Assembly (NCBI GenBank): GCA_033064195.1
Contig: JARBJD010000110.1
Span: 154,738-218,737 of the forward strand
Length of the DNA: 64,000 nt
Direction of reading: 5' to 3'
Source of the DNA: Blattamonas nauphoetae
Taxonomy: Eukaryota > Preaxostyla > Oxymonadida
A program made the translations under genes and the position numbers. The notes under the pieces were generated by a model. It saw nothing but the letters and a program-made list of their open reading frames with translations, was not told the origin of the DNA and searched no databases. How positions within the stretch are numbered: the stretch's first letter is position 1; each line of letters starts with the position of its first letter. This document shows positions 1-64,000 of this stretch, piece by piece.

Positions 1-135
1 TTGGAGAAAGATGGGATCACTCATGAATTGTGGAAAAGTTATGGTTCAAGAAAACAAGCTGATTTTGATGATCAGTGGGGAAGTGTTCCGAGAAAAGGGA
101 TAGAGGAAATATTATGCAAGGATATAAACATGTGA
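1..135 (+). CDS. Possible 3' end of an unrecognised gene (partial)
   Basis: Frame 1 is open from the first base of the window to a TGA at 133-135, giving 44 residues that begin LEKDGITHELWKSYG and end EEILCKDINM. No domain is recognisable. If real it is the last exon of a plus-strand gene that converges on the importin gene with about 11 bases between the stop codons, which fits the spacing elsewhere here. A chance open frame of this length is quite possible, so confidence is low. Confidence 0.25.
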   Translation: MEKDGITHELWKSYGSRKQADFDDQWGSVPRKGIEEILCKDINM

Positions 136-146
136 AAAGTTGCGAT

Positions 147-3100
147 TCAACTAAAAAAAAGGGTTTTGACAGTTTCTTGTTGTGTCTTGTCAAGTTTAGA
201 TATGATATTCATCAAAAGGTCTTGTGGAAACTGAGATAAAAGTGGTTTCACCATCTGCAGCATGAGTGCATTTGTTTCTGCGTGTGTATAGTCTGTCCCG
301 ATGATTTGGAAAACCATTCTCACCAAACGTTGGAGTGCTTGGGAGACCTTTTGGTGGAGAGCAGGATCATCAATTTGATGGGGCTGATCCTGAGGAAAGA
401 GAATTGCAAGAACGTGTCTTCCAACTTCGTCGCCTGTCCCCATTCCAGCGATGGTCACATCAAAGCGACGGATGGCCAAGAAGTATTGGTGATAGAGGTC
501 AGCTGACCCATCGCGGTCTCGAAAGGGAAGGAGTGAAACCCAGATGATCTTGAGAACTTTGAGAAATTGGTACAGCGCCATGAGGATCGTCTGGAGAGCA
601 ACAGACGGAACGATGGGAGCGAGCTCGGGAGTGAGGAGAGCTTGATACTCCGCTTCACTCAGCTGTCTGAGATTGGTCATCAGGCTGATAAGAACTTCAA
701 CCCACTTAATTCCGCTGACAACACAGTCGGCAGCGCTTGACGAAAGCTCGTCGAGCGCGCTATAGAACTGTTGTGATTGGCAGTCAATTCGGAGTCTGGA
801 AATTACCTTCGCCAATACCATCATGTCACACAAATGAGGAGCGACAATGGATCGGGGAATGAGAAGTTGAGTTTCAGGGAGTTTTGTGAAGAAATTTGTA
901 CTGTCGGAGGGTTGGAGCTGTTGGATTGCTGGTTGATACCTCACAAGACAACTAAATAGTGGCTGAACGGCAGAAGCGATGACGACGACGTTATCTTGTG
1001 GGCTCTGGCTCAGCTGAAGTTGGATCCAGGCTGTGTCCTGTCGAATCAGGTTGGAAAAGATGGTGATGATGTTTCGCAGAGGGGCCATGTCGCTGTGTTC
1101 GATCAGAAGAGAAAGGGGGAGAGGAGCATGGGATGGCTGATCTGTGAGTGGTGATAGAGAGAGAAGGTGTTTGTACGTATTAAGTCGCTGAATGTTCGCC
1201 TGTTCCTGCAGAGCTTCGTCGTGAAGGTGGGTTTGCGATTTGTGCCGCTGGCCTTCTGTCAGAGAGATGTCCACTGCATGGTCCTTTAAGTGATCCTCAA
1301 ACGCCTTCCAATGGGCCACATGTCCATTTGCAAGATGCAAAAGAATGGGGATCAGCCTCGTTGCGGATGAGAGTGCGTACTCCCCTCCATAGAACAGCGC
1401 ATCAAACAGAATGAAGACACCCGTGTCTCTGTCGGGTTGTGTCGGAACACTGAACCATGTTCGTTCATTGTCGGTGAAGGCTGTGGGAACACTGCTGACG
1501 AGGAACATGGTTAGATTGAGGATATGCGTCTCGAAAGAGCTGAAGTAATGCGGGCCGAGGAGAGCGAAGCACATTTCGTTAACGGATGCGATTTTCTGGA
1601 GGACTTCATCTTCCTGCAAGACCGAAGTCTCCTCCCACAAATCTTCGACAAAGCTTTTCCGTTCGTCGTCATCGTAATCCTCATCATTGAGGCACTGGCT
1701 GATCTCCTCTGCCAGTTTGACGTGCTTGGTTTGGATGGTTCTGTGGATGACGCTTCCGATGAACTGTGCAATTGGGTCGCCGTCGAAGAGAGGCTCTGTC
1801 CGTCGTGGAGATTCTGGTGGAAAATGGCGGATGCGACCGACAAACGGTTTGAGGGCTTCGAAGAGTGTGATCAGGCAATCAAGGAGATCGACGAACAGGT
1901 GAGACTCGTCTTCTGCTGACCGGAAGAACATGGCCGTAAACTCGTAGAAATAGAGGGCGATCGAGACTGGGTTCAGCGTGTTTCCTTGCTGGATTATCTC
2001 TTCGATGGGAGTCGTGACGAGGCTAGAGGTGTTCTCTCCTGCGAGGAACTGAAGATGGAGACAGAGATCATTCTGCAGCGAGGTCAGAAGGGGAGAGAGT
2101 GCGTGGAGGGTGTTGCGAGTGTTGTTAGAGAGTGGGTATGTCACCGACTGAAGAATCTCCAAAGACATTGTCCAGCAATCGTTGACAAATGGATGAAAAT
2201 GTCTTCCCAACGCAGATGCAAACATTTCGAGTGTGTTGATGGCAGACTCACGCTTTCTCTGAGCGTCGTGGGCTGCCACTTTGAGTCGATTGGCTTCTTC
2301 CTCGCTTGTCGTCATCGACGAATCGAAGATTGGCGGTGTTTGTCTGGCGATGATGTAGTATTGTTCCAGAATTCCGGATTGTTCGGCGACAAAGCGCTCA
2401 GGAACGAGCTCCGCAATCACCTTCCACGTGTACTCAATCACATTTGGCCGACTGTCCATCAGGATCCTTGTCGAAGAGATGTTAAAAGATGGTACGTGTG
2501 AATTGGTGACAATGGTCGAGAACTTGTGGAGAGCATCAATCAGAACATCAACAATCTGACGCTCGTCGGGTTGGACGAAGTTGACGAGTGAGTTGATGGC
2601 GTCGAGTGTGACGGCTTGGAACTCCCAAAACGACTCATCTGTGTTGTCTTCTGTTTTGATGATGTTGAGGAACGAGTCGATGAGACGGACGGCGAGCGGA
2701 GAGAAAGTTTGATCCATTTTCGACGAGACAAGTCGGATGGTCCGCATGGCGCTGAGTGAAAGATACACTCCATCGAAGAGAGTGCCACGGTGGATGACAA
2801 TGTTCACCAAGAATGAGAGGAGAGATTCCATTTTCTCAAACAGAATCTGCTGTGGGACAGTGCGCACCCAGTTTGTTATCCCTTTCAATGCTTCGAGGCG
2901 AACAACAGCACATGAGAGTGGATGCTGCAGACAGTTTGTGAAGATGCTGATCAGGGTCTCTGTGAATTGACCAGCCACACGACCCTCAAACCAGTGGACA
3001 GCCGAAGTCAGCACACGCAACGCTCCCCACACGAGACGATGTCTCCTGTGGGACTCTGCTGACGAGTCAGGAGTCCCTTCTGGCTTCCATTTGGAATACA

Positions 3101-4580
3101 GCGTGAAGATGGGAGACACAAGCTCAAAGACTGATGAGATAATGGCTGGATCGGTTGCTTTCGGAAGCTTCTTGAGAGTGCTGGAGAGAGCGAGGAGGGC
3201 GACGTATTGTTGTCGCCACAGAACGTCTGGATCATTGAGGAGGTTTCCAATCAGCGGGAACAGAAAATTGGTCATGCATTTCCATCCGACTCGGTGTATG
3301 TATTCAACGATGTAGTTCAGCGAATCCGAAAGGATCTCGTTTGGGTCATCTTCTTCGGTTCGATTTTCCCAATTTTCCGGGTCTGCCGCAATGAATTCAA
3401 AAGAAAATTGGAGAATAATGCGGAAGATCTGGGTGATCATCTCAGGACTGAGACAAGGATCATCGGAAGCTTCGGCACTGCCACGAAATTCTGGTTTTCC
3501 AAGTTCAACCATAAATTCCAGCGATCGAAGTCGTAAAAGATGAGTGTATTGATGTTTAGTCGAGGTTTCGTTTGAGATTTCGGTATGACTTGTGACGAGA
3601 GGATTGGAAACCACAAGGTCAAGGCTGTTCAAGATTGAAAGGCGGTTTTCTGAGAAGAATTTGTGTGATTTGTTGCAAATACACGTGAGAACAGACATCA
3701 TATCAGATGTATGTCTTTGGTCGTCCTTTGACAATGCACGTGTGATTGCCTACGGACATAAATGAAGTGAAATGATACCTGCAAGATCGAGGGAATAAGT
3801 TTCTGAAACATTGGAACGTCTGTTTCAAAATTCTGTATCATGACTAATAAACAACAGAGAGCGTTGTAATTTATCTAGACAATGTTAAGAAGGACATAAC
3901 AGACTTTTGGTAAGATCTCATCGTCCAAGCCGAACTGGATGATTTGACAGAGAGATTCAAGATACGACCGAAACTTTTTGGGATAATTATTGAGAAGTTG
4001 CTGAATAATGATGAATGAATGTGCTCGAATGAGGGGATTTTGATGCATTGGCCATTGAAAGATATCTGTGAGAAGTCCTGGGATTTCTGATTGTAACTGT
4101 TCTAGAAATGGAAGAAAAAACAATGTTGAGAACAAGTGAAAGAAAGGAAACGGTTTGAAAAGACATATAAGATGAGCTGGGCGAGGCAAAAAGTGAGGCT
4201 TCGATGAATTGCTTGAGAACGTGGATTCAAGAACGAACCAAGAAATATTTTGAAAAAGCGAGGGAAAGTATCTGCTTCAAAGAAATCTGTGGAGTTGGAT
4301 CTCCCAGAAAAGTGGCGAAGGCGACTCTCAACGATCGTCGAGAGATATTGAGAAACCTGATGAAAGAATTCCGGAAAAAACAAGTAAAGGGAGAGAATAA
4401 GCGACAGTTGGCTGATACATAGTCGTGTGAGGTTTTCTGGAATAATTCTAAGATAGTGGCGATGGATTCCGTTGTATGTGCAGAAAAGTATGAGAGAAGA
4501 TCTGCATTTGCAGCATTCACCAGATTAATATCATTTGACGTTGTTTGCAGAATAGTCTTCTCTAATGTCTCAGGATTCAT
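147..4580 (-). CDS. Importin-5-like karyopherin (Kap121/RanBP5 family)
   Basis: Nuclear import receptor of the importin-beta superfamily; family members bind cargo and Ran-GTP and shuttle through nuclear pores. I read five exons: 4419-4580, 4152-4356, 3905-4101, 3779-3874 and 147-3749, with introns of 62, 50, 30 and 29 nt; the joined frame gives about 1420 residues. The start at 4580 opens MNPETLEKTILQ, a typical importin-beta N-terminus. The order of helical repeats follows importin-5: a segment near MFQKLIPSILQAITRAL corresponds to its LLPGFLQAV region, NLLNDPDVLWRQQYVALLAL to its MLQNPDWKYRHAGLMAL region, an acidic DEDYDDD stretch is present late, and the C-terminus (SKLDKTQQETVKTLF) matches the family's QLSPEQQAAIQELL ending. 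It is roughly 300 residues longer than typical importin-5. Importin-4 is the nearest alternative. Confidence 0.88.
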
Positions 4581-4918
4581 TGAAGCAGTCTGAATGAAAA
4601 TTTTGTTAGGTTCCGATCTTGAACATTTCGTGAACGACGTCTGACCTCTCAAATTGTATTGAGTTTTCACAATTTTCAACACATAAACACATTTATTTGG
4701 TTTAATCAATGAATCCGATGGAAATAAATGTTTGGAGTGTTGAGATCATCATTGCGAGTTGAAATCGATCGAGATCTTCACAAAGTGGACGGTTACTTTA
4801 ACATAACACCCTGGGAAGCAACAAAAAAGTGCAGATCGGCAGAGAAAGGCATTGTACGATGTTTTGATGTGTCGATATGGGTGGAGAACGTTTTGAGTTT
4901 GAATTGGAAAAGAATCGA

Positions 4919-6343
4919 TCATGTCTTTTTTCTTCTGAATTTTCTAACTCCGTCAGAGATTGGAGGGTCAGGTTGTTTGTTGGCACTCGGCGGCAGTGTC
5001 TGAGAAGTTGCAGCGTTCTGTGGAATCTGAGTAATCTTCGGTTGGACAGGAACTGGTCCGGCGGCTGGAGGTGGTGGAGCATTTTGGCGAGGGGTATTTT
5101 TGATGTGTCTGAAATCGATTTTGTCTTCGATTTTCAATTCGTGGTACTTTGACTGAGGTCGCCCTTGAATGGCGCCGTCGATTATGTTGAACAGGTCCGG
5201 ATCCAGACTCAGTTTCGGGTCATCTTCAAGTCGATCACGAATGACTCTGTGAATGGGCTTTTGATGGCACATTTGACGGACCAATATCTCGAGGAAACGG
5301 AGAATGTTCTTCCTTTGTTCCAGCTTATCTCGGTGGACAACGTTCCATGGAGGGATGGTTTTGGCAATACTGATAAACAGATCTGGGTAGATCGATGTTG
5401 TGTGTCCCAGACCAATTTTGACAAACTGATCAAGTCCCGTCAGTGATACTTTCAGTCGCTTCTCTTGTTCATTGGCAGTGTCTGTTCCTGTAAATTTATT
5501 GAGAAATTGGTATGTTTGGATTGATTGGATCCATTTCACGATTTGCGTGGCAATATTTTTGCAGAATTCGATGAATTCAGTTGGATCGGTGGGATTGGAT
5601 ACCGACGTTAGTTTGCTTGATGTATGCACTTCCTGAATGAGTGAGAGAAGCGTATGAGACAGACTTCGAGGAGAGCGATGGATTGATGCGCTCTGGAAAA
5701 ATGCTCAAAATTGGTCTGTTGGCAATTTAAATTGATTTGCACATGTTGATACAATCTATGTTGAATAATTCTGGAGGATATGTCCGCCTTTACTTGTTCT
5801 GGAGTCGGGAATTTCATCGAATTGAAATTCATCCATGGGTAATCTACTACACTCTTGTAGGTCGTTGAAATCGTGTTATCATCGGGATATTGTAATCGGA
5901 GGAGGGAGAGGGGGATTGTGGCCTTGACAAGGATTCCCATGAACGTTTGGAAGTCTTGTTCCATCTTGTTACTGGAGATAGAAAGCGAGAAAACACAAAA
6001 ACCTTTGAAATTGCTGACAAAGGTCGATAAGAGATCTGATTTTTGGTAGATTTGTTGCTTTTTCTGTCTCCTCCAAACGCTTTCCGTTTTTTGCATAAGT
6101 GTCTGAAAAAGTGCTAATATCATTCAGAAGTCCGTAGTCTATCAAAAAAATGAAGAAAAAACTGGACAAACGGATGGACGATTGTGATAATGTGCCGAAT
6201 TGTTGTTGGTATACTGGAGGATATCCTTGTTGAATTGTTTGAGGAATGAGTCCCGGAAGAGGATTAGGTTGAAGAAATGCATTTTGAGGATATACTTGGG
6301 GATTGTTGGGGTAGCCAGGATATCCAAGATTGCCACCGAACAT
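4919..6343 (-). CDS. Unrecognised protein, proline/glycine-rich at both ends
   Basis: Four exons can be joined through three short introns of 31 to 33 nt: near 6139-6171, 5970-6000 and at about 5634-5665. The predicted protein is about 430 residues. It starts MFGGNLGYPGYPNNPQ, a low-complexity Pro/Gly/Gln/Asn leader, continues with a helical middle (QDFQTFMGILVKATIPLSLL, then GLDQFVKIGLGHTTSIYPDL), and ends in a Pro-rich tail followed by a basic RKFRRKKT terminus. No catalytic motif, signal peptide or membrane segment is visible and I do not recognise the family. Frame continuity across all three introns and the absence of stops in about 1.3 kb of joined coding sequence support a real gene. 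The 340 bases between its stop and the importin start hold nothing I can name. Confidence 0.7.
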
Positions 6344-6381
6344 GTTGGAGTACTATGACAGCAAATCAATTTGGGTCGATC

Positions 6382-6621
6382 CTACAGTGGGGAAGGCAAA
6401 ACTGCAACACTGACAGAAGCGTCCTTTTTCCGTTTTGCCTCCATTTCACGCTTTTTATCCATCTGATCGTTTCTGAAAATAAACGCTGTAAAACAATCTT
6501 GTTGACGTGACGAGAAAAAGAAACAACATGGTTTGATCTTCCTTTCATTCTCCTCCCATCGCGTCCAGTCGCGTTTCCTTTCACGGTTTAACTTAATTCG
6601 CTCTTTCAAACTGTTCATCAT
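6382..6621 (-). CDS. Small basic coiled-coil protein, unrecognised
   Basis: The minus frame from an ATG at 6621 reads MMNSLKERIKLNRERKRDW, is interrupted by a 42-nt GT-AG intron carrying an ACGTCAAC branch-like motif, and continues with NDQMDKKREMEAKRKK before a TAG stop at 6382-6384. The spliced product is about 65 residues, highly charged and probably helical. Function is unknown. The intron fits the local splicing style, which is the main support. It starts just next to a possible plus-strand gene, so the two could share a promoter. Confidence 0.45.
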   Translation of the reverse strand: MMNSLKERIKLNRERKRDWTRWEENERKIKPCCFFFSSRQQDCFTAFIFRNDQMDKKREMEAKRKKDASVSVAVLPSPL

Positions 6622-6631
6622 ATTTTTTCCA

Positions 6632-6987
6632 CAATTAGACAAGTGATTCAGCCAGATTCATCAAATGTTACTGTTCAGCCAATTCAAGGTGTTTATTGTT
6701 TTTGTGTTCAACTTTGTTTTGAACATCCGACAACAATCCTGCTTTTTTCAGAATTTCTCTCCCTCTAGACAAGTATAGCTGTCATACTGAATTGACAAAG
6801 ACTCTTGCCGACAGTTCCCATCAAGTTGCTTTTCGATGAAACCAAACATCGATCAACGTTTTCATGGTACATCTTCAATTTTCTTCAACTTTAACAGACT
6901 TATCGATTCTATCTGGTCGTTTTTTTCAGGTGGTTTCTCACTTTCGAACCACTAAAGCCTAATGTGTTCATTGTCGGACTTGATTAA
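6632..6987 (+). CDS. Small spliced protein ending in a Trp/Phe-rich motif, start unresolved
   Basis: The last coding part reads KLLFDETKHRSTFSW across a GT-AG intron (about 6867-6929) into WFLTFEPLKPNVFIVGLD and a TAA at 6985-6987. An earlier intron lies near 6690-6751. The path between these introns is ambiguous: one reading needs an additional 28-nt intron around 6772-6799, and the start codon is not secure (an ATG near 6665 is one candidate). The C-terminal block looks protein-like but I cannot name the family. It ends 12 bases before the stop of the convergent gene at 7000, consistent with the tight gene spacing. Confidence 0.35.
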
Positions 6988-6999
6988 ACGATTGTTCCG

Positions 7000-7233
7000 T
7001 CAAATCACAGAAAGATAATATTCGATGTTGATTTGGAGGTCCATGCGGTTCACGACGGAAGAAATTTCTGTGATTAGAGATCCGATTTGGATGTCTCGAT
7101 CCTTCAGTCGCCGGTTCATTCGGCTTTGATTTCTGTTCACATTATCAAATACTGGAGATTTCGCAGACCGACAAAGCACAAACTTCAACATACAGGTTGG
7201 AATCTTCATTCGAAAAACAAAGCGAGTGTTCAT
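7000..7233 (-). CDS. Small helical protein, unrecognised
   Basis: ATG at 7233 opens MNTRFVFRMKIPT; a 42-nt intron (about 7150-7191) follows, then LFDNVNRNQSRMNRRLKDR and a TGA at 7000-7002. The product is about 64 residues and likely alpha-helical, as in small coiled-coil adaptor subunits, but no family can be assigned. The 600 bases upstream (7240-7700) are AT-rich with only chance open frames. Confidence 0.4.
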   Translation of the reverse strand: MNTRFVFRMKIPTCMLKFVLCRSAKSPVFDNVNRNQSRMNRRLKDRDIQIGSLITEISSVVNRMDLQINIEYYLSVI

Positions 7234-7707
7234 CACTCTTAACCTCGAAGAAAGGCAAAACGTGACGAAATATTTTATTCCGATACCAATGTCTATTTGT
7301 TCGTTTTACTATTTTCACACAATTAGAAAGGATAAAGCTGTTGTGGCATCACGCGTTTCTTTTTTCACTCTTTTCTCAGTTTATCTCTCCATTTCAACAT
7401 TTATTTCACTGTTATCTGTATTATCACCGAAAGTGTCTGCGGAAGTCGAATTGAGTAATTGAAATGAGTTTGAACTACTGAGATCCGATCTCTCCCCCAA
7501 GTGGTCATTTGGGGTCCTCACAGACCAACCAGGCTGTTTTGGCAGCGAGCGTCCAAAGGGGCACTTACCAACTCTCAAAAGAAGAAGAAAACCCTCGTTT
7601 GATCTCCCTAGCTTTCTTACCTCGGCGTTGCAGTTTTATCTTCCGCACTGTATAATTTCCCAAAAATACTCACAAAAATGCACACGAACATATGAAAAGT
7701 GTTTAAC

Positions 7708-7778
7708 GGATGGATTTTTCATCCAAACTGGATGGATTTTTCATCCAAACTGGATGGATTTTTCATCCAAACTGGATG
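7708..7778. repeat. 22-bp tandem repeat, 3.2 copies, each with an internal dyad
   Basis: Units at 7708-7729, 7730-7751 and 7752-7773 are identical (GGATGGATTTTTCATCCAAA plus CT), followed by a partial GGATG. Each unit can form a GGATG...CATCC stem around a T-run. It lies in the gene-poor stretch 7240-7855 downstream of the bromodomain/NET gene. Confidence 0.9.
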
Positions 7779-7855
7779 AAATCTGACGAAGAACAGAATT
7801 TTCACGCTTAAATCCTCGGATGCTCCCGAGTAACAACAGTATACTGTTGAAATAA

Positions 7856-9342
7856 TTATCCTCCTAACGTTGAGCTGGCAAAGGAGAACCAAAGGTTATC
7901 ACGGATGAGCATGAGCTGGGATTCGTCGAATTCAGAGAGAGAGAAGACGATGAGGTCGTCATCAGACTGGAACTGAAGGAATGGAGCAACAAACGAACAA
8001 ACCCTGTAATCGTTTTGTTTGAACGAAAAGAGAAGCATCTCCAGCGAACGCGCCTGGAGCGGGTCCAGTCTCTCGACAGCACTTTGGATCCACTCCTTCT
8101 CCGCCTCGGTCACACGCTCGGACGACATCTTGAGAGGCAAGGGGAATGGATCCTGGTTGTGAATGGGTGGGGCGATGGGCGGGGTGTGAAAGTTGCTGTT
8201 CCGAGGAGGCTGGTCCATGGCTGACTGAAGAGACGGCCGTAAACCGTTGGGTTGTTCACAAGGGAAGGAAATGGAACTGTTTGGAAGGGGATGGGGAGGC
8301 GGGACTCGAGGAGAGTATGCAGAGACAACTGGAGGGGGGTTTGAGAATGCTGGATTGGTGTGAGGTGGACTCTCAGTGTCGGGTGGAGGGGTTTCAAGAA
8401 TAGTAATACTGAGGTTACATGGCTCAGGGAATTTGGAACTTTGTTTGAAACTTGTTGATACTCTGTTTATTATTGGATTGATTGATCTGCTCTTTCCACC
8501 ATCACATCCTGTTACGAGACCGAGTCACGTCATCCACAAACTACAGTTCAATATCGTTGTCAGCACGCTCTGCAAAATTCCATCTCATTGAAACGACCAT
8601 TTCCGTCGGGTTGACAGTCGAACGCAGATTCAAACGCGAGATCAACATCTGATGACCAGTCCTCCTCACGGACGATTCTCAACATCTCGACGACTATTAT
8701 GGTCTAGTGGTGACATGACACGAATCGAAGCTGGAAGAAAGGTTCGCAATTTTTCTTGTCATCTTGCAGGAAAGTTCCAAATTCCATGAATTGTGTAACC
8801 TCAGTAACAGGTGAGGGTTGTTGCTCAAATTGGATGTGATCTTGTTGTTTGTTTTCCAAAGTGGGCGAAAGGGATGGTGAAGGCAGTTCTGATGATGATA
8901 GATTCATGATTTTGTATGTATTGACTGTTGGTGCGGCTGTTGATCGGAGTCGTTCTGAATCTGTCTTAGCCATCCAAAGATCAATGTCAGATGTAATAGT
9001 TAGAGAATTAATGAGGTTGTGATCCCAATTGAGTTTGGTTGCATCTTCCCGGAGCATTCGAACAAATTCTTGTTGAAATTTTCGAGCTTTGTCCGAAATT
9101 GGATGGTTATTCCCAAAAAAAACAAGAGCATTATCCCAGATGAGGCGTATGTTTTCGAGAGCTTCAGTGGTACTTTTGTATGGTGTGAGGTTGAGATTGG
9201 TGGGATTTGTCTGAAGAATAACTGTATTTCGAGCTTTTCTGAGTTGTTTGAAAACGGGAATTCGAGAAAGAACCGTAGAAAGATCGACTGGATGTCGTAT
9301 TCGTGCGAGATAAGTCCGAAACTTCGGGGATGTTGTGTTCAA
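7856..9342 (-). CDS. Bromodomain plus NET/ET-domain protein (BET/GTE-like), exon joins unresolved
   Basis: The 5' part (8704-9342) encodes the second half of a bromodomain: TYLARIRHPVDLSTVLSRI corresponds to the YxxxIxxPMDLxTI block, and ALENIRLIWDNALVFF with the following NNHP to the helix-C Asn region that contacts acetyl-lysine. The 3' part (7856 to about 8400) encodes a Pro-rich linker and then a NET/ET-like domain: VTEAEKEWIQSAVERLDPLQ, and after a 30-nt intron DDDLIVFSLSEFDESQLMLI. Bromodomain-NET proteins bind acetylated histones and recruit regulators in the nucleus. The N-terminal bromodomain exon lies upstream of 9342 and is not resolved. Between 8400 and 8704 several splice paths are possible, so two adjacent genes cannot be excluded. 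Domain identities are firmer than the gene model. Confidence 0.6.
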
Positions 9343-9655
9343 TTCATCACGGAATGGTGAACTGAATGAAGAAGAATAAAGGCTCTTAATTATCCTTTTT
9401 AATGATCTGAAAAGGTTAGAAAACTCGAAAGCAGACTTGAATCTTTCAGCTTCAACGAAAGGATAAATTGGTAGAGCCTAGTGAGTTGAGAAGATGAAAT
9501 GAGCTAAACCTCAAGTGGTTTGGATGCAAGCGAGGTACTGCCGGAGTATCGAGGATCCCCAAGCAGTGTGGGGGCTCGTTTGAGATTCATTTAGGAAAAA
9601 AAGACTGTGGTTCGATCATTCAAAAATATTGCGGTGAAATGTTTTCTCATCAAAA

Positions 9656-12600
9656 TCAATTTCCTTTCTTTCTCCCTGCTTTTTGTAATTTCTTTTTCAT
9701 AATAGTTTCTCGATTTTTCCGTTTTCTCCACTTCTTGGAGGCTTTCATTTCACTTCTTCGAGAAGTGTCGTTTTCCGTTCGGTCCGGATTGTGTGGTGTG
9801 ATCCCTCGTCGCAGTCGAGATATCCAACCTTTTTTATGCCTTTTTGAGTGAAAAGCAAACGGTTTTGGATGATGCATCGTTTCTGACTGGGGTTGATCAT
9901 CAAAAGTGGACACCGACTCCTCGTCTTCCTCCGTCGCATTCTCCTGCCATTCACTGGCACTGGCCTCCTGCTTCGGTTTCTTCTTGGGTTGCGTCGAACT
10001 CTCGCTAGAGTCACTCACTTCCACCGTGTCCAGTTTGTAGAGGGCTGCTTGTTTGTATTGCGACTGGCGTCTCGTCCGAGTGACGGAGAGGGGTTTGGGA
10101 GCATCCTCTGCAGACTCGTCCAAAGCGTCCAGGTCGATCTGAGAGAAGCGAGTGCCGTGCGAGTGGAGGTAGTCTTTCTCCGCGCTGTCTAGTTCTTTTA
10201 TCTCAGCTTCGACGGTCTCCTGTTCGCGTGCCTGCCTTTCCATTGCTTCCTTCTTCATCACTCGTTTCCGCTCTGCTTTCTGTCGTCGCTTGTTTCTCTT
10301 CCGCTCCTGATGTGTCTCTTTTATCTTCGCAATGCGGCGGATTTTCGCAGAAGTTGGTGACGGCCCGGATTTTGTGTTGTCGCTGTCGTCGTCGCGTTCG
10401 ATGGTCATTCCAGAGTGGGCTAAGATCACACGCGTCAGTTTCAGCTGAGAGGAGTGTGAATCGATGTCCGATTTGTGTTGGGATCGTGCTTTATCCCGCT
10501 GTTTCTTCTTCTCTTTCGACGTTGCTAGCAGCTCTCGTTGCCAACGCGCAGTTCGGCTGAGCCGCTGTGGGATGGAGTCGGAGAAGCGAGATGAGAGCAA
10601 AAAGTGGAGATGAACAGCTTCTTTTGTCTTGTCATTTTTTGGGACAAGCAACTGTGGATCAAAGAGCCTGTTCCACAACTCGCGTTTTGTGTTGAGCGGG
10701 AGATTCGTGGAGAGGACCTCCTCTGATATAATCGAGTTTTTGGAGTTCTTCTGCTGGAATTGGAGGAGGGTGAGGGGAGGCACAGCCACATAAGGCATCG
10801 GCGGAGAGAACGATTGCTGTCCGAGTGCCGTCTGTGCTCCCTTCCCCTCCCACAGCCGCTCTCTCAGAAACCGCTCACCCAAACGACATTCGTTCACAAA
10901 ATGGGCGAGTTGGTAATCAGTGATGGGTTGGAGGCGTGCTCCCCCCTCGTCGAGTGACAGGCAGACAAGAGCAGGCGGAGAATCGAACTGCTCGTCAAAT
11001 TGGTCGTCGTTGGACGGACGGTCGATCCGGCTGAGGAGAGGGACGAAGGAGTGTGGGAGGTCAATGCTCGTCCCGAGGAGAGCACTCACCAAGTCGTCGT
11101 TCGAGAAACCGCGGGCATCACAAACACAGCCTGTGGTTACCGACGAGAACGAGAGTGAGGTAGTGACGACCTCGTTCGAGCTGCTCGATGAATACGGGTG
11201 GAGCCAGCCGTAGTACAGGAAGAAGCCGTACAGAAGCAAGCTTGGGAGACTGTCTGAGATGGCAGAGATGGACAGCGGGAGGGCGGATGAGGGAGAGATT
11301 GGCGGAGAGGGAGGGGTTGACGAGGGAGGGTCAATTGGGATGAATGTGTCGGAGGAGAGAAATGGGGACTGCGATTGGAATTGAGAGGATATCAACTCCA
11401 ACCCGACTGGCGGTGATGAGGAAGATTCGTCTTGAACTGTCACCGGAATCGCCGTGGTCGGTGTTTCCTCATTTCTGCGGCGTGCTCTGTTTGTCCTCCA
11501 AACAAACTCGTCCCGCCAGACTCGAGCAAAGAAGATGGCGAGGACAGACAGAGTGAACGACGACGGATAGCCGTTCGCTCCATCGTTAATCTGTCGCTCC
11601 TTGGCCCACATTTTGAGAATGAAGAGATAAATGAACATTGGAGACTTGGCAGGGGAGTCGGAGGGCGATATCGGGTTGGTGAAGGAGTGTGACGTGCTGA
11701 TGGCTGATGAGACAGCCTGCGATGTGGAGAGGGAGTTGAAGCCGCTCAGGTTGATGTCGCATTGAGGGATGGATGGTGGGAGTGAGGACGAGGGGTGGGG
11801 TTGTGGAAGGGAGGAGGCGGGTTGTCTGGTTGGGGTGCTGAAGGGGGGTGGTGGAGTGAAGCGGAGGATTGGGACTCTGGCGGGGATGAGTTGGATATCA
11901 AATGGATTGGAATGATTCGAGGTGGGAAATGGGGAAGAGGTGAGAGGAGGGGAGGGGGATGGTGTGGAGGCATTGTCGAAACGAGAAATCGACGTTGGAA
12001 GATCAAACTGAGATGTCGATTGTTCTTTCGGTGTTTCGTGGCGGTGTTTCCACTGTTGTTTGGAGTTCTCTCTCATCCGTCTCTGCAAGCACGACCTGAA
12101 AAGTCTAAGGATTGCCATTGTCCGTTTGTACTCCCCTGTCTCTTTCAGAGGCACCGGCTTCTTTGTCGAGCGTTTTGGAGATGTCTGGGCTCGAGAGATC
12201 CTGGAAACAGAATTTAGGTATTGTGTTTGTTGATTTTGGCCGTCTGGTGTCAGCTGACTCATCGGGGAGATGGAAGGGGCTGGAGAGACGTTGAGGGCGA
12301 ATGGGAGAGGAATTCCGACCGGAACACCACATTCAACATGAATATCCACATCACTATACTTAGTTCCAAGTCCAGTTAGCCCAGATCCGAAGAGATGACA
12401 CTTGACTTTTGCGATAAATGCAAAAGAATTGCTTTGATTTTGTGAGAATTGTCTTTCTTGATTTGCTCGAGTTGTGTAATCTATAGGATTTCGAACATAG
12501 TGGGATATGCGTTTAACAACGACATCTGCTGAGGGTGCAGTCGTTAGATCTGACTGATCGAAGCTAAGTCCTCGTCTACTTATTTCGTCATTGAGAGTGT

Positions 12601-13072
12601 GTTCCATCCATTCAATAAATTGATACCGAAGTTTCATATCATCGCTGTTGAGTCCAAACTCAGAATGAAGCCTGAACATCTCCAGCGTAGTCGAATGAAG
12701 GTTTGCTGCGATGGTTGAGGTGTGGTGAGGTGGGATCTGTTTAGTGAGTGGTGAAGAAGTTGAATCGACTGTCAAATCGAGATGTGTCCGCTTGACTGGT
12801 TTGAGGAGATTAGATATGGAGATGTTAAGAGAAGCTTGCTGAGGTAGTACAGTACTTGAGTGACGATCTTGCGATGGGTGAGGAATAGCCGCTGGTCCAT
12901 CATCATCCAAAAAAGGAATAAATGAATCATCTTGAAAGGAGGTGGTTGAGAGGGAGTTGTGTTTGAAAGAAAAGTTTTGAGCCATTCCTTGGTGCCCAGT
13001 GAATTTGACGGATGGAGGTGATTGTGGGTTTAACTCGAAACTACTGGGACTATATCGGGCATCCAAGACCAT
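9656..13072 (-). CDS. Non-canonical poly(A) polymerase / terminal nucleotidyltransferase (Cid1/TUT/TRF4 type)
   Basis: A single open frame of 1138 residues. The nucleotidyltransferase signature is clear: LFGSGLTGLGTKYSDVDIHV carries the Gly-Ser and the first two catalytic aspartates, and after a long low-complexity stretch ARVPILRF leads to CDINLSGFNSL with the likely third aspartate. The central domain follows (LKMWAKERQINDGANGYPSS, FTLSVLAIFF) and a PAP-associated part (LLYGFFLYYG). Such enzymes add A or U tails to RNA 3' ends. Ser/Pro-rich insertions separate all of these blocks, and a Lys/Arg/Glu-rich C-terminal tail of about 250 residues suggests a nuclear or RNA-binding extension. Family members are usually 350 to 700 residues, so this one is enlarged. 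A-versus-U specificity cannot be told. The start at 13072 is the first in-frame ATG. Confidence 0.85.
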   Translation of the reverse strand: MVLDARYSPSSFELNPQSPPSVKFTGHQGMAQNFSFKHNSLSTTSFQDDSFIPFLDDDGPAAIPHPSQDRHSSTVLPQQASLNISISNLLKPVKRTHLDLTVDSTSSPLTKQIPPHHTSTIAANLHSTTLEMFRLHSEFGLNSDDMKLRYQFIEWMEHTLNDEISRRGLSFDQSDLTTAPSADVVVKRISHYVRNPIDYTTRANQERQFSQNQSNSFAFIAKVKCHLFGSGLTGLGTKYSDVDIHVECGVPVGIPLPFALNVSPAPSISPMSQLTPDGQNQQTQYLNSVSRISRAQTSPKRSTKKPVPLKETGEYKRTMAILRLFRSCLQRRMRENSKQQWKHRHETPKEQSTSQFDLPTSISRFDNASTPSPSPPLTSSPFPTSNHSNPFDIQLIPARVPILRFTPPPPFSTPTRQPASSLPQPHPSSSLPPSIPQCDINLSGFNSLSTSQAVSSAISTSHSFTNPISPSDSPAKSPMFIYLFILKMWAKERQINDGANGYPSSFTLSVLAIFFARVWRDEFVWRTNRARRRNEETPTTAIPVTVQDESSSSPPVGLELISSQFQSQSPFLSSDTFIPIDPPSSTPPSPPISPSSALPLSISAISDSLPSLLLYGFFLYYGWLHPYSSSSSNEVVTTSLSFSSVTTGCVCDARGFSNDDLVSALLGTSIDLPHSFVPLLSRIDRPSNDDQFDEQFDSPPALVCLSLDEGGARLQPITDYQLAHFVNECRLGERFLRERLWEGKGAQTALGQQSFSPPMPYVAVPPLTLLQFQQKNSKNSIISEEVLSTNLPLNTKRELWNRLFDPQLLVPKNDKTKEAVHLHFLLSSRFSDSIPQRLSRTARWQRELLATSKEKKKQRDKARSQHKSDIDSHSSQLKLTRVILAHSGMTIERDDDSDNTKSGPSPTSAKIRRIAKIKETHQERKRNKRRQKAERKRVMKKEAMERQAREQETVEAEIKELDSAEKDYLHSHGTRFSQIDLDALDESAEDAPKPLSVTRTRRQSQYKQAALYKLDTVEVSDSSESSTQPKKKPKQEASASEWQENATEEDEESVSTFDDQPQSETMHHPKPFAFHSKRHKKGWISRLRRGITPHNPDRTENDTSRRSEMKASKKWRKRKNRETIMKKKLQKAGRKKGN

Positions 13073-13439
13073 AAAATGGCAAGGGAGATGCGAAGAATGG
13101 ATATGGAGCGAAAAGAAGAGAGGTTGCTCTGATCTACCCTTTTATCACAGATTTTGCTGTCAAATGAAAATGTCGCATTGACAGCCGAATAAATCCACAA
13201 TTTCGGTTGATCATAAATCATGTACTTTAATGGCTTTTGTACGAGACCAATTTCGAGAAGTGTCATATGAACCAAAGGCTTTATGGGATTGACAGAGTTC
13301 ATCGGTTTGATTTGCACGTTTTCGGATATAATGATTCCAACTTGTTGGTTTCATCTGTTTTTTCCAAATCTTTTCAAATTTAAATCATTTCAGGCATCAT
13401 TATTCCTTTTCCCTCTCTCTTCACAATTCAGAAACAACA

Positions 13440-16400
13440 ATGAATTCATCCACAAGAAATTCTGTATGCTTTAATATCTCTCTTCACTGAAGACCTTCTT
13501 CCATTTCTTCTGTATTCCTACAATTTTTAGGATTCTCGCAAAAATCCTATCAGAAAAGAGCACAGCTCACAACAACAGTTCAATTCAATCTCGATTGATG
13601 CTGATTCTAGTGTATTTGAGTCATTCTGTGAAATTTACCTTTCATTTATCATAATATTTTCTTGTATGTAGCTCATCGATGCTCTTACTGCCGAGATGGA
13701 AACCACACAAAATTTGAACTCTCAACTGCAAACAGAAAACCTCATCCTCCGTGATAAACTCGAAGAAGTCTCAACCAAGGAAAAGATGCAAATACGGGAG
13801 TCTGTGATGAATGAATCATCAAATCAACCGCTCTCAGATTCTCTCAATGCATCTCTCTCGTCACCATCCCGACGTCTCTCACCAAACAAAAGAAGTCAAC
13901 CAAATCGAACACAAGACGAAGAACTCTTTGATGACGAACAAGATGATGATTCTGATATTGTATGTAGTTCTCTCATTCGATCGCATCTTCATCATCATCG
14001 ACTATCCTCGATCTCGTTTTGAAATCACTCAATCGATCTCTCCCTGATCTCCTTTCTCAAAATCTATTTTGTTTTCTTTCCTATAGTTGCATGCGCACAC
14101 CACATTTCAAACTGGTCCAGACTTCAGTTCTCCTCAACCAGACAGAATGGACAATACACAGGATTTTGGCTCAAATACATTGACTCTTATCAAGTTCGAA
14201 GAAATGGTGGCGATTCAAGAAGATCTTGCGACAGAACTTCGGACAACAAAAACTGCTCTCGATAAGGCCGAAGAAGAACTAACCCAAAATCGAAGAGCCC
14301 TCACTGAACTTTCATCACGAAAAAATGACCAAGAGGGCATCATTTCTATGCTTCGACAAGAGCTTCAGAAAGAAAGGATGAAGACAATTGAGACCGAAAA
14401 AAGCATCCAACAAATGAGAGAACAAGAGAAAAGCGACGCTGAACGAAAGGTTGCAGATCTCCAAAAAGAAGCCGCCGAAGCAATCAAACGAGAACAGCAG
14501 GCATCAACATCTTCACAAAACGATCGCCAGGAAATGTCCGAGATGAAGATCCACCTTTCAAAGGCAGAAGCAGATAAAAAGAGGGCTGAGGACGAATATC
14601 GGAAAATTGAAGCGAAGCTGGAGAAATATGAAGAAGAGATGAAAGTTGCCAACGCGACAATGCTCGAAGCTCAACAAAAACAACAGGAAGCTGAAGGAAG
14701 CCTCCTTTCAGCTCGTAAAGAAAACCAAAGTCTCGCTGAACAACTGAAAAAAGAAAAAGATGACTGGGAAATTCGTTCAGAGATCTTGACTGAACAGGTT
14801 CATCATGTTCTGGAGTTGGAATCAACTGTTCGACAGGAAAAGGAAGATCTCGAAAAAACATTTATCCAACAACGAGAAGAATGGAGAATTGAACGAGTGA
14901 ATAAAGACAATGAAATTTCGCGACTGAAAGAAACTCTTGATCGAATCACTCACGAGAAGGATTCAGTCCTCAAAGAACACACAAAATCATCATCAGAAAG
15001 CGATGGCCTAAAGTCAAAAATGTCTAAAACTGCGGAAGACGTTCAGACACTCAGCTTGGATCTGAAGAGAACTCAAGCACTTCTCCAGGAAACTCAAGAA
15101 TCACTTGCCACACAGAAGCAACTGAACTCAACATTGAAAACTGACCTTGCTGAGGCAACCGAAGCTCTCAAGCAAGCCACGGAAGAACTGGAAGAAAAAA
15201 GGGCATACCATCAAACGTCAGAAGCACAGATCAGTGAGCTCTCGTCGAAGGTGTCCGTTCTTCTTCGGTCGTCCTCCACCGAGAACCGAGTCCTCCTCAC
15301 CAAAATCCGGGAAGCAGAAGAGAAAAACAAAGCAAAGATCGACGAACGAGACAAAATCATCGAGGCACTCCGGGCAACTCTTTCTGAACTTCAGAACACG
15401 GCCGCCCAGGCGACAAAGGACAAAGAAGACGCCATCCGATCGAAAGACAGAACGATCGAGGCACTGCGCCTTGAAAAAGAACGAATCGAGCGAGATCTGG
15501 CGGAGGAACACGAGCGGAATGAAGTCTATCGTCTCGAGCTGAATGTGATCGACGACGACGATTTCGCGGGGACACTCGACCCATCGCCTGGTTCTCCACA
15601 ATCAACAAGTCATCTCGCAGACACACAGGCACTCTCCGAACAGCCTCTCTCCTCCACTTTCAGAAGCCAGGCACCGGGAACAACACCGAGAATCCGCAGA
15701 GTGCAGAAGATGAGAGCAGAGCGGGAAGTGCTCGCACGCAACCTGAACGACCTCGATCAGACAATCTCCCAGCTGAAGGACGAACTGAAGCAGGCCCAGT
15801 TCGACCTTGCTCAGAGGACGAAGGGAGAGGAGACAGCAAAGAAGACAGCTGAAGTCGAGCGGAAAGTGAATCAGAGCGAGATTGTCAGTCTGCGTCGAAC
15901 AGTCGATCAGTTCAGAAGGGAGAAGGAAGAACTTGAGAAGCGGTTGAAGCAAGTCGAAGAAGAGCGGGGGATGTTGGAGCGAGAGCGGAACGAGCTGAAG
16001 GAAGAGCAGGAACGCATCGCAAACGAATTTGGACAGGTTGAAGAAGAGCGAGAGCGAATCAAGCAATTCCGAGAGGAACTTGAGAATCTGAAGGGTACAA
16101 CCGAGATGAACGAAACCATCCGACAAACCACAAGCAAGATCACGCAAGACAATGTTCGAGAAATGGAGGACAAGCTTCGGTCGTTGGAGGAGCAGCTGGA
16201 CGAGGCTGAGCTTACAATCGTGAAACTCGAAGCTGAGAAGAACGGAAAATCGTCGTCTCTGACAACTGAACTCGACCGAACACGAATCCTGCTCGAAAAC
16301 ACGGAAGCACAGCTGAAGGACCTTCGCGAAGAGAACGATAAGTTGAGGACAGATATTCGAAAACTCAGAAACGAAGTCGATCTGTGCCATGAGAACATGA

Positions 16401-17115
16401 AGGAGACGGAGAAACGGTCTGAAGAGATGCGAAGGTCGTTGAAAGCAGCGGAGGAAGAGTTGGCCAAGAAATCGGAGGAGGAGAGGAGAATGAGGGAAAC
16501 ATTGAAGGATCTGGAAGAGGACAAGAGGCTGAAAGAAGAGATGAACAAGAACGAGCAACGGAAGCGAGAGTCCGAGAGGCGAGAGCTTGAGAAAACTCTG
16601 GAACGGAAGACATCGCTCATTGCCGCTTTGGAAGAGACCAAACCATTCACCACAATCTCCCCATCACTCCAAGCACGGCCGTACTCCCCCTCCGCCACAA
16701 TGTACTCCTCCACCCTCCCGTCGATGGTGGGCACAACGGCGGGGCAACGAAAGGTCCGGTTTGACTCGAGCATCGCCCCATCCGCGCCGGCTCGCGATGG
16801 AGACGCCAAAGACGGTCGCCTGTACAGCACAACTCTGAAGGCCCACACACCAAATCACCCCTCCTCTGCCACTGGCTCATACACTCCCCATCCCCTCACT
16901 CCACCAGTCTGTTGTTTTCGTTCTCATTATTCTTTCCTCAGCGCCTCTCCACGTCAGCTCCATCCCCCGCTCAGGCCAGGCTTGCCAAAATCCTCGGGCA
17001 ATCGCTTCCCAGTGTTGTTGACTCCACATCCTTCGACACTTCTGGAGGGCGGGATGCCACTGAGGCGATGATGCGTCTTGAGAAAAAAGTTACTTTGAGA
17101 GAAGCAGCGGAGTAG
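13440..17115 (+). CDS. Large coiled-coil protein
   Basis: Exons: 13440-13463 (MNSSTRNS), 13531-13611, 13672-13959, 14087 to about 16909, and a last exon from about 16946 to a TAG at 17115. All junctions are GT-AG and keep frame. The product is about 1130 residues: a Ser-rich start with an acidic DDEQDDDSD stretch, then roughly 800 residues of continuous heptad-rich coiled coil, and a Ser/Pro-rich tail ending MRLEKKVTLREAAE. No motor head, kinase or membrane segment is visible. The architecture suggests a structural protein of the cytoskeleton, centrosome/basal body or Golgi, but compositional coiled coil does not allow a family call. Confidence 0.8.
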
Positions 17116-17314
17116 ACACAGTTTGGTTAACATGTTCTTCTTTTGTCGATTTGTCCTCTTTCGGCACCAGGTAATTGTGCAACAGTTCCAGAACAATTCA
17201 TGGAATGTCTATTATTTTGTCCGTCTCGGAGACTCTTTGTGAAAAGACAAACAGATGAAAAGGAGCGTGGGTGGAGAGAAGAAGATGGCTCAAATTGAAA
17301 CACTGACTGCTGTC

Positions 17315-20300
17315 TCATTTCTTTCTTTTGTTTCTTTTCTTATTTTTCTTCTTTGGTTGAGCGGCCTGTGAAGAGGGAGCTTCTTCCTCTTGATCATCTT
17401 CGGCTGCCTCCCCTTCTTGCTCGTTTGTTTCTGCGGTGGTCGGATGGTCCTCATCTTGCTGAGATGTGTCCGTCGGTCCAAGCTGGTTCTCAGTTTGCTC
17501 CGTCTCGTTTTGAGTTTCAGACAGCTCTTTTTGAACAGTTGGTTCATCTTTGGCTTCGTCATCTATTTTGTTGTCCTCGTCTTTCTTCAATCCATCTTCT
17601 TCGTTTTGTTGTATCTCCTCTTCTTCCCCTTTCGCATGTGCCTCCTCTTCCTTCTGCTTTCTCTCTTCTTCCTCCTTTCTCTCTTCTTCTTCTTTCTCAG
17701 CCGTCTCTTTCTCGAGTCTTTCTTCTTCTTCTTTCTGTCTTCGTTCCTCTTCCTCTCTTTCAAATCTCTCTTCGTCAGCTTTCTCCTTTGCGATTCGTTC
17801 CTCTTCCTCTTTCTGTTTTCTTTCCTCTTCTTCTTTTCTCACACGTTCTTCCTCATCAGCTTTCTCTCTGGCCAGTCTCTCCTCTTCTTCCTTTTGTCTC
17901 CTTTCCTCCTCCTCTATCTTATGTCTCTCTTCTTCTTCAGCTTTCTCTTTTGCGATTCGTTCCTCCTCCTCTTTCTTCAATCTCTCCTCTTCCTCAGCCT
18001 TTTCACGAGCAACTCGTTCTTCCTCCTCAGCTTTCTCTCTGGCCAATCTTTCCTCTTCTTCCTTTTGTCTCTTTTCTTCCTCCTCTTTCTTCAGTCTCTC
18101 TTCTTCGTCAGCTTTCTCCTTTGCGATTCGTTCCTCTTCTTCTTTTTGGTTTCTCTCCTCTTCCTCCCTTCTCACTCGTTCTTCCTCATCAGCTTTCTCC
18201 TTTGCGATTCGTTCTTCCTCCTCTTTTTGCTTCCTTTCTTCTTCGTCTTCTTGTCTCTTCTCTTCATCATCTTTCTGTTTCGTCTCTTCCTCCTCCCTCT
18301 CGAGTTTCTCTTCTCCCTGTGAATTCAACCTTGATTCCTCCTCAACTGCCGAGTTCGTGATGTTCTCTTCTTCTTCCGTCCTCAACATATCTTCTTCTTC
18401 CTGACACTTCTGCTCGTCTTCTGTTCTCTGATCTACAATGATCTCTTCCTCTTTCTCTCTCTCCATATTCTCCTGAGGAAGATCTTCGTATTCGTTGGTC
18501 GTTTCTTGAGTAAATGTTTCTTCTTCTCTTTCCGCCCTTTCTTCCTCTTCCGTTCGGTGTCCCTCTTCCATATCGGCTCTGTCTTTGGAAACTGGCTCTT
18601 CATCATCTTCTTGTTTTCCCTCTTCGTCATCCACCTTCTGTGTCTCTTCTTCAGCATGCAGCCTCTCCTGTTCCTCTGCTCTTTCTTGGGACACTCGTTC
18701 TTCGTCTTCCATGTTCAATCTCTCCTCCTCTTCTACTTTCTCTCGTGCAACTCTCTCCTCCTCCTCACACATCGCGTCTCTTTCTGCCTGTTCTTTCTCC
18801 TTCTGCTCCTTCTCTTTCAGGAAGTGGTGGATGACCAGTTGTTGACGGGCATCCTCTTCTTTCATAAACTGATTCTCTGCTTCTTCGTTGGTCCTCTGGA
18901 TTCTGTCTCTCTCCAGCTGCTCTTCTTCTGCAAACGCTCGCCTCTCCTCCTCTTCCTGTTTGAGCTGTTCTGCCTCAAGACGCTTCCTCTCATCCTCCTG
19001 AGACTCGAGTTCAGCAGCAATCCTTCGTGCGGCCTCCTCCTCTTCCATCAGCACTCGTCCTTCGATTTCTGCCCTCTTCTCCACAACCTTCTCTTCAATC
19101 TGCTCGCGTGTCCATCTCTCCTTCTTCCGATAATTGTCGTACGTTTTGGATTCCTTCCGCCATTCCGTCCGGACAGTCTTCGGCATGGCACTCAGCATCG
19201 TCCCCTGCAGGTTGTCGAGGAGGGTGAGGAACCTCTCCTGGAGCTCGACAGGATCGGCGTCGAAGTCTGTTTTTTGGAGGGAAAGAAGAACGGGGAGATT
19301 GTCTTTCACTCCTTCGATACGCTGAGCGTTGAAAAAACAGAGAACGTGATTGAATGGGATGAGCATACATCTTCGATGACGTCTGACAGCGCATCAGTCA
19401 GAGTCGAAGCATCGTCTTCGTCTTCATCAAATTCAGCTTCTTGTTTCGCTGTATGTCGTGAGAGGAACGAAGAAAGGGCTGCCGAGAAGGCTGATGTTGT
19501 CTGAGTGAGATGAGAAAAACTGAACAGAAACCTCAAAAGTGGTTGTGGTCCGAGTATGTCTTCTGTTGACGCTGTCCTTCTCTGTCTTCTCTTGCCTTTC
19601 ATGTGTCTCCTGCGCACTGATTGCAGAAAGCCTGTCCTGTCTCTCGCTTTCTTCCTCATCTGCTCTTCGTGTCTTCTCTTCCATCCAAACTGCATGCTTC
19701 TTCTTCAGCTCCTCCAAACTCTGCCTCAGTTCTCTGACCTCCTCCTCCATCGCAATGTTTTCGGCTGAGTATTTCTTCTCCAGCTCGTCTTGATACTGGC
19801 CTGGCTTGTCTGTTTCTCGGAGTCTGCCCAGTTCGCGTTTCCGAGCCAGCAGTTCCTTCATCACGTTCTCCCTGTCGGCGTTGGAGGCTTGGATCGATGC
19901 TGTGAGAGTGTGTGTGCGTTGTACAGTGTGGAGGAGAGCACCCTGGACATTTCCGAAGTTCAGTGACGATGAAAGGGAGACTGAAAGATACTATGAGAAT
20001 GAAGGAGAGAGATACTGGGACCAGAAAGTGGTTTGCTTAATTCCTGTGAAATTTCGTGAACATGAGAGAGAATTCGAGTTTGCATAGGAGGGAGATCAAT
20101 CAAAGGCACTGAAAATCTTTTAAATTTGGGTAAAAATTGCCGTGTAAGGTCCATTTCCGTGTTCGGAGCAAATTGTTGTTCGACGGAAGGATGTTCCTTT
20201 AAATAGTCTAAAAATATACGAAATTGTTTTCTGGAGCGTTTAGGGATTTCAGTCAAGAGAAAGTTGTTGGTTTTTTCCTCAGTCCAGTTCTTTGTGTGTT

Positions 20301-20937
20301 CATCTTTCTTGATGGCATCGACAGAGTACTCAAGATGGAAAACAACATCATCATGGGCTTGAAGATATTGTGAGAGAGTGTCTGGAAGTTTAGTTCCTCT
20401 CAAAAGGACCGACGGAACGAGACATTCATGACGTTCATGCTTCTTTTTTCCGAGAAGGAGGAGTTCCAGAAGTGGGAAACTATCGTCTTTATCGATTGTC
20501 ACAATGAACAGAGTACTTGGAAGTGTATCTTCATCGGCGATGATATGATTGATAGTGTTTCCTTTTGTGTGTGTTTCAGGGTCCCAAACCGAGAAAATGA
20601 GGTCGGCACGAACACGATCTTTGGGAAGGATGATTGATTTGCCCGTTCCAGACATGAGTAATTTGTCAGGTATGGGATGTTTCTTTGAGATTTGGAAGAG
20701 AGTTCTTTCGTGGGCAATGAAAAAAGCCTCCCTGATCGTTTGTGTGAGGGTGTGGAGTGTTTGGGCTGCTTCAGGAGTTTGAAAACGTAAAGTCCAAGAT
20801 GAATATTGATCAAATTCAATCGAAAAAGTAGAATCTTTGAGAGTCTTGTTCAGGAAGGGGACAAATGATGAAAAATATGAATCAAACACTGACAACTGGA
20901 TGATGGTATGAAAATTTTGCTCTAATCGATTCAGCAT
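17315..20937 (-). CDS. Glu/Lys/Arg-rich trichohyalin-like coiled-coil protein with globular N-terminus
   Basis: Reading from 20937: an N-terminal region of about 310 residues without low complexity (MLNRLEQNFHTIIQLSVFDS; later LPKDRVRADLIFSVWDPETH), a 41-nt intron near 19990-20030, a coiled segment (KYSAENIAMEEEVREL), introns of about 31 and 48 nt near 19500 and 19330, then RIEGVKDNLPVLL and a 600-residue Glu-dominated coil built from degenerate repeats of the form EEEERxAKEKADEEER. It ends in a Lys-rich KKKNKKRNKRKK tail. No known domain is recognised in the N-terminal part. The composition resembles trichohyalin-type or single-alpha-helix proteins. The 200 bases between its stop and the convergent gene at 17115 contain nothing notable. 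Confidence 0.75.
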
Positions 20938-21194
20938 TTGAAGGATAAGGTGAGGAGGAAATTACAAAAGAGATAGTATCAGTATTTGTGGATGTTTCGA
21001 TAGAAATTGAGAGGGAGCCTTTATCTTCGATTCCAGAAGGAGTACTAATCAAAGTATACTAAGATATGACAAAGAAAGAATACTGTTTCCAACATTCGGC
21101 ATAATCAAGGTGAACAAAGCGATTCATGCGTGAAAGGCAAATACCGCGGTTTGATCCCCATTTTAGGCAAAAGTGGACTTTGTGATCAAAACAA

Positions 21195-21896
21195 ATGAGC
21201 CAAGAACAAAGAGACGGTGATTGGATCTGCCCTGTTTGTGTACTCTCGTCATATAAAGCGCATTTTTCACGTCAATCATTTCTTTTTTTGGATAGAACTG
21301 CAGTACCAACAACTTTGCCTTTCGTGAGGAATGTTTCCGTTGCCATCAGGGAAAGGATGGAAAGCCCAGTCAAACTACCGAGCGAAGGCGTATTCCTGAA
21401 GATCAAGGATGGTATCTCTTGATTTTACTCACCTCTCACGCCTCCTTTTATTGCTGTTAACAAATCAGGAAATGTCCCAACTGCCGTGCATTTAATTACA
21501 ATCGTAGGTGTGAAATTTTGCTCATCTATTCGATTTTGTTTCATTGTGACATGAAGGACTGAGTGCTTCGTCTGTGGATTCCTGAAAGGTGGAATCAACC
21601 AATTCCAACGTCGTCCTCCCAACAGAGTCAACAATCAACAAAGAGAAGGTGACTGGATATGTTCTGATTGCAATACACACAATTTCGCTAGCCGCACATC
21701 GTGCCGTCGTTGCAACGCAGAGAAGTCTGCCAACAGTCATGTCGTCACGGCTCAAGAAGCAAATCGCCCTGTTGTTCAGAAGGAAGGTGATTGGGAATGC
21801 AAATCATGCGGATTTGTCTGCTTTTTCTTCCTTATTCTCTCTCAGTACAACTATTCATTCCGCGATACCTGCAAGCAATGCAGCGAATCGAAGTAA
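21195..21896 (+). CDS. RanBP2-type zinc-finger protein A (four fingers)
   Basis: Five exons joined through short introns (the first about 21241-21297, the last about 30 nt near 21811-21840) encode about 160 residues with four RanBP2-type fingers. Finger 2 reads WKCPNCRAFNYNRRTECFVC, finger 3 WICSDCNTHNFASRTSCRRC and finger 4 WECKSCGFYNYSFRDTCKQC; finger 1 (WICPVC then ECFRC) has a slightly different spacing. Each shows the W-x-C-x2-C...N...C-x2-C pattern. Such fingers bind single-stranded RNA (as in ZRANB2) or ubiquitin; the central Asn and aromatic residues favour RNA binding, but that is inference. Start ATG at 21195 and TAA at 21894-21896. It lies tail-to-tail with a paralogue. Confidence 0.85.
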
Positions 21897-22112
21897 GGCA
21901 GTGGATGGATATCCTCGAGTGTTGGTGGAGAGGACATCACTTTTCATTGTTATCGCACCTCACTCATCTCCTAATTACGTCTCTCCTGCATCGTCCCCTC
22001 AATCATTTCACGATGCTGTGGTGTTCGTTTTGTAGCTTATTGAAGGGAATCATAATTGTGAGAAGTGTGCCTTTACACTCTAATGAGGTGGTGTAAATAA
22101 TGAGGATGAATC

Positions 22113-22937
22113 TTACTTGCCGCTGCCACACTGTTTGCAGTCTGTTCTGAACGCATAATTCAGCTGATAAGCCATAATCAACATCAAAAAAATCAGACAT
22201 ATTGACAGTTCGAGCACGTCCAATCACCGTCCCTCCCACGGCCGCCTCGAGATGGTCGATCACCAACAACCTTGCATGCATCCGTTTTCTGTGCAGAACA
22301 CAAGCGACAGACAGCACGTGAAGCGAAATTATGTGCGTTGCATTCAGAACAATACCAATCACCTGGGCGCTCATTTCCCGCTAAGAAAATGAAGATATGG
22401 TGATGATGATGAATGGGAAATAATACAGTAGGATGTTTGTGATTGACGACCACCCTTGCGAGGAATTGCACAACTCACACATTCCGTTCGAATTCCATAA
22501 TTCAATGCTCGGCAGTGAAGGCAAACCCTGGTGACGAAATATTTGTGATGAAGGAAGATTTCCCGAAGATGAATCAAAGCGAAAGAAAAAAAATGTGAGC
22601 AGGATAGACTGTTATCATACCATTCTCCTCTGATGGGAACAAACTCGCTCCGACTTGCTTCTCTCGTTGACGGGCGGAACGGTTTTTGTTGACCACAACG
22701 CTTACATGAGTGATTACGGGAGTAGTTTAAATACCCACACATCTATAGGAGAGGTTGTCGGTGACATATGAAAAGGATGAGAGATGAGGTTTTGAATCTC
22801 AGGAGAGGGTGAAAGAGAATGTTTGGTATGTACAATTCAGAAGAATGTATCAAAAACAAAATGAGATTATTATGAAACAATAGACGAGGGGAACGCACCT
22901 TGCATGTCCAATCTCCTTGTCTTCCGCTGGCTGACAT
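22113..22937 (-). CDS. RanBP2-type zinc-finger protein B (four fingers)
   Basis: ATG at 22937 opens MSASGRQGDWTCK. Joined through four introns, the fingers are WTCKMCGYLNYSRNHSCKRC, WVCLHCRALNYGIRTECVSC, WYCSECNAHNFASRAVCRLC and WTCSNCQYLNYAFRTDCKQC, ending in GSGK and a TAA at 22113-22115. Between fingers 3 and 4 there is an Arg/Gly-rich linker (RPSRGGRGRDGDW), common in RNA-binding proteins. Finger-by-finger similarity and two shared intron positions (inside the finger-2 Trp codon and in finger 4 before the Asn) show it is a paralogue of the convergent gene at 21195-21896. The stops are about 216 bases apart. Confidence 0.87.
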
Positions 22938-23136
22938 TGTCTGATTTTGAGTATGGGGATGATCTAGAAAAATAGCGAGAGGTAGTCGTACCTGATCAAA
23001 TGAAGAATGGATTCTCAATTTCCCATCGCCAAAAATATGGCGAGTTTATATTTGAATTAAAGCAAAGAATAAACAGAAAGATAGCTATCTATCGGGTGAG
23101 AATTGTTGGGAATAAAAGAGGAGGAACTAGTAAAAA

Positions 23137-23918
23137 TTAAGTGCGTGTCATTTGACTAAGATCCGCTGTCTGTGAGTCGATTCCCGCATCACGGCCAGCC
23201 TTACCTCTCCCTGTTCCATCAGCATTGAATCTGAGACGGTTTTTCGAAAAAAGAAAGATACCGCTGCTTATGGGCACCTGTATATTGACTACTGTCGGTC
23301 AGCTTATCAAAGATGCTAGTTTTCTTTGCCTTAGCCTTGGTCTTTGCCTTGGGTTTTGGGGCAGCTTCTGCTGGTTTTTCTGCTGGTTTTGCTGCTGGTG
23401 GGGCTTCGCCAGCTTCGCCAGTTTCCTCATGCTCGGCGGGAGGTGGTTGATCAGCAGGCGCTGGTGCTTCTTCTTTCTTCGGGGATACTGGGGCCTTCTT
23501 TGGAGTGGTCTTTGTGGCTGTCTTTGTTTTTGGTTTTGTGCTCGCAGTTGGTCCAACGTTGAGGTTGTCTCTGGTCATTTGACTCAAATCTCCTGTTTGA
23601 GAATCAACACCTGGGTCACGGCCAGCTTTTCCACGGCCAGTTCCATCCTCGTTAAACCTGATGATTGAGTTTGGAATGCGATGAAAATGAAAAACGATAT
23701 GAGAAAAAACCGTTGTTTATGAGCTCCAGTATATTGTGAGCTATTAAACAGTGAAAAGATTCACAGTTTTGTTTGAGATGAAAAGTAAACAGTTGAATGA
23801 AAGATGAATCAAACGTATCAGTGAGCTGACAGACGGGAGAGAGGGTAAAGAATGAATAGATACATAAGAGAGAAGAAACCTTATCGAAAATACTTTGCTT
23901 TTTTGCTTTTGGTGGCAT
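23137..23918 (-). CDS. TPPP/p25-alpha-like protein with two core repeats
   Basis: Exons: 23880-23918, 23815-23825 (11 nt), 23711-23740, 23262-23657 and 23137-23230; introns of 54, 74, 53 and 31 nt. The joined frame encodes 189 residues. It starts MPPKAKKQSIFDK and continues LTDTSQYTGAHKQRF and NEDGTGRGKAGRD; after a Pro/Ala/Lys linker the same block recurs as SIFDKLTDSSQYTGAHKQRF and NADGTGRGKAGRDAGI, ending SQMTRT. This is the C-terminal core of tubulin polymerization promoting proteins (FDKLTDxSxxTGxHKxRF...G.G.GxxGR), known to bind tubulin and occur in ciliated organisms. The family's N-terminal EF-hand-like part is missing; two short cores are joined by a flexible basic linker. A microtubule or axoneme role is the natural inference. 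Confidence 0.88.
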
Positions 23919-23976
23919 TGATAGAAAGAAATGAAGCTTGCGGAGTTTTAAAAGATGCCCTTAATGCTGGAGTCGA

Positions 23977-25095
23977 ATGAGTGAGCAATCGATTTTAAGC
24001 AAGAACAAGGAGATTTTGATAACTGTTTGCTCCTTTGTACAAATTAATGATCACACGTTTCCTCTGTTGACTTTCTAACACTTTTTCTCAATGATCGTCT
24101 AGCTCGTCACACAAGTCGAAAACCTCAACGAATCGTTTATCAACAAACAAATTTCTCTTGATGAATATCTTGATGGAATGAAAGACACACATAACTCTTT
24201 AAGCCAATTCTTGAATCAGATGGTAAACGCAAAAGCCGTCATTCTTGAACAGCAAGATGAAATCAAAGGTTTATTTCACCTTCATGGACAATTTTGTCAT
24301 TTACCATTCTCTTCATTGTTCTCGTTTGGCTCATTATCCCCTATCATCCCCACACACTTCATCATCTTTCTCGAACTTCTTTCTCAAACAGCTCTCCTCA
24401 CAGATCTAGAATCTGCATTAAAAATTGAACCAAATGATTCCAAGTTGTTATCAACAAATCAAAAACTCTTAGAGATTCAAATGATCTCGGAAAATGAACT
24501 CACACAAATTGTTCGTTTTTTGTCTTGCATAAGAGTGATTTTTCCGTTTCATCAATGTCTCATTCTAGGATGCGTGGATGGAACAAGCTGCAATGCTTTT
24601 TGTCATTGTAAAGGAAAGACTGACGCAGATACAGAGTGCATTTGTATCTCATGTTTTTCTGTCATATCCCCAGAAGCGAACAGTCACCCCACCTCACCCA
24701 ACGGTTTCATCGACATCGTCCACCCCTTCACTCCATTCTCCTCGTCCTAACCTCGATACACCACTTGTGCGACTGGTTAAGGCGTCAAGTGACGAAGACA
24801 AGGAAGATGTGGTAGTCCTTGTTGAACAATATGAGAAACTGAAGGGTATGTCTCTTTTACATTCCTGAACCTATTATTTGTTCTTTCTATCTCTTTTCTT
24901 CTATTTTGTTGCTGTGGCTCCGATATAGATAAAAAAGCGGACCTTGCTCAAACAATTGCACTTTCTCAACAAAGAATCGATGAACTCCACGAAGAAAAAG
25001 AACGATTACTCGTTTTGAAGGAGGAGAGTAAGACTCGTGAATTGGCTCTCTTGGGAACGATCAATACGTTGTTGGATCTCTTAAAAACATCATAA
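23977..25095 (+). CDS. Coiled-coil protein, unrecognised
   Basis: ATG at 23977 opens MSEQSILSKNKEILIT; after an intron with a TTTCTAAC motif the frame continues LVTQVENLNESFINKQIS. Further exons read TDLESALKIEPNDSKLL, DAWMEQAAMLFVIVKERL, then a Ser/Thr/Pro linker, and DKKADLAQTIALSQQRIDEL up to a TAA at 25093-25095. The spliced protein is about 270 residues, helical at both ends. No domain is recognised. The start is only 58 bases from the start of the TPPP-like gene on the other strand, so both must share a very short bidirectional promoter. Confidence 0.65.
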
Positions 25096-25198
25096 GCTAT
25101 ATGTCTTATTTCTACTCTTCATTTCACTGTACAATTCTTCATTTTAAATAAAGTAAGTTTTGATTCTGGATCGATCTGTCTTTCTCTCTTGAAGGGGA

Positions 25199-26802
25199 AT
25201 GTCGAACGATGATGAAGCTCTAGTTCTTCCTTCTCTGCCAGATACTTCCAAATCATTGAAAACTGATCACAAGGTCTCCTTCTATGACGGGTCCAAAGGT
25301 CCAAATCCAACTCCTCCATCTCCAAGAAAACGTCCTCCAAATACACGCCCATTTAGCTCCGGATCTGATCAAAAAGTTTCAAAACCCAAACACCGCATGA
25401 ACCAACCCGATTTTATCGAAGTTCCTCGTCTTTCAAAGCCAGCCCCATCAATCAGTCCTTACCCTCTCACAAGCACAAAATCATTTCAATCAAAAACATC
25501 TCGTCCTTCATTGACACATGTTACAAAGTCTGAAGTCATACTTCCGACTCAAAAGCGTGAACGACAGTCAATGTCCGCACAGACACGATCGAAGACTCCA
25601 AAGGGTCTTTCTGTCTCTGTAAACGCCACAAGAGCGAGCACAAAGAGATCTGGAAGTGTAAAAACAGGTAGAGCATCAATGTCTTCCTTGGCTTCTCTGC
25701 AAATCGACAACGAAGAGGTCTGTGACACAAGTTCTCGTCATTCATCACCTTTTTTGTTTCTTGGTTTGATTTCCTCTTCTCCTCTCGTACGATGGTGTAG
25801 GATGCAAGAAAAATGATTGCATCATTTGAGCAGCGGAAAGCCGAAGCAATAGCCACGAAAGACTTTCGAAGTGCCGATAAGTGTCAAAAATCGATCTTAA
25901 AACTCAAAGAAACAATCGGAAAAGTTTTATTTTCGTGTTTAGAATCATTTTCTTCAGTCTCGTGTTGATAGTGTTGAAGCACGATATCAGGAACGAATGC
26001 AAACAATCACTGTCTGACACTCTTTTCATCATACTTTCCAGGCTGAACATACAAAGGAAAAGGAAGCCCTTGATCTGAAATGGAAGAGAAACTTCCAACG
26101 CCATACTCAGACGGCGGAGCACCTTCGCATTCAAATGAAAGCCCAAGGAGAGTACGATATTCGAATCATCCAACAAGAAGATTTTGACAATGGGCCAAAG
26201 TATCACCCCAGTAAAGCTTTACTGGAATTGAAAGTCAAAGTATCATCACTCTCTCTATTCTCATGCGATTCACTTCTTTTTCTCCGCTCCATCTTTACAA
26301 AGCTTGATCGGTCCATTAAAGCGAATCAATTTGTCGCTGCTGAGAAGCTTCAGAAGGATTATGATCACCTTGTGTGTTCCTACCCTTCCATCATCGTTTT
26401 TGATTGGATCTTTCTCCCTTAAAACCTCTAACCTCTCAGTTAAATACTGAGCAAAAACAATTTGAAGCAGATCGAAATGTTCGATTACAAAGACGTATTG
26501 ATCAGCAAATCGCCAAACAAGAACAAAGCATGATTGAACTTGAAAGGCGGATCCAGGAGGACCACGCTGCAATGATGAAAGTTAAAGATACGAGTTATCA
26601 AGAGTATGTTCTCTGTTCAAGTGTTTCACATGCGTTTTTTTTCAATTTCTCGGATGCGGCTCTTTTTTCTCGATCAATCATTTTCTGGCAATTTCCCGAT
26701 TTTCCCGACAGACTACATCATCGTTTCCAGTTGATCAAACAAACCGAAGCAGACACTCATTCTATCGAATTGCAAAAACTCTCTAGGCAAGCCCCTGTGT
26801 AA
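25199..26802 (+). CDS. Ser-rich protein with UVR-like helical motifs
   Basis: The first exon encodes about 180 residues, basic and Ser/Thr/Pro-rich (MSNDDEALVLPSLPDTSKS to SSLASLQIDNEE). Following exons encode two UVR-like helical hairpins: FEQRKAEAIATKDFRSADKC and LDRSIKANQFVAAEKLQKDY, with further coiled-coil exons in between (AEHTKEKEALDLKWKRNFQR) and after (RRIDQQIAKQEQSMIELERR). UVR-like motifs occur in several ciliary/centrosomal proteins such as the CEP104 group, but I cannot name this one. The simplest end is the TAA at 26800-26802. A further exon near 26886 would extend the frame to 27085, antisense to the 3' end of the neighbouring kinase gene; this is unresolved. Confidence 0.65.
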
Positions 26803-27003
26803 TCTCTTCTGTTCTCTTTCAACACCTCGCACGATCTTTCTTTCTCGTTCATTTGTCCACCTCATCCATTTCCAATTTACACAGAGTTTTCATTCTCTCG
26901 ATTTGCCAAAGAGTGATACGAACAGAAACTGGGTGTCTGTAGAATCAAAGGTGAATGGCACGAATCAAGAAAAAGTATCAATGACTTCTAAGAAAACGAA
27001 GAA

Positions 27004-29200
27004 TTATTGGTTGGTATGCTGTGAAGCCCGAAGCGGCGAATTGGGCCTTCGGGCCGGTGGATTTGACGTCGTCGGGGTGAACTGAGGCTTCCGGCGTGGG
27101 CCAGAGCCTGATGACCCCATCGACTCCAGCCGAGACTTGGCCTGGCTTGAAGTGGTGGAGTGGCTGGGAGAGTTGGGACGAACACCCTGTCTGCTTCCGA
27201 CAGTGGAGTGAGAGTGAGGTGAGGGAATGCCCGAGCCAATGCGGGATTGAGATGCAGATGGCGAGCTGGCACGGTGGGCACCGATTCGGCTCTCGGCGCG
27301 TGTGTCGCGACCAGCGCGGCGCTCTTCCTTCGACGACTTGTCGTCTTTTGACGTGCTGGTGGTGGAGACACGTGATTGCGAGGTGCGGTTGGATGACTGG
27401 CGAGAGGCTGTGCGTGTTTGGTCTGTTGATTGGGATGTGTTGCCAGGGACGGATGGGAGACTTCGGTGAGGCCGGGCTTGACGGGTTTGTTCATGGCGCT
27501 GGCGGATGAAGCGATAGAGTGCGTTTCGGTAGTCGTTGATGGATAACCTGAGAGTGAGCACGGAGAGATGATTGCAGAGAGGAGATAAGGTGTTGAGGGA
27601 GTGAATATGGTTGTGGAAGAAATTACGATGCATACTTTGTGTCATCGTCCAATTCAAGTTTGATTTCATGGTCGCATTCAGGTTCTTCCTCCTCACTGTG
27701 GAATTGTGAAAGGTATGGATGAGCTAAGGCTTGGACGGCTGTTAAACGCTTGTTTGGGTTGAACTGAAGCAAATGGACGAGAAGATCCAGGGCGTCTGCT
27801 GGGGCATTGGGGAAGAGTTCGTTGAGAGCCTTGTGACGACTTCTGAACGGGATAAGAGAGATATTCAAACATAAGAATGTGCAATTGGAAGAAAAGGATA
27901 AAAGAGAGAGGGAAGATCGTTGTAAGATTGTTTTTGTAAATTGACTGTCTGTGTATTGGAAAAATACCCGATTGAGCTTCGAACACTATCGACCATGGCT
28001 TTTGCATATTGACTCTTCAAACTATCAATGTCGTCGTCATCTGGAACCCCAGTAACCTCCAAAATTCTTGCAAGTTGGTTGGATGTGCCAGAACCTGGGA
28101 AGATCGGTCTGCCTCCCAACATCTCCGCAAGGATGCAGCCCATACTCCACATGTCCACAGCTGGGGTGTAATGATGTGATCCAAGCAAGATCTCGGGAGC
28201 GCGGTACCATCGTGTCGCAACGTAATCCGTGAGGAGGGCATTTTGAGCACCTTTCCCTTCTTTCTGGTTGATCAACCTGGCGAGGCCTGAAAGCGAAGTG
28301 GAGGAAGACGAGAAGGTTTGGAGGAGATGGTGAACATACCGAAATCGCAGACACGAGCGATGCATTCAGAATTGAGGAGAATGTTACTCGGCTAAAAAGA
28401 AGGAAAAGAGGAGAATACATTATGAAGGACCCAAAGAGAGGAAGTGTGAAGGGGGGATGGGATTTATTCAATAAAGAGAGGTGTATGCACGCAAACTTTT
28501 AAATCTCGATGGAGCATTCCGGCAGAGTGCATGTATTTCAATGCTTTGAAGCACTGATACATCACAAACTGTTTATGAATAGGTTCAAGAATGTTGGAGC
28601 GAATGACAACATGTAGGTCCGTGTCTGAGAGGGATGTTGAGATTTCGTGAAAAGTGGTTGAAAGGATAAAGGATGGACAGGAGGATTGATAACAGGTCAG
28701 TTTGAAAAGGTGGGGATGTTCAAGTCAAGGTATACATACCGAGAAGTTCGAAAACAAGGTAGATATCTTTGATATTATCTGCTTTTATGACGTTTGCCAA
28801 ATGGACAATGTTCTCATGACGGCCGAGTTCTGTCAAAAACATAACCTCTCGATACGTCCGCTGAGCATCAGTAGGATTCTGGAAGGCATCAAAACTCTTC
28901 TTGAGTGCATAGACGGCGTGGGTTCGACGATCCATCACTTTCCACACAATTCCGTATGCCCCCTTCCCAATTTTCTTGATAATATCATATTTTCTGAAGG
29001 GATGAGAGATAGGAGAACGTTTTAAGGTTATATGATCCAGAATGAAGAAAGGAATGAGTCAGAAGGGAAGGATCTTTCCAGATGGAACGGGTGGTGCGAA
29101 ATTGTCATTGGAGTGCAAAATGAAAAGGAATAACAGTTGGCGAAGAAGAGTGAGATCCTCGCTCAGACCTGAGAATGTGAGCATCAATGTCCTCCGTCAT
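27004..29200 (-). CDS. ERK7/MAPK15-like protein kinase with TDY activation loop
   Basis: ATG at 29200 opens [11 protein letters not shown]; an intron of about 200 nt follows, then [20 protein letters not shown] with the Gly-rich loop, VYALKKSF with the catalytic Lys, MLHRDLK (HRD), VCDFG, and the activation segment [20 protein letters not shown]. The rest of the C-lobe is present ([40 protein letters not shown]). After the kinase domain comes a conserved [11 protein letters not shown] motif as in ERK7/8, then about 170 Ser/Arg/Pro-rich residues ending RASQHTNQ with TAA at 27004-27006. ERK7-group kinases act at basal bodies and cilia and autophosphorylate. The dual-phosphorylation motif is TDY rather than the usual TEY. 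Introns are about 30 to 200 nt. Confidence 0.9.
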
Positions 29201-29375
29201 GTATGCAGGAGTCGGTGAAGGGTTTGATCACCCCATTGATCCAATTTGATTCATGCTCCTGACTCTGGTTCACCTGAACATACATGAATGTTCGTGTTCT
29301 CGAAACTGACACCCATTTTTGAACAGATATGTTCTATTGTTGAGGGTCCTGACAACTCAAGGACAATTGACAATA

Positions 29376-29890
29376 ATGGGTACAGAAACTGGTTCCATGT
29401 CTGTGACGTTTTACGACGTGCCAAAGCCCAATATTACAGATACTCCCAATCCAGAAGAGGAAATTCCCAGGCCTGGTGAAACTAAAGCACGGAGCATGAA
29501 TGATGAGGATTATATGTGGAAGAATGTTCCATATCGTTATCAACCGGGTTTCTCCTTTTCTCTATCACTTTTTGACTTCTCAATAGGAAATTACGACACC
29601 AAACCAAAAAAACAGAACCCTCTCTACCAAACATCAAACCACTCCTATGGACTCAAAAAACCGACTGAACGATCATGTCCAACCACGTCTGCATCATTTT
29701 TTTCTCTATTTTTTGGTTAATCACTGTTTTTTCGTGCAGATATCGTGGAAAACCGAACTCTTTTACAAAAGGTTTTACAGGATTTGCAGTTTGTTTTTCA
29801 CTGAGATTTTAGCATTATTTTCTTTAGGGAGGAACAGGTTTCAATACATCCACCACAAGAGAGCGTTACGCTGACACAGAGTACAAATAG
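29376..29890 (+). CDS. PIERCE-like microtubule inner protein (C9orf116/UPF0691 type)
   Basis: Four exons. The protein (about 120 residues) starts MGTETGSMSVTFYDVPKPNI and contains MWKNVPYRYQPGNYDTKPKK, NPLYQTSNHSYGLKKPT, then TYRGKPNSFTKGFTGFAGGT and GFNTSTTRERYADTEYK before a TAG at 29888-29890. The order 'YRTSNxxYGxxxPT...F...FAGGxxxxxxLNTxxxxS' is that of PIERCE1/PIERCE2, small proteins inside the doublet microtubules of motile cilia. Introns are about 39, 54 and 39 nt; choosing the last donor at about 29788 gives the family-like ending. An ATG further upstream is possible but the frame there is closed. Confidence 0.82.
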
Positions 29891-30038
29891 GACCTTTATT
29901 TCGAACAGAATATCATCATTTCTGATTCTTCATTTTAGCCATTTGATCTTCACTTCAATGTCGTCATAGTTCATCATCCCCAGATTGAAAAACAGTTGCT
30001 AAACACACGATGAGAATATTGTTTGAAAAATATGTGAT

Positions 30039-30884
30039 TTAAAGACACTGGACGTATCCCACGGTAACCATCTCCTCAATACCGCAGTGATTCTCACCTC
30101 TGAGAATCTTGAAGTGTCCTTGCATCCCCCAAGATGCACCCCAGGAGTTCTGGCAAAGCCAGTAAGGAGTGTCCTTCTCAACACCCCACCCGATGATGAG
30201 AATAGCATGGCCACCAGACTTGGGTCCGAGCTTGTGCTTGTACACACCCTTGGAATAGAACTGGAAATCGAGGTACACAGTAAAACCAGCGGAGAGGGGT
30301 CCGTGAGTCATGAGTTCCTGCTGCATTTCCTCGGCCTTCAACAACTTCCATTCGGGGACGGGTGTAACAATAATTTCACTTCCGTTTTTGCATTTTGCTG
30401 GGCACTCCGGGACACGTCCTCCGCCGGAAGTATATGGAAGACAGTCTTCAGTTGCGATGCCATTCTTCTTAACCCAATTCCAAGCGATGTCCATCTCTCC
30501 TCCATTGCATGCATAGTCTTCTTTGTCACATGAGACGAGATGTTGTGGTGACATTTGGCCACGGGCACATCCTTTGACAGCGAGGCGATCTTCGACTGTT
30601 TCGGAAATTGAGAATGCCCAGCACGAACCACATGAGCCCTGGTTGCGAACTGGAAGCATTTGATTGGGCCATTGCTCTCGAGCATCGAATGTTTCCGGGA
30701 CATCATTTCTGACTTGCATTTTACGTGGTTGCCACTCCGGAACTTTTGTTCCGAGTAATGCATGGAAGCGGGCAGTTGTCATCACATCTCGTGGATAATC
30801 AATTGCTTTCCAGGTCGAGGAGGGATCCTGATTGATCTGATCTACGATTGAACTTGCGTATAAGGAGGCAAAAAAGAATAACAT
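30039..30884 (-). CDS. Cathepsin B-like cysteine protease
   Basis: Papain-fold (C1A) protease. I take the ATG at 30884 because it opens directly into a signal peptide (MLFFFASLYASSIV); the frame stays open 54 bases further up. A short propeptide follows, then the mature start VPETFDAREQWPNQ. The active-site Cys lies in QGSCGSCWAF, the His in GGHAILIIGWG and the Asn in CQNSWGASWG; DYACNGGEM is the usual Cys-Asn-Gly-Gly motif. The end EEMVTVGYVQCL with TAA is typical. The size (282 residues) suits a minimal cathepsin B. The His-His pair of the occluding loop is not visible, so it is probably an endopeptidase rather than a dipeptidyl carboxypeptidase. No introns. Expected in lysosome/phagosome or secreted. 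Confidence 0.92.
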   Translation of the reverse strand: MLFFFASLYASSIVDQINQDPSSTWKAIDYPRDVMTTARFHALLGTKVPEWQPRKMQVRNDVPETFDAREQWPNQMLPVRNQGSCGSCWAFSISETVEDRLAVKGCARGQMSPQHLVSCDKEDYACNGGEMDIAWNWVKKNGIATEDCLPYTSGGGRVPECPAKCKNGSEIIVTPVPEWKLLKAEEMQQELMTHGPLSAGFTVYLDFQFYSKGVYKHKLGPKSGGHAILIIGWGVEKDTPYWLCQNSWGASWGMQGHFKILRGENHCGIEEMVTVGYVQCL

Positions 30885-30928
30885 TTTTGGTGACCATATT
30901 TTGTATTCGAATCGACATTCTTCTCTGA

Positions 30929-33900
30929 ATGTCAACATCCTTTTCTCCTTCCTTTCTCTCTCCTTCCTATTCTCCTCAAAATGAATATACTATCAGTGAT
31001 TCTTCGATAAAGCTGGATTTCCAAACATCTTCACCTCTCGCTCAAACATCTATCCCTTCTTCATATGAACGAGTTTCTTCAGCATCTTCACCGACGGAAG
31101 AATCTGTTCATTCATTTCGATCAGCACATCTCTCTCCATTTGAACAAGGCCAGTTTAGTTCAACACCAACACTCTCCAAGTTCACACCAAAAAGAAGTGC
31201 AACCGAACCATTTGCCTCCCTCCTTCCTCAGCTCAGCACGATGTCTTCCCGAAGTTCCCAACGAGAAGAGATTCTCACTGATATTCAGAAAGAAGCAGCA
31301 TCCATGGCGAGATCTCATAAAAATCTCCAATCACAACTTGTTCAGAGTTATATTGACGTACATGAAATGGAAGATGCAGTGAAAAGAGCACAAGAAGAAT
31401 CTGGGGTCCTTAAGGACGAAGTACAGGAACTCAGTCAAGTAAACAATGATCTCTCATTCAAAACCGCATCCACACGGTATTTGTCTTATTTTTTAACAGC
31501 TACGTTTAATGTTTCATGTCATTCTCAATTATGCTCATTTTCCTCTCATTACTCCAATCTGCTTTCTGTTCTCTCACCATCCAAGTGAAACAAACGCATG
31601 GCTCCTCAAGAACAATTCACAACTCAAAGATCAAAATACTTCTCTTCAAAAAGAAAATGAACGCCTAAAATTTGAATTGGACACACTCAGAACGCAGCTA
31701 GTTCGGTTCCGAGACTCAACAGCAGCCCTCAAGAAACGCTCAGACCAAATATCTCAGATTGAAGAAGAAAATATGAATAATCGGAAGCGCATTAGTGCAT
31801 TGGAAAGTCTCGTTGAAAAATTAAGCCTAGAGCTAGGAGATCAAAAATCTCAAACGGACAAAGTCACATCAGAATTAATCAAAGAAAGAAGAGCTCTCGA
31901 AGGAAAAGAAATGGAGTTCAAAGCACAAGCACAAATTTTGAACGACAGAGTTTTAGTAACAGAGCAGGAAACTGTCAGCGAGCGAGAGAAATTGAAACGC
32001 GAAATCGAGCGACAAGAAAAGGAAAAGGAAAAAATCAGAGAAGATGAACAAGAAAAAAATCGGCAAAATTTGATTGATTTACAAGAACGGCAACAAGAGG
32101 AGATCCAAAAAATTGTGAACGAATTGACAACGAAACATCAAATTGAACTCAACGAGATCGTTTCGAAGAAGGAAGAAGAGCACGCTGAATCAACAAAACG
32201 TCTGATAAGTCAATTTGAAACCGAGAAGCAGGAACTCATGGACACGCAACAACAGCGGTATACGACCTTCCTCGCCCAAATCAACGAAGAGAATTCAAAG
32301 AAGGATCAACTACACTCCAACGAACTCGAAATGAAGCTCCAACAACTCAAGCAACACTACCAAAACGAACTTGAAAAGAAAGACCGAGAAATTCGGAAGA
32401 AGGAGGAGAAGTTAGAGTCAACAGTCCAACAATGGAAGACCGCCCTCGAACTGGAGAAGGACGAGAAAAGGTCGGATCTGGAAGAAGAGCGAGGGAAGAG
32501 TGAGGCGAGGCAGCAAGAACTTATGGATCGACTGAATGGAAGGGTTTCGGAGGAACGAGACAGGGCAGAGAAAGCGGAGGACGAGAGCCGAAAGAAGGAT
32601 GCCCAGATTGAACGACTCCAGGAAGAGCTTCAGCGAGCAAAAATGGAGCACCGGCGAGAACAGGACCGCTCGGAAGAAAACTGGAAGTTCCAACAAAACG
32701 AAGAACATGAGAGACATCTGGAGGCCCTTCAGCAGAAGGACGAGGAGTGGATTCAGAAGGGGAAAGAGGAGCGAGCAGCAATGAAGCAGCTGCTGAAAGA
32801 GAAGCTGGAGGAGAAGGACGAGGTCTGGAGGAAACAGATGCAGCGAGAGAGAGAGCAGTGGGAACGAGAGAAGGAAGAATGGGCGGAGAAGCAGGAGGAG
32901 TGTGAAATGGAAATGAAGGAGATGCGAGCAGAGTTGGAGCGGAATGACGAGTGGTGGAGGGAGAAGATGAACGAGAAGGGACGCGAAAACGAGGAACGCT
33001 TTCGGCGGGAAAGGGAGGACTGGAAAAGAAAGGAAGAGGAGAGGCGTGAATTGGAGAGGAGCCTTCGAAAGAGCCTCGAAGAGAAGGAGGAGCAGCTGAG
33101 AGAAGTTGCCGAGACACTCGACAAGTACAAAGAAGAGAATGGAATTCTTGTGGCTGAGTTGGAAGAGTTCCAGAAGGGCCAGATGAGAGAGCGGATGGAA
33201 GAAAAGCTAAAAGAGGAGAAACGAGAGGAGGAGAAGAAGCGGGAAGAGAAGCGACGAGAGAAGCGAATGAGAAAGGAGAGGGAGGAACATGGCATTGAGC
33301 GGCAACGGCTTGAGAAGGAGTCTGACGAACTCCACAGACAGGTCTGAATCTTTCTCGTCTTCTTCATTTCTCTCTCAGCTCATCGTGGAGCGAGAATCCC
33401 ACTCTTCCATTGTAGCACAGTTGAAGGAGCAGGCAGCAACTGAGCAACAGTTGCGGGACGAGGTAATAATCTCGCTCAAACAAGACATTGCTCAGAAGGA
33501 AAACATGATTCTTGATCTCCGCGAATCTGCACAGGCCTCTCGCTCTGATTTTGAGCGAATCAAGTCAGAGCTGGGGATGGAGTTGGGAAGGATGGAATCG
33601 GGCCGTCTGAATGAAATCGACATGCTCGTTGAAGAACGCGACAGACTTCTCCGCTCTGTTCGGAGGCAGGAATCCGACACGATGTTCCAGCGCGACGACA
33701 GGGCAAGTGTGATGATGCCCACCGAGCGAGGATTCTCTCAAACTCAGCCGCTGTCGTCACGCAGTGAACGTCAGGATGAGAGATTGAGTCAAACAATGCG
33801 AGAGCGACAGTGGAATGACCAATCCCTGCTTTCCTCGTCACTACTCCCTCAGCCGTCTCAAACGAGGTCAGATTCAAACATCCTTTCCACTCCGAACACT

Positions 33901-34485
33901 CGCCCCGTCACACAGCCGTCTTTTCAACACACACTCTCACCTTTCATCATTTCAGAAGCGCCACGCCACTCATCCACAACACAATCTCGAAATGCTGCTG
34001 GACATGAAATGTCTGCACGTGATGGTGAACGGGGAGTTCTCGATGGAACACTCTCTCATCCAGCACTGTCTCCATACACATCTGCCTTCATCCACAACAC
34101 ATCTCATCTGAACACACTCCAGACCTCTGACCATCTGCCGCACTATTCTTCGTTTGATCCACAGCGGACGGGGGTCTCGTTTGGGAGAGTGGGGGAACAG
34201 GGCGGGTGGGGAGAAGTTGAGGACGATGGTCAGAGGCCAGTCGGAGTTCATGAGCCTCACATGCTCCAACCGTATTTCGATCTGGACATCCATCAACAGG
34301 AAGTGGGCAACACTCCATCTCCAACTTCTGGGAAGGGATCGAAAAGACGGATCTCGGAGAAGAGACTCAAAGAGAAAGATCAACGAAAAGAGAAGACACT
34401 CAAAAATGAGTCCATCGCTGTCTCTCCTGGTACTGGGCAAACTCATCGAACCAAGGAGCGAGGAACGAAGAGGAGGAAGGAGTAG
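30929..34485 (+). CDS. Very long coiled-coil protein
   Basis: Three exons: 30929 to about 31479, about 31588 to 33340 and about 33379 to 34485. The first intron joins TASTR to ETNAWLLKNNSQ, the second (about 37 nt) joins DELHRQ to LIVERESHSS. The protein is about 1130 residues: a Ser-rich head, continuous coiled coil from about residue 130 to 830 with an increasing Glu/Arg content, a shorter coil, and a Ser/Thr-rich tail ending in a basic stretch. No domain beyond coiled coil is visible. It starts only 44 bases from the divergent cathepsin start. Its organisation (Ser-rich head, long coil, Ser/Pro tail) parallels the gene at 13440-17115. Confidence 0.8.
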
Positions 34486-34520
34486 TGAAGTCGACACTTT
34501 TAATTTGACAACTTTTCTTT

Positions 34521-34862
34521 TCATCCTGCTTTCTGGGCATCTTTGCAGCCAATATCATCATTTTGAAGATTATTTCCGAAAACTCCCATTGTGCGCCGAG
34601 TCGTCGACCCAATTTCATCAAAAGTGCTCGAAGTTGGCTTTAGCCTGAAAATAGCCGAAATGGTTCTGTATGCTGAGAAGTAGGAAAAGAAGGGAAGAAT
34701 AATGATAATAAATTGACCGGGTATTCCCCATTTGCATAAGAGGGCAATTGAGAATACAGTCTGTGAAAATGTGTTTAGGATATCAATCACGAGAAACGAA
34801 ACTATATGCCGAACCACAAACGAAAATGTGCACCCAATCTCATTGAGTGCAATGAGAATCAT
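34521..34862 (-). CDS. Small multi-span membrane protein, unrecognised
   Basis: ATG at 34862 gives 113 residues with at least two strongly hydrophobic segments (FVVRHIVSFLVIDIL; FIIIILPFFSYFSAY) and a hydrophilic C-terminal 40 residues. No family is recognised. It sits downstream of the PMP-like gene on the same strand (stop at 34983), and may include an upstream exon. It converges with the coiled-coil gene ending at 34485, leaving 35 bases between stops. Confidence 0.4.
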   Translation of the reverse strand: MILIALNEIGCTFSFVVRHIVSFLVIDILNTFSQTVFSIALLCKWGIPGQFIIIILPFFSYFSAYRTISAIFRLKPTSSTFDEIGSTTRRTMGVFGNNLQNDDIGCKDAQKAG

Positions 34863-34982
34863 GACAGAGAGTGGGTGATTGAAAATGAGGCTGACGTTCG
34901 AAGGATAAATGTAGGCTGACTAAGAAAAAGACTCAAAAACGAGTAGGAAAGAAAGGTGCGACGGTAAATAGTAAAATGACAC

Positions 34983-36290
34983 TCAATATAAACCATAAAC
35001 CACACTGCACAGAATGCAAAAGACAATTTGATAAAGACTGAAAGGCGACTGATAGAATGTTCCGACTCCATCCACATCTTGACGGATATAGTTAACTGAT
35101 GCGATGGTCGATCGGACAAGCCATTTTCCAGCAGGCCATAAGTCAGATGATTTTGCTTCGGCAACAATTCGTTCCATGCCATCTTCTTCGATGATGGTCA
35201 GATATCGCCATGTTGGATTCGTCGGCGGTTGATCATTGAAATAAGGCGAAACACAGAACGCATTACTTCCACATCGATAAATGTTCGATCCCGATACCAC
35301 CAGTCGCACTGTCGTCAGTTCTCGTGTTGCTCCTCGGACTGCTGAGAAAACGAACGATTGTGCGTTCGGGGGAGAATTTGTCGGTGTCAGTTCGACAATA
35401 GTACCTGAGTAATTTGTGTACAGATCAACTCCTCGAGATATAATTTCAAGATGGCCTGACAAATCAAGTCCTCCATCATATCCATCGACTCCTGATTGTA
35501 TGAGCGCCTGGGCACCGTCCGTATCTTCACTAAGCAAGAAGACATTGCGTTTCGGTGTGTAGGCTGATTTCCCTTCGACTGGTTGTGGATACCAGTTGTC
35601 TTTGAAGCGATAATAATCCAGGTTAAGAACCGGCCTTGGCAAGAGAGGGTCGAACGAATCGTGAGGATTGCAGTTTCGTAGCGACAGTCCTCCAAGGTGA
35701 AGCCCTGCCAGTGTTATGTTTTCGATTGTGGCCCAAGTATTTGCCAATCGAACGGCTGCAATTTGTCCATCCCAGATACACACAATGGAATCTCGTGCAG
35801 GCAAATCATCTGGTGCCTCGTCGGAGATATCTTCAATAACAACATTTATGAGGGAGATATTTGTGTTGTCGACACAGGCAATGATGGAGGTTTGATAGAC
35901 ATTGTCAACAAAATAATATGACCTGATTGTTAAGTCTGTGAAGGTAACATCCATCGAATTTGTTGAATTAGCATTGAAGCTGATCACCCCTCCTCCTTCC
36001 AATATTCCTCCTGTAGCTCCATCGAATTTGATTGCCATTTTTCCTGCTGGACCTGGTCCAATCAAAACCGATGATTTCAATTCTGCTTTTGCATCAATCG
36101 TGATAGTCACATCCTCTGTGTAGCTCACAGTTGGAGAGTCTCCTTCGGAGAGAGCTTGGAGGTGGTCAAGTGAAAGGCATGGTGCTGAGCTCGGGCAGTT
36201 TGAACCGTCGTCGTCAACACCAGTACTGCTCAAATAATAGGTTGCAGGAGCCGTATTCAGTGAGGACAACAAGAAGTAAATGAGGAACAT
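34983..36290 (-). CDS. Secreted PMP/beta-helix-like surface protein, copy 1 (intact)
   Basis: An uninterrupted frame of 435 residues. It begins with a signal peptide (MFLIYFLLSSLNTAPA) and the mature start TYYLSSTGVDDDGSNCPSSA followed by PCLSL, a pattern shared with polymorphic-membrane-protein and pectin-lyase-like repeat proteins. The body is rich in short beta-strand-like blocks (GGILEGGGVISFNANSTNSM; VTFTDLTIRSYYF) and N-glycosylation sites. It ends in a hydrophobic tail (FSLYQIVFCILCSVVYGLY), which could be a membrane or GPI-anchor signal. A surface or secreted role is inferred; the substrate is unknown. It is one arm of an inverted duplication with the gene at 36500-37806. Confidence 0.75.
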   Translation of the reverse strand: MFLIYFLLSSLNTAPATYYLSSTGVDDDGSNCPSSAPCLSLDHLQALSEGDSPTVSYTEDVTITIDAKAELKSSVLIGPGPAGKMAIKFDGATGGILEGGGVISFNANSTNSMDVTFTDLTIRSYYFVDNVYQTSIIACVDNTNISLINVVIEDISDEAPDDLPARDSIVCIWDGQIAAVRLANTWATIENITLAGLHLGGLSLRNCNPHDSFDPLLPRPVLNLDYYRFKDNWYPQPVEGKSAYTPKRNVFLLSEDTDGAQALIQSGVDGYDGGLDLSGHLEIISRGVDLYTNYSGTIVELTPTNSPPNAQSFVFSAVRGATRELTTVRLVVSGSNIYRCGSNAFCVSPYFNDQPPTNPTWRYLTIIEEDGMERIVAEAKSSDLWPAGKWLVRSTIASVNYIRQDVDGVGTFYQSPFSLYQIVFCILCSVVYGLY

Positions 36291-37735
36291 TGAAGCTAAA
36301 ATTAATGCTGAGCGGATCTGACCCTAAAATAGTTATTTTTTCCAGAATGTCACTCTTGGATGAGATTCGTTTCAGATAAACCTTCTGCATTGTGGACGCA
36401 TGTCAATGGGAAACAAAGACCGGCAAATACTATCATTTCGACCGATATCGTCAAGAACAATTTTAGGGTCAGATCAACTCAAAATTGATTTTAGCTTCAA
36501 TGTTCCTCATTTACTTCTTGTTGTCCTCACTGAATACGGCTCCTGCAACCTATTATTTGAGCAGTACTGGTGTTGACGACGACGGTTCAAACTGCCCGAG
36601 CTCAGCACCATGCCTTTCACTCGACCACCTCCAAGCTCTCTCCGAAGGAGACTCTCCAACTGTGAGCTACACAGAGGATGTGACTATCACGATTGATGCA
36701 AAAGCAGAATTGAAATCATCGGTTTTGATTGGACCAGGTCCAGCAGGAAAAATGGCAATCAAATTCGATGGAGCTACAGGAGGAATATTGGAAGGAGGAG
36801 GGGTGATCAGCTTCAATGCTAATTCAACAAATTCGATGGATGTTACCTTCACAGACTTAACAATCAGGTCATATTATTTTGTTGACAATGTCTATCAAAC
36901 CTCCATCATTGCCTGTGTCGACAACACAAATATCTCCCTCATAAATGTTGTTATTGAAGATATCTCCGACGAGGCACCAGATGATTTGCCTGCACGAGAT
37001 TCCATTGTGTGTATCTGGGATGGACAAATTGCAGCCGTTCGATTGGCAAATACTTGGGCCACAATCGAAAACATAACACTGGCAGGGCTTCACCTTGGAG
37101 GACTGTCGCTACGAAACTGCAATCCTCACGATTCGTTCGACCCTCTCTTGCCAAGGCCGGTTCTTAACCTGGATTATTATCGCTTCAAAGACAACTGGTA
37201 TCCACAACCAGTCGAAGGGAAATCAGCCTACACACCGAAACGCAATGTCTTCTTGCTTAGTGAAGATACGGACGGTGCCCAGGCGCTCATACAATCAGGA
37301 GTCGATGGATATGATGGAGGACTTGATTTGTCAGGCCATCTTGAAATTATATCTCGAGGAGTTGATCTGTACACAAATTACTCAGGTACTATTGTCGAAC
37401 TGACACCGACAAATTCCCCCCGAACGCACAATCGTTCGTTTTCTCAGCAGTCCGAGGAGCAACACGAGAACTGACGACAGTGCGACTGGTGGTATCGGGA
37501 TCGAACATTTATCGATGTGGAAGTAATGCGTTCTGTGTTTCGCCTTATTTCAATGATCAACCGCCGACGAATCCAACATGGCGATATCTGACCATCATCG
37601 AAGAAGATGGCATGGAACGAATTGTTGCCGAAGCAAAATCATCTGACTTATGGCCTGCTGGAAAATGGCTTGTCCGATCAACAATTGCTGCTGAGAACTA
37701 TATCCGTCAGGATGTGGATGGAGTCGGAACATTCT
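35054..37735. repeat. Head-to-head inverted gene duplication, arms about 1.25 kb
   Basis: Bases 35054-36290 and 36500-37735 are nearly identical in inverted orientation, centred near 36395. The non-palindromic centre is about 130 bases (36335-36460) and presumably contains a bidirectional promoter. Similarity continues about 45 bases upstream of both start codons, then decays. At the 3' sides the copies diverge abruptly after GGAACATTCT, so the C-terminal tails differ. Confidence 0.93.
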
Positions 37736-37806
37736 CTCGTGCAGCTTTCAGTCTCTCGAAAATCGCGGCATTTCTGATCTTTACCGTTGTTCTTGCCTCG
37801 TTCTGA
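36500..37806 (+). pseudogene. Secreted PMP/beta-helix-like protein, copy 2 (single-base frameshift)
   Basis: From ATG 36500 the product matches copy 1 residue for residue through about residue 310 (TNYSGTIVELTPTNSP), then shifts frame. A C-run at 37415-37421 is one base shorter than in copy 1, closing the frame at 37474. The matching downstream part reads on in another frame from about 37480 (RLVVSGSNIYRCGSNAFCVS) to a TGA at 37804-37806, with a different hydrophobic tail (FLIFTVVLASF). Either this copy is a very recent pseudogene or the homopolymer is a sequence error; the near-identity of the remainder fits either. Confidence 0.8.
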
Positions 37807-38713
37807 AATGTTGCTTGAAATATTGTTCTTGTTTTCTTTCTCTCTTACACCGATATTAGTGTCTTAACTCTTTCAGTTCTCTCTTCTTTAGCCAGCTCGT
37901 TGCCGTCTCTTCGTGAGAACCTTTTCGTACCTTTTATCCTCATCACATTCATGGAAATGAACTCCCTATTAATATCGGAGATAAATCTTCTTTCTTTGTT
38001 AGTCACCCAACAATCCGGGAGTAAATAACTATGCGGGAGTTTTTTTATGTGTCTCAAAAGTTGGGAGTAACCTTGGATTTTTAATTTTTTCGACAATTTT
38101 TCACTAGAAATAACATATTTATGAATAAATGAAGTGTCCTAGGTGGTTCAGAACAAATAGTTTTGATTACCCAGCACATATTTCTCATGACCTTGAAAAG
38201 TTGATCTCGTTGTATCTCCATAACCAGACAAAATTTTGACATGAAATTTTCGCGAAAATGAATGATTTGAGAAAAATAAACTTTTGACATTTCAAACTTT
38301 TTTTCGAAGGCACCAAAATCAAGGTTTTTCATCATTTTCAAGGAATGCTCCAAGAGTCTTCGGATTTGTCACTCACGATTCGCCTTTCATGCAAAATTGA
38401 TCATTTGAACTCGATTAGGACAGAGTTGACATCATTTGTAGGAATTTTGAAAACGAAATTCCCTTCTGATGCATAGCGAGAGAGCAATTTTGGGATGATG
38501 TCAAAATCAACACATTCTTTCTCGAGAGGTGGGGAAAAAAATTAAAAAGTTAAAATATCAAAAGTTTATTTTTCTCAAATCATTCATTTTCGCGAAAATT
38601 TCATGTCAAAATTTTGTCTGGTTATGGAGATACAACGAGATCAACTTTTCAAGGTCATGAGAAATATGTGCTGGGTAATCAAAACTATTTGTTCTGAACC
38701 ACCTAGGACACTT

Positions 38714-39197
38714 CGGCAAGGGTGGACTTTCTGGGCCAAAAAACTCTATGTAGTGGCAAAAAAGTTGTGCTCGGCGGGAGTCGAACCCCGAGCACAACAG
38801 TCGACAGAGGGGTTGGCTACCGCTAGGCCAAACGCGCCGCACGTTCACTTCCCAAAAATTGGTGTCTTGAAGGGAGAACTGCAGTAGATTGTCACTTCAC
38901 GATACATCATGATCAATCGCTATGTTTTGAAAAATTGTAAGAAAATTCGAGACATAAAGTTGAAATGAATCAAGAAAGCGTAAAGATGAAGTGATATAGT
39001 TCGCCGATCGACCTCATCAAACACGATCGAATGATCGTGACATTCTCTGAGACGATCTCGACAGTATTCTCAACATTTTGAAAAAAAAACGTGTTCACAT
39101 CCATATTCGACAATTTATTACGAGAGAATAGCCTCGATGAACTACAATGTCACAACACACCTCGATCACCTTTGGCCCAGAAAGTCCACTCGTGCCG
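38714..39197. mobile_element. Nested 484-bp TIR element with 6-bp target duplication
   Basis: Inserted into the right arm of the outer element. Its ends are inverted repeats of the form CGGCAnGnGTGGACTTTCTG, extending four more matched bases (GGCC). It is bounded by the direct duplication ACACTT at 38708-38713 and 39198-39203; removing one copy plus the element restores the outer arm exactly as seen in its partner. The interior holds a tRNA-like sequence and otherwise AT-rich noncoding DNA. A 6-bp duplication points to a superfamily other than mariner; which one is not clear. Confidence 0.88.
38776..38850 (-). other. tRNA-like sequence inside the nested element
   Basis: On the minus strand a box-A-like TGGCCTAGCGGTAGCC is followed about 35 bases later by a box-B-like GGGTTCGACTCCC, the internal promoter pattern of tRNA genes. 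The 3' part can form an alternative stem (GTGCTCGG with CCGAGCAC), and the acceptor ends do not pair well, so it is more likely a degenerate or tRNA-derived sequence than a functional tRNA. Confidence 0.55.
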
Positions 39198-40402
39198 ACA
39201 CTTCATTTATTCATAAATATGTTATTTCTAGTGAAAAATTGTCGAAAAAATTAAAAATCCAAGGTTACTCCCAACTTTTGAGACACATAAAAAAACTCCC
39301 GCATAGTTATTTACTCCCGGATTGTTGGGTGACTAGTCACTCATTGCAGAAATGGACGATTATCAACTTTTTCCTCGAGATTTCCATTGGAAAGCAGCTC
39401 GAGAACATTGATTTTGGTTCTTTGCATCCTTTTCATTTGAGTTTGACTATTTGTCCAGTATTCTCATTTCGTGCATTCTCACTATCACGTTAACTGTTCA
39501 GCCAGCCTTTCTTTGTGCATGATGCTCCATGAATGACTCGGAGTATGTGTGAGAAAATTTTTGAAAACTTGGGAGCGTACCCCTGCTCGTAAAAACGAAG
39601 TATCTCAGTTTTTTTGTGAACTTTGTGAATGAGGAGGACTCTGACTACATAAATCTGTGATTTTTTTCGGATAGATCATAAATCAAAAAAAGTGGTGAAA
39701 ACTAGATCTAAGTTACAAAACTGATTTCTATTCGAAACCTTCAACATATTATTCCTTTTTATTCAGAATAAATCCACCGATCGCTCAATATCATGACTAG
39801 AGAGTGAGAAAATGATAAGAGAAGAAAAGTGCGGTATTTCCTCTAGAGGCACCAAAACAAGTCATCAATCACCGAATGATGCTCATCCACAACTAATTAT
39901 CCACCAGACGAAAGTTTTTTATACGTGGTACGTCTGAAGTGGTCCGAACAAGTGGAACGTCAAAATGAAGAAGAAGACTACAATGATGAGTTATTCGATG
40001 GTGTTGATGCGTGTATTGTTCTCGTTTGGGTCTTCGTGCTGGGTGACTTGCCTCTTGACTTCTGCCTCTCGGTTGTGTGCCCACGGTCTTTAAAGGAGAG
40101 TGGTGAGAGAGTGAAAGCTGAAGAAAGAGGAGGGTTGGTGATTGCTCGCGATTGTCTGGCTGGAGTCCGGGCGATGTCGTTCTATTTCTCCCGTTTTGTC
40201 GGTAACAACCTTGCCTTCTTCACTGTTCATGTCTTTTGGATGTTTTTCTTCCTTTGTCCTTATCTTGTCGTCGATTTTCTCGATTGATTGTCCTTTCCCG
40301 CTCTTGTCGTGGCTCCCGTTGTCGGGTTCTGTTCCCTTTCCGTTTTCGCTCGGGGAGTTGGAGTGAGATTGATTGAGAAATAAATTAAATGAGTAGGGGA
40401 GT

Positions 40403-40669
40403 GTGATAGTTGGGGTTGTGAACGGGATAGGGGATGAGTCGAAGCTGAGCGGGCTTCGGGAAGAGTTTGCCTTGTTAGTGAAGTGGGTGACGGATTATCA
40501 AAAGACAATGAATTGTGATCATTGCAAGAATGACAGTAGTGTTGAAGAGCTTGTTTTGAGAATGTTTCGCGAGGTGTGTCGTGAGAAAAGTTGCGATCAA
40601 GATGTTGAGCGTTCTTTGTGGTCGGATCTGATTGAAGAGCTTCCATTTCATCAGAAACAGTGTTTCTAG
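40403..40669 (+). CDS. Hypothetical small protein, weak support
   Basis: An open frame with a plausible C-terminal half (LREEFALLVKWVTDYQKTMN; VEELVLRMFREVCREKSC) ending TAG at 40667-40669. Base composition is G/T-rich compared with neighbouring genes. An opposite-strand frame (40260-40646) is equally open but compositionally simple. The region 39340-40400 upstream holds overlapping open frames on both strands, none convincing. Function unknown. Confidence 0.28.
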   Translation: MIVGVVNGIGDESKLSGLREEFALLVKWVTDYQKTMNCDHCKNDSSVEELVLRMFREVCREKSCDQDVERSLWSDLIEELPFHQKQCF

Positions 40670-40697
40670 CTCGGTGAGGGAAAAAAGTTAAAAAGGA

Positions 40698-40770
40698 TGC
40701 CTCGGGCCGGTTTCGATCCAGCTACCTGCAGATCTTCAGTCTGACACTCTACCAATTGAGCTACCGAGGC
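40698..40770 (-). tRNA. tRNA-Phe (GAA)
   Basis: Minus strand: acceptor GCCTCGG pairs with CCGAGGC, D arm TAGCTCAATTGGTAGAGT, anticodon loop CTGAAGA with anticodon GAA, and T arm GCTGG-ATCGAAA-CCGGC. The length is 73 with discriminator A. The outermost pair of the anticodon stem is imperfect, but all other stems close and the A and B boxes are intact. No intron. Confidence 0.88.
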
Positions 40771-40985
40771 CGCGAAAAAAGGGTCAAAAATTCGGAATTT
40801 GTCAAAAATGGTGAAGTAAAAAAAAGTTTATTAGATACCAACACACTTGAGTGGAAGAGAGATGACTCAATCAATCAGAACACTTCTGGAAGTATATTGA
40901 AGGGGAAATGAAAGCCTGAATTTCACAGATACTGGAGATGGGTGTCTCTGGTTGTTTCTGTCTCTGATGCAGTTTTTGAAGCGAT

Positions 40986-43900
40986 ATGAAGGACAGAACG
41001 ATGGAATCAGATCCACCCATAGACCATTTTTATTTTCACGGGCCCACTTTTGTGATGGAGGAAAACGGATTCCCTGAATCTCAAACTGAAATTATTCGCA
41101 CTGAACAGTCACTCGATGGATCTGATATCGTCGCCACTAAGCCGCGAAAGAATACGGAAGACAAACACAACTTTTGCTTCAATCTGTTCTTCTTCTTCTA
41201 TTATCCGTTCGTGTGCCGTTGCAAACCAATCACAAATGAGGATATCTTTGAATGTGGGAAGAAAGACAAGGTTTCATACAACATTCCGCGCAGTGGACAG
41301 CGATGGCTCAAAAAGCAGGAAGAATATCTGAACACTCGAGCTGAATGGGACCTGTCGGAACACCCGCCCATCGAGTCTGCTTTTTTCCACTTTATCCTTC
41401 CAGGAAGCCGCCGAAGCGGCCAAGCATCTTCAGCTACATTCTGTTCGAAGTGTCGAAGAGGTCGCTGGTTGTGAACGTCGCCTGGTATCTCTTCAGGTAT
41501 GAGACATCATCACTTGTAACTGTCACAGCAATGCACTGTATCTCATCATGCCTCTAATCATGAAACTATTACTACAGGACATTGCAGACAAGGACACCAA
41601 TCCCACATTCCCATTTGCCTCAGCAATCGTCCAGATTGTAATTCCATATATTCAAGGATTAGCTGATGGTATATGCTACCGTCTGTTTTACCATCGCACG
41701 TTGTCCGTGCGAGGGATGTTGTGTGCCTTCATCTTCGACAAGACAATGAAGCTCAATCTGAACACTCAGGGAGAAGTTGACTCGGGGCGTCTTCTGTCTC
41801 TGATCACTGCAGATACGCGGAATGTTGGAGATCTCTTTTGGCAGACCTATTTCATTCTGCTTCTTCCGTATCAAATCATCGTCCCATTAGTCTTCGTTCT
41901 CATCGATTTTGGGGCAACAGCTCTCATCTCGATTGCTGTCTGGATCGTCCTCATCCCAATATCGATGATTGCTACTTTTCTGATGGGTGTCGCGATGCAG
42001 AAGTACCTCGGGTCAAACGACGAGCGAAACAAGCTCATCAACGAAACCCTCCAGGGAATTCGAGTTGTGAAATACTCCGGCCTCGAAGATGTCTTCATCG
42101 ATCGGATAGAAAACAAGCGCAATATGCAAGTCAAAGCCTCTGTCGGGATGGCAACATGGCTCTACATTTCCTCTGCAATCATCCGCAGCATCCCAGCCTC
42201 TGTCAACATTTCAGTGATCTTCCTGCTCGTTGCCACTCGGGGACTTGATGAATCTGAGTTTGCAGTCTTCGTCATGCCTAATTTGGGTTTTCTGACGCTG
42301 ATGACAAGAGAGGCCACACAGCTTCCTTATTACATCCAATCCACGCAAATAACGGCGATATCAGCTGGACGTATTCGAGATTTCCTTCTTCTGCCGGAAA
42401 TGAAGATTGAGGAGCGGGCAGCACCTTCCGATGCGTCGCTTTCGATCACAATCGAAGGAGGCGAGTTCAAATGGGGAGAGGCACCTGAAGTTCCTCTCAC
42501 CGAAGCAGAACAAGCAGAGCTTGATGCAAGGAAGAAGGAGGAAGAAAAGAAATCCAAACAGAACAAGACGAAGACACCAACCGACGAACAAACTGAGATG
42601 GTTGATGAATACCCAACTGAGTCGACCAGGCTGTCCACATCTCCCTCCCCATCGCCCGCCCCCTCGTCCAAGAAACCTCGTGTCTCTGTCCTCACCGATA
42701 TCCACCTCCAAATCCCAACTGGTTCCCTCACAATGGTCGTGGGAGGTGTTGGAAGTGGCAAGTCATCTCTTGCCGCTGCTATCACTGGCGATGTCGAGCG
42801 TGTCAATGGAACAGTCTGCGTCAGAGGGTCAATCGCATTCTGCCCTCAGATTGCGTGGATCAACAACAGCACTGTTCGCGGCAACATCGTCTTTGGGATG
42901 CCATTCGATGAAACAAAGTATTCTGAAGTCATTCGCGTGTGTGCGTTGGAGAAAGACCTTCAAATGTTAGCAGCAGGTGATCAGACAGCGATCGGCGAGA
43001 AGGGAGTGAACCTGAGTGGAGGGCAGAAGGCACGCATCCAGCTTGCCCGTGCGGTGTACTCGGACAGAGACATTGTCGTGTTGGATGATCCACTCTCCGC
43101 TGTCGATGCGCATGTTGGGCGATTCCTGATCGACGAGTGCATGATGGGGAGACTGAAAGGAAAGACGATTGTGCTGATGACAAATCAGATCCAGTTTTTG
43201 GACAGAGCGGACAAGGTGGTGGCGTTGAAGGATGGAAAGATCATTGGACAGGGGAGATATGAGGAGCTGAGAGAGCAAGGGATCAATTTTGATGAATTCA
43301 TCATTCAGAGTGAGAAGAAAAACAAGCAGAAAAGGAAGGAAATGAAGGCAGATGATCAGAATGAGGAAACAGAGGAGGAACAGCAGAAAGAGCACGCTCC
43401 AACTGAAGAACTCCAACCATACTCCACTTCTAACACAACAGAAGAAGAAGAAGAAGAACTCAAGAAACTCGAACCAGTTGTTGCTCCCCAAGAGGATGTC
43501 GAGAACAAATCAAACAGTGATTATCTCGTCGCAAATGGGAACGAAAACGATCTCTCCTCGACAAACCAATCCTCATCCACTCCATCTCCCTCACCACCCA
43601 ACTCAGCCTCTCCCTTCGAAGACCAGGAAAAGGCAGAGAAGGCCGCTCGCCAGATGATGACAGAGGAAGAGCAGTCGACAGGTTCAATCTCCTTCAAAAC
43701 GTATTTCCGTTTAGTAGCCACAATGATGCCTGTCTGGCTTATTCCCTTTGCAATGCTTTTCGGAATCATTGTTGAGAGTATCACGTTGTTCCAAAGTTAC
43801 TGGCTGGGCGTCGTTCCTGAACCAACACTGTTCTTCCCTCTCTCATTCCACTGGAAACTGGGCATCTATGGACTCCTCACCATTCTGGCCATGATCTTTC

Positions 43901-45477
43901 TGATGCTGTACGCGTGTGTCGTCGGCTGCTCGATGCACCGCTCGAACAAAATCATCCATGACAAGCTCCTTCGCCACGTGATGCGCTGCCCGGTCTCGTT
44001 CTTCGACACAACCCCGCTCGGACGTGTAATCAATCGCTTTGGTGGAGATATCGCGCAGACTGACATGAACCTGGTCGTTCTGCTTTACGACGTCTATTTG
44101 ATGGCCATCGGGTTCGTCGGACAGATCGTGATTATCGCGATTTCCACTCCATCGTTTCTCGCCATCGGTCTTCCTATCCTTCTTCTCTTCGGAATCGTTC
44201 TTGTGTTGTATTCGAGAGCAGCGAGAGACCTCCAGCGACTCGACTCCATCTCTCGCTCGCCTGTTGTCTCCATCTTCTCCGAAGTGATTAACGGAGCCGG
44301 TCTCTCAACCATCCGAGCCTTCCATCAAGAAGATCGATGGAAGAAGCGATTTGAAGAGAAAGTGGACGACTGGACTGTGCGCACTCTGCTGTATTGGGAA
44401 GGGAAGAATTGGGGGACGACATACACCACGCTCATTGTGATGTTCTACATGGCTGGAGTGGTTCTCCTCGGCTGGTTCTTCATGAACCCTCCGCAGATGT
44501 CCGTCGCCCTCACATCCTCCCTCAACTTCAACATACTCGGGATCTTCCTCGTCATGCAGTTCGTCGACCTCGACTCAAAGATGACATGCTTCGAGCGTGT
44601 TCAATTCTATTCAACCAACCTTCCTCAGGAAACTTCAGTGAACTCCATCTCTCCACCGAAAGAATGGCCATCTGTTGGGAACGTCATTTTTGAGAACGTG
44701 ACGTTTCGCTACAGACCAGGCCTGCCTTTCGTGCTGCGGAATGTTTCGTTCGCTGTGAAAGGTGGAGAGACAATTGGAGTTTGTGGGAGAACAGGTGCTG
44801 GGAAGTCCTCTCTTCTGTTTGCGCTATTCAGACTGATTGAACTTGACCCATCACTCTCACCTCTCTCGATCGATGTGGACACTGGCATGCCAGTCCCTGT
44901 CGATCCCAACGAGGAGCCCAACTCAGGACGCGTTGTGATCGACGATGTGGACATCTCCAAAGTCCAAATCCAACGTGTTCGCCGCTCCATTGCGATTATC
45001 CCGCAAGACCCCACTCTCTTCACTGGAACTGTGCGATACAACCTCGACATTGCGGGGCAGTGCAGTGACGACCGCGTTTGGGAGGTGCTGGAGATGGTTG
45101 AGATGCGGTCTGTGGTGGCGTCGATGGCAGCTGGGCTGGACTCGGAAGTGGCTGAGGGCGGAAGCAACTTCTCGGCGGGACAGCGACAACTGTTGTGCTT
45201 TGGGAGGGCGATTCTGAACAACTGTCGGATCGTTGTGCTGGACGAAGCGACAGCGAGTGTCGATGTTGAAACAGATGCGAAGATCCAACGAACGATCCGA
45301 GAACAGTTCAGAGACAAGACAGTGATTGTGATTGCTCACAGACTGAACACGATTCTGGACTCTGATCGGATTCTGGTGATGGACAAGGGGACAGTTGCCG
45401 AGTTCGACACACCCGAGAATCTGAAGGCGAATCCAGACTCCACCTTCAATGGACTTCTCCACAGCCTCACACACTGA
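40986..45477 (+). CDS. ABC transporter, ABCC/MRP type (full-length, TMD1-NBD1-TMD2-NBD2)
   Basis: Three exons: 40986 to about 41363, about 41393-41495 and 41528-45477. The second intron (32 nt, with TGTAAC) splices WYLFS to NALYLIMPLIMKLLLQDIAD. The product is about 1470 residues. TMD1 is followed by NBD1 with Walker A GGVGSGKSSL, signature LSGGQKARIQLARAV and Walker B IVVLDDPLSAVD. After a long acidic/Ser linker comes TMD2 (SFFDTTPLGRVINRFGGDIA) and NBD2 with GRTGAGKSSLLFALF, FSAGQRQLLCFGRAIL and IVVLDEATASVD, then IAHRLNTI. NBD2 has the D-E catalytic pair, while NBD1 has D-D in place of D-E, the asymmetric ATP-site pattern of ABCC proteins. It exports organic anions or conjugates in known relatives; substrate and membrane are not predictable. 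Confidence 0.93.
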
Positions 45478-45985
45478 CCTGCCCAACAATACATCACCCC
45501 TTCATGAACATCATGATCTCGTCTGCTTGGAGGGAGAGATCTTGATCAAATGGTAAATATCTACGTCAATAATCTCGATTGACGTTATTTTTCTCTGAGA
45601 TGTTGATTTCAGCTGTATTCTGTGATGTTTTCTCCGGTATTTTTTCTGAATAGAGGCTATTTCAAGTGTTTCCGAAATATTTTCTTTTGGGTCGGATCCT
45701 TCAACACTCACAATAGACTCAAACTGAATGCAGTATGGTCTTTCAAACAAAGTGATGATATTTTAATAGAACTATGGGTAATTGGAATAGACTTGATATA
45801 TCTTGAGAAAAGTTTGTCGATGCTGGTGATTTTTATTGACATGTCTCATTGACATTGTGAGCTGGATCCACACTCAAACGATAAGTTCCCCGCAAAAAAC
45901 CACGCAAAAGAAGAAATATCTGTGAGATGAGTGACTATTTTTTTAGATAAACGATACCCAGACACGCAATTGCCAAAATGGGATA

Positions 45986-46977
45986 TCGGGGGTGGCAGAA
46001 AAACTTTCCGGAGGTACCATGCCGTGTGGATCGCGATGTATGTTCTAATCTCCTCCACTTCACTTTTTCCATTCTTAAACCTTCAATTTTTGATAACAGA
46101 GAAAAACAAGTGTTTTTGAGAAGTCGGGAATGAGGTGATCGTGAGTGGGATCTCTCTCGGTATCATATATCATTTTCATCTCAAGGAAAAATTTGACACT
46201 TACTTCTCAATATTATCCATTGCTTAACTCTTTTCTGAAATTAGAGGAATATAGAATGAAAAATGAAGTGTTTTTGTGAGACAGCGTTTCTGAAGATATG
46301 TTCAACAGAAATATTCCTAACATACACAGTGAGGCTAAAAATGCCGGAAAAGAACGTTGAGGTTGTTATTTTTCTCGATCGTCTTGATGACCAGGACGAA
46401 GGGGCAAAACTCGGACTTGATCCGTGATCCTGTCATCAAATCTTGAAAAATTCATCAATTCACATTGTCGAAGTATCTGCCTCTTTCAACAATATTTGAT
46501 CCATGTGACGCGGATTTTGAGTTTAGTTGGTGAGATCACAGATCAAGTCCGAGTTTTGCCCCTTCGTCCTGGTCATCAAGACGATCGAGAAAAATAACAA
46601 CCTCAACGTTCTTTTCCGGCATTTTTAGCCTCACTGTGTATGTTAGGAATATTTCTGTTGAACATATCTTCAGAAACGCTGTCTCACAAAAACACTTCAT
46701 TTTTCATTCTATATTCCTCTAATTTCAGAAAAGAGTTAAGCAATGGATAATATTGAGAAGTAAGTGTCAAATTTTTCCTTGAGATGAAAATGATATATGA
46801 TACCGAGAGAGATCCCACTCACGATCACCTCATTCCCGACTTCTCAAAAACACTTGTTTTTCTCTGTTATCAAAAATTGAAGGTTTAAGAATGGAAAAAG
46901 TGAAGTGGAGGAGATTAGAACATACATCGCGATCCACACGGCATGGTACCTCCGGAAAGTTTTTCTGCCACCCCCGA
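45986..46977. mobile_element. 992-bp near-perfect palindrome flanked by TA (foldback MITE)
   Basis: Bases 45986-46428 and 46535-46977 are inverted copies of 443 bp, essentially identical, around a 106-base loop. The termini read TCGGGGGTGGCAG and each side is bounded by TA, as expected for a Tc1/mariner-type insertion. There is no open reading frame of note. The right flank (from 46980) is a piece of another dispersed repeat that recurs at 50700 and 52220, so the palindrome probably inserted into that repeat. The 500 bases between the ABC gene and this element (45480-45985) contain no gene I can support. Confidence 0.93.
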
Positions 46978-46979
46978 TA

Positions 46980-47759
46980 GAGCATGGGACTAATTGGTGA
47001 CACCACTATTAGTATCGTGGTAGGATCTGAGCTGGTGGCAAAACCGACTGTGATAGTGAATATGAGAAGATAGAAACTATGCAAACTGTGATTTGTCCAC
47101 TTTATACGATGTGTTAAAACATGATGCTTGTCCAATTTTAGAGCTACATGCAAGTCTTGGCGAAGAAAGCTCTCAGAATGAAGCAATTTTATGAAAAAGT
47201 ATCGATGAAGAGACAAAATAACCAGAAAAGCCTCCAGCGTGTCGAGAGAAGGCTAATATTTGCATTGTTGATATTTCTGTGACTGATTCCATATTTGGCG
47301 TGAAACATGATGCTGTAAACAATTCATTTGGAATCGCCCAGATGTGGAGGTCGTCGAACCATACAACCAAGACTTGAATCGTCCATCTTCAATCATTCGT
47401 TGGAGACACCTTTCGATATCATTCACATGAAATTTGTCTGGGTAAAAAAATCATTTCACAAAAAAATGATTCTGAGCAAAATTTCATCAAAAATGGTCAA
47501 CAAGTTGTGAAGAGATGACAAGGGCAGACAGATACTTGGAGGACGTACCCAAATCTCCTCTTCAACCATAATAATTCCAATATTCTAGTAAAGAATGATA
47601 CTCAGGGCTTAGAGGCGTCTGACGTTTTGTGCTGAAACGTGAGATCAATTGAGCTCAGGTACCGCTTTTGGGCCTGAGATCAATTCGCCTAATCAGGCGT
47701 TTCGAAATCTCTCTCAACTTTGTGCCTTCTCGCAACGCTCTTTCTCGATTCGTGCGGAA
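46980..47759. other. Gene-free stretch with repeat fragments upstream of the transposase
   Basis: It begins with a copy of the ATTGGTGACaCCaCTATTAG module, shared with 50700 and (diverged) 52225 and inverted near 51660. Bases 47366-47434 are an inverted match of 50808-50879 beyond the transposase gene. No convincing open frame; the sequence may be the 5' noncoding part of the hAT element or decayed relatives of it. Confidence 0.5.
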
Positions 47760-49871
47760 ATGAGTATTCAACTCACTCTCCAGCAATGTTCGCAGCGCGT
47801 GATTTTGAGGAACGCACGACTTCGTCATCCAGAAATTTTGACCGACGATGATCCCTTGGACGAAAACTTCTCCAACATTGAAGAAGGAATGATTTCTGAC
47901 TCAGAGAATCCGATCAGCGATGCAAATTGCCCTTCTCCTTGTTCACAACCAAGGAAAGTCAAAAGAAAAACAAGTGACGGGAAATACCAAAAGTGGATCA
48001 ACCGACCAGAATGTATCCACAGCGATGGGGAATCCATTTTTCAGCTTCATGAGGGGAAAATTCTTTGTCGAATATGCCACATCTACCGATGGCACATCAA
48101 ACGAACAAGAGATGAATATGTATCTGTACCTGCTGAACCGACCCACGTCAACAGTGTCAAGGGTCATCTTGATTCAGACACCCACGCTCAAGCTCTGAAA
48201 ATGTGGGTACGCAACGAAACAAGGAGAAATGAAACAGAATTCATCGAAATCAGCAGTGGGCACACCGTCCATCAGATCAACCAAGTGCGAGCCGTCAATC
48301 AAATTTGTCATCAACATTCCTCCGTGAATGAATTCAAATCTCTGACCAATCTCTTGAACTCGATCGGAAACGAAGCATACATTTCAATCTCCAACCATTC
48401 AAACTTCCACAAATTCTGGGACCTCGCTCACCACCTGAACCGCTACTGTGAACATCGGCTTTTGGCAGAAATCACATCATTAACTCCATTGTCGCTGACT
48501 TTAGATATTTCGACAGACATATCTTCCGTTTCAGTGCTTTGTGTTAATATGCGTTTTTTTGCTAATTGCTTGATGCCGAGAAATGTTCTGGTCGGTCTAA
48601 GTGAGATGAACGATGGGACAACTGGTGTTCAAATCTTCCATCATTTTATGTCGATCCTGGAAAGGGTGGGGATCAAACCCACACAAATTGTGTCCATCGC
48701 CACCGACGGCGATCCCGCCATGTCTGGTTCAAAAACGGGATTCTTGGCCCAAATCCGATCCAATTTCCCAAACATCTTGTTCCATCAGTGCCATGCTCAC
48801 AAGTTTCAGCTGGCACAAAAAGACTCCTTCCAAACCCCAACAGATTCTCCAACATCTACATTAATCCACAATTCTGCCCTCCTCATCAACTCGATCACAC
48901 GAAATCATCACTACAAAAAGAAATTTGCGGCAGAGCAGGCTTCGTCAGGCCTTGCTCAGAGGAAACTGAAGAAGCCTGTGCAGGTTCGATGGTCCACCTG
49001 CTTCACAACAGTGGATCAACTTTTTCGGTATTACACTCAAATCTGTTCCGTCCTACAAGGCTGTGAAACCGCCAAAATCCAAAACGCTCTGCTTTTCTTC
49101 TCCGACCCAACCAATCTTCTCAGACTCGGGGCCCTGTCACTTCTACTCGGTTGGGCAGACGAAGCGAACATTCTACTTCAGACCAGAAGCCTCAATCTCA
49201 TCGAATCTGATCAGATCATACAAGATTTGATCAACAGACTGAGAGAAGTCAGATCAACTTTTATCAAGAAACATCTCGCCGATATGATCACAAAACACAA
49301 TTACGATCGTTGTCTCTCACACATTGACCAAATCGCAGATGAATGCTGTTCATGGGCGACTTCTCTGATGACCAACATATCAGCAAGATTCTCCGCACCC
49401 AGCGACGGAGGCCATCTTCACCAGTTCACTCATGAAAATCTTCTTGCTCCTGACAGTACGATATCCGAAAATGCCATCGTCTCCATCGCGAATCAATTCA
49501 GTCGGTTCGTACCTCCACTTCTTCGTCGCCATACTTTAATTCATTGGAGACAACTCAAGTCAACTTATCAACTGCACTTTGCCGACTCGAATCGAACCCA
49601 ACTCGAAATACTTGACATGATTCTCTCTGATGTTCTGTTTTGTCCACTTTCTGCTCTCCACCCGTTGATCGGTGTGATTAAAACTATACACTGTTCAACA
49701 GTTGAAACAGAGCGCGAGTTTTCCATCATCCACTACATCAAAAGAAAAGAACGAAACTGTCTTTCCACTCCTCACCTCGAATTGCTGACAAAAATATCTC
49801 ACAATTCCCCCGCCATCCTTCCCCTGGAAGACATCGAACGGCTTCTCGAGTTCCGAAGACAATCAAAATAG
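47760..49871 (+). CDS. hAT-superfamily transposase (ZMYM/KIAA1586-like type), intact
   Basis: From ATG 47760 a 703-residue frame runs to TAG at 49869-49871 without introns. An N-terminal BED/TTF-type zinc finger is visible (CRICHIYRW then HVNSVKGHLDSDTHAQAL). The RNase H-like core has LTLDISTDISSVSVL with the first Asp and VSIATDGDPAMSGSKTGF with the second, followed by FHQCHAHKFQLA, a C/H motif typical of this branch. The C-terminus has the hAT dimerisation block (TVETEREFSIIHYIKRKERN). Lack of introns and decay in an intron-rich genome suggest a recently active or domesticated element. Inverted repeats about 70 bp long lie outside it at 47366 and 50808; true termini and 8-bp duplications are not identified. 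Confidence 0.85.
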   Translation: MSIQLTLQQCSQRVILRNARLRHPEILTDDDPLDENFSNIEEGMISDSENPISDANCPSPCSQPRKVKRKTSDGKYQKWINRPECIHSDGESIFQLHEGKILCRICHIYRWHIKRTRDEYVSVPAEPTHVNSVKGHLDSDTHAQALKMWVRNETRRNETEFIEISSGHTVHQINQVRAVNQICHQHSSVNEFKSLTNLLNSIGNEAYISISNHSNFHKFWDLAHHLNRYCEHRLLAEITSLTPLSLTLDISTDISSVSVLCVNMRFFANCLMPRNVLVGLSEMNDGTTGVQIFHHFMSILERVGIKPTQIVSIATDGDPAMSGSKTGFLAQIRSNFPNILFHQCHAHKFQLAQKDSFQTPTDSPTSTLIHNSALLINSITRNHHYKKKFAAEQASSGLAQRKLKKPVQVRWSTCFTTVDQLFRYYTQICSVLQGCETAKIQNALLFFSDPTNLLRLGALSLLLGWADEANILLQTRSLNLIESDQIIQDLINRLREVRSTFIKKHLADMITKHNYDRCLSHIDQIADECCSWATSLMTNISARFSAPSDGGHLHQFTHENLLAPDSTISENAIVSIANQFSRFVPPLLRRHTLIHWRQLKSTYQLHFADSNRTQLEILDMILSDVLFCPLSALHPLIGVIKTIHCSTVETEREFSIIHYIKRKERNCLSTPHLELLTKISHNSPAILPLEDIERLLEFRRQSK

Positions 49872-51428
49872 GGACTGAAGTTGAATAAAAAAACCGTCAA
49901 GATTCATACCTCGAATACCATCATCCATGAACGTTTTGAAAACTCACCTCACTTTTCTCGTTCAATAAGGATTTTTCGAGTGTCACATTTTTCGTCTAAT
50001 CTTTGTTTTATGAATTGATAAAGTGAAGTGAAAATATCATCGATTTGCATTGTTAGTATTTCGTGAGATCAGAAAAGGGTGAGATCCGTGAGATCTCGAT
50101 CTAAGCTCTGATGATACTTCTTGAAATAGCAGTGTCAATAATCCGTACATATTCAAAAATCCGTAACATGGGGCTGGACAAATATTTATTGGACAAACTA
50201 AGAAAAATCAAATTTGGTTCCGCGCCGAAACCCCTGTGTCGGGAGAAAACCTCAAAATACTGTTTCCATTAGGCGTCCTCATATTTTTCTCAACTTTTTC
50301 CCATTTTTTCTCCACAACCAGCCATCCGTCTTGAATCAAATTAAAGGCATTGCAATCGTAAAGATCTCGACAAAAGCTGCTCAATAAATAAAAGATATTT
50401 TTTTCTAAGTATTTTTTGTCGAGAAAAATATAGGTTTTTTCCCTTTTCCCAAAGACCCAGAATTTTTTCTCAATTTTTTCTTTAAAATGTTCGTTTCACC
50501 AAAAAAACGTTTCTCTGAAAAAAATCATCGAAATCGATTCACTGGTTGTTGAGATATTACCGAATCTATTTTTATGATCAGGCAGAAGGGGGTTTTTTGA
50601 GGTTTTCTCTGGATTGCGTCGGCAGATAATTCTAAAATTTTAAATTTTTCTTTGTTTTACCAATATTGTTTTTTCCAGAAAAAAGGCCGGATTGGTGACA
50701 TGGGACATATTGGTGACACAACTATTAGTTGGTCCACTACTGTTCCACACTGAAACGTTTGTGGACTCGAATCAGAAAATGAGTCTAGATCCTCGTGCCA
50801 GTATCTGGTCTATTTTCACGAGAATGATATCGAAAGGTGTCTCCAATAAATGATTGAAGATGGACGATTTAAGTCTTGGTTGAATGATTCAAATAGATTC
50901 GAAGATGTGAATTCGAACATGTATGGGATTTATAAAAACTACACCCAACTGTGTGTAATTCAGTACACTTCAGGGAATCCCATTTTGAGGGATCGTCAGT
51001 GTGCAGTCCAGTGGCTTCCACATTTCAATTGATTTGGCGATGATTGAAGAAGTACATCAAACCAGGAAAGTCAAGAGTGGTGATGGCTGACGGCTCAGGT
51101 GCAGACTTGTTAAAACGTCAATCGAAAAACCATAATTGAAGATGGTGTTGTATGCTTCGTTGTAGGCAATACTCATAACTTTGCCACCAACAAGAATCTT
51201 GAAAATGGTTCGCTGAGATATTCTGGAAATTGATGCCAAAATGAAGTCAATGAAAAGAGAGTGGAGAACTGGGTGAGATGAGAATCAGACAGAAGAATCA
51301 CTGTCAGAATTAACGTCATCCATTGATTGCTGTGTTGAATATCGTTCTTGTGTGGTTTAATAGTGACGAATCCACTTTTCAGCCAAGTGTACAAAGTCAT
51401 CAGGAGAATGACACTCGTCGCTGTTGTC
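49872..51428. other. AT-rich repeat-derived DNA without genes
   Basis: Short open frames only. About 50170-50270 is an inverted, diverged match of 50590-50690 (a GAGGTTTTCTC...TTCTTAGTTTG block), so part of it is a decayed foldback element ending in the GGTGACAC module near 50700. Bases 50808-50879 match 47366-47434 in inverted orientation. The strand between 51000 and 51428 may hold further decayed hAT coding sequence, but no motif is clear. Confidence 0.5.
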
Positions 51429-51812
51429 CTACACTCGCAATTCTTGTGAAAGATGAACAATGAGCAGTCGAGAGCACTGCACCGTCTTCATCCACTTGAT
51501 ACGGCTGAAACTAGCCTCAACAAGAACAGTCGAAATCACGACTGTTCGAGCTAGCTTGGCCAAAATACGTAATCCCACAAAAGATGAGTCCTTCTGAGTA
51601 CCCAAATATGTAAAGATGTCGGTGAATGTTAGATCATCCAACTTGGGTGAGATGAAAGTGGCATCACCAATTAGTTCCATGTCAACAATGAGTGTTTTTT
51701 TTCTGGAATTATCACTTTTGGTCAAACGAAGAAAAAACTTAAATTTTGGACTTTTCCTCCCACGCAATCCCCAAAAATCCTCACAATAGATCTTTTCAAC
51801 CACTTTTTTCAT
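51429..51812 (-). pseudogene. hAT transposase C-terminal relic
   Basis: The frame contains STVLVEASFSRIKWMKTVQC, recognisable as the hAT dimerisation motif (xxVExxFSxxKxIKTxxR), preceded by the acidic, helical stretch TFTDIFTYLGTQKDSSFVGL. The catalytic core is not found upstream, and the 5' half of this frame overlaps a foldback repeat starting at 51659. It is not a copy of the intact transposase at 47760 because the motif residues differ. Confidence 0.5.
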
Positions 51813-52247
51813 GTGTTCTCGTCATAACTTCACAACCTGTGAACCGATTTTGATGAAATTTTCCACAGAAACGTTTATTTGGTGAATTGAACATTTTGAA
51901 AAAGTTTTGGCAAAAAAATTATGGGTATCTGGGAAGATATGAATAAAGGCTGTTTTTCGCCCAGAAAAATTTCATGGGAAAAAAAATTCTTTTTTTTGAG
52001 TGTCTTTTATCGATATGTTTACGAAAATAATGCTTTTTCTTCGGTCTCAAACGGATGTCTGGTTTTGGAAAAATGATCGTGAAAAGTTTGGAAAATGAAT
52101 GGCGTTCCACTGTATAGCGTTTTTTGAGGTTTTCTCGGGATCCAGTGGGAGGAAAATTCTACAATTTTGTTTTTTTCTTAGTTTGACCAAATGTGATAAT
52201 TCCAGAAAAAAGCACGAATTGTTGACATGGAACGTATTGGTGACGCC
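51659..52247. mobile_element. 589-bp foldback element, diverged arms
   Basis: The left end TGGCATCACCAATTAGTTCC and the right end (reverse complement) TGGCGTCACCAATACGTTCC begin inverted arms of about 110 bp, roughly 80 percent alike, continuing through TCTGGAATTATCAC and GGTCAAAC. The interior is AT-rich. The right-end sequence recurs near 50700 and 46985, making this a small dispersed family. Target duplications are not evident. The 900 bases from 52248 to 53147 hold no gene I can support. Confidence 0.75.
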
Positions 52248-53147
52248 AATATGAGATCACCACGGAAGAATTCCCACTCGAAAGGAGTGTTTCATACTGA
52301 ACACACTGAATGGTTGATGCAAAATAGGTGTGGAGATTGGTGGGTGATTCTACGCCAAAATTCAATGGTTGTTGCGGAGGAGAGATCATTGGATCAAAAA
52401 TCGAGAAGTCTTTCAGAATAGATGGAACCTCCAATTGGCTTTTCTGTTCAGATTCCAGGAACTCCAGTAGTATAGAAGGCGATTTGGGAACCCCCGCTCC
52501 TTAGACACCACTACTATAGCTTTTTCTCCATACCGATTGACAATTCAGAAAATACTTGGAGTAAAAGTCATTTTCATTTCAGAAAGTTGTCAATCTTAGA
52601 GAAATATTCTCTTCCAGAGCAGGGCTTTCCAAAAATGGCCGCTCGGTGGAGAAAAAGGTCGCTGGCTAGAATTCGGGATGATGAAATTCAAATAGTGATA
52701 ATTCTGGTCGCTTTTGGTCCAATAACACGTAGTGGCCTGGATTGTGTGATCACACCCATCACTTACTCCGACTCTCACACCAAGGTTCAGAAGTCATCGT
52801 ATTGAGTTGGGACGACAATATATTCCTATATCCATTGTACCGACACAAAAGCGACATTGGGAAATGAGGATAATCGAAGATGCCACTTGAGACATCAAAA
52901 CAAAGGAAGGATCTTCCGATACACACAATCAAATCCTGATATGAGATGAAGCAGGTCTAAAATAATCAATTATCCCTTCACTCAACTTGTCAAAGAATCT
53001 CATTCGTTTTCCCTTCGTTCTCGCAATGTTCGCCCTCTGTTTGCGCTTCATCCGCATTTCATTCACCCTTCATCCGCATAGAACATCCTCAAGAGTTCTT
53101 GATTTCTCCCTTCAATGAATCCAACAACGACGAAGATTAGACTAATG

Positions 53148-56100
53148 TCAGTCCTGAGAGAGTGTGTTATCAGAGGAGATGGCGACTGTCAGGGAGTTTG
53201 AAGTCGAATCAATTCCTAATTCTTCCTTCCGGATGAATGAATACTCCTTCAAAAACTGTGAGGCAACCCTGAAGAGAATAAAAAGTGAAACAGAAACAAA
53301 CAGCGCGATGGCTAGGTTCTTCTGGCTCATCATCAACTGGAAGAACTCAACGTCGGATTGGACGTGAAAGGCAGTAACGGAGCTGAACTGGAGTCGGGAG
53401 AGGGCAGGGACGAAGATGAGGTGGGAGAGGAGGTGCTGGAAGAGAGACACGAGGGTGTGGTGAGATGGGTGGTGTGAGCAAGTGAGGATGGATCGGGAGG
53501 GCGACTTGTTCTGCCGAGCAGCCATTCGCATCTCGTTGCGGCTGTCTCTGCTCAAGTTCAAAGCACGCTTGTCGAGTGCCTTCTCGACGAGTGTGGCGGC
53601 TGTCTCGAACAGGCTGGTGATTGTGTGGACGTGAATGTTGTCTGGACGGGCGTGTCCTCCCGCACGGCCACAGCGTTGGCATTGACCACCTCAACAAGCA
53701 CTTGCGACGAGGTGTGCCTGTGATGTGCGTGTGGAGTGGGGAGGGCGAGGCTGTCTATGATGCGAAGGGAAGCGTCGCTGTCTTCGACGGCCGAGCGGGA
53801 GGACGTGGTGAGATGGAACTGCGGGGTGATGGTGATGTGATGATGAAGACTGGTCCTCCAGTCCACATAGCTGTCCCCCCACCCTTCGAGCGAGACGTCG
53901 AACAGCAGCATCTCTTCGGTCGTGCGGATGTGCACAGAATCGGAGCGAGACATCGAATAGCCGCGGCGGGGGAAGGCTGAACGAGCAGCAGCTCGCATTT
54001 TGACACACAGCCGATGGGTGAGAGTTGGGTGAAGTCGGGCTGTGCTGGCAGACGAAGAACGGGAGCGACGCATTGAGGTTGAGCAGTATCAGTCGTGTCT
54101 GGTTCATCTCCCAAAAGTTCAGAGACTGCGAATACGCGGCGATGGCTGTGAGGACGAGGGGGATGTTGGTGGCTGTGGACAGAACGCGGTTGAGGAGCAC
54201 AGTGTTGCTGTGGGAGAACTGAAGAAGATGAGATAAAGAGAAGACAGACCAATCAGCACGTGTTGGCGAGTGAAGAGAGCCGCGAATACACTTCAACCAC
54301 TCTCGTCTTGCTAATTGCCTGCGATTTGATGGGCGGAGCGACTGGGCTCTCATCGACAGCAAGACTCTAACATGAACGGCACAACAACCTCCTCCTCGGC
54401 CCTTCGGAACAGCTCCAACGCCCGCTCCACCTCGTCCACAGACAGGACATGTTCGGCGAGAGGGGTAGTGTGGAGGTGGGAGTGTTGGTGCTCTGCCGCT
54501 TCTTCTCCTCGTCCTTCTGCAGCAGTATGACGCTGTAGACAACAAGAAGGACGAGCAGGTTTCGTCTGGCATACATCGGACTCGCACAGTACTCAATGTC
54601 ACCGATCGAACTAGGCAGCGAATGACGGGACAGCAGAGAGACGAAGAAGAGGAGGAGCGGAAGGAGGCAGTTCCAGTCTTCCAGTTCCGCCTTCCTGCCC
54701 CCTCCGAGTCCTTCGTCGCATCATCGTGCACCTCCTTCCTGAACTCGCTGATTCACCCCGTTTCGATGAAGTCGTTGATGTCGATGTTCGAGAATGAGTA
54801 ATTGTTGTACAAGTTGATGTACTCGACCAGCTCCCCAAACATCATCCCTCTCTTCTCTGCTTCCAACCAGTGCCGGAGTTCTTCGATGGTGGCGTGACTG
54901 TGTAGTCGAGCACATCGCCGTGTGGGAGGGAGTGATTCTTGTTTGTCTGGATCAGCGTGACCTTCGTCGAGTACTCCATCGACGTGGTGTCGGGAACGAG
55001 GTTGGGTGCGATTGGCAGCTTGTTCAGAATGGTGATGTTGAGGCTTTCCTGCGCGACAAGGAAGGGCGACGTGTGAGGTGAGGCCTGATTGGTGGAGTGG
55101 AGACGCAGGGCGAGATAGGGCTTTGATTCGATTAGCTTCTTCAGAAGAGCGCAGAAGAGAAGGGAGTTGATTGGAATGTGTCTGGATGGGTTGGGCATGG
55201 GCATGTCGTCCATGTCGTCCGAATACACACTCCCATCATCCATCTCGTCGCTCACCGACGTCCACTGCGGATGCAGCTCCGATAAAAGCTGGACGACGAG
55301 CTGGCGCGTGAATTGGACAGGCTGAGGGCGAAGGGGTAGGAGTGGTTGCCGAGAGCAGATATGGGGATGAACGAGGCGAGCACACTCATCAAGTTGCCTG
55401 GCTGAGAGCACGGTGGGAAGATCGTTCGGAGCTGCTCGATCTTGTTGAATACGTTGCCCGACGAGAACGTGCCCAGTTTGGTCAGGCTGGATGCGATTTT
55501 GGTGTTGAGTGTCGGCTCGAACGGTGAGAGGTTGAGAGTCGCTTTTGTATTCGCTGTAAATGGTTCTTGATTGCCTGCCTTGCCTATCGAGATTGGGATG
55601 GTCTTGCTCTGCCTGAACCTGTGGACTCGATCGAATTCGCTCAGATGTGCCTTCCGCGTGACCGAAGTGAGATAAATTTTAGTCAGATGGATCTCTATCG
55701 TGTGGCCAATCTGAGCAACAGGTAAGGAAGTGCTGAGATTGGATGACGTTGTGCTTTCGAACATCTGGTCCTCTCCGGGCAGCACCAGCTTCCGAGTCTT
55801 CCGCATGAACGTGTCGATGCGCTCGAAACTTCAGCATCTCGTTCTGGATCTCCATCGCCTCTCGTTCGATTTCCCGCAGCCTGTGCTTGCTGACTGTCTG
55901 CGTGGTTGATGCTTTGTAGTGTTCGTTGATGAACGGCCAGTGCAGCAGCGAATATGGGTTGTTCAGCTGCAGTGGCTCGTGAAGCTTCAGCGGATCCGAA
56001 TAATCGTGCGACGGACGCGAACAGATCGTGTTTGGCGGGATGGTTGATGCGGTTGTGTAGAATGCCGGCGTGCAGAAGAGAGAGTGGGCGAGCGAGCGCA

Positions 56101-57122
56101 TGTTGAGGAGGTTGAAGTTGAGGAAGGTGAGGAACGTGCGACTGAGGACGACAGCGCTGACTGGCTGCGGAATCGCTTTGATCAGTTCGTACGACGGGAT
56201 TTTCTGAAACTCGACGTGGGCGCTGAGGCTGCCCTCGCTCTCCGTCTCGTCTTCGTACTCCGACGCGTCTGATCCGAAGAGGAGCTCGTTCTGCGCCTCG
56301 AGTTCCTGCTCCTGCTCGAACGCCTCGGAGAAGGAGCGGATGGCAGCGTGGGAGATGACAGGGGTGGATGTGAATAGCGAGGCTGAGCTGAGAGGAGAGA
56401 TGTGTGCGGGTGAGGGGCGCGGAGAGGAGGGCTGACGAGTCGATGTTCGACTTCTTCCGCACAATCGGTGGGGCAGGCCGGTTCCCAAACTGGCTCGTCA
56501 TCGCGTTCGGATGCGACATCAACTAACCCTGCCCGTGCATCGAGAACGATGACTGTCTTGTCAGCAGCGGGCGCACAGCGACGAGCTGAGGATCTGGTTT
56601 CTCGCTCGCGCTGAGGGAGCCATCGTCGGTGCTGTGACCTGAGGACGACTGGTGGAAGGAGGGCACAGAAATCTGGCGAAGAGTGATGTGATGCGAATGA
56701 AATGACAGTGAGCGTGTTTTCCTCTGCTCGGACTGGTCTGTTGATGAAATGAAATCGATGTTGTCGTTCAGGCGTGGTTTGGGCGGAATTGGACGAGATT
56801 GAACGACTGGCTTCTTTGAACGGCAGAGAGAATGTGAGATGAGATGGGGGGTGTTGGGAGATTGATGCAAATCGTGCATAATCTGCTGGTAGTATTGCTG
56901 CGTGGGATTCCTGATTGTCAGCGATTTTGAAGCGATTTTCTGCAGGTACTCAGGAGATTGTCGAGGGTTCGGAATAAAATTGTCCAGATTTGACAAAGAA
57001 AGGCCGGGGGAAGTCACGGTAAGGAGTGTTGTGTGGGTGAGTGTGCTGAATGCAATCTTGTTCATGTCTGTCGAGAGTATGGTTGAGGCAAACGATGGCA
57101 CAAAACTTTCTGATGTTGGCAT
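53148..57122 (-). pseudogene. Large membrane-protein gene with repeated frame breaks
   Basis: Consecutive minus-strand open frames tile the region in changing phases: 56523-57122 (MPTSESFVPSFASTILSTDM), a Ser-rich and acidic part (LLFGSDASEYEDETESEGSL), 55252-55806 (LPGEDQMFESTTSSNLSTSL), 54842-55411, a part with TIEELRHWLEAEKRGMMFGE and NLYNNYSFSNIDINDF, one with NTVLLNRVLSTATNIPLVLT, LLFDVSLEGWGDSYVDWRTS, and a last frame ending in a transmembrane helix (AIALFVSVSLFILFRVASQF). At about 55830 a T-run is one base too long for the frame; other breaks lie near 56520, 56400, 55400, 54750 and 53900. Breaks are too frequent and not GT-AG bounded, so this is a decaying gene or low-quality sequence. 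GC content is higher than in neighbours. I do not recognise the family. Confidence 0.55.
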
Positions 57123-57224
57123 CTTTTTTTTGAATCATCAATGTAGATTTGGACTTGGTTTCTTTTTAGTTTCGGAGTAAATCTTGTGGAACGAGTGTCT
57201 TGAGCTAGAAACAATCCTTCCGCA

Positions 57225-57410
57225 ATGATACTGACAAATACTCAATCCCCAGTGCTCGTCGCTCTTCTTTGTTTTGTCTTTTTATTCGAATCTGAGTGTG
57301 AATGGGTGCAAAAAACGGTCGAAAACCAATTCAAAGCCATCGTCGAATTCTTTGTCCAAATTGGACACTTATCCTTCGAACTTCTTCCTTCTTCTGAAGA
57401 TGCCTCTTGA
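57225..57410 (+). CDS. Short open frame with signal-peptide-like start, weak support
   Basis: MILTNTQSPVLVALLCFVFL followed by about 40 mixed residues, ending TGA. A hydrophobic start after an ATG resembles a secretion signal, but the frame is only 61 codons and the opposite strand is equally open. It may be a first exon. A second chance-length plus frame lies at 57672-57989 (MSTLERNQYSEEENTVHEEN, 105 codons) with no recognisable feature. Confidence 0.2.
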   Translation: MILTNTQSPVLVALLCFVFLFESECEWVQKTVENQFKAIVEFFVQIGHLSFELLPSSEDAS

Positions 57411-58301
57411 TGATCTGCAGACACATCTTCCAAGCCTTTTGATCCCCTGGTTTCTGATTCTGTAATTGCTATCCTTGTCCAACTCGAGAGTCTTGCTTTG
57501 TTCGGAAGGACAGTGTATTGTTCCAGTGATGGTCGAAGTTTAGTTCGAGGTTCCTCTTCAGATTGTGAACATGGCGAATATAGTAATGATTCTGAAGAAC
57601 TGACATTGGATCATCTCCATTTCGCTCTCCTTTCTTGAGTAATCGTCCGTTGACAACGATTTACGCCAGGTGTGAGCACTTTGGAGAGAAATCAATACTC
57701 AGAAGAGGAGAATACAGTTCATGAGGAAAACAGGGGAGATTTAAAATTGGATGGACATTTAGGGCTGCGCATTAAGAGGGACGCAAACAATAATATAGAA
57801 AATAATGAGGAGACAGACAATTTGCACATCTTTGTGGATTCAACTACTCATATAAGCCATTATTCACAAAACAAAGTCGATCAATCCTGGACTTTTTTAT
57901 TTCATTCCATTGATGTCAGAAAGATATCAAATAGGAGTATGAGACTTCTCACGGGATACCTGGGTCATTTCCATCCCATTTCTTCCTGATTCACACCAAT
58001 AACAGCGAGTCACTGATTCTCGCGCAAATTATGGAGACTTTTTGGAAAGGCCTGTTCCAGAGTTCAGTTACTTCAAACTTTCAAGTTGAAGCAAAATTTT
58101 GAAAATTTTCAAAAAAGCAAAAACCTTGATTTTGGCGGAAGCTGGTGTATTTTTTCAAGGTTCCGAAGGTTGCGACCCTTCTCATCGGTCCCTTTTAGAC
58201 CGGCATCGGAACTCATTTTTCTCGATTTGAGTTCCGGAGACGTACGTTGGTCTTGCCAAGGGCCTAGACCATGCCAAAGGGCAGTGATATGTGAAATTAA
58301 A

Positions 58302-58386
58302 TGCTTCCGCCAGGAATTGAACCTAGGACCTTCAGCTTAGTAGTAGTAGTGCGTGCACTCACCATTACCACTAGACTATCCGGTCC
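58302..58386 (-). other. tRNA-like (tRNA-derived) sequence
   Basis: The minus strand shows a box-A-like TAGTCTAGTGGTAATGG and a box-B-like GGTTCAATTCC with a T stem CTAGG/CCTGG, separated by a long variable region with an ACT repeat. The acceptor ends do not pair. It lies in a repeat-rich zone and looks like a tRNA-derived SINE head or a pseudo-tRNA. Confidence 0.5.
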
Positions 58387-58487
58387 TGAAATTATCCCGA
58401 AAAATCAGAAACTTTATACCCGAAAAAAAGACACTATAGCAGATTTAAAATTTGAAAACTTTGTCAATAAATTCAATATATAGCAAA

Positions 58488-58605
58488 ATCGCTCCCGTGA
58501 AAAAGTCATGCTTTTTAACGAGGGTAACAAGTGGCCAAGAATTAAGATTTAGCAGATCGCTCCCGTGAAAAAGGCATGCTTTTTAAGGAGGGTAGATAGG
58601 TAGAC
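58488..58605. repeat. Two direct repeats with an internal AAAAAGCATGCTTTTT-like palindrome
   Basis: TCGCTCCCGTGAAAAAG is followed by TCATGCTTTTTAACGAGGGT in the first copy (about 58491) and by GCATGCTTTTTAAGGAGGGT in the second (about 58560). Each copy can form a hairpin, with CTCCC/GGGAG-type outer pairing as well. The copies are about 70 bases apart. Confidence 0.8.
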
Positions 58606-58676
58606 GATAAAAGGAATATATAGCAGATCTGAACATTCGAGATATAAAGCACAGGTCGAAACTAACATTTTCAGGA

Positions 58677-58752
58677 GCTAGTAGCTCAGTGGGTATGTTC
58701 CATGTCCACCCGTTTCTAGAGGGTGGTTCGATTCAGGCGAGGGGCAATCTTA
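58677..58752 (+). other. tRNA-like sequence on the plus strand
   Basis: A box-A-like TAGCTCAGTGGGTA (58683) and a box-B-like GGTTCGATTCA (58725) are spaced as in a tRNA. The stems are incomplete. It immediately precedes an A-rich tract of about 180 bases, an arrangement reminiscent of a SINE with a tRNA head and an A-rich tail. Confidence 0.45.
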
Positions 58753-58754
58753 AT

Positions 58755-58935
58755 TTCAAAAAAAATGAAAAAGTTTCAAAATGCCAAAATAATTTCAAAA
58801 ATTTAAAAAAAATTCAAAAATTCAAAAAAAATTTCAAAAAAAAAATACTTAGGAAAATTTCAAAAAATTCAAAAATTCAAAAAATTCAAAAAATTCAAAA
58901 AATACAAAAATTCAAAAATTCAAAATTTCCAAAAA
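58755..58935. repeat. Low-complexity (TTCAAAAA)n tract
   Basis: An A-rich, T-poor simple repeat made of TTCAAAAA-like units with variable A runs. It separates the tRNA-like sequence from the first of two long direct repeats. Confidence 0.9.
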
Positions 58936-58944
58936 AGTTGAAGT

Positions 58945-59575
58945 ATGAAACCTCGACGTAATTTCCCTTGATACTCAGGCAAAATGGTGCCCTCGTGGCT
59001 AATGCGTAGAACGAATTGAAGGTTGGATTGGAGCGGGACGAGCTGGGAGGCTGTCCCCGGGGGTTCACTGTGGGCATCACTTGAATGTGACCGTAAATCA
59101 TGCCCCGCCAATACCTTAGCCCTTCAAGGAATTCGCCAGCAGTAGTCATTGAGTAGGATCATGATAGAGTGATCCCCAAAGGAGTATCGGGTTGTCCTAC
59201 GGTACAATCATACAAAAACTTGATAAAGGAAATGATGAACGATGAAGGCTTGAATGATTGAATGATTGAATTTCAAGTTGAAAAATGATACCTCGACGTA
59301 ATTTCCCTTGATGCTCAGGCAAAATGGTGCCCTCGTGACTAATGCGTAGAACGAATTGAAGGTTGAATTGGAGACGGTGGATTTCTAGGAATCCGCCCGG
59401 GGTTCATGTTGGCTTCAGATTCTCGACAGAGAGTTTGACCGTAAATCATGCCCCGCCAATACCTTAGCCCTTCAAGGAATTCGCCAGCAGTAGTCATTGA
59501 GAAGGATCACGATAGAATGATCCCCAAAGGAGTATCGGGTTGTCTCATGGTACAATCATACAAACTTGAAAAATT
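58945..59575. repeat. Two 280-bp direct repeats in front of the Polinton-like polymerase
   Basis: The copies at about 58945-59222 and 59288-59572 share CCTCGACGTAATTTCCCTTG at the start, GGTGCCCTCGTG and TGCGTAGAACGAATTGAAGG, a variable middle of about 60 bases, and a long common end (ATCATGCCCCGCCAATACCT; CAAAGGAGTATCGGGTTGTC). Both are followed by TGAATGAT-type microsatellites (59225-59275, 59570-59640). They carry no open frame. They could be subterminal repeats of the adjacent large element or an unrelated noncoding repeat family. Confidence 0.85.
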
Positions 59576-59870
59576 GAATGATTGAATGATTGAATGATTG
59601 AAAAATGAAAGAATGAATTGAATGAATGAATGACAAAATGAAACAAAGAAGAAAGAAACAAAAAGAAAGAAGCAAAATGAAAGCTGGCACAACAAGGAAC
59701 AAGAAATAAAAGTTCCAACACCTCACTTCACATTTCATTTTTCTTTTTTGATTTTTTAATTTGTATTAAATGACAACAGTGAACACTACATATGTCTCGC
59801 TAAAGACTTCGAACCCTCCAAAGGGGAGTGAAAACGTCGAACAGATGCCAAGCAAGCTTTGATTCAGTCA

Positions 59871-60194
59871 ATGAAAGAAGAGAACTGTGAACTTGTCTCT
59901 GAGTATGTCAGACACAATATCCCAGTCATCTATGTTCATGAAGGTGTTGAATGGAGGATAAAACCAAAGTTGTGGAATCATGGGAACAGACCACACATGT
60001 CACAACGTCGACACTACACTCAATCATTTGTTGAGAATGAACTGAGGAAGTACAACTGTGAGCTCGTTGGTGAGTACAAGCAAGTTCCAACTCCATTCAT
60101 ATATCGAGAAATTGGTGGTAGTGAGGTTTTCAAAGTGCGACTAGATTCATGGTTCAAGGCAAAGAAGAAGCCACATTTGAGGAAGCCAAAATAA
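59871..60194 (+). CDS. Small protein with two copies of a 45-residue motif, element-associated
   Basis: The 107-residue frame holds two related blocks, ENCELVSEYVRHNIPVIYVH ... RIKPKLWNHGNRPHM and YNCELVGEYKQVPTPFIYRE ... RLDSWFKAKKKPHL. The pattern (CELVxEY...P.IY.....W/F......KPHL) resembles the small repeated DNA-contact modules found with HNH homing endonucleases, an uncertain comparison. Its stop lies 45 bases before the polymerase ATG on the same strand, so it probably belongs to the same mobile element. The upstream stretch 59640-59870 is AT-rich and empty. Confidence 0.55.
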   Translation: MKEENCELVSEYVRHNIPVIYVHEGVEWRIKPKLWNHGNRPHMSQRRHYTQSFVENELRKYNCELVGEYKQVPTPFIYREIGGSEVFKVRLDSWFKAKKKPHLRKPK

Positions 60195-60238
60195 TCACTC
60201 AACTTTTTTGTATTTTTTATTTTTTTAATTCGTAGTAA

Positions 60239-63200
60239 ATGACACAACTCTGGAAAGTGAAGCAACAAATCAGAGAGGTTAGAGAACTATTTCCAAACAC
60301 TCAATTCGCATTTACTGATGGTCGAACATACAAACCTGACAGCCCAAACAAGCAACATCACTATTCATTTCTCCTGGCAATGCTTCAACACCCAGATGTT
60401 GGATATCGAAATCCTAATCCAACAGCATATCTTTATATCAATTCAATTCAAAAATTCCTGAACGAAGTGAGACATCAACGACAAATTGAACAACAACTGT
60501 TAATTCAGAAACAGAATGAACAGAACAACAACACAATGATGAATGAAGAGGATAAAAACGTAATCATCATGGACATGAAAGCAAATCCAAGAGTGAACGA
60601 AACTGAATTGAAGAAGCAAGTGTTCAAGATCACACGGAAGCTAAAATCAATTGAGGAGAAGCTGATGGATCACTGGATGAAGAATCTGTTGATCATTCAG
60701 AAGAAGAATGAACAAATGGAATCAAGAACAGTGAAGTCATTCAATGGATTCAATGAATGTATCTTGCTCGCTGAACCAAGAGACAAACCTGGCTTCAACG
60801 AATGTCTGACGAACGCTCGAAAGAAGTTCAAAAAGAATGAGGTCGAGAAGGTTGAAGACAATGGAAAACCTTATCAGCTGTACTTCCACAATCATCTGAA
60901 GAATGGTGAGGAAATCAGAACCTTCATCAAAACAGTGTATGAAAAAGAGAAGGATCGTCCATTCAAGATCAGCATTGACTTCGGAAAGATTGTTGAGAGA
61001 AAAGACAAAGATGAGACACTGTACAATGATTTCAGACCAGAATTGGAGAACACATCAAAGAGTTTTCCAACAGTGATCAGAAGTGAAGCAGACATCACTG
61101 AGTATTCCAAGTATGCAATCAACCTTATCAAAGAATCACAGGAGAGAACTCTGATGGACACAAAGACAATGTTCATTGCCTTCCGTTCCATTCTGGTTGC
61201 AGTGTACAGATTCCCAGTTGCAGGAAAAGCGAATGCAATTCTCACTGAACATATCAAAACGAGAAACATTCGGTACATAGATTCTGAGTACAACATATGC
61301 TTCTTTCAAGCGCTCTCATTCCGTACACTTCCAGAGGTTCAAGGAAAGAAGATATCAATTAAAATGAGAAACACCGAAGCATACAAACTGTTCACCAAAT
61401 GGATGAATCTCACCAATCTCACGTCATATCAACTCACTGAACACTTGCGAAAATACCCTGGATTTGATATTGCATCTGACATGGAGAAAGCAATGCAATT
61501 ATTCAATATTACGGTTCACATTTATGAATACGACGAAGACAAGAAGAAATATTTCCTGAGTCAATCGTACATCAACGAGAATGATGACGCAAGAGTTCTT
61601 CCAATCCTGATGATTCCTCTCACTGCAACTCTTGTTCATGTGATGTTCATTGTTGATCCCGAGAAAATCACTGGATATAAACTCTGTCCATATTGTCAGT
61701 CAAGAGGATTCCAAGTGAAGGATTCTCACTTCAAGACATACTACGAGAAGCATCTCAAAGAGTGTAAAGAAGTTGATGGAAAACATGTGAAGAAAATCTC
61801 CCTTGACAAAACACCAAGACCATATGTTCCACACATCCTCAACAACAAGACTCATGAATTTCTGATGGCACACAAAAGACAAGACGAATTCAAACCAACA
61901 CAATACTACATCACATACGATTTCGAAACGATGGAAGATCTCATTCTTGACAATCTATTCTCTGATGACAATACACAGTTGCTCTCACATTTGAAACCGC
62001 TCTCTGTTGCATCAGCAATCAAATCAAAATCAGGCGTTCAATCGATCTACTTTGATCTTCGAGATGGAAAAGACTTTGTGAAGTAATGGATCAGAGAACT
62101 CTTCAAATATGCAGAAACTGTTCGAGAGAACAACCAATATGAAGACCCTGAAATTCCCTCACAAAATGAAGTCAGTGTGATTGGATTCAACAGTTCCAGA
62201 TTCGACATTTTTCTTATCTTTCGTGATCTCGTTGACAAGGATTGGAAAGTGGTGAGCTTTCTTGGATCAACAACAAAGTACAAACAAGTATTGATCAGAC
62301 ATGAGAAAACACAACAGGTTCTTCGGTTCATCGACATGATGTCATACACAGGACCAATGACATTGGATAATGCAGTAAAAGCCTTTGGAGGAAACACCAC
62401 ACTCCAGAAATCATTCTTTGCTTACGAATCTTTGATTCATCAGACTACGATACAGTACTAAGCAAACAAGAACCTTTCTCCAAATATGAATTCTACTCCA
62501 GTCTGAACAAGAGTGAAATGTCCGACACTGAGTACCAACTTTACCTTGATGATTGGAACAAGCAAGGATTCAAGAACAGATGGGAATATCTGAGATTCTA
62601 CAACATCAGAGACGTTGAATGTATGATTGCACCATTGGATAATCTGATTGATTTGAACTTCCAATACAAAGTGGATATGTTGCACAATCTCTCACTGTCA
62701 GCAAATGCTTCTGCAATCAAATACGCATGTGCCTACAAAGACTTTGATATTGATGCTGACTATAATGAATGTGACGAATCTGGACCAATCAAGATCACCA
62801 AACAATACTGGAAGTACAAAGTTGAAGGATACAGGTACCAAGACCAGAAAGCTCATCGCAGTACTGACAAAAATGTCAATGAATCAGACTTCGATTGGTT
62901 TGTTCAACAGTGCAAGAGAGTGTGCTATATCTGCAAATGTCACTTCACACAAGCAGTTCGACCTACGTTGGACAGAATCGACAATACAAAAGGTCATTCA
63001 AAAGAGAATGTGAAGATCTGCTGTGATTACTGCAACACTTACAAGTCAGACCATGATGAACATCTCACTCGATTGAGAATTCAATTGAAGAAATACTGCA
63101 TCTGGAAATCATTGCCGATGACTCTGACACATGAGCAAACCTATCACAAACTCAGAGCAGCAGTGACTGGTGGATTTTCGAATGTTCAGCATAGACAAAA

Positions 63201-64000
63201 TATCAAAGATGTGACGCCGATCAACCACTTCACTTTCGAAGATGGTAAGGTCATCTCCAAAGACACAGAGCATACAATGACTCACGTTTGTGGCGTTGAC
63301 TTTAATTCTCTTTATCCAAGTGCTTTCTCATCAATCAAGAACAAGAGCAATCCATACACCAATCACAGAATGTACATGCCAGGAAGATGTCTGTACACAG
63401 CAACAGGAGATAAAGAATGCCGTGAGATCATCGAGAACAAGAATCAGAAGACATTGCTCGTTGCAGAACTGAAAGGACACATCGATGAAAAGTACATAAA
63501 TGATTTCATTAACTTCCCACCAATCTTCGTGTGGTCAATACAACAGAAGAAAACATTGGAGAGAAGACATACTCGTTGATGAAGAAACATGGATTGAAGA
63601 CTGATGACAAACAAAGAAAGCTGACCCAACTCTTGAGCACACACGATCAGTATATGTTCTTTCGACATACTATCTGTGGTTCCTCATCGACTACTGTCAC
63701 TACTGTGGACGACGTTAAGAGTGTGATGGTGTTCTCGAGATATGCTGGATTTGAACCATTTGTGACATCGTTCATGAATGATCGAATTGAAGCAAGGCAG
63801 GTTGGAAATAGCGAAAAGAACAGTTCTGTAAGACCAACTTGAATGGAAGCTACGGATACGATGGAATGAACACTGAGAAGTACAACTCAATCACAACTAA
63901 CATGAGAAGAGAACATATTTGAAGCAGATGATGAAAGGATTTGTAGCAACAAGAGATCAACGAGGACAACCTACTCAGGATTGAAGACAGAGAGAAAGCA
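60239..64000 (+). pseudogene. Polinton/Maverick-like protein-primed DNA polymerase B with internal HNH module, frame-broken, partial
   Basis: The first 615 codons are open: a charged N-terminal region, IRYIDSEYNICFFQALSF (a Cys-protease-like block common in these polymerases), a C2H2-like finger (CPYCQSRGF...HLKEC) and exonuclease motif I (ITYDFETME, about 61916). A TAA at 62084-62086 interrupts the frame, which then continues in the same phase to about 62425 (NSSRFDIFLIF), where it shifts. Bases 62911-63057 encode an HNH nuclease-like module (CYICKCHF, TLDRIDNTKGHSKENV, CCDYCN). Polymerase motif A follows (VDFNSLYPSAF, 63295). Further shifts occur near 63530 and 63660; a motif-B-like LNGSYGYDG is at about 63838. 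The gene runs off the window. Such polymerases replicate large self-synthesising transposons. The broken frames indicate a dead copy unless they are sequence errors. Confidence 0.82.

Follow-up and report, generated by a model that had tools for sequence, protein, structure and literature searches.

A Merlin-like MITE family of Blattamonas nauphoetae with a near-invariant, tRNA-like left unit

We describe a family of short elements in the oxymonad Blattamonas nauphoetae that are bounded by terminal inverted repeats (TIRs) and carry a tRNA-like unit, here called the core, close to their left end. Whereas most of the remaining element has diverged through the family, the core has stayed nearly unchanged, a hint that it contributes to the spread of the element. 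The copy from which positions are given lies in a window, by which we mean the whole stretch of 64,000 nt that was analysed (contig C14, bases 154738–218737; GC content 44.6%). The assembly searched comprised 88,311,006 bases in 837 contigs.

Nested elements and their boundaries

As a sequence-only reading of the window had proposed, two TIR elements are nested, a TA-ended foldback element being interrupted by a second one. The features of this arrangement were as follows (window coordinates):

38000–39335, strand not assigned: outer TA-ended foldback element (arm identity and related copies)
38707–38714, plus strand: left target duplication GACACTTC, 8 bp (comparison of copies)
38715–39196, plus strand: inner TIR element, a Merlin-like MITE of 482 bp (78 full-length copies, 265 TIR ends in the genome)
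38715–38740, plus strand: left TIR GGCAAGGGTGGACTTTCTGGGCCAAA (TIR comparison and genome copies)
39171–39196, minus strand: right TIR GGCACGAGTGGACTTTCTGGGCCAAA (24 of 26 positions match the left TIR)
39197–39204, plus strand: right target duplication GACACTTC, 8 bp (comparison of copies)

The inner element begins GGCAAGGG. It had been correctly recognised as a TIR element, with a length of 484 bp that comparison of copies corrects to 482 bp. As the base preceding GGCA varies among copies, the terminal C formerly counted as part of the element is target DNA, and with this C assigned to the target the duplication becomes 8 bp (GACACTTC) in place of the 6-bp ACACTT. Likewise, the TIRs are 26 bp long with two mismatches, and not 24 bp. 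Among 78 full-length copies that were fetched, the target duplication was 8 bp in 71, a 9-bp match in five and 7 bp in one, and was missing in one; the duplicated sequences leaned to GAAAWTTS. The longest stop-free frame of the inner element was 60 codons, so that it carries no transposase.

Removal of 38715–39196 together with one copy of the 8-bp duplication left an outer element of 846 bp that starts TAGTCACCC and ends GGGTGACTA. Its arms were then identical over their first 288 positions, which bears out the earlier claim that excision restores the outer arm. When positions of the outer element were ranked by their fit to the GAAAWTTS-like target preference, the insertion site came 16th of 839. 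Two relatives of the outer element were found, one in contig C12 (a 99% copy) and a more distant one in locus L095 (83%). The C12 copy (loci L069, L015 and L016) carries an inner-type element of another cluster at the same 8-bp site of the right arm, in the opposite orientation to that of the window and with 91% identity over the left 370 bases. The opposite orientation and the modest identity make two independent insertions at this site probable. The nesting is the other way round in L095, where the outer-element relative lies inside an inner copy. Elsewhere in the window, positions 41503–45474 hold an uninterrupted 1324-codon frame with the membrane and ATPase domains of an ABC transporter.

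Copies across the genome

The sequence-only reading had pointed to a genome search for further copies, and roughly 130 with matching TIRs were found. The TIR pattern, with up to three mismatches allowed, occurred at 265 places, 130 on one strand and 135 on the other, and the reversed control at none. Most full copies were 482 bp long. The family thus has the attributes of a MITE, in that it is short, non-coding and TIR-bounded, with numerous near-identical copies at one length. The 78 full-length copies fell into 12 sequence clusters, of which six were single copies.

The presence of the core was assessed in copies with an exact left TIR. There were 105 such ends in the genome, and 95 distinct copies could be read, the other 10 being unfetched or too short. 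The core was unchanged in 76 of the 95 and had one to seven differences in 12; in the remaining seven it was interrupted, shortened by deletion or placed beyond an insertion (two of these, L148 and L152, have internal deletions). A core with at most seven differences was thus read in 88 of the 95 copies, and it is no chance insertion in a single one. Searches of the genome with the two halves of the core gave 139 and 118 places and a search with the interior gave 135 (reversed controls, 0), numbers consistent with the 265 TIR ends, so that there is no large core-less population with the same interior. Loci L139 and L140, considered as core-less copies, proved on closer reading to contain ordinary copies.

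Superfamily and source of transposase

According to the accessible text of PMC8101967, Merlin elements have 5'-GG ends, TIRs of 24–462 bp and target-site duplications (TSDs) of 8 or 9 bp; the oxymonad Monocercomonoides has more than 100 Merlin copies, most families having 23–29-bp TIRs and all having 8-bp TSDs. The inner element resembles these in its TIRs (GGCA[AC]G[GA]GTGGAC..., starting with GG, 26 bp) and in its TSDs, which were of 8 or 9 bp in 76 of the 78 full-length copies. On these features it likely belongs to the Merlin superfamily of IS1016/IS1595-type DNA transposons. It differs in having no transposase and in its internal tRNA-like unit, which goes unmentioned in the accessible text of that article.

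A search of the genome with the Pfam family PF12762 (DDE_Tnp_IS1595) gave 94 matches, 91 of them above the family cut-off. Inspection by eye of the listed TIR places (about 100 of the 265, and about 100 of the 105 exact left ends) revealed none within 3 kb of any of the 94 matches. No autonomous element with these TIRs was present among the copies and TIR places examined. Long loci taken up as candidates for one (L069, L070, L071, L072, L073 and L014) were ordinary copies with foreign insertions. The insertion in L069 is a TA-flanked element with pieces of a DDE_3-type transposase (Pfam PF13358); by eye, those in L070 and L073 are TA-flanked elements, and those in L071 and L072, flanked by 8-bp duplications, have ends of the TAGGCATGGGCAG and TAGGGATGAGCAAC types. 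No Pfam family matched a frame of 333 aa in L071.

Structure of the tRNA-like core

The A- and B-box-like sequences that had been noticed on the minus strand of the inner element are real, and a run of six T follows them. The core comprises the following features:

38767–38838, minus strand: tRNA-like core, element positions 53–124 (shared variant at 1 of 72 sites)
38820–38830, minus strand: A-box-like sequence TGGCCTAGCGG (pattern search)
38777–38787, minus strand: B box GGTTCGACTCC (the sole exact match to GGTTCGANTCC in the window)
38764–38798, minus strand: perfect inverted repeat with 11-bp arms, GTTGTGCTCGG / CCGAGCACAAC, which enclose the B box
38758–38763, minus strand: T6 run, a possible Pol III terminator (from sequence)

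On the minus strand the B box starts 43 nt past the A box and the T6 run lies another 13 nt on; the boxes and their spacing have tRNA-gene geometry. The whole arrangement occurred once in the window when both strands were searched. It was absent from 20,000 dinucleotide-preserving shuffles of the element, 34 of which contained the B box alone. As far as the sequence goes, the element thus has the internal Pol III promoter sequence typical of SINEs. For RNA from the core, folding predicted a 3' hairpin of 11 bp whose loop holds the B box (−21.4 kcal/mol); over 92 nt the stability of the fold was ordinary (z −1.45; 20 of 200 shuffles were equally stable).

With A and B boxes at tRNA spacing, the element could have captured a tRNA gene, as the sequence-only reading had suggested, yet neither ARAGORN nor covariance scoring called one. 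ARAGORN detected no tRNA in the element of the window, nor in any of the loci fetched. The cmscan tRNA model gave none for the core in the scan over the window, when the core was scanned closely at E values up to 5 and 10, or in 19 loci with whole or interrupted copies (the window's own copy being L001). A tRNA-Phe gene at 40698–40770 served as positive control and was found by both programs (60.3 bits with cmscan). The predicted hairpin is also unlike a cloverleaf, and we regard capture of a functional tRNA gene as extremely improbable. The nearest Rfam signal for the core was a sub-threshold tmRNA match of 13 nt on the B-box side (10.5 bits; cut-off 47), which might be what a B box alone would give. 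A genome-wide tRNA search, in which 63 of 4071 candidates were scored and 46 listed, missed the window's tRNA-Phe and is no test of the cores.

The tRNA-Phe (GAA) gene itself is on the minus strand, about 1.4 kb from the outer element. On contig C223 (471692–475579), tRNA genes occur as inverted pairs with starts 208 bp apart, and the pair itself is repeated.

Tail, variable TSD and absence of TIRs are the hallmarks of SINE retroposition, and tRNA-derived SINEs carry an A box, a B box and a run of T. The inner element shares the boxes and the T run with such SINEs. It differs from them in that its ends are TIRs, its TSD is 8 bp in nearly all copies, no tail was seen in it, and no free copies were present among the fetched loci. 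A tRNA-derived SINE may nevertheless have inserted into an ancestral MITE and been carried along since, an origin for which the boxes and T run would speak. When cores were taken with their flanks from the fetched loci and identical sequences were merged, 60 distinct ones remained. None of these was free-standing, all 60 having element sequence on at least one side, and by eye there was no poly-A or LINE-like tail beside the core. We consider such an insertion very unlikely.

Variation along the element

We estimated variation from the 73 copies that were full-length and had an exact left TIR, the full-length rule excluding copies with large indels. Because some loci had been fetched via the core, the set was defined by the left TIR, independently of the core, and the comparison covers positions 27–456. 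Variants shared by at least two copies occurred at one of the 72 core sites (53–124), where 26.8 would be expected at the density of the internal region (161–456; 110 of 296 sites). By segment, the number of sites with shared variants was 1 of 26 in the linker (27–52), 6 of 36 in 125–160, 51 of 140 in 161–300 and 59 of 156 in 301–456. The difference between the core and 161–456 (Fisher p about 1e-11) was also present when G/C and A/T sites were taken separately (p = 1.8e-7 and 8.7e-5), these p-values being a guide only since related copies are not independent. Among the 78 copies, cluster consensuses differed from that of the largest cluster at up to 68 of the 296 internal positions and at 0–1 of the 72 core positions. 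The core can mutate, as some copies carry changes in it (seven differences in L021, five in L034). Hence the nearly invariant left end, together with the core, is either under constraint or the product of a recent sweep. In the first case purifying selection would act on source copies; in both cases the left end would matter for spread.

The block of low variation is wider than the putative promoter. It includes the linker and part of 125–160, and a promoter alone does not explain why these are quiet. A serious rival to a Pol III reading is that the left subterminal 130–160 bp, with their 11-bp palindrome, form a platform bound by transposase or a host factor, the boxes being incidental or a relic. 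This would accommodate both the extension of the block beyond the core and the position of the B box inside a perfect inverted repeat. It is less easily reconciled with the right end, where 20-base averages revealed no comparably long low-variation block past the TIR, or with the failure of the shuffles to combine a perfect B box, an A box and a suitably placed T run. We rate the binding platform as unlikely, at a level well worth attention.

An equally serious rival, to which we assign a similarly small share of probability, is that recombination or gene conversion among copies carried one successful left end through the family, with the core as its passenger. Copies do recombine: 550 of 3403 site pairs failed the four-gamete test, and L060 is a mosaic whose 161–300 resembles one cluster and whose 301–456 resembles another. 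The left end and the interior may thus have separate histories, and a sweep of the left end could yield the same picture of variation. Positions 36–78 and 80–133 are free of shared variants, as a sweep would leave them. Singletons were also rarer in the core than in the internal region (2 of 72 sites versus 41 of 296, p = 0.007, 73 copies; 0 versus 15, p = 0.054, when the largest cluster with its 47 copies was taken alone), a scarcity not expected if selection acted on source copies alone. However, similarly placed exchanges would be needed in every one of the clusters, although their right parts differ greatly, and the old, decayed copies L132 and L134 keep a recognisable core with, by eye, two core changes in common.

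A possible role of the core in transposition

The reading that we put forward, tentatively and at slightly less than an even chance, is that of a Merlin-type MITE with a Pol III-like left unit that aids access of the transposase. The inner element would be non-autonomous, moved in trans by a Merlin transposase of the host and inserted with an 8-bp stagger at GAAAWTTS-like sites. Its left subterminal unit is laid out like a Pol III gene of type 2, with A box, B box in an 11-bp hairpin and T6. By recruiting TFIIIC and Pol III, this unit would give rise to a short transcript and keep the site open and unsilenced, so that there the ends of the element would stay accessible to the transposase; elements that had lost the unit would spread less. 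Given the boxes, recruitment of Pol III/TFIIIC is the most economical reading of the core. We hold it doubtful that a cut-and-paste transposon needs an internal Pol III promoter of tRNA type in order to spread, staying accessible or unsilenced by means of it, with promoter-less copies falling out of the spreading lineage.

Pol III promoters in mobile DNA are usually taken as a mark of SINEs. The present family indicates that tRNA-like boxes alone are insufficient to class a repeat as a SINE. If the proposed role were correct, a transposon would be exploiting the binding of TFIIIC and Pol III, which is otherwise associated with SINEs that retropose, and a low-variation Pol III-like unit in a DNA transposon would suggest that such a promoter can be selected for cut-and-paste spread. 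With its 12 clusters and about 130 copies, the family would offer a natural experiment on how binding of TFIIIC and Pol III affects a transposon. A literature search, whose coverage lay mostly outside subscription journals, found no TIR element with a tRNA-like unit. A repeat family associated with Pol III is CELE45 of Caenorhabditis elegans, a putative SINE of which 95% of active copies are Pol III-bound according to the accessible text of PMC8457455. The two are alike in that association (binding there, box sequences here); CELE45 is classed as a SINE and belongs to an unrelated host, and the likeness is one of description.

Other repeats associated with the family

Loci L149 and L151 were considered as a second family with the same end and were rejected, as a repeat of another family is inserted in them at position 35. 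The same repeat is present at the same position in L149, L151 and L155 (contigs C135, C395 and C576). It begins ATAGTGCCCGGATAAAC, and 40 matches to it were scored. Contig C576 may duplicate C135, as the five readable flanking bases of C135 agree. The shared position would reflect movement of the two as a composite, or else a preference of the inserted repeat for this site. In L155 and in L150 (contig C321), homopolymers are shorter than elsewhere, possibly through sequencing error.

Another B-box-like repeat, CCACCCGTGGCAGGTTTCGAACC, was found at 24 places with up to three mismatches (control, 0). Its loci include L080 (contig C48) and contig C512:54001–54023, and it lies about 90 bp from one inner copy. 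In L080, this repeat is joined to the core of the inner element near a short common TCGAACCC.
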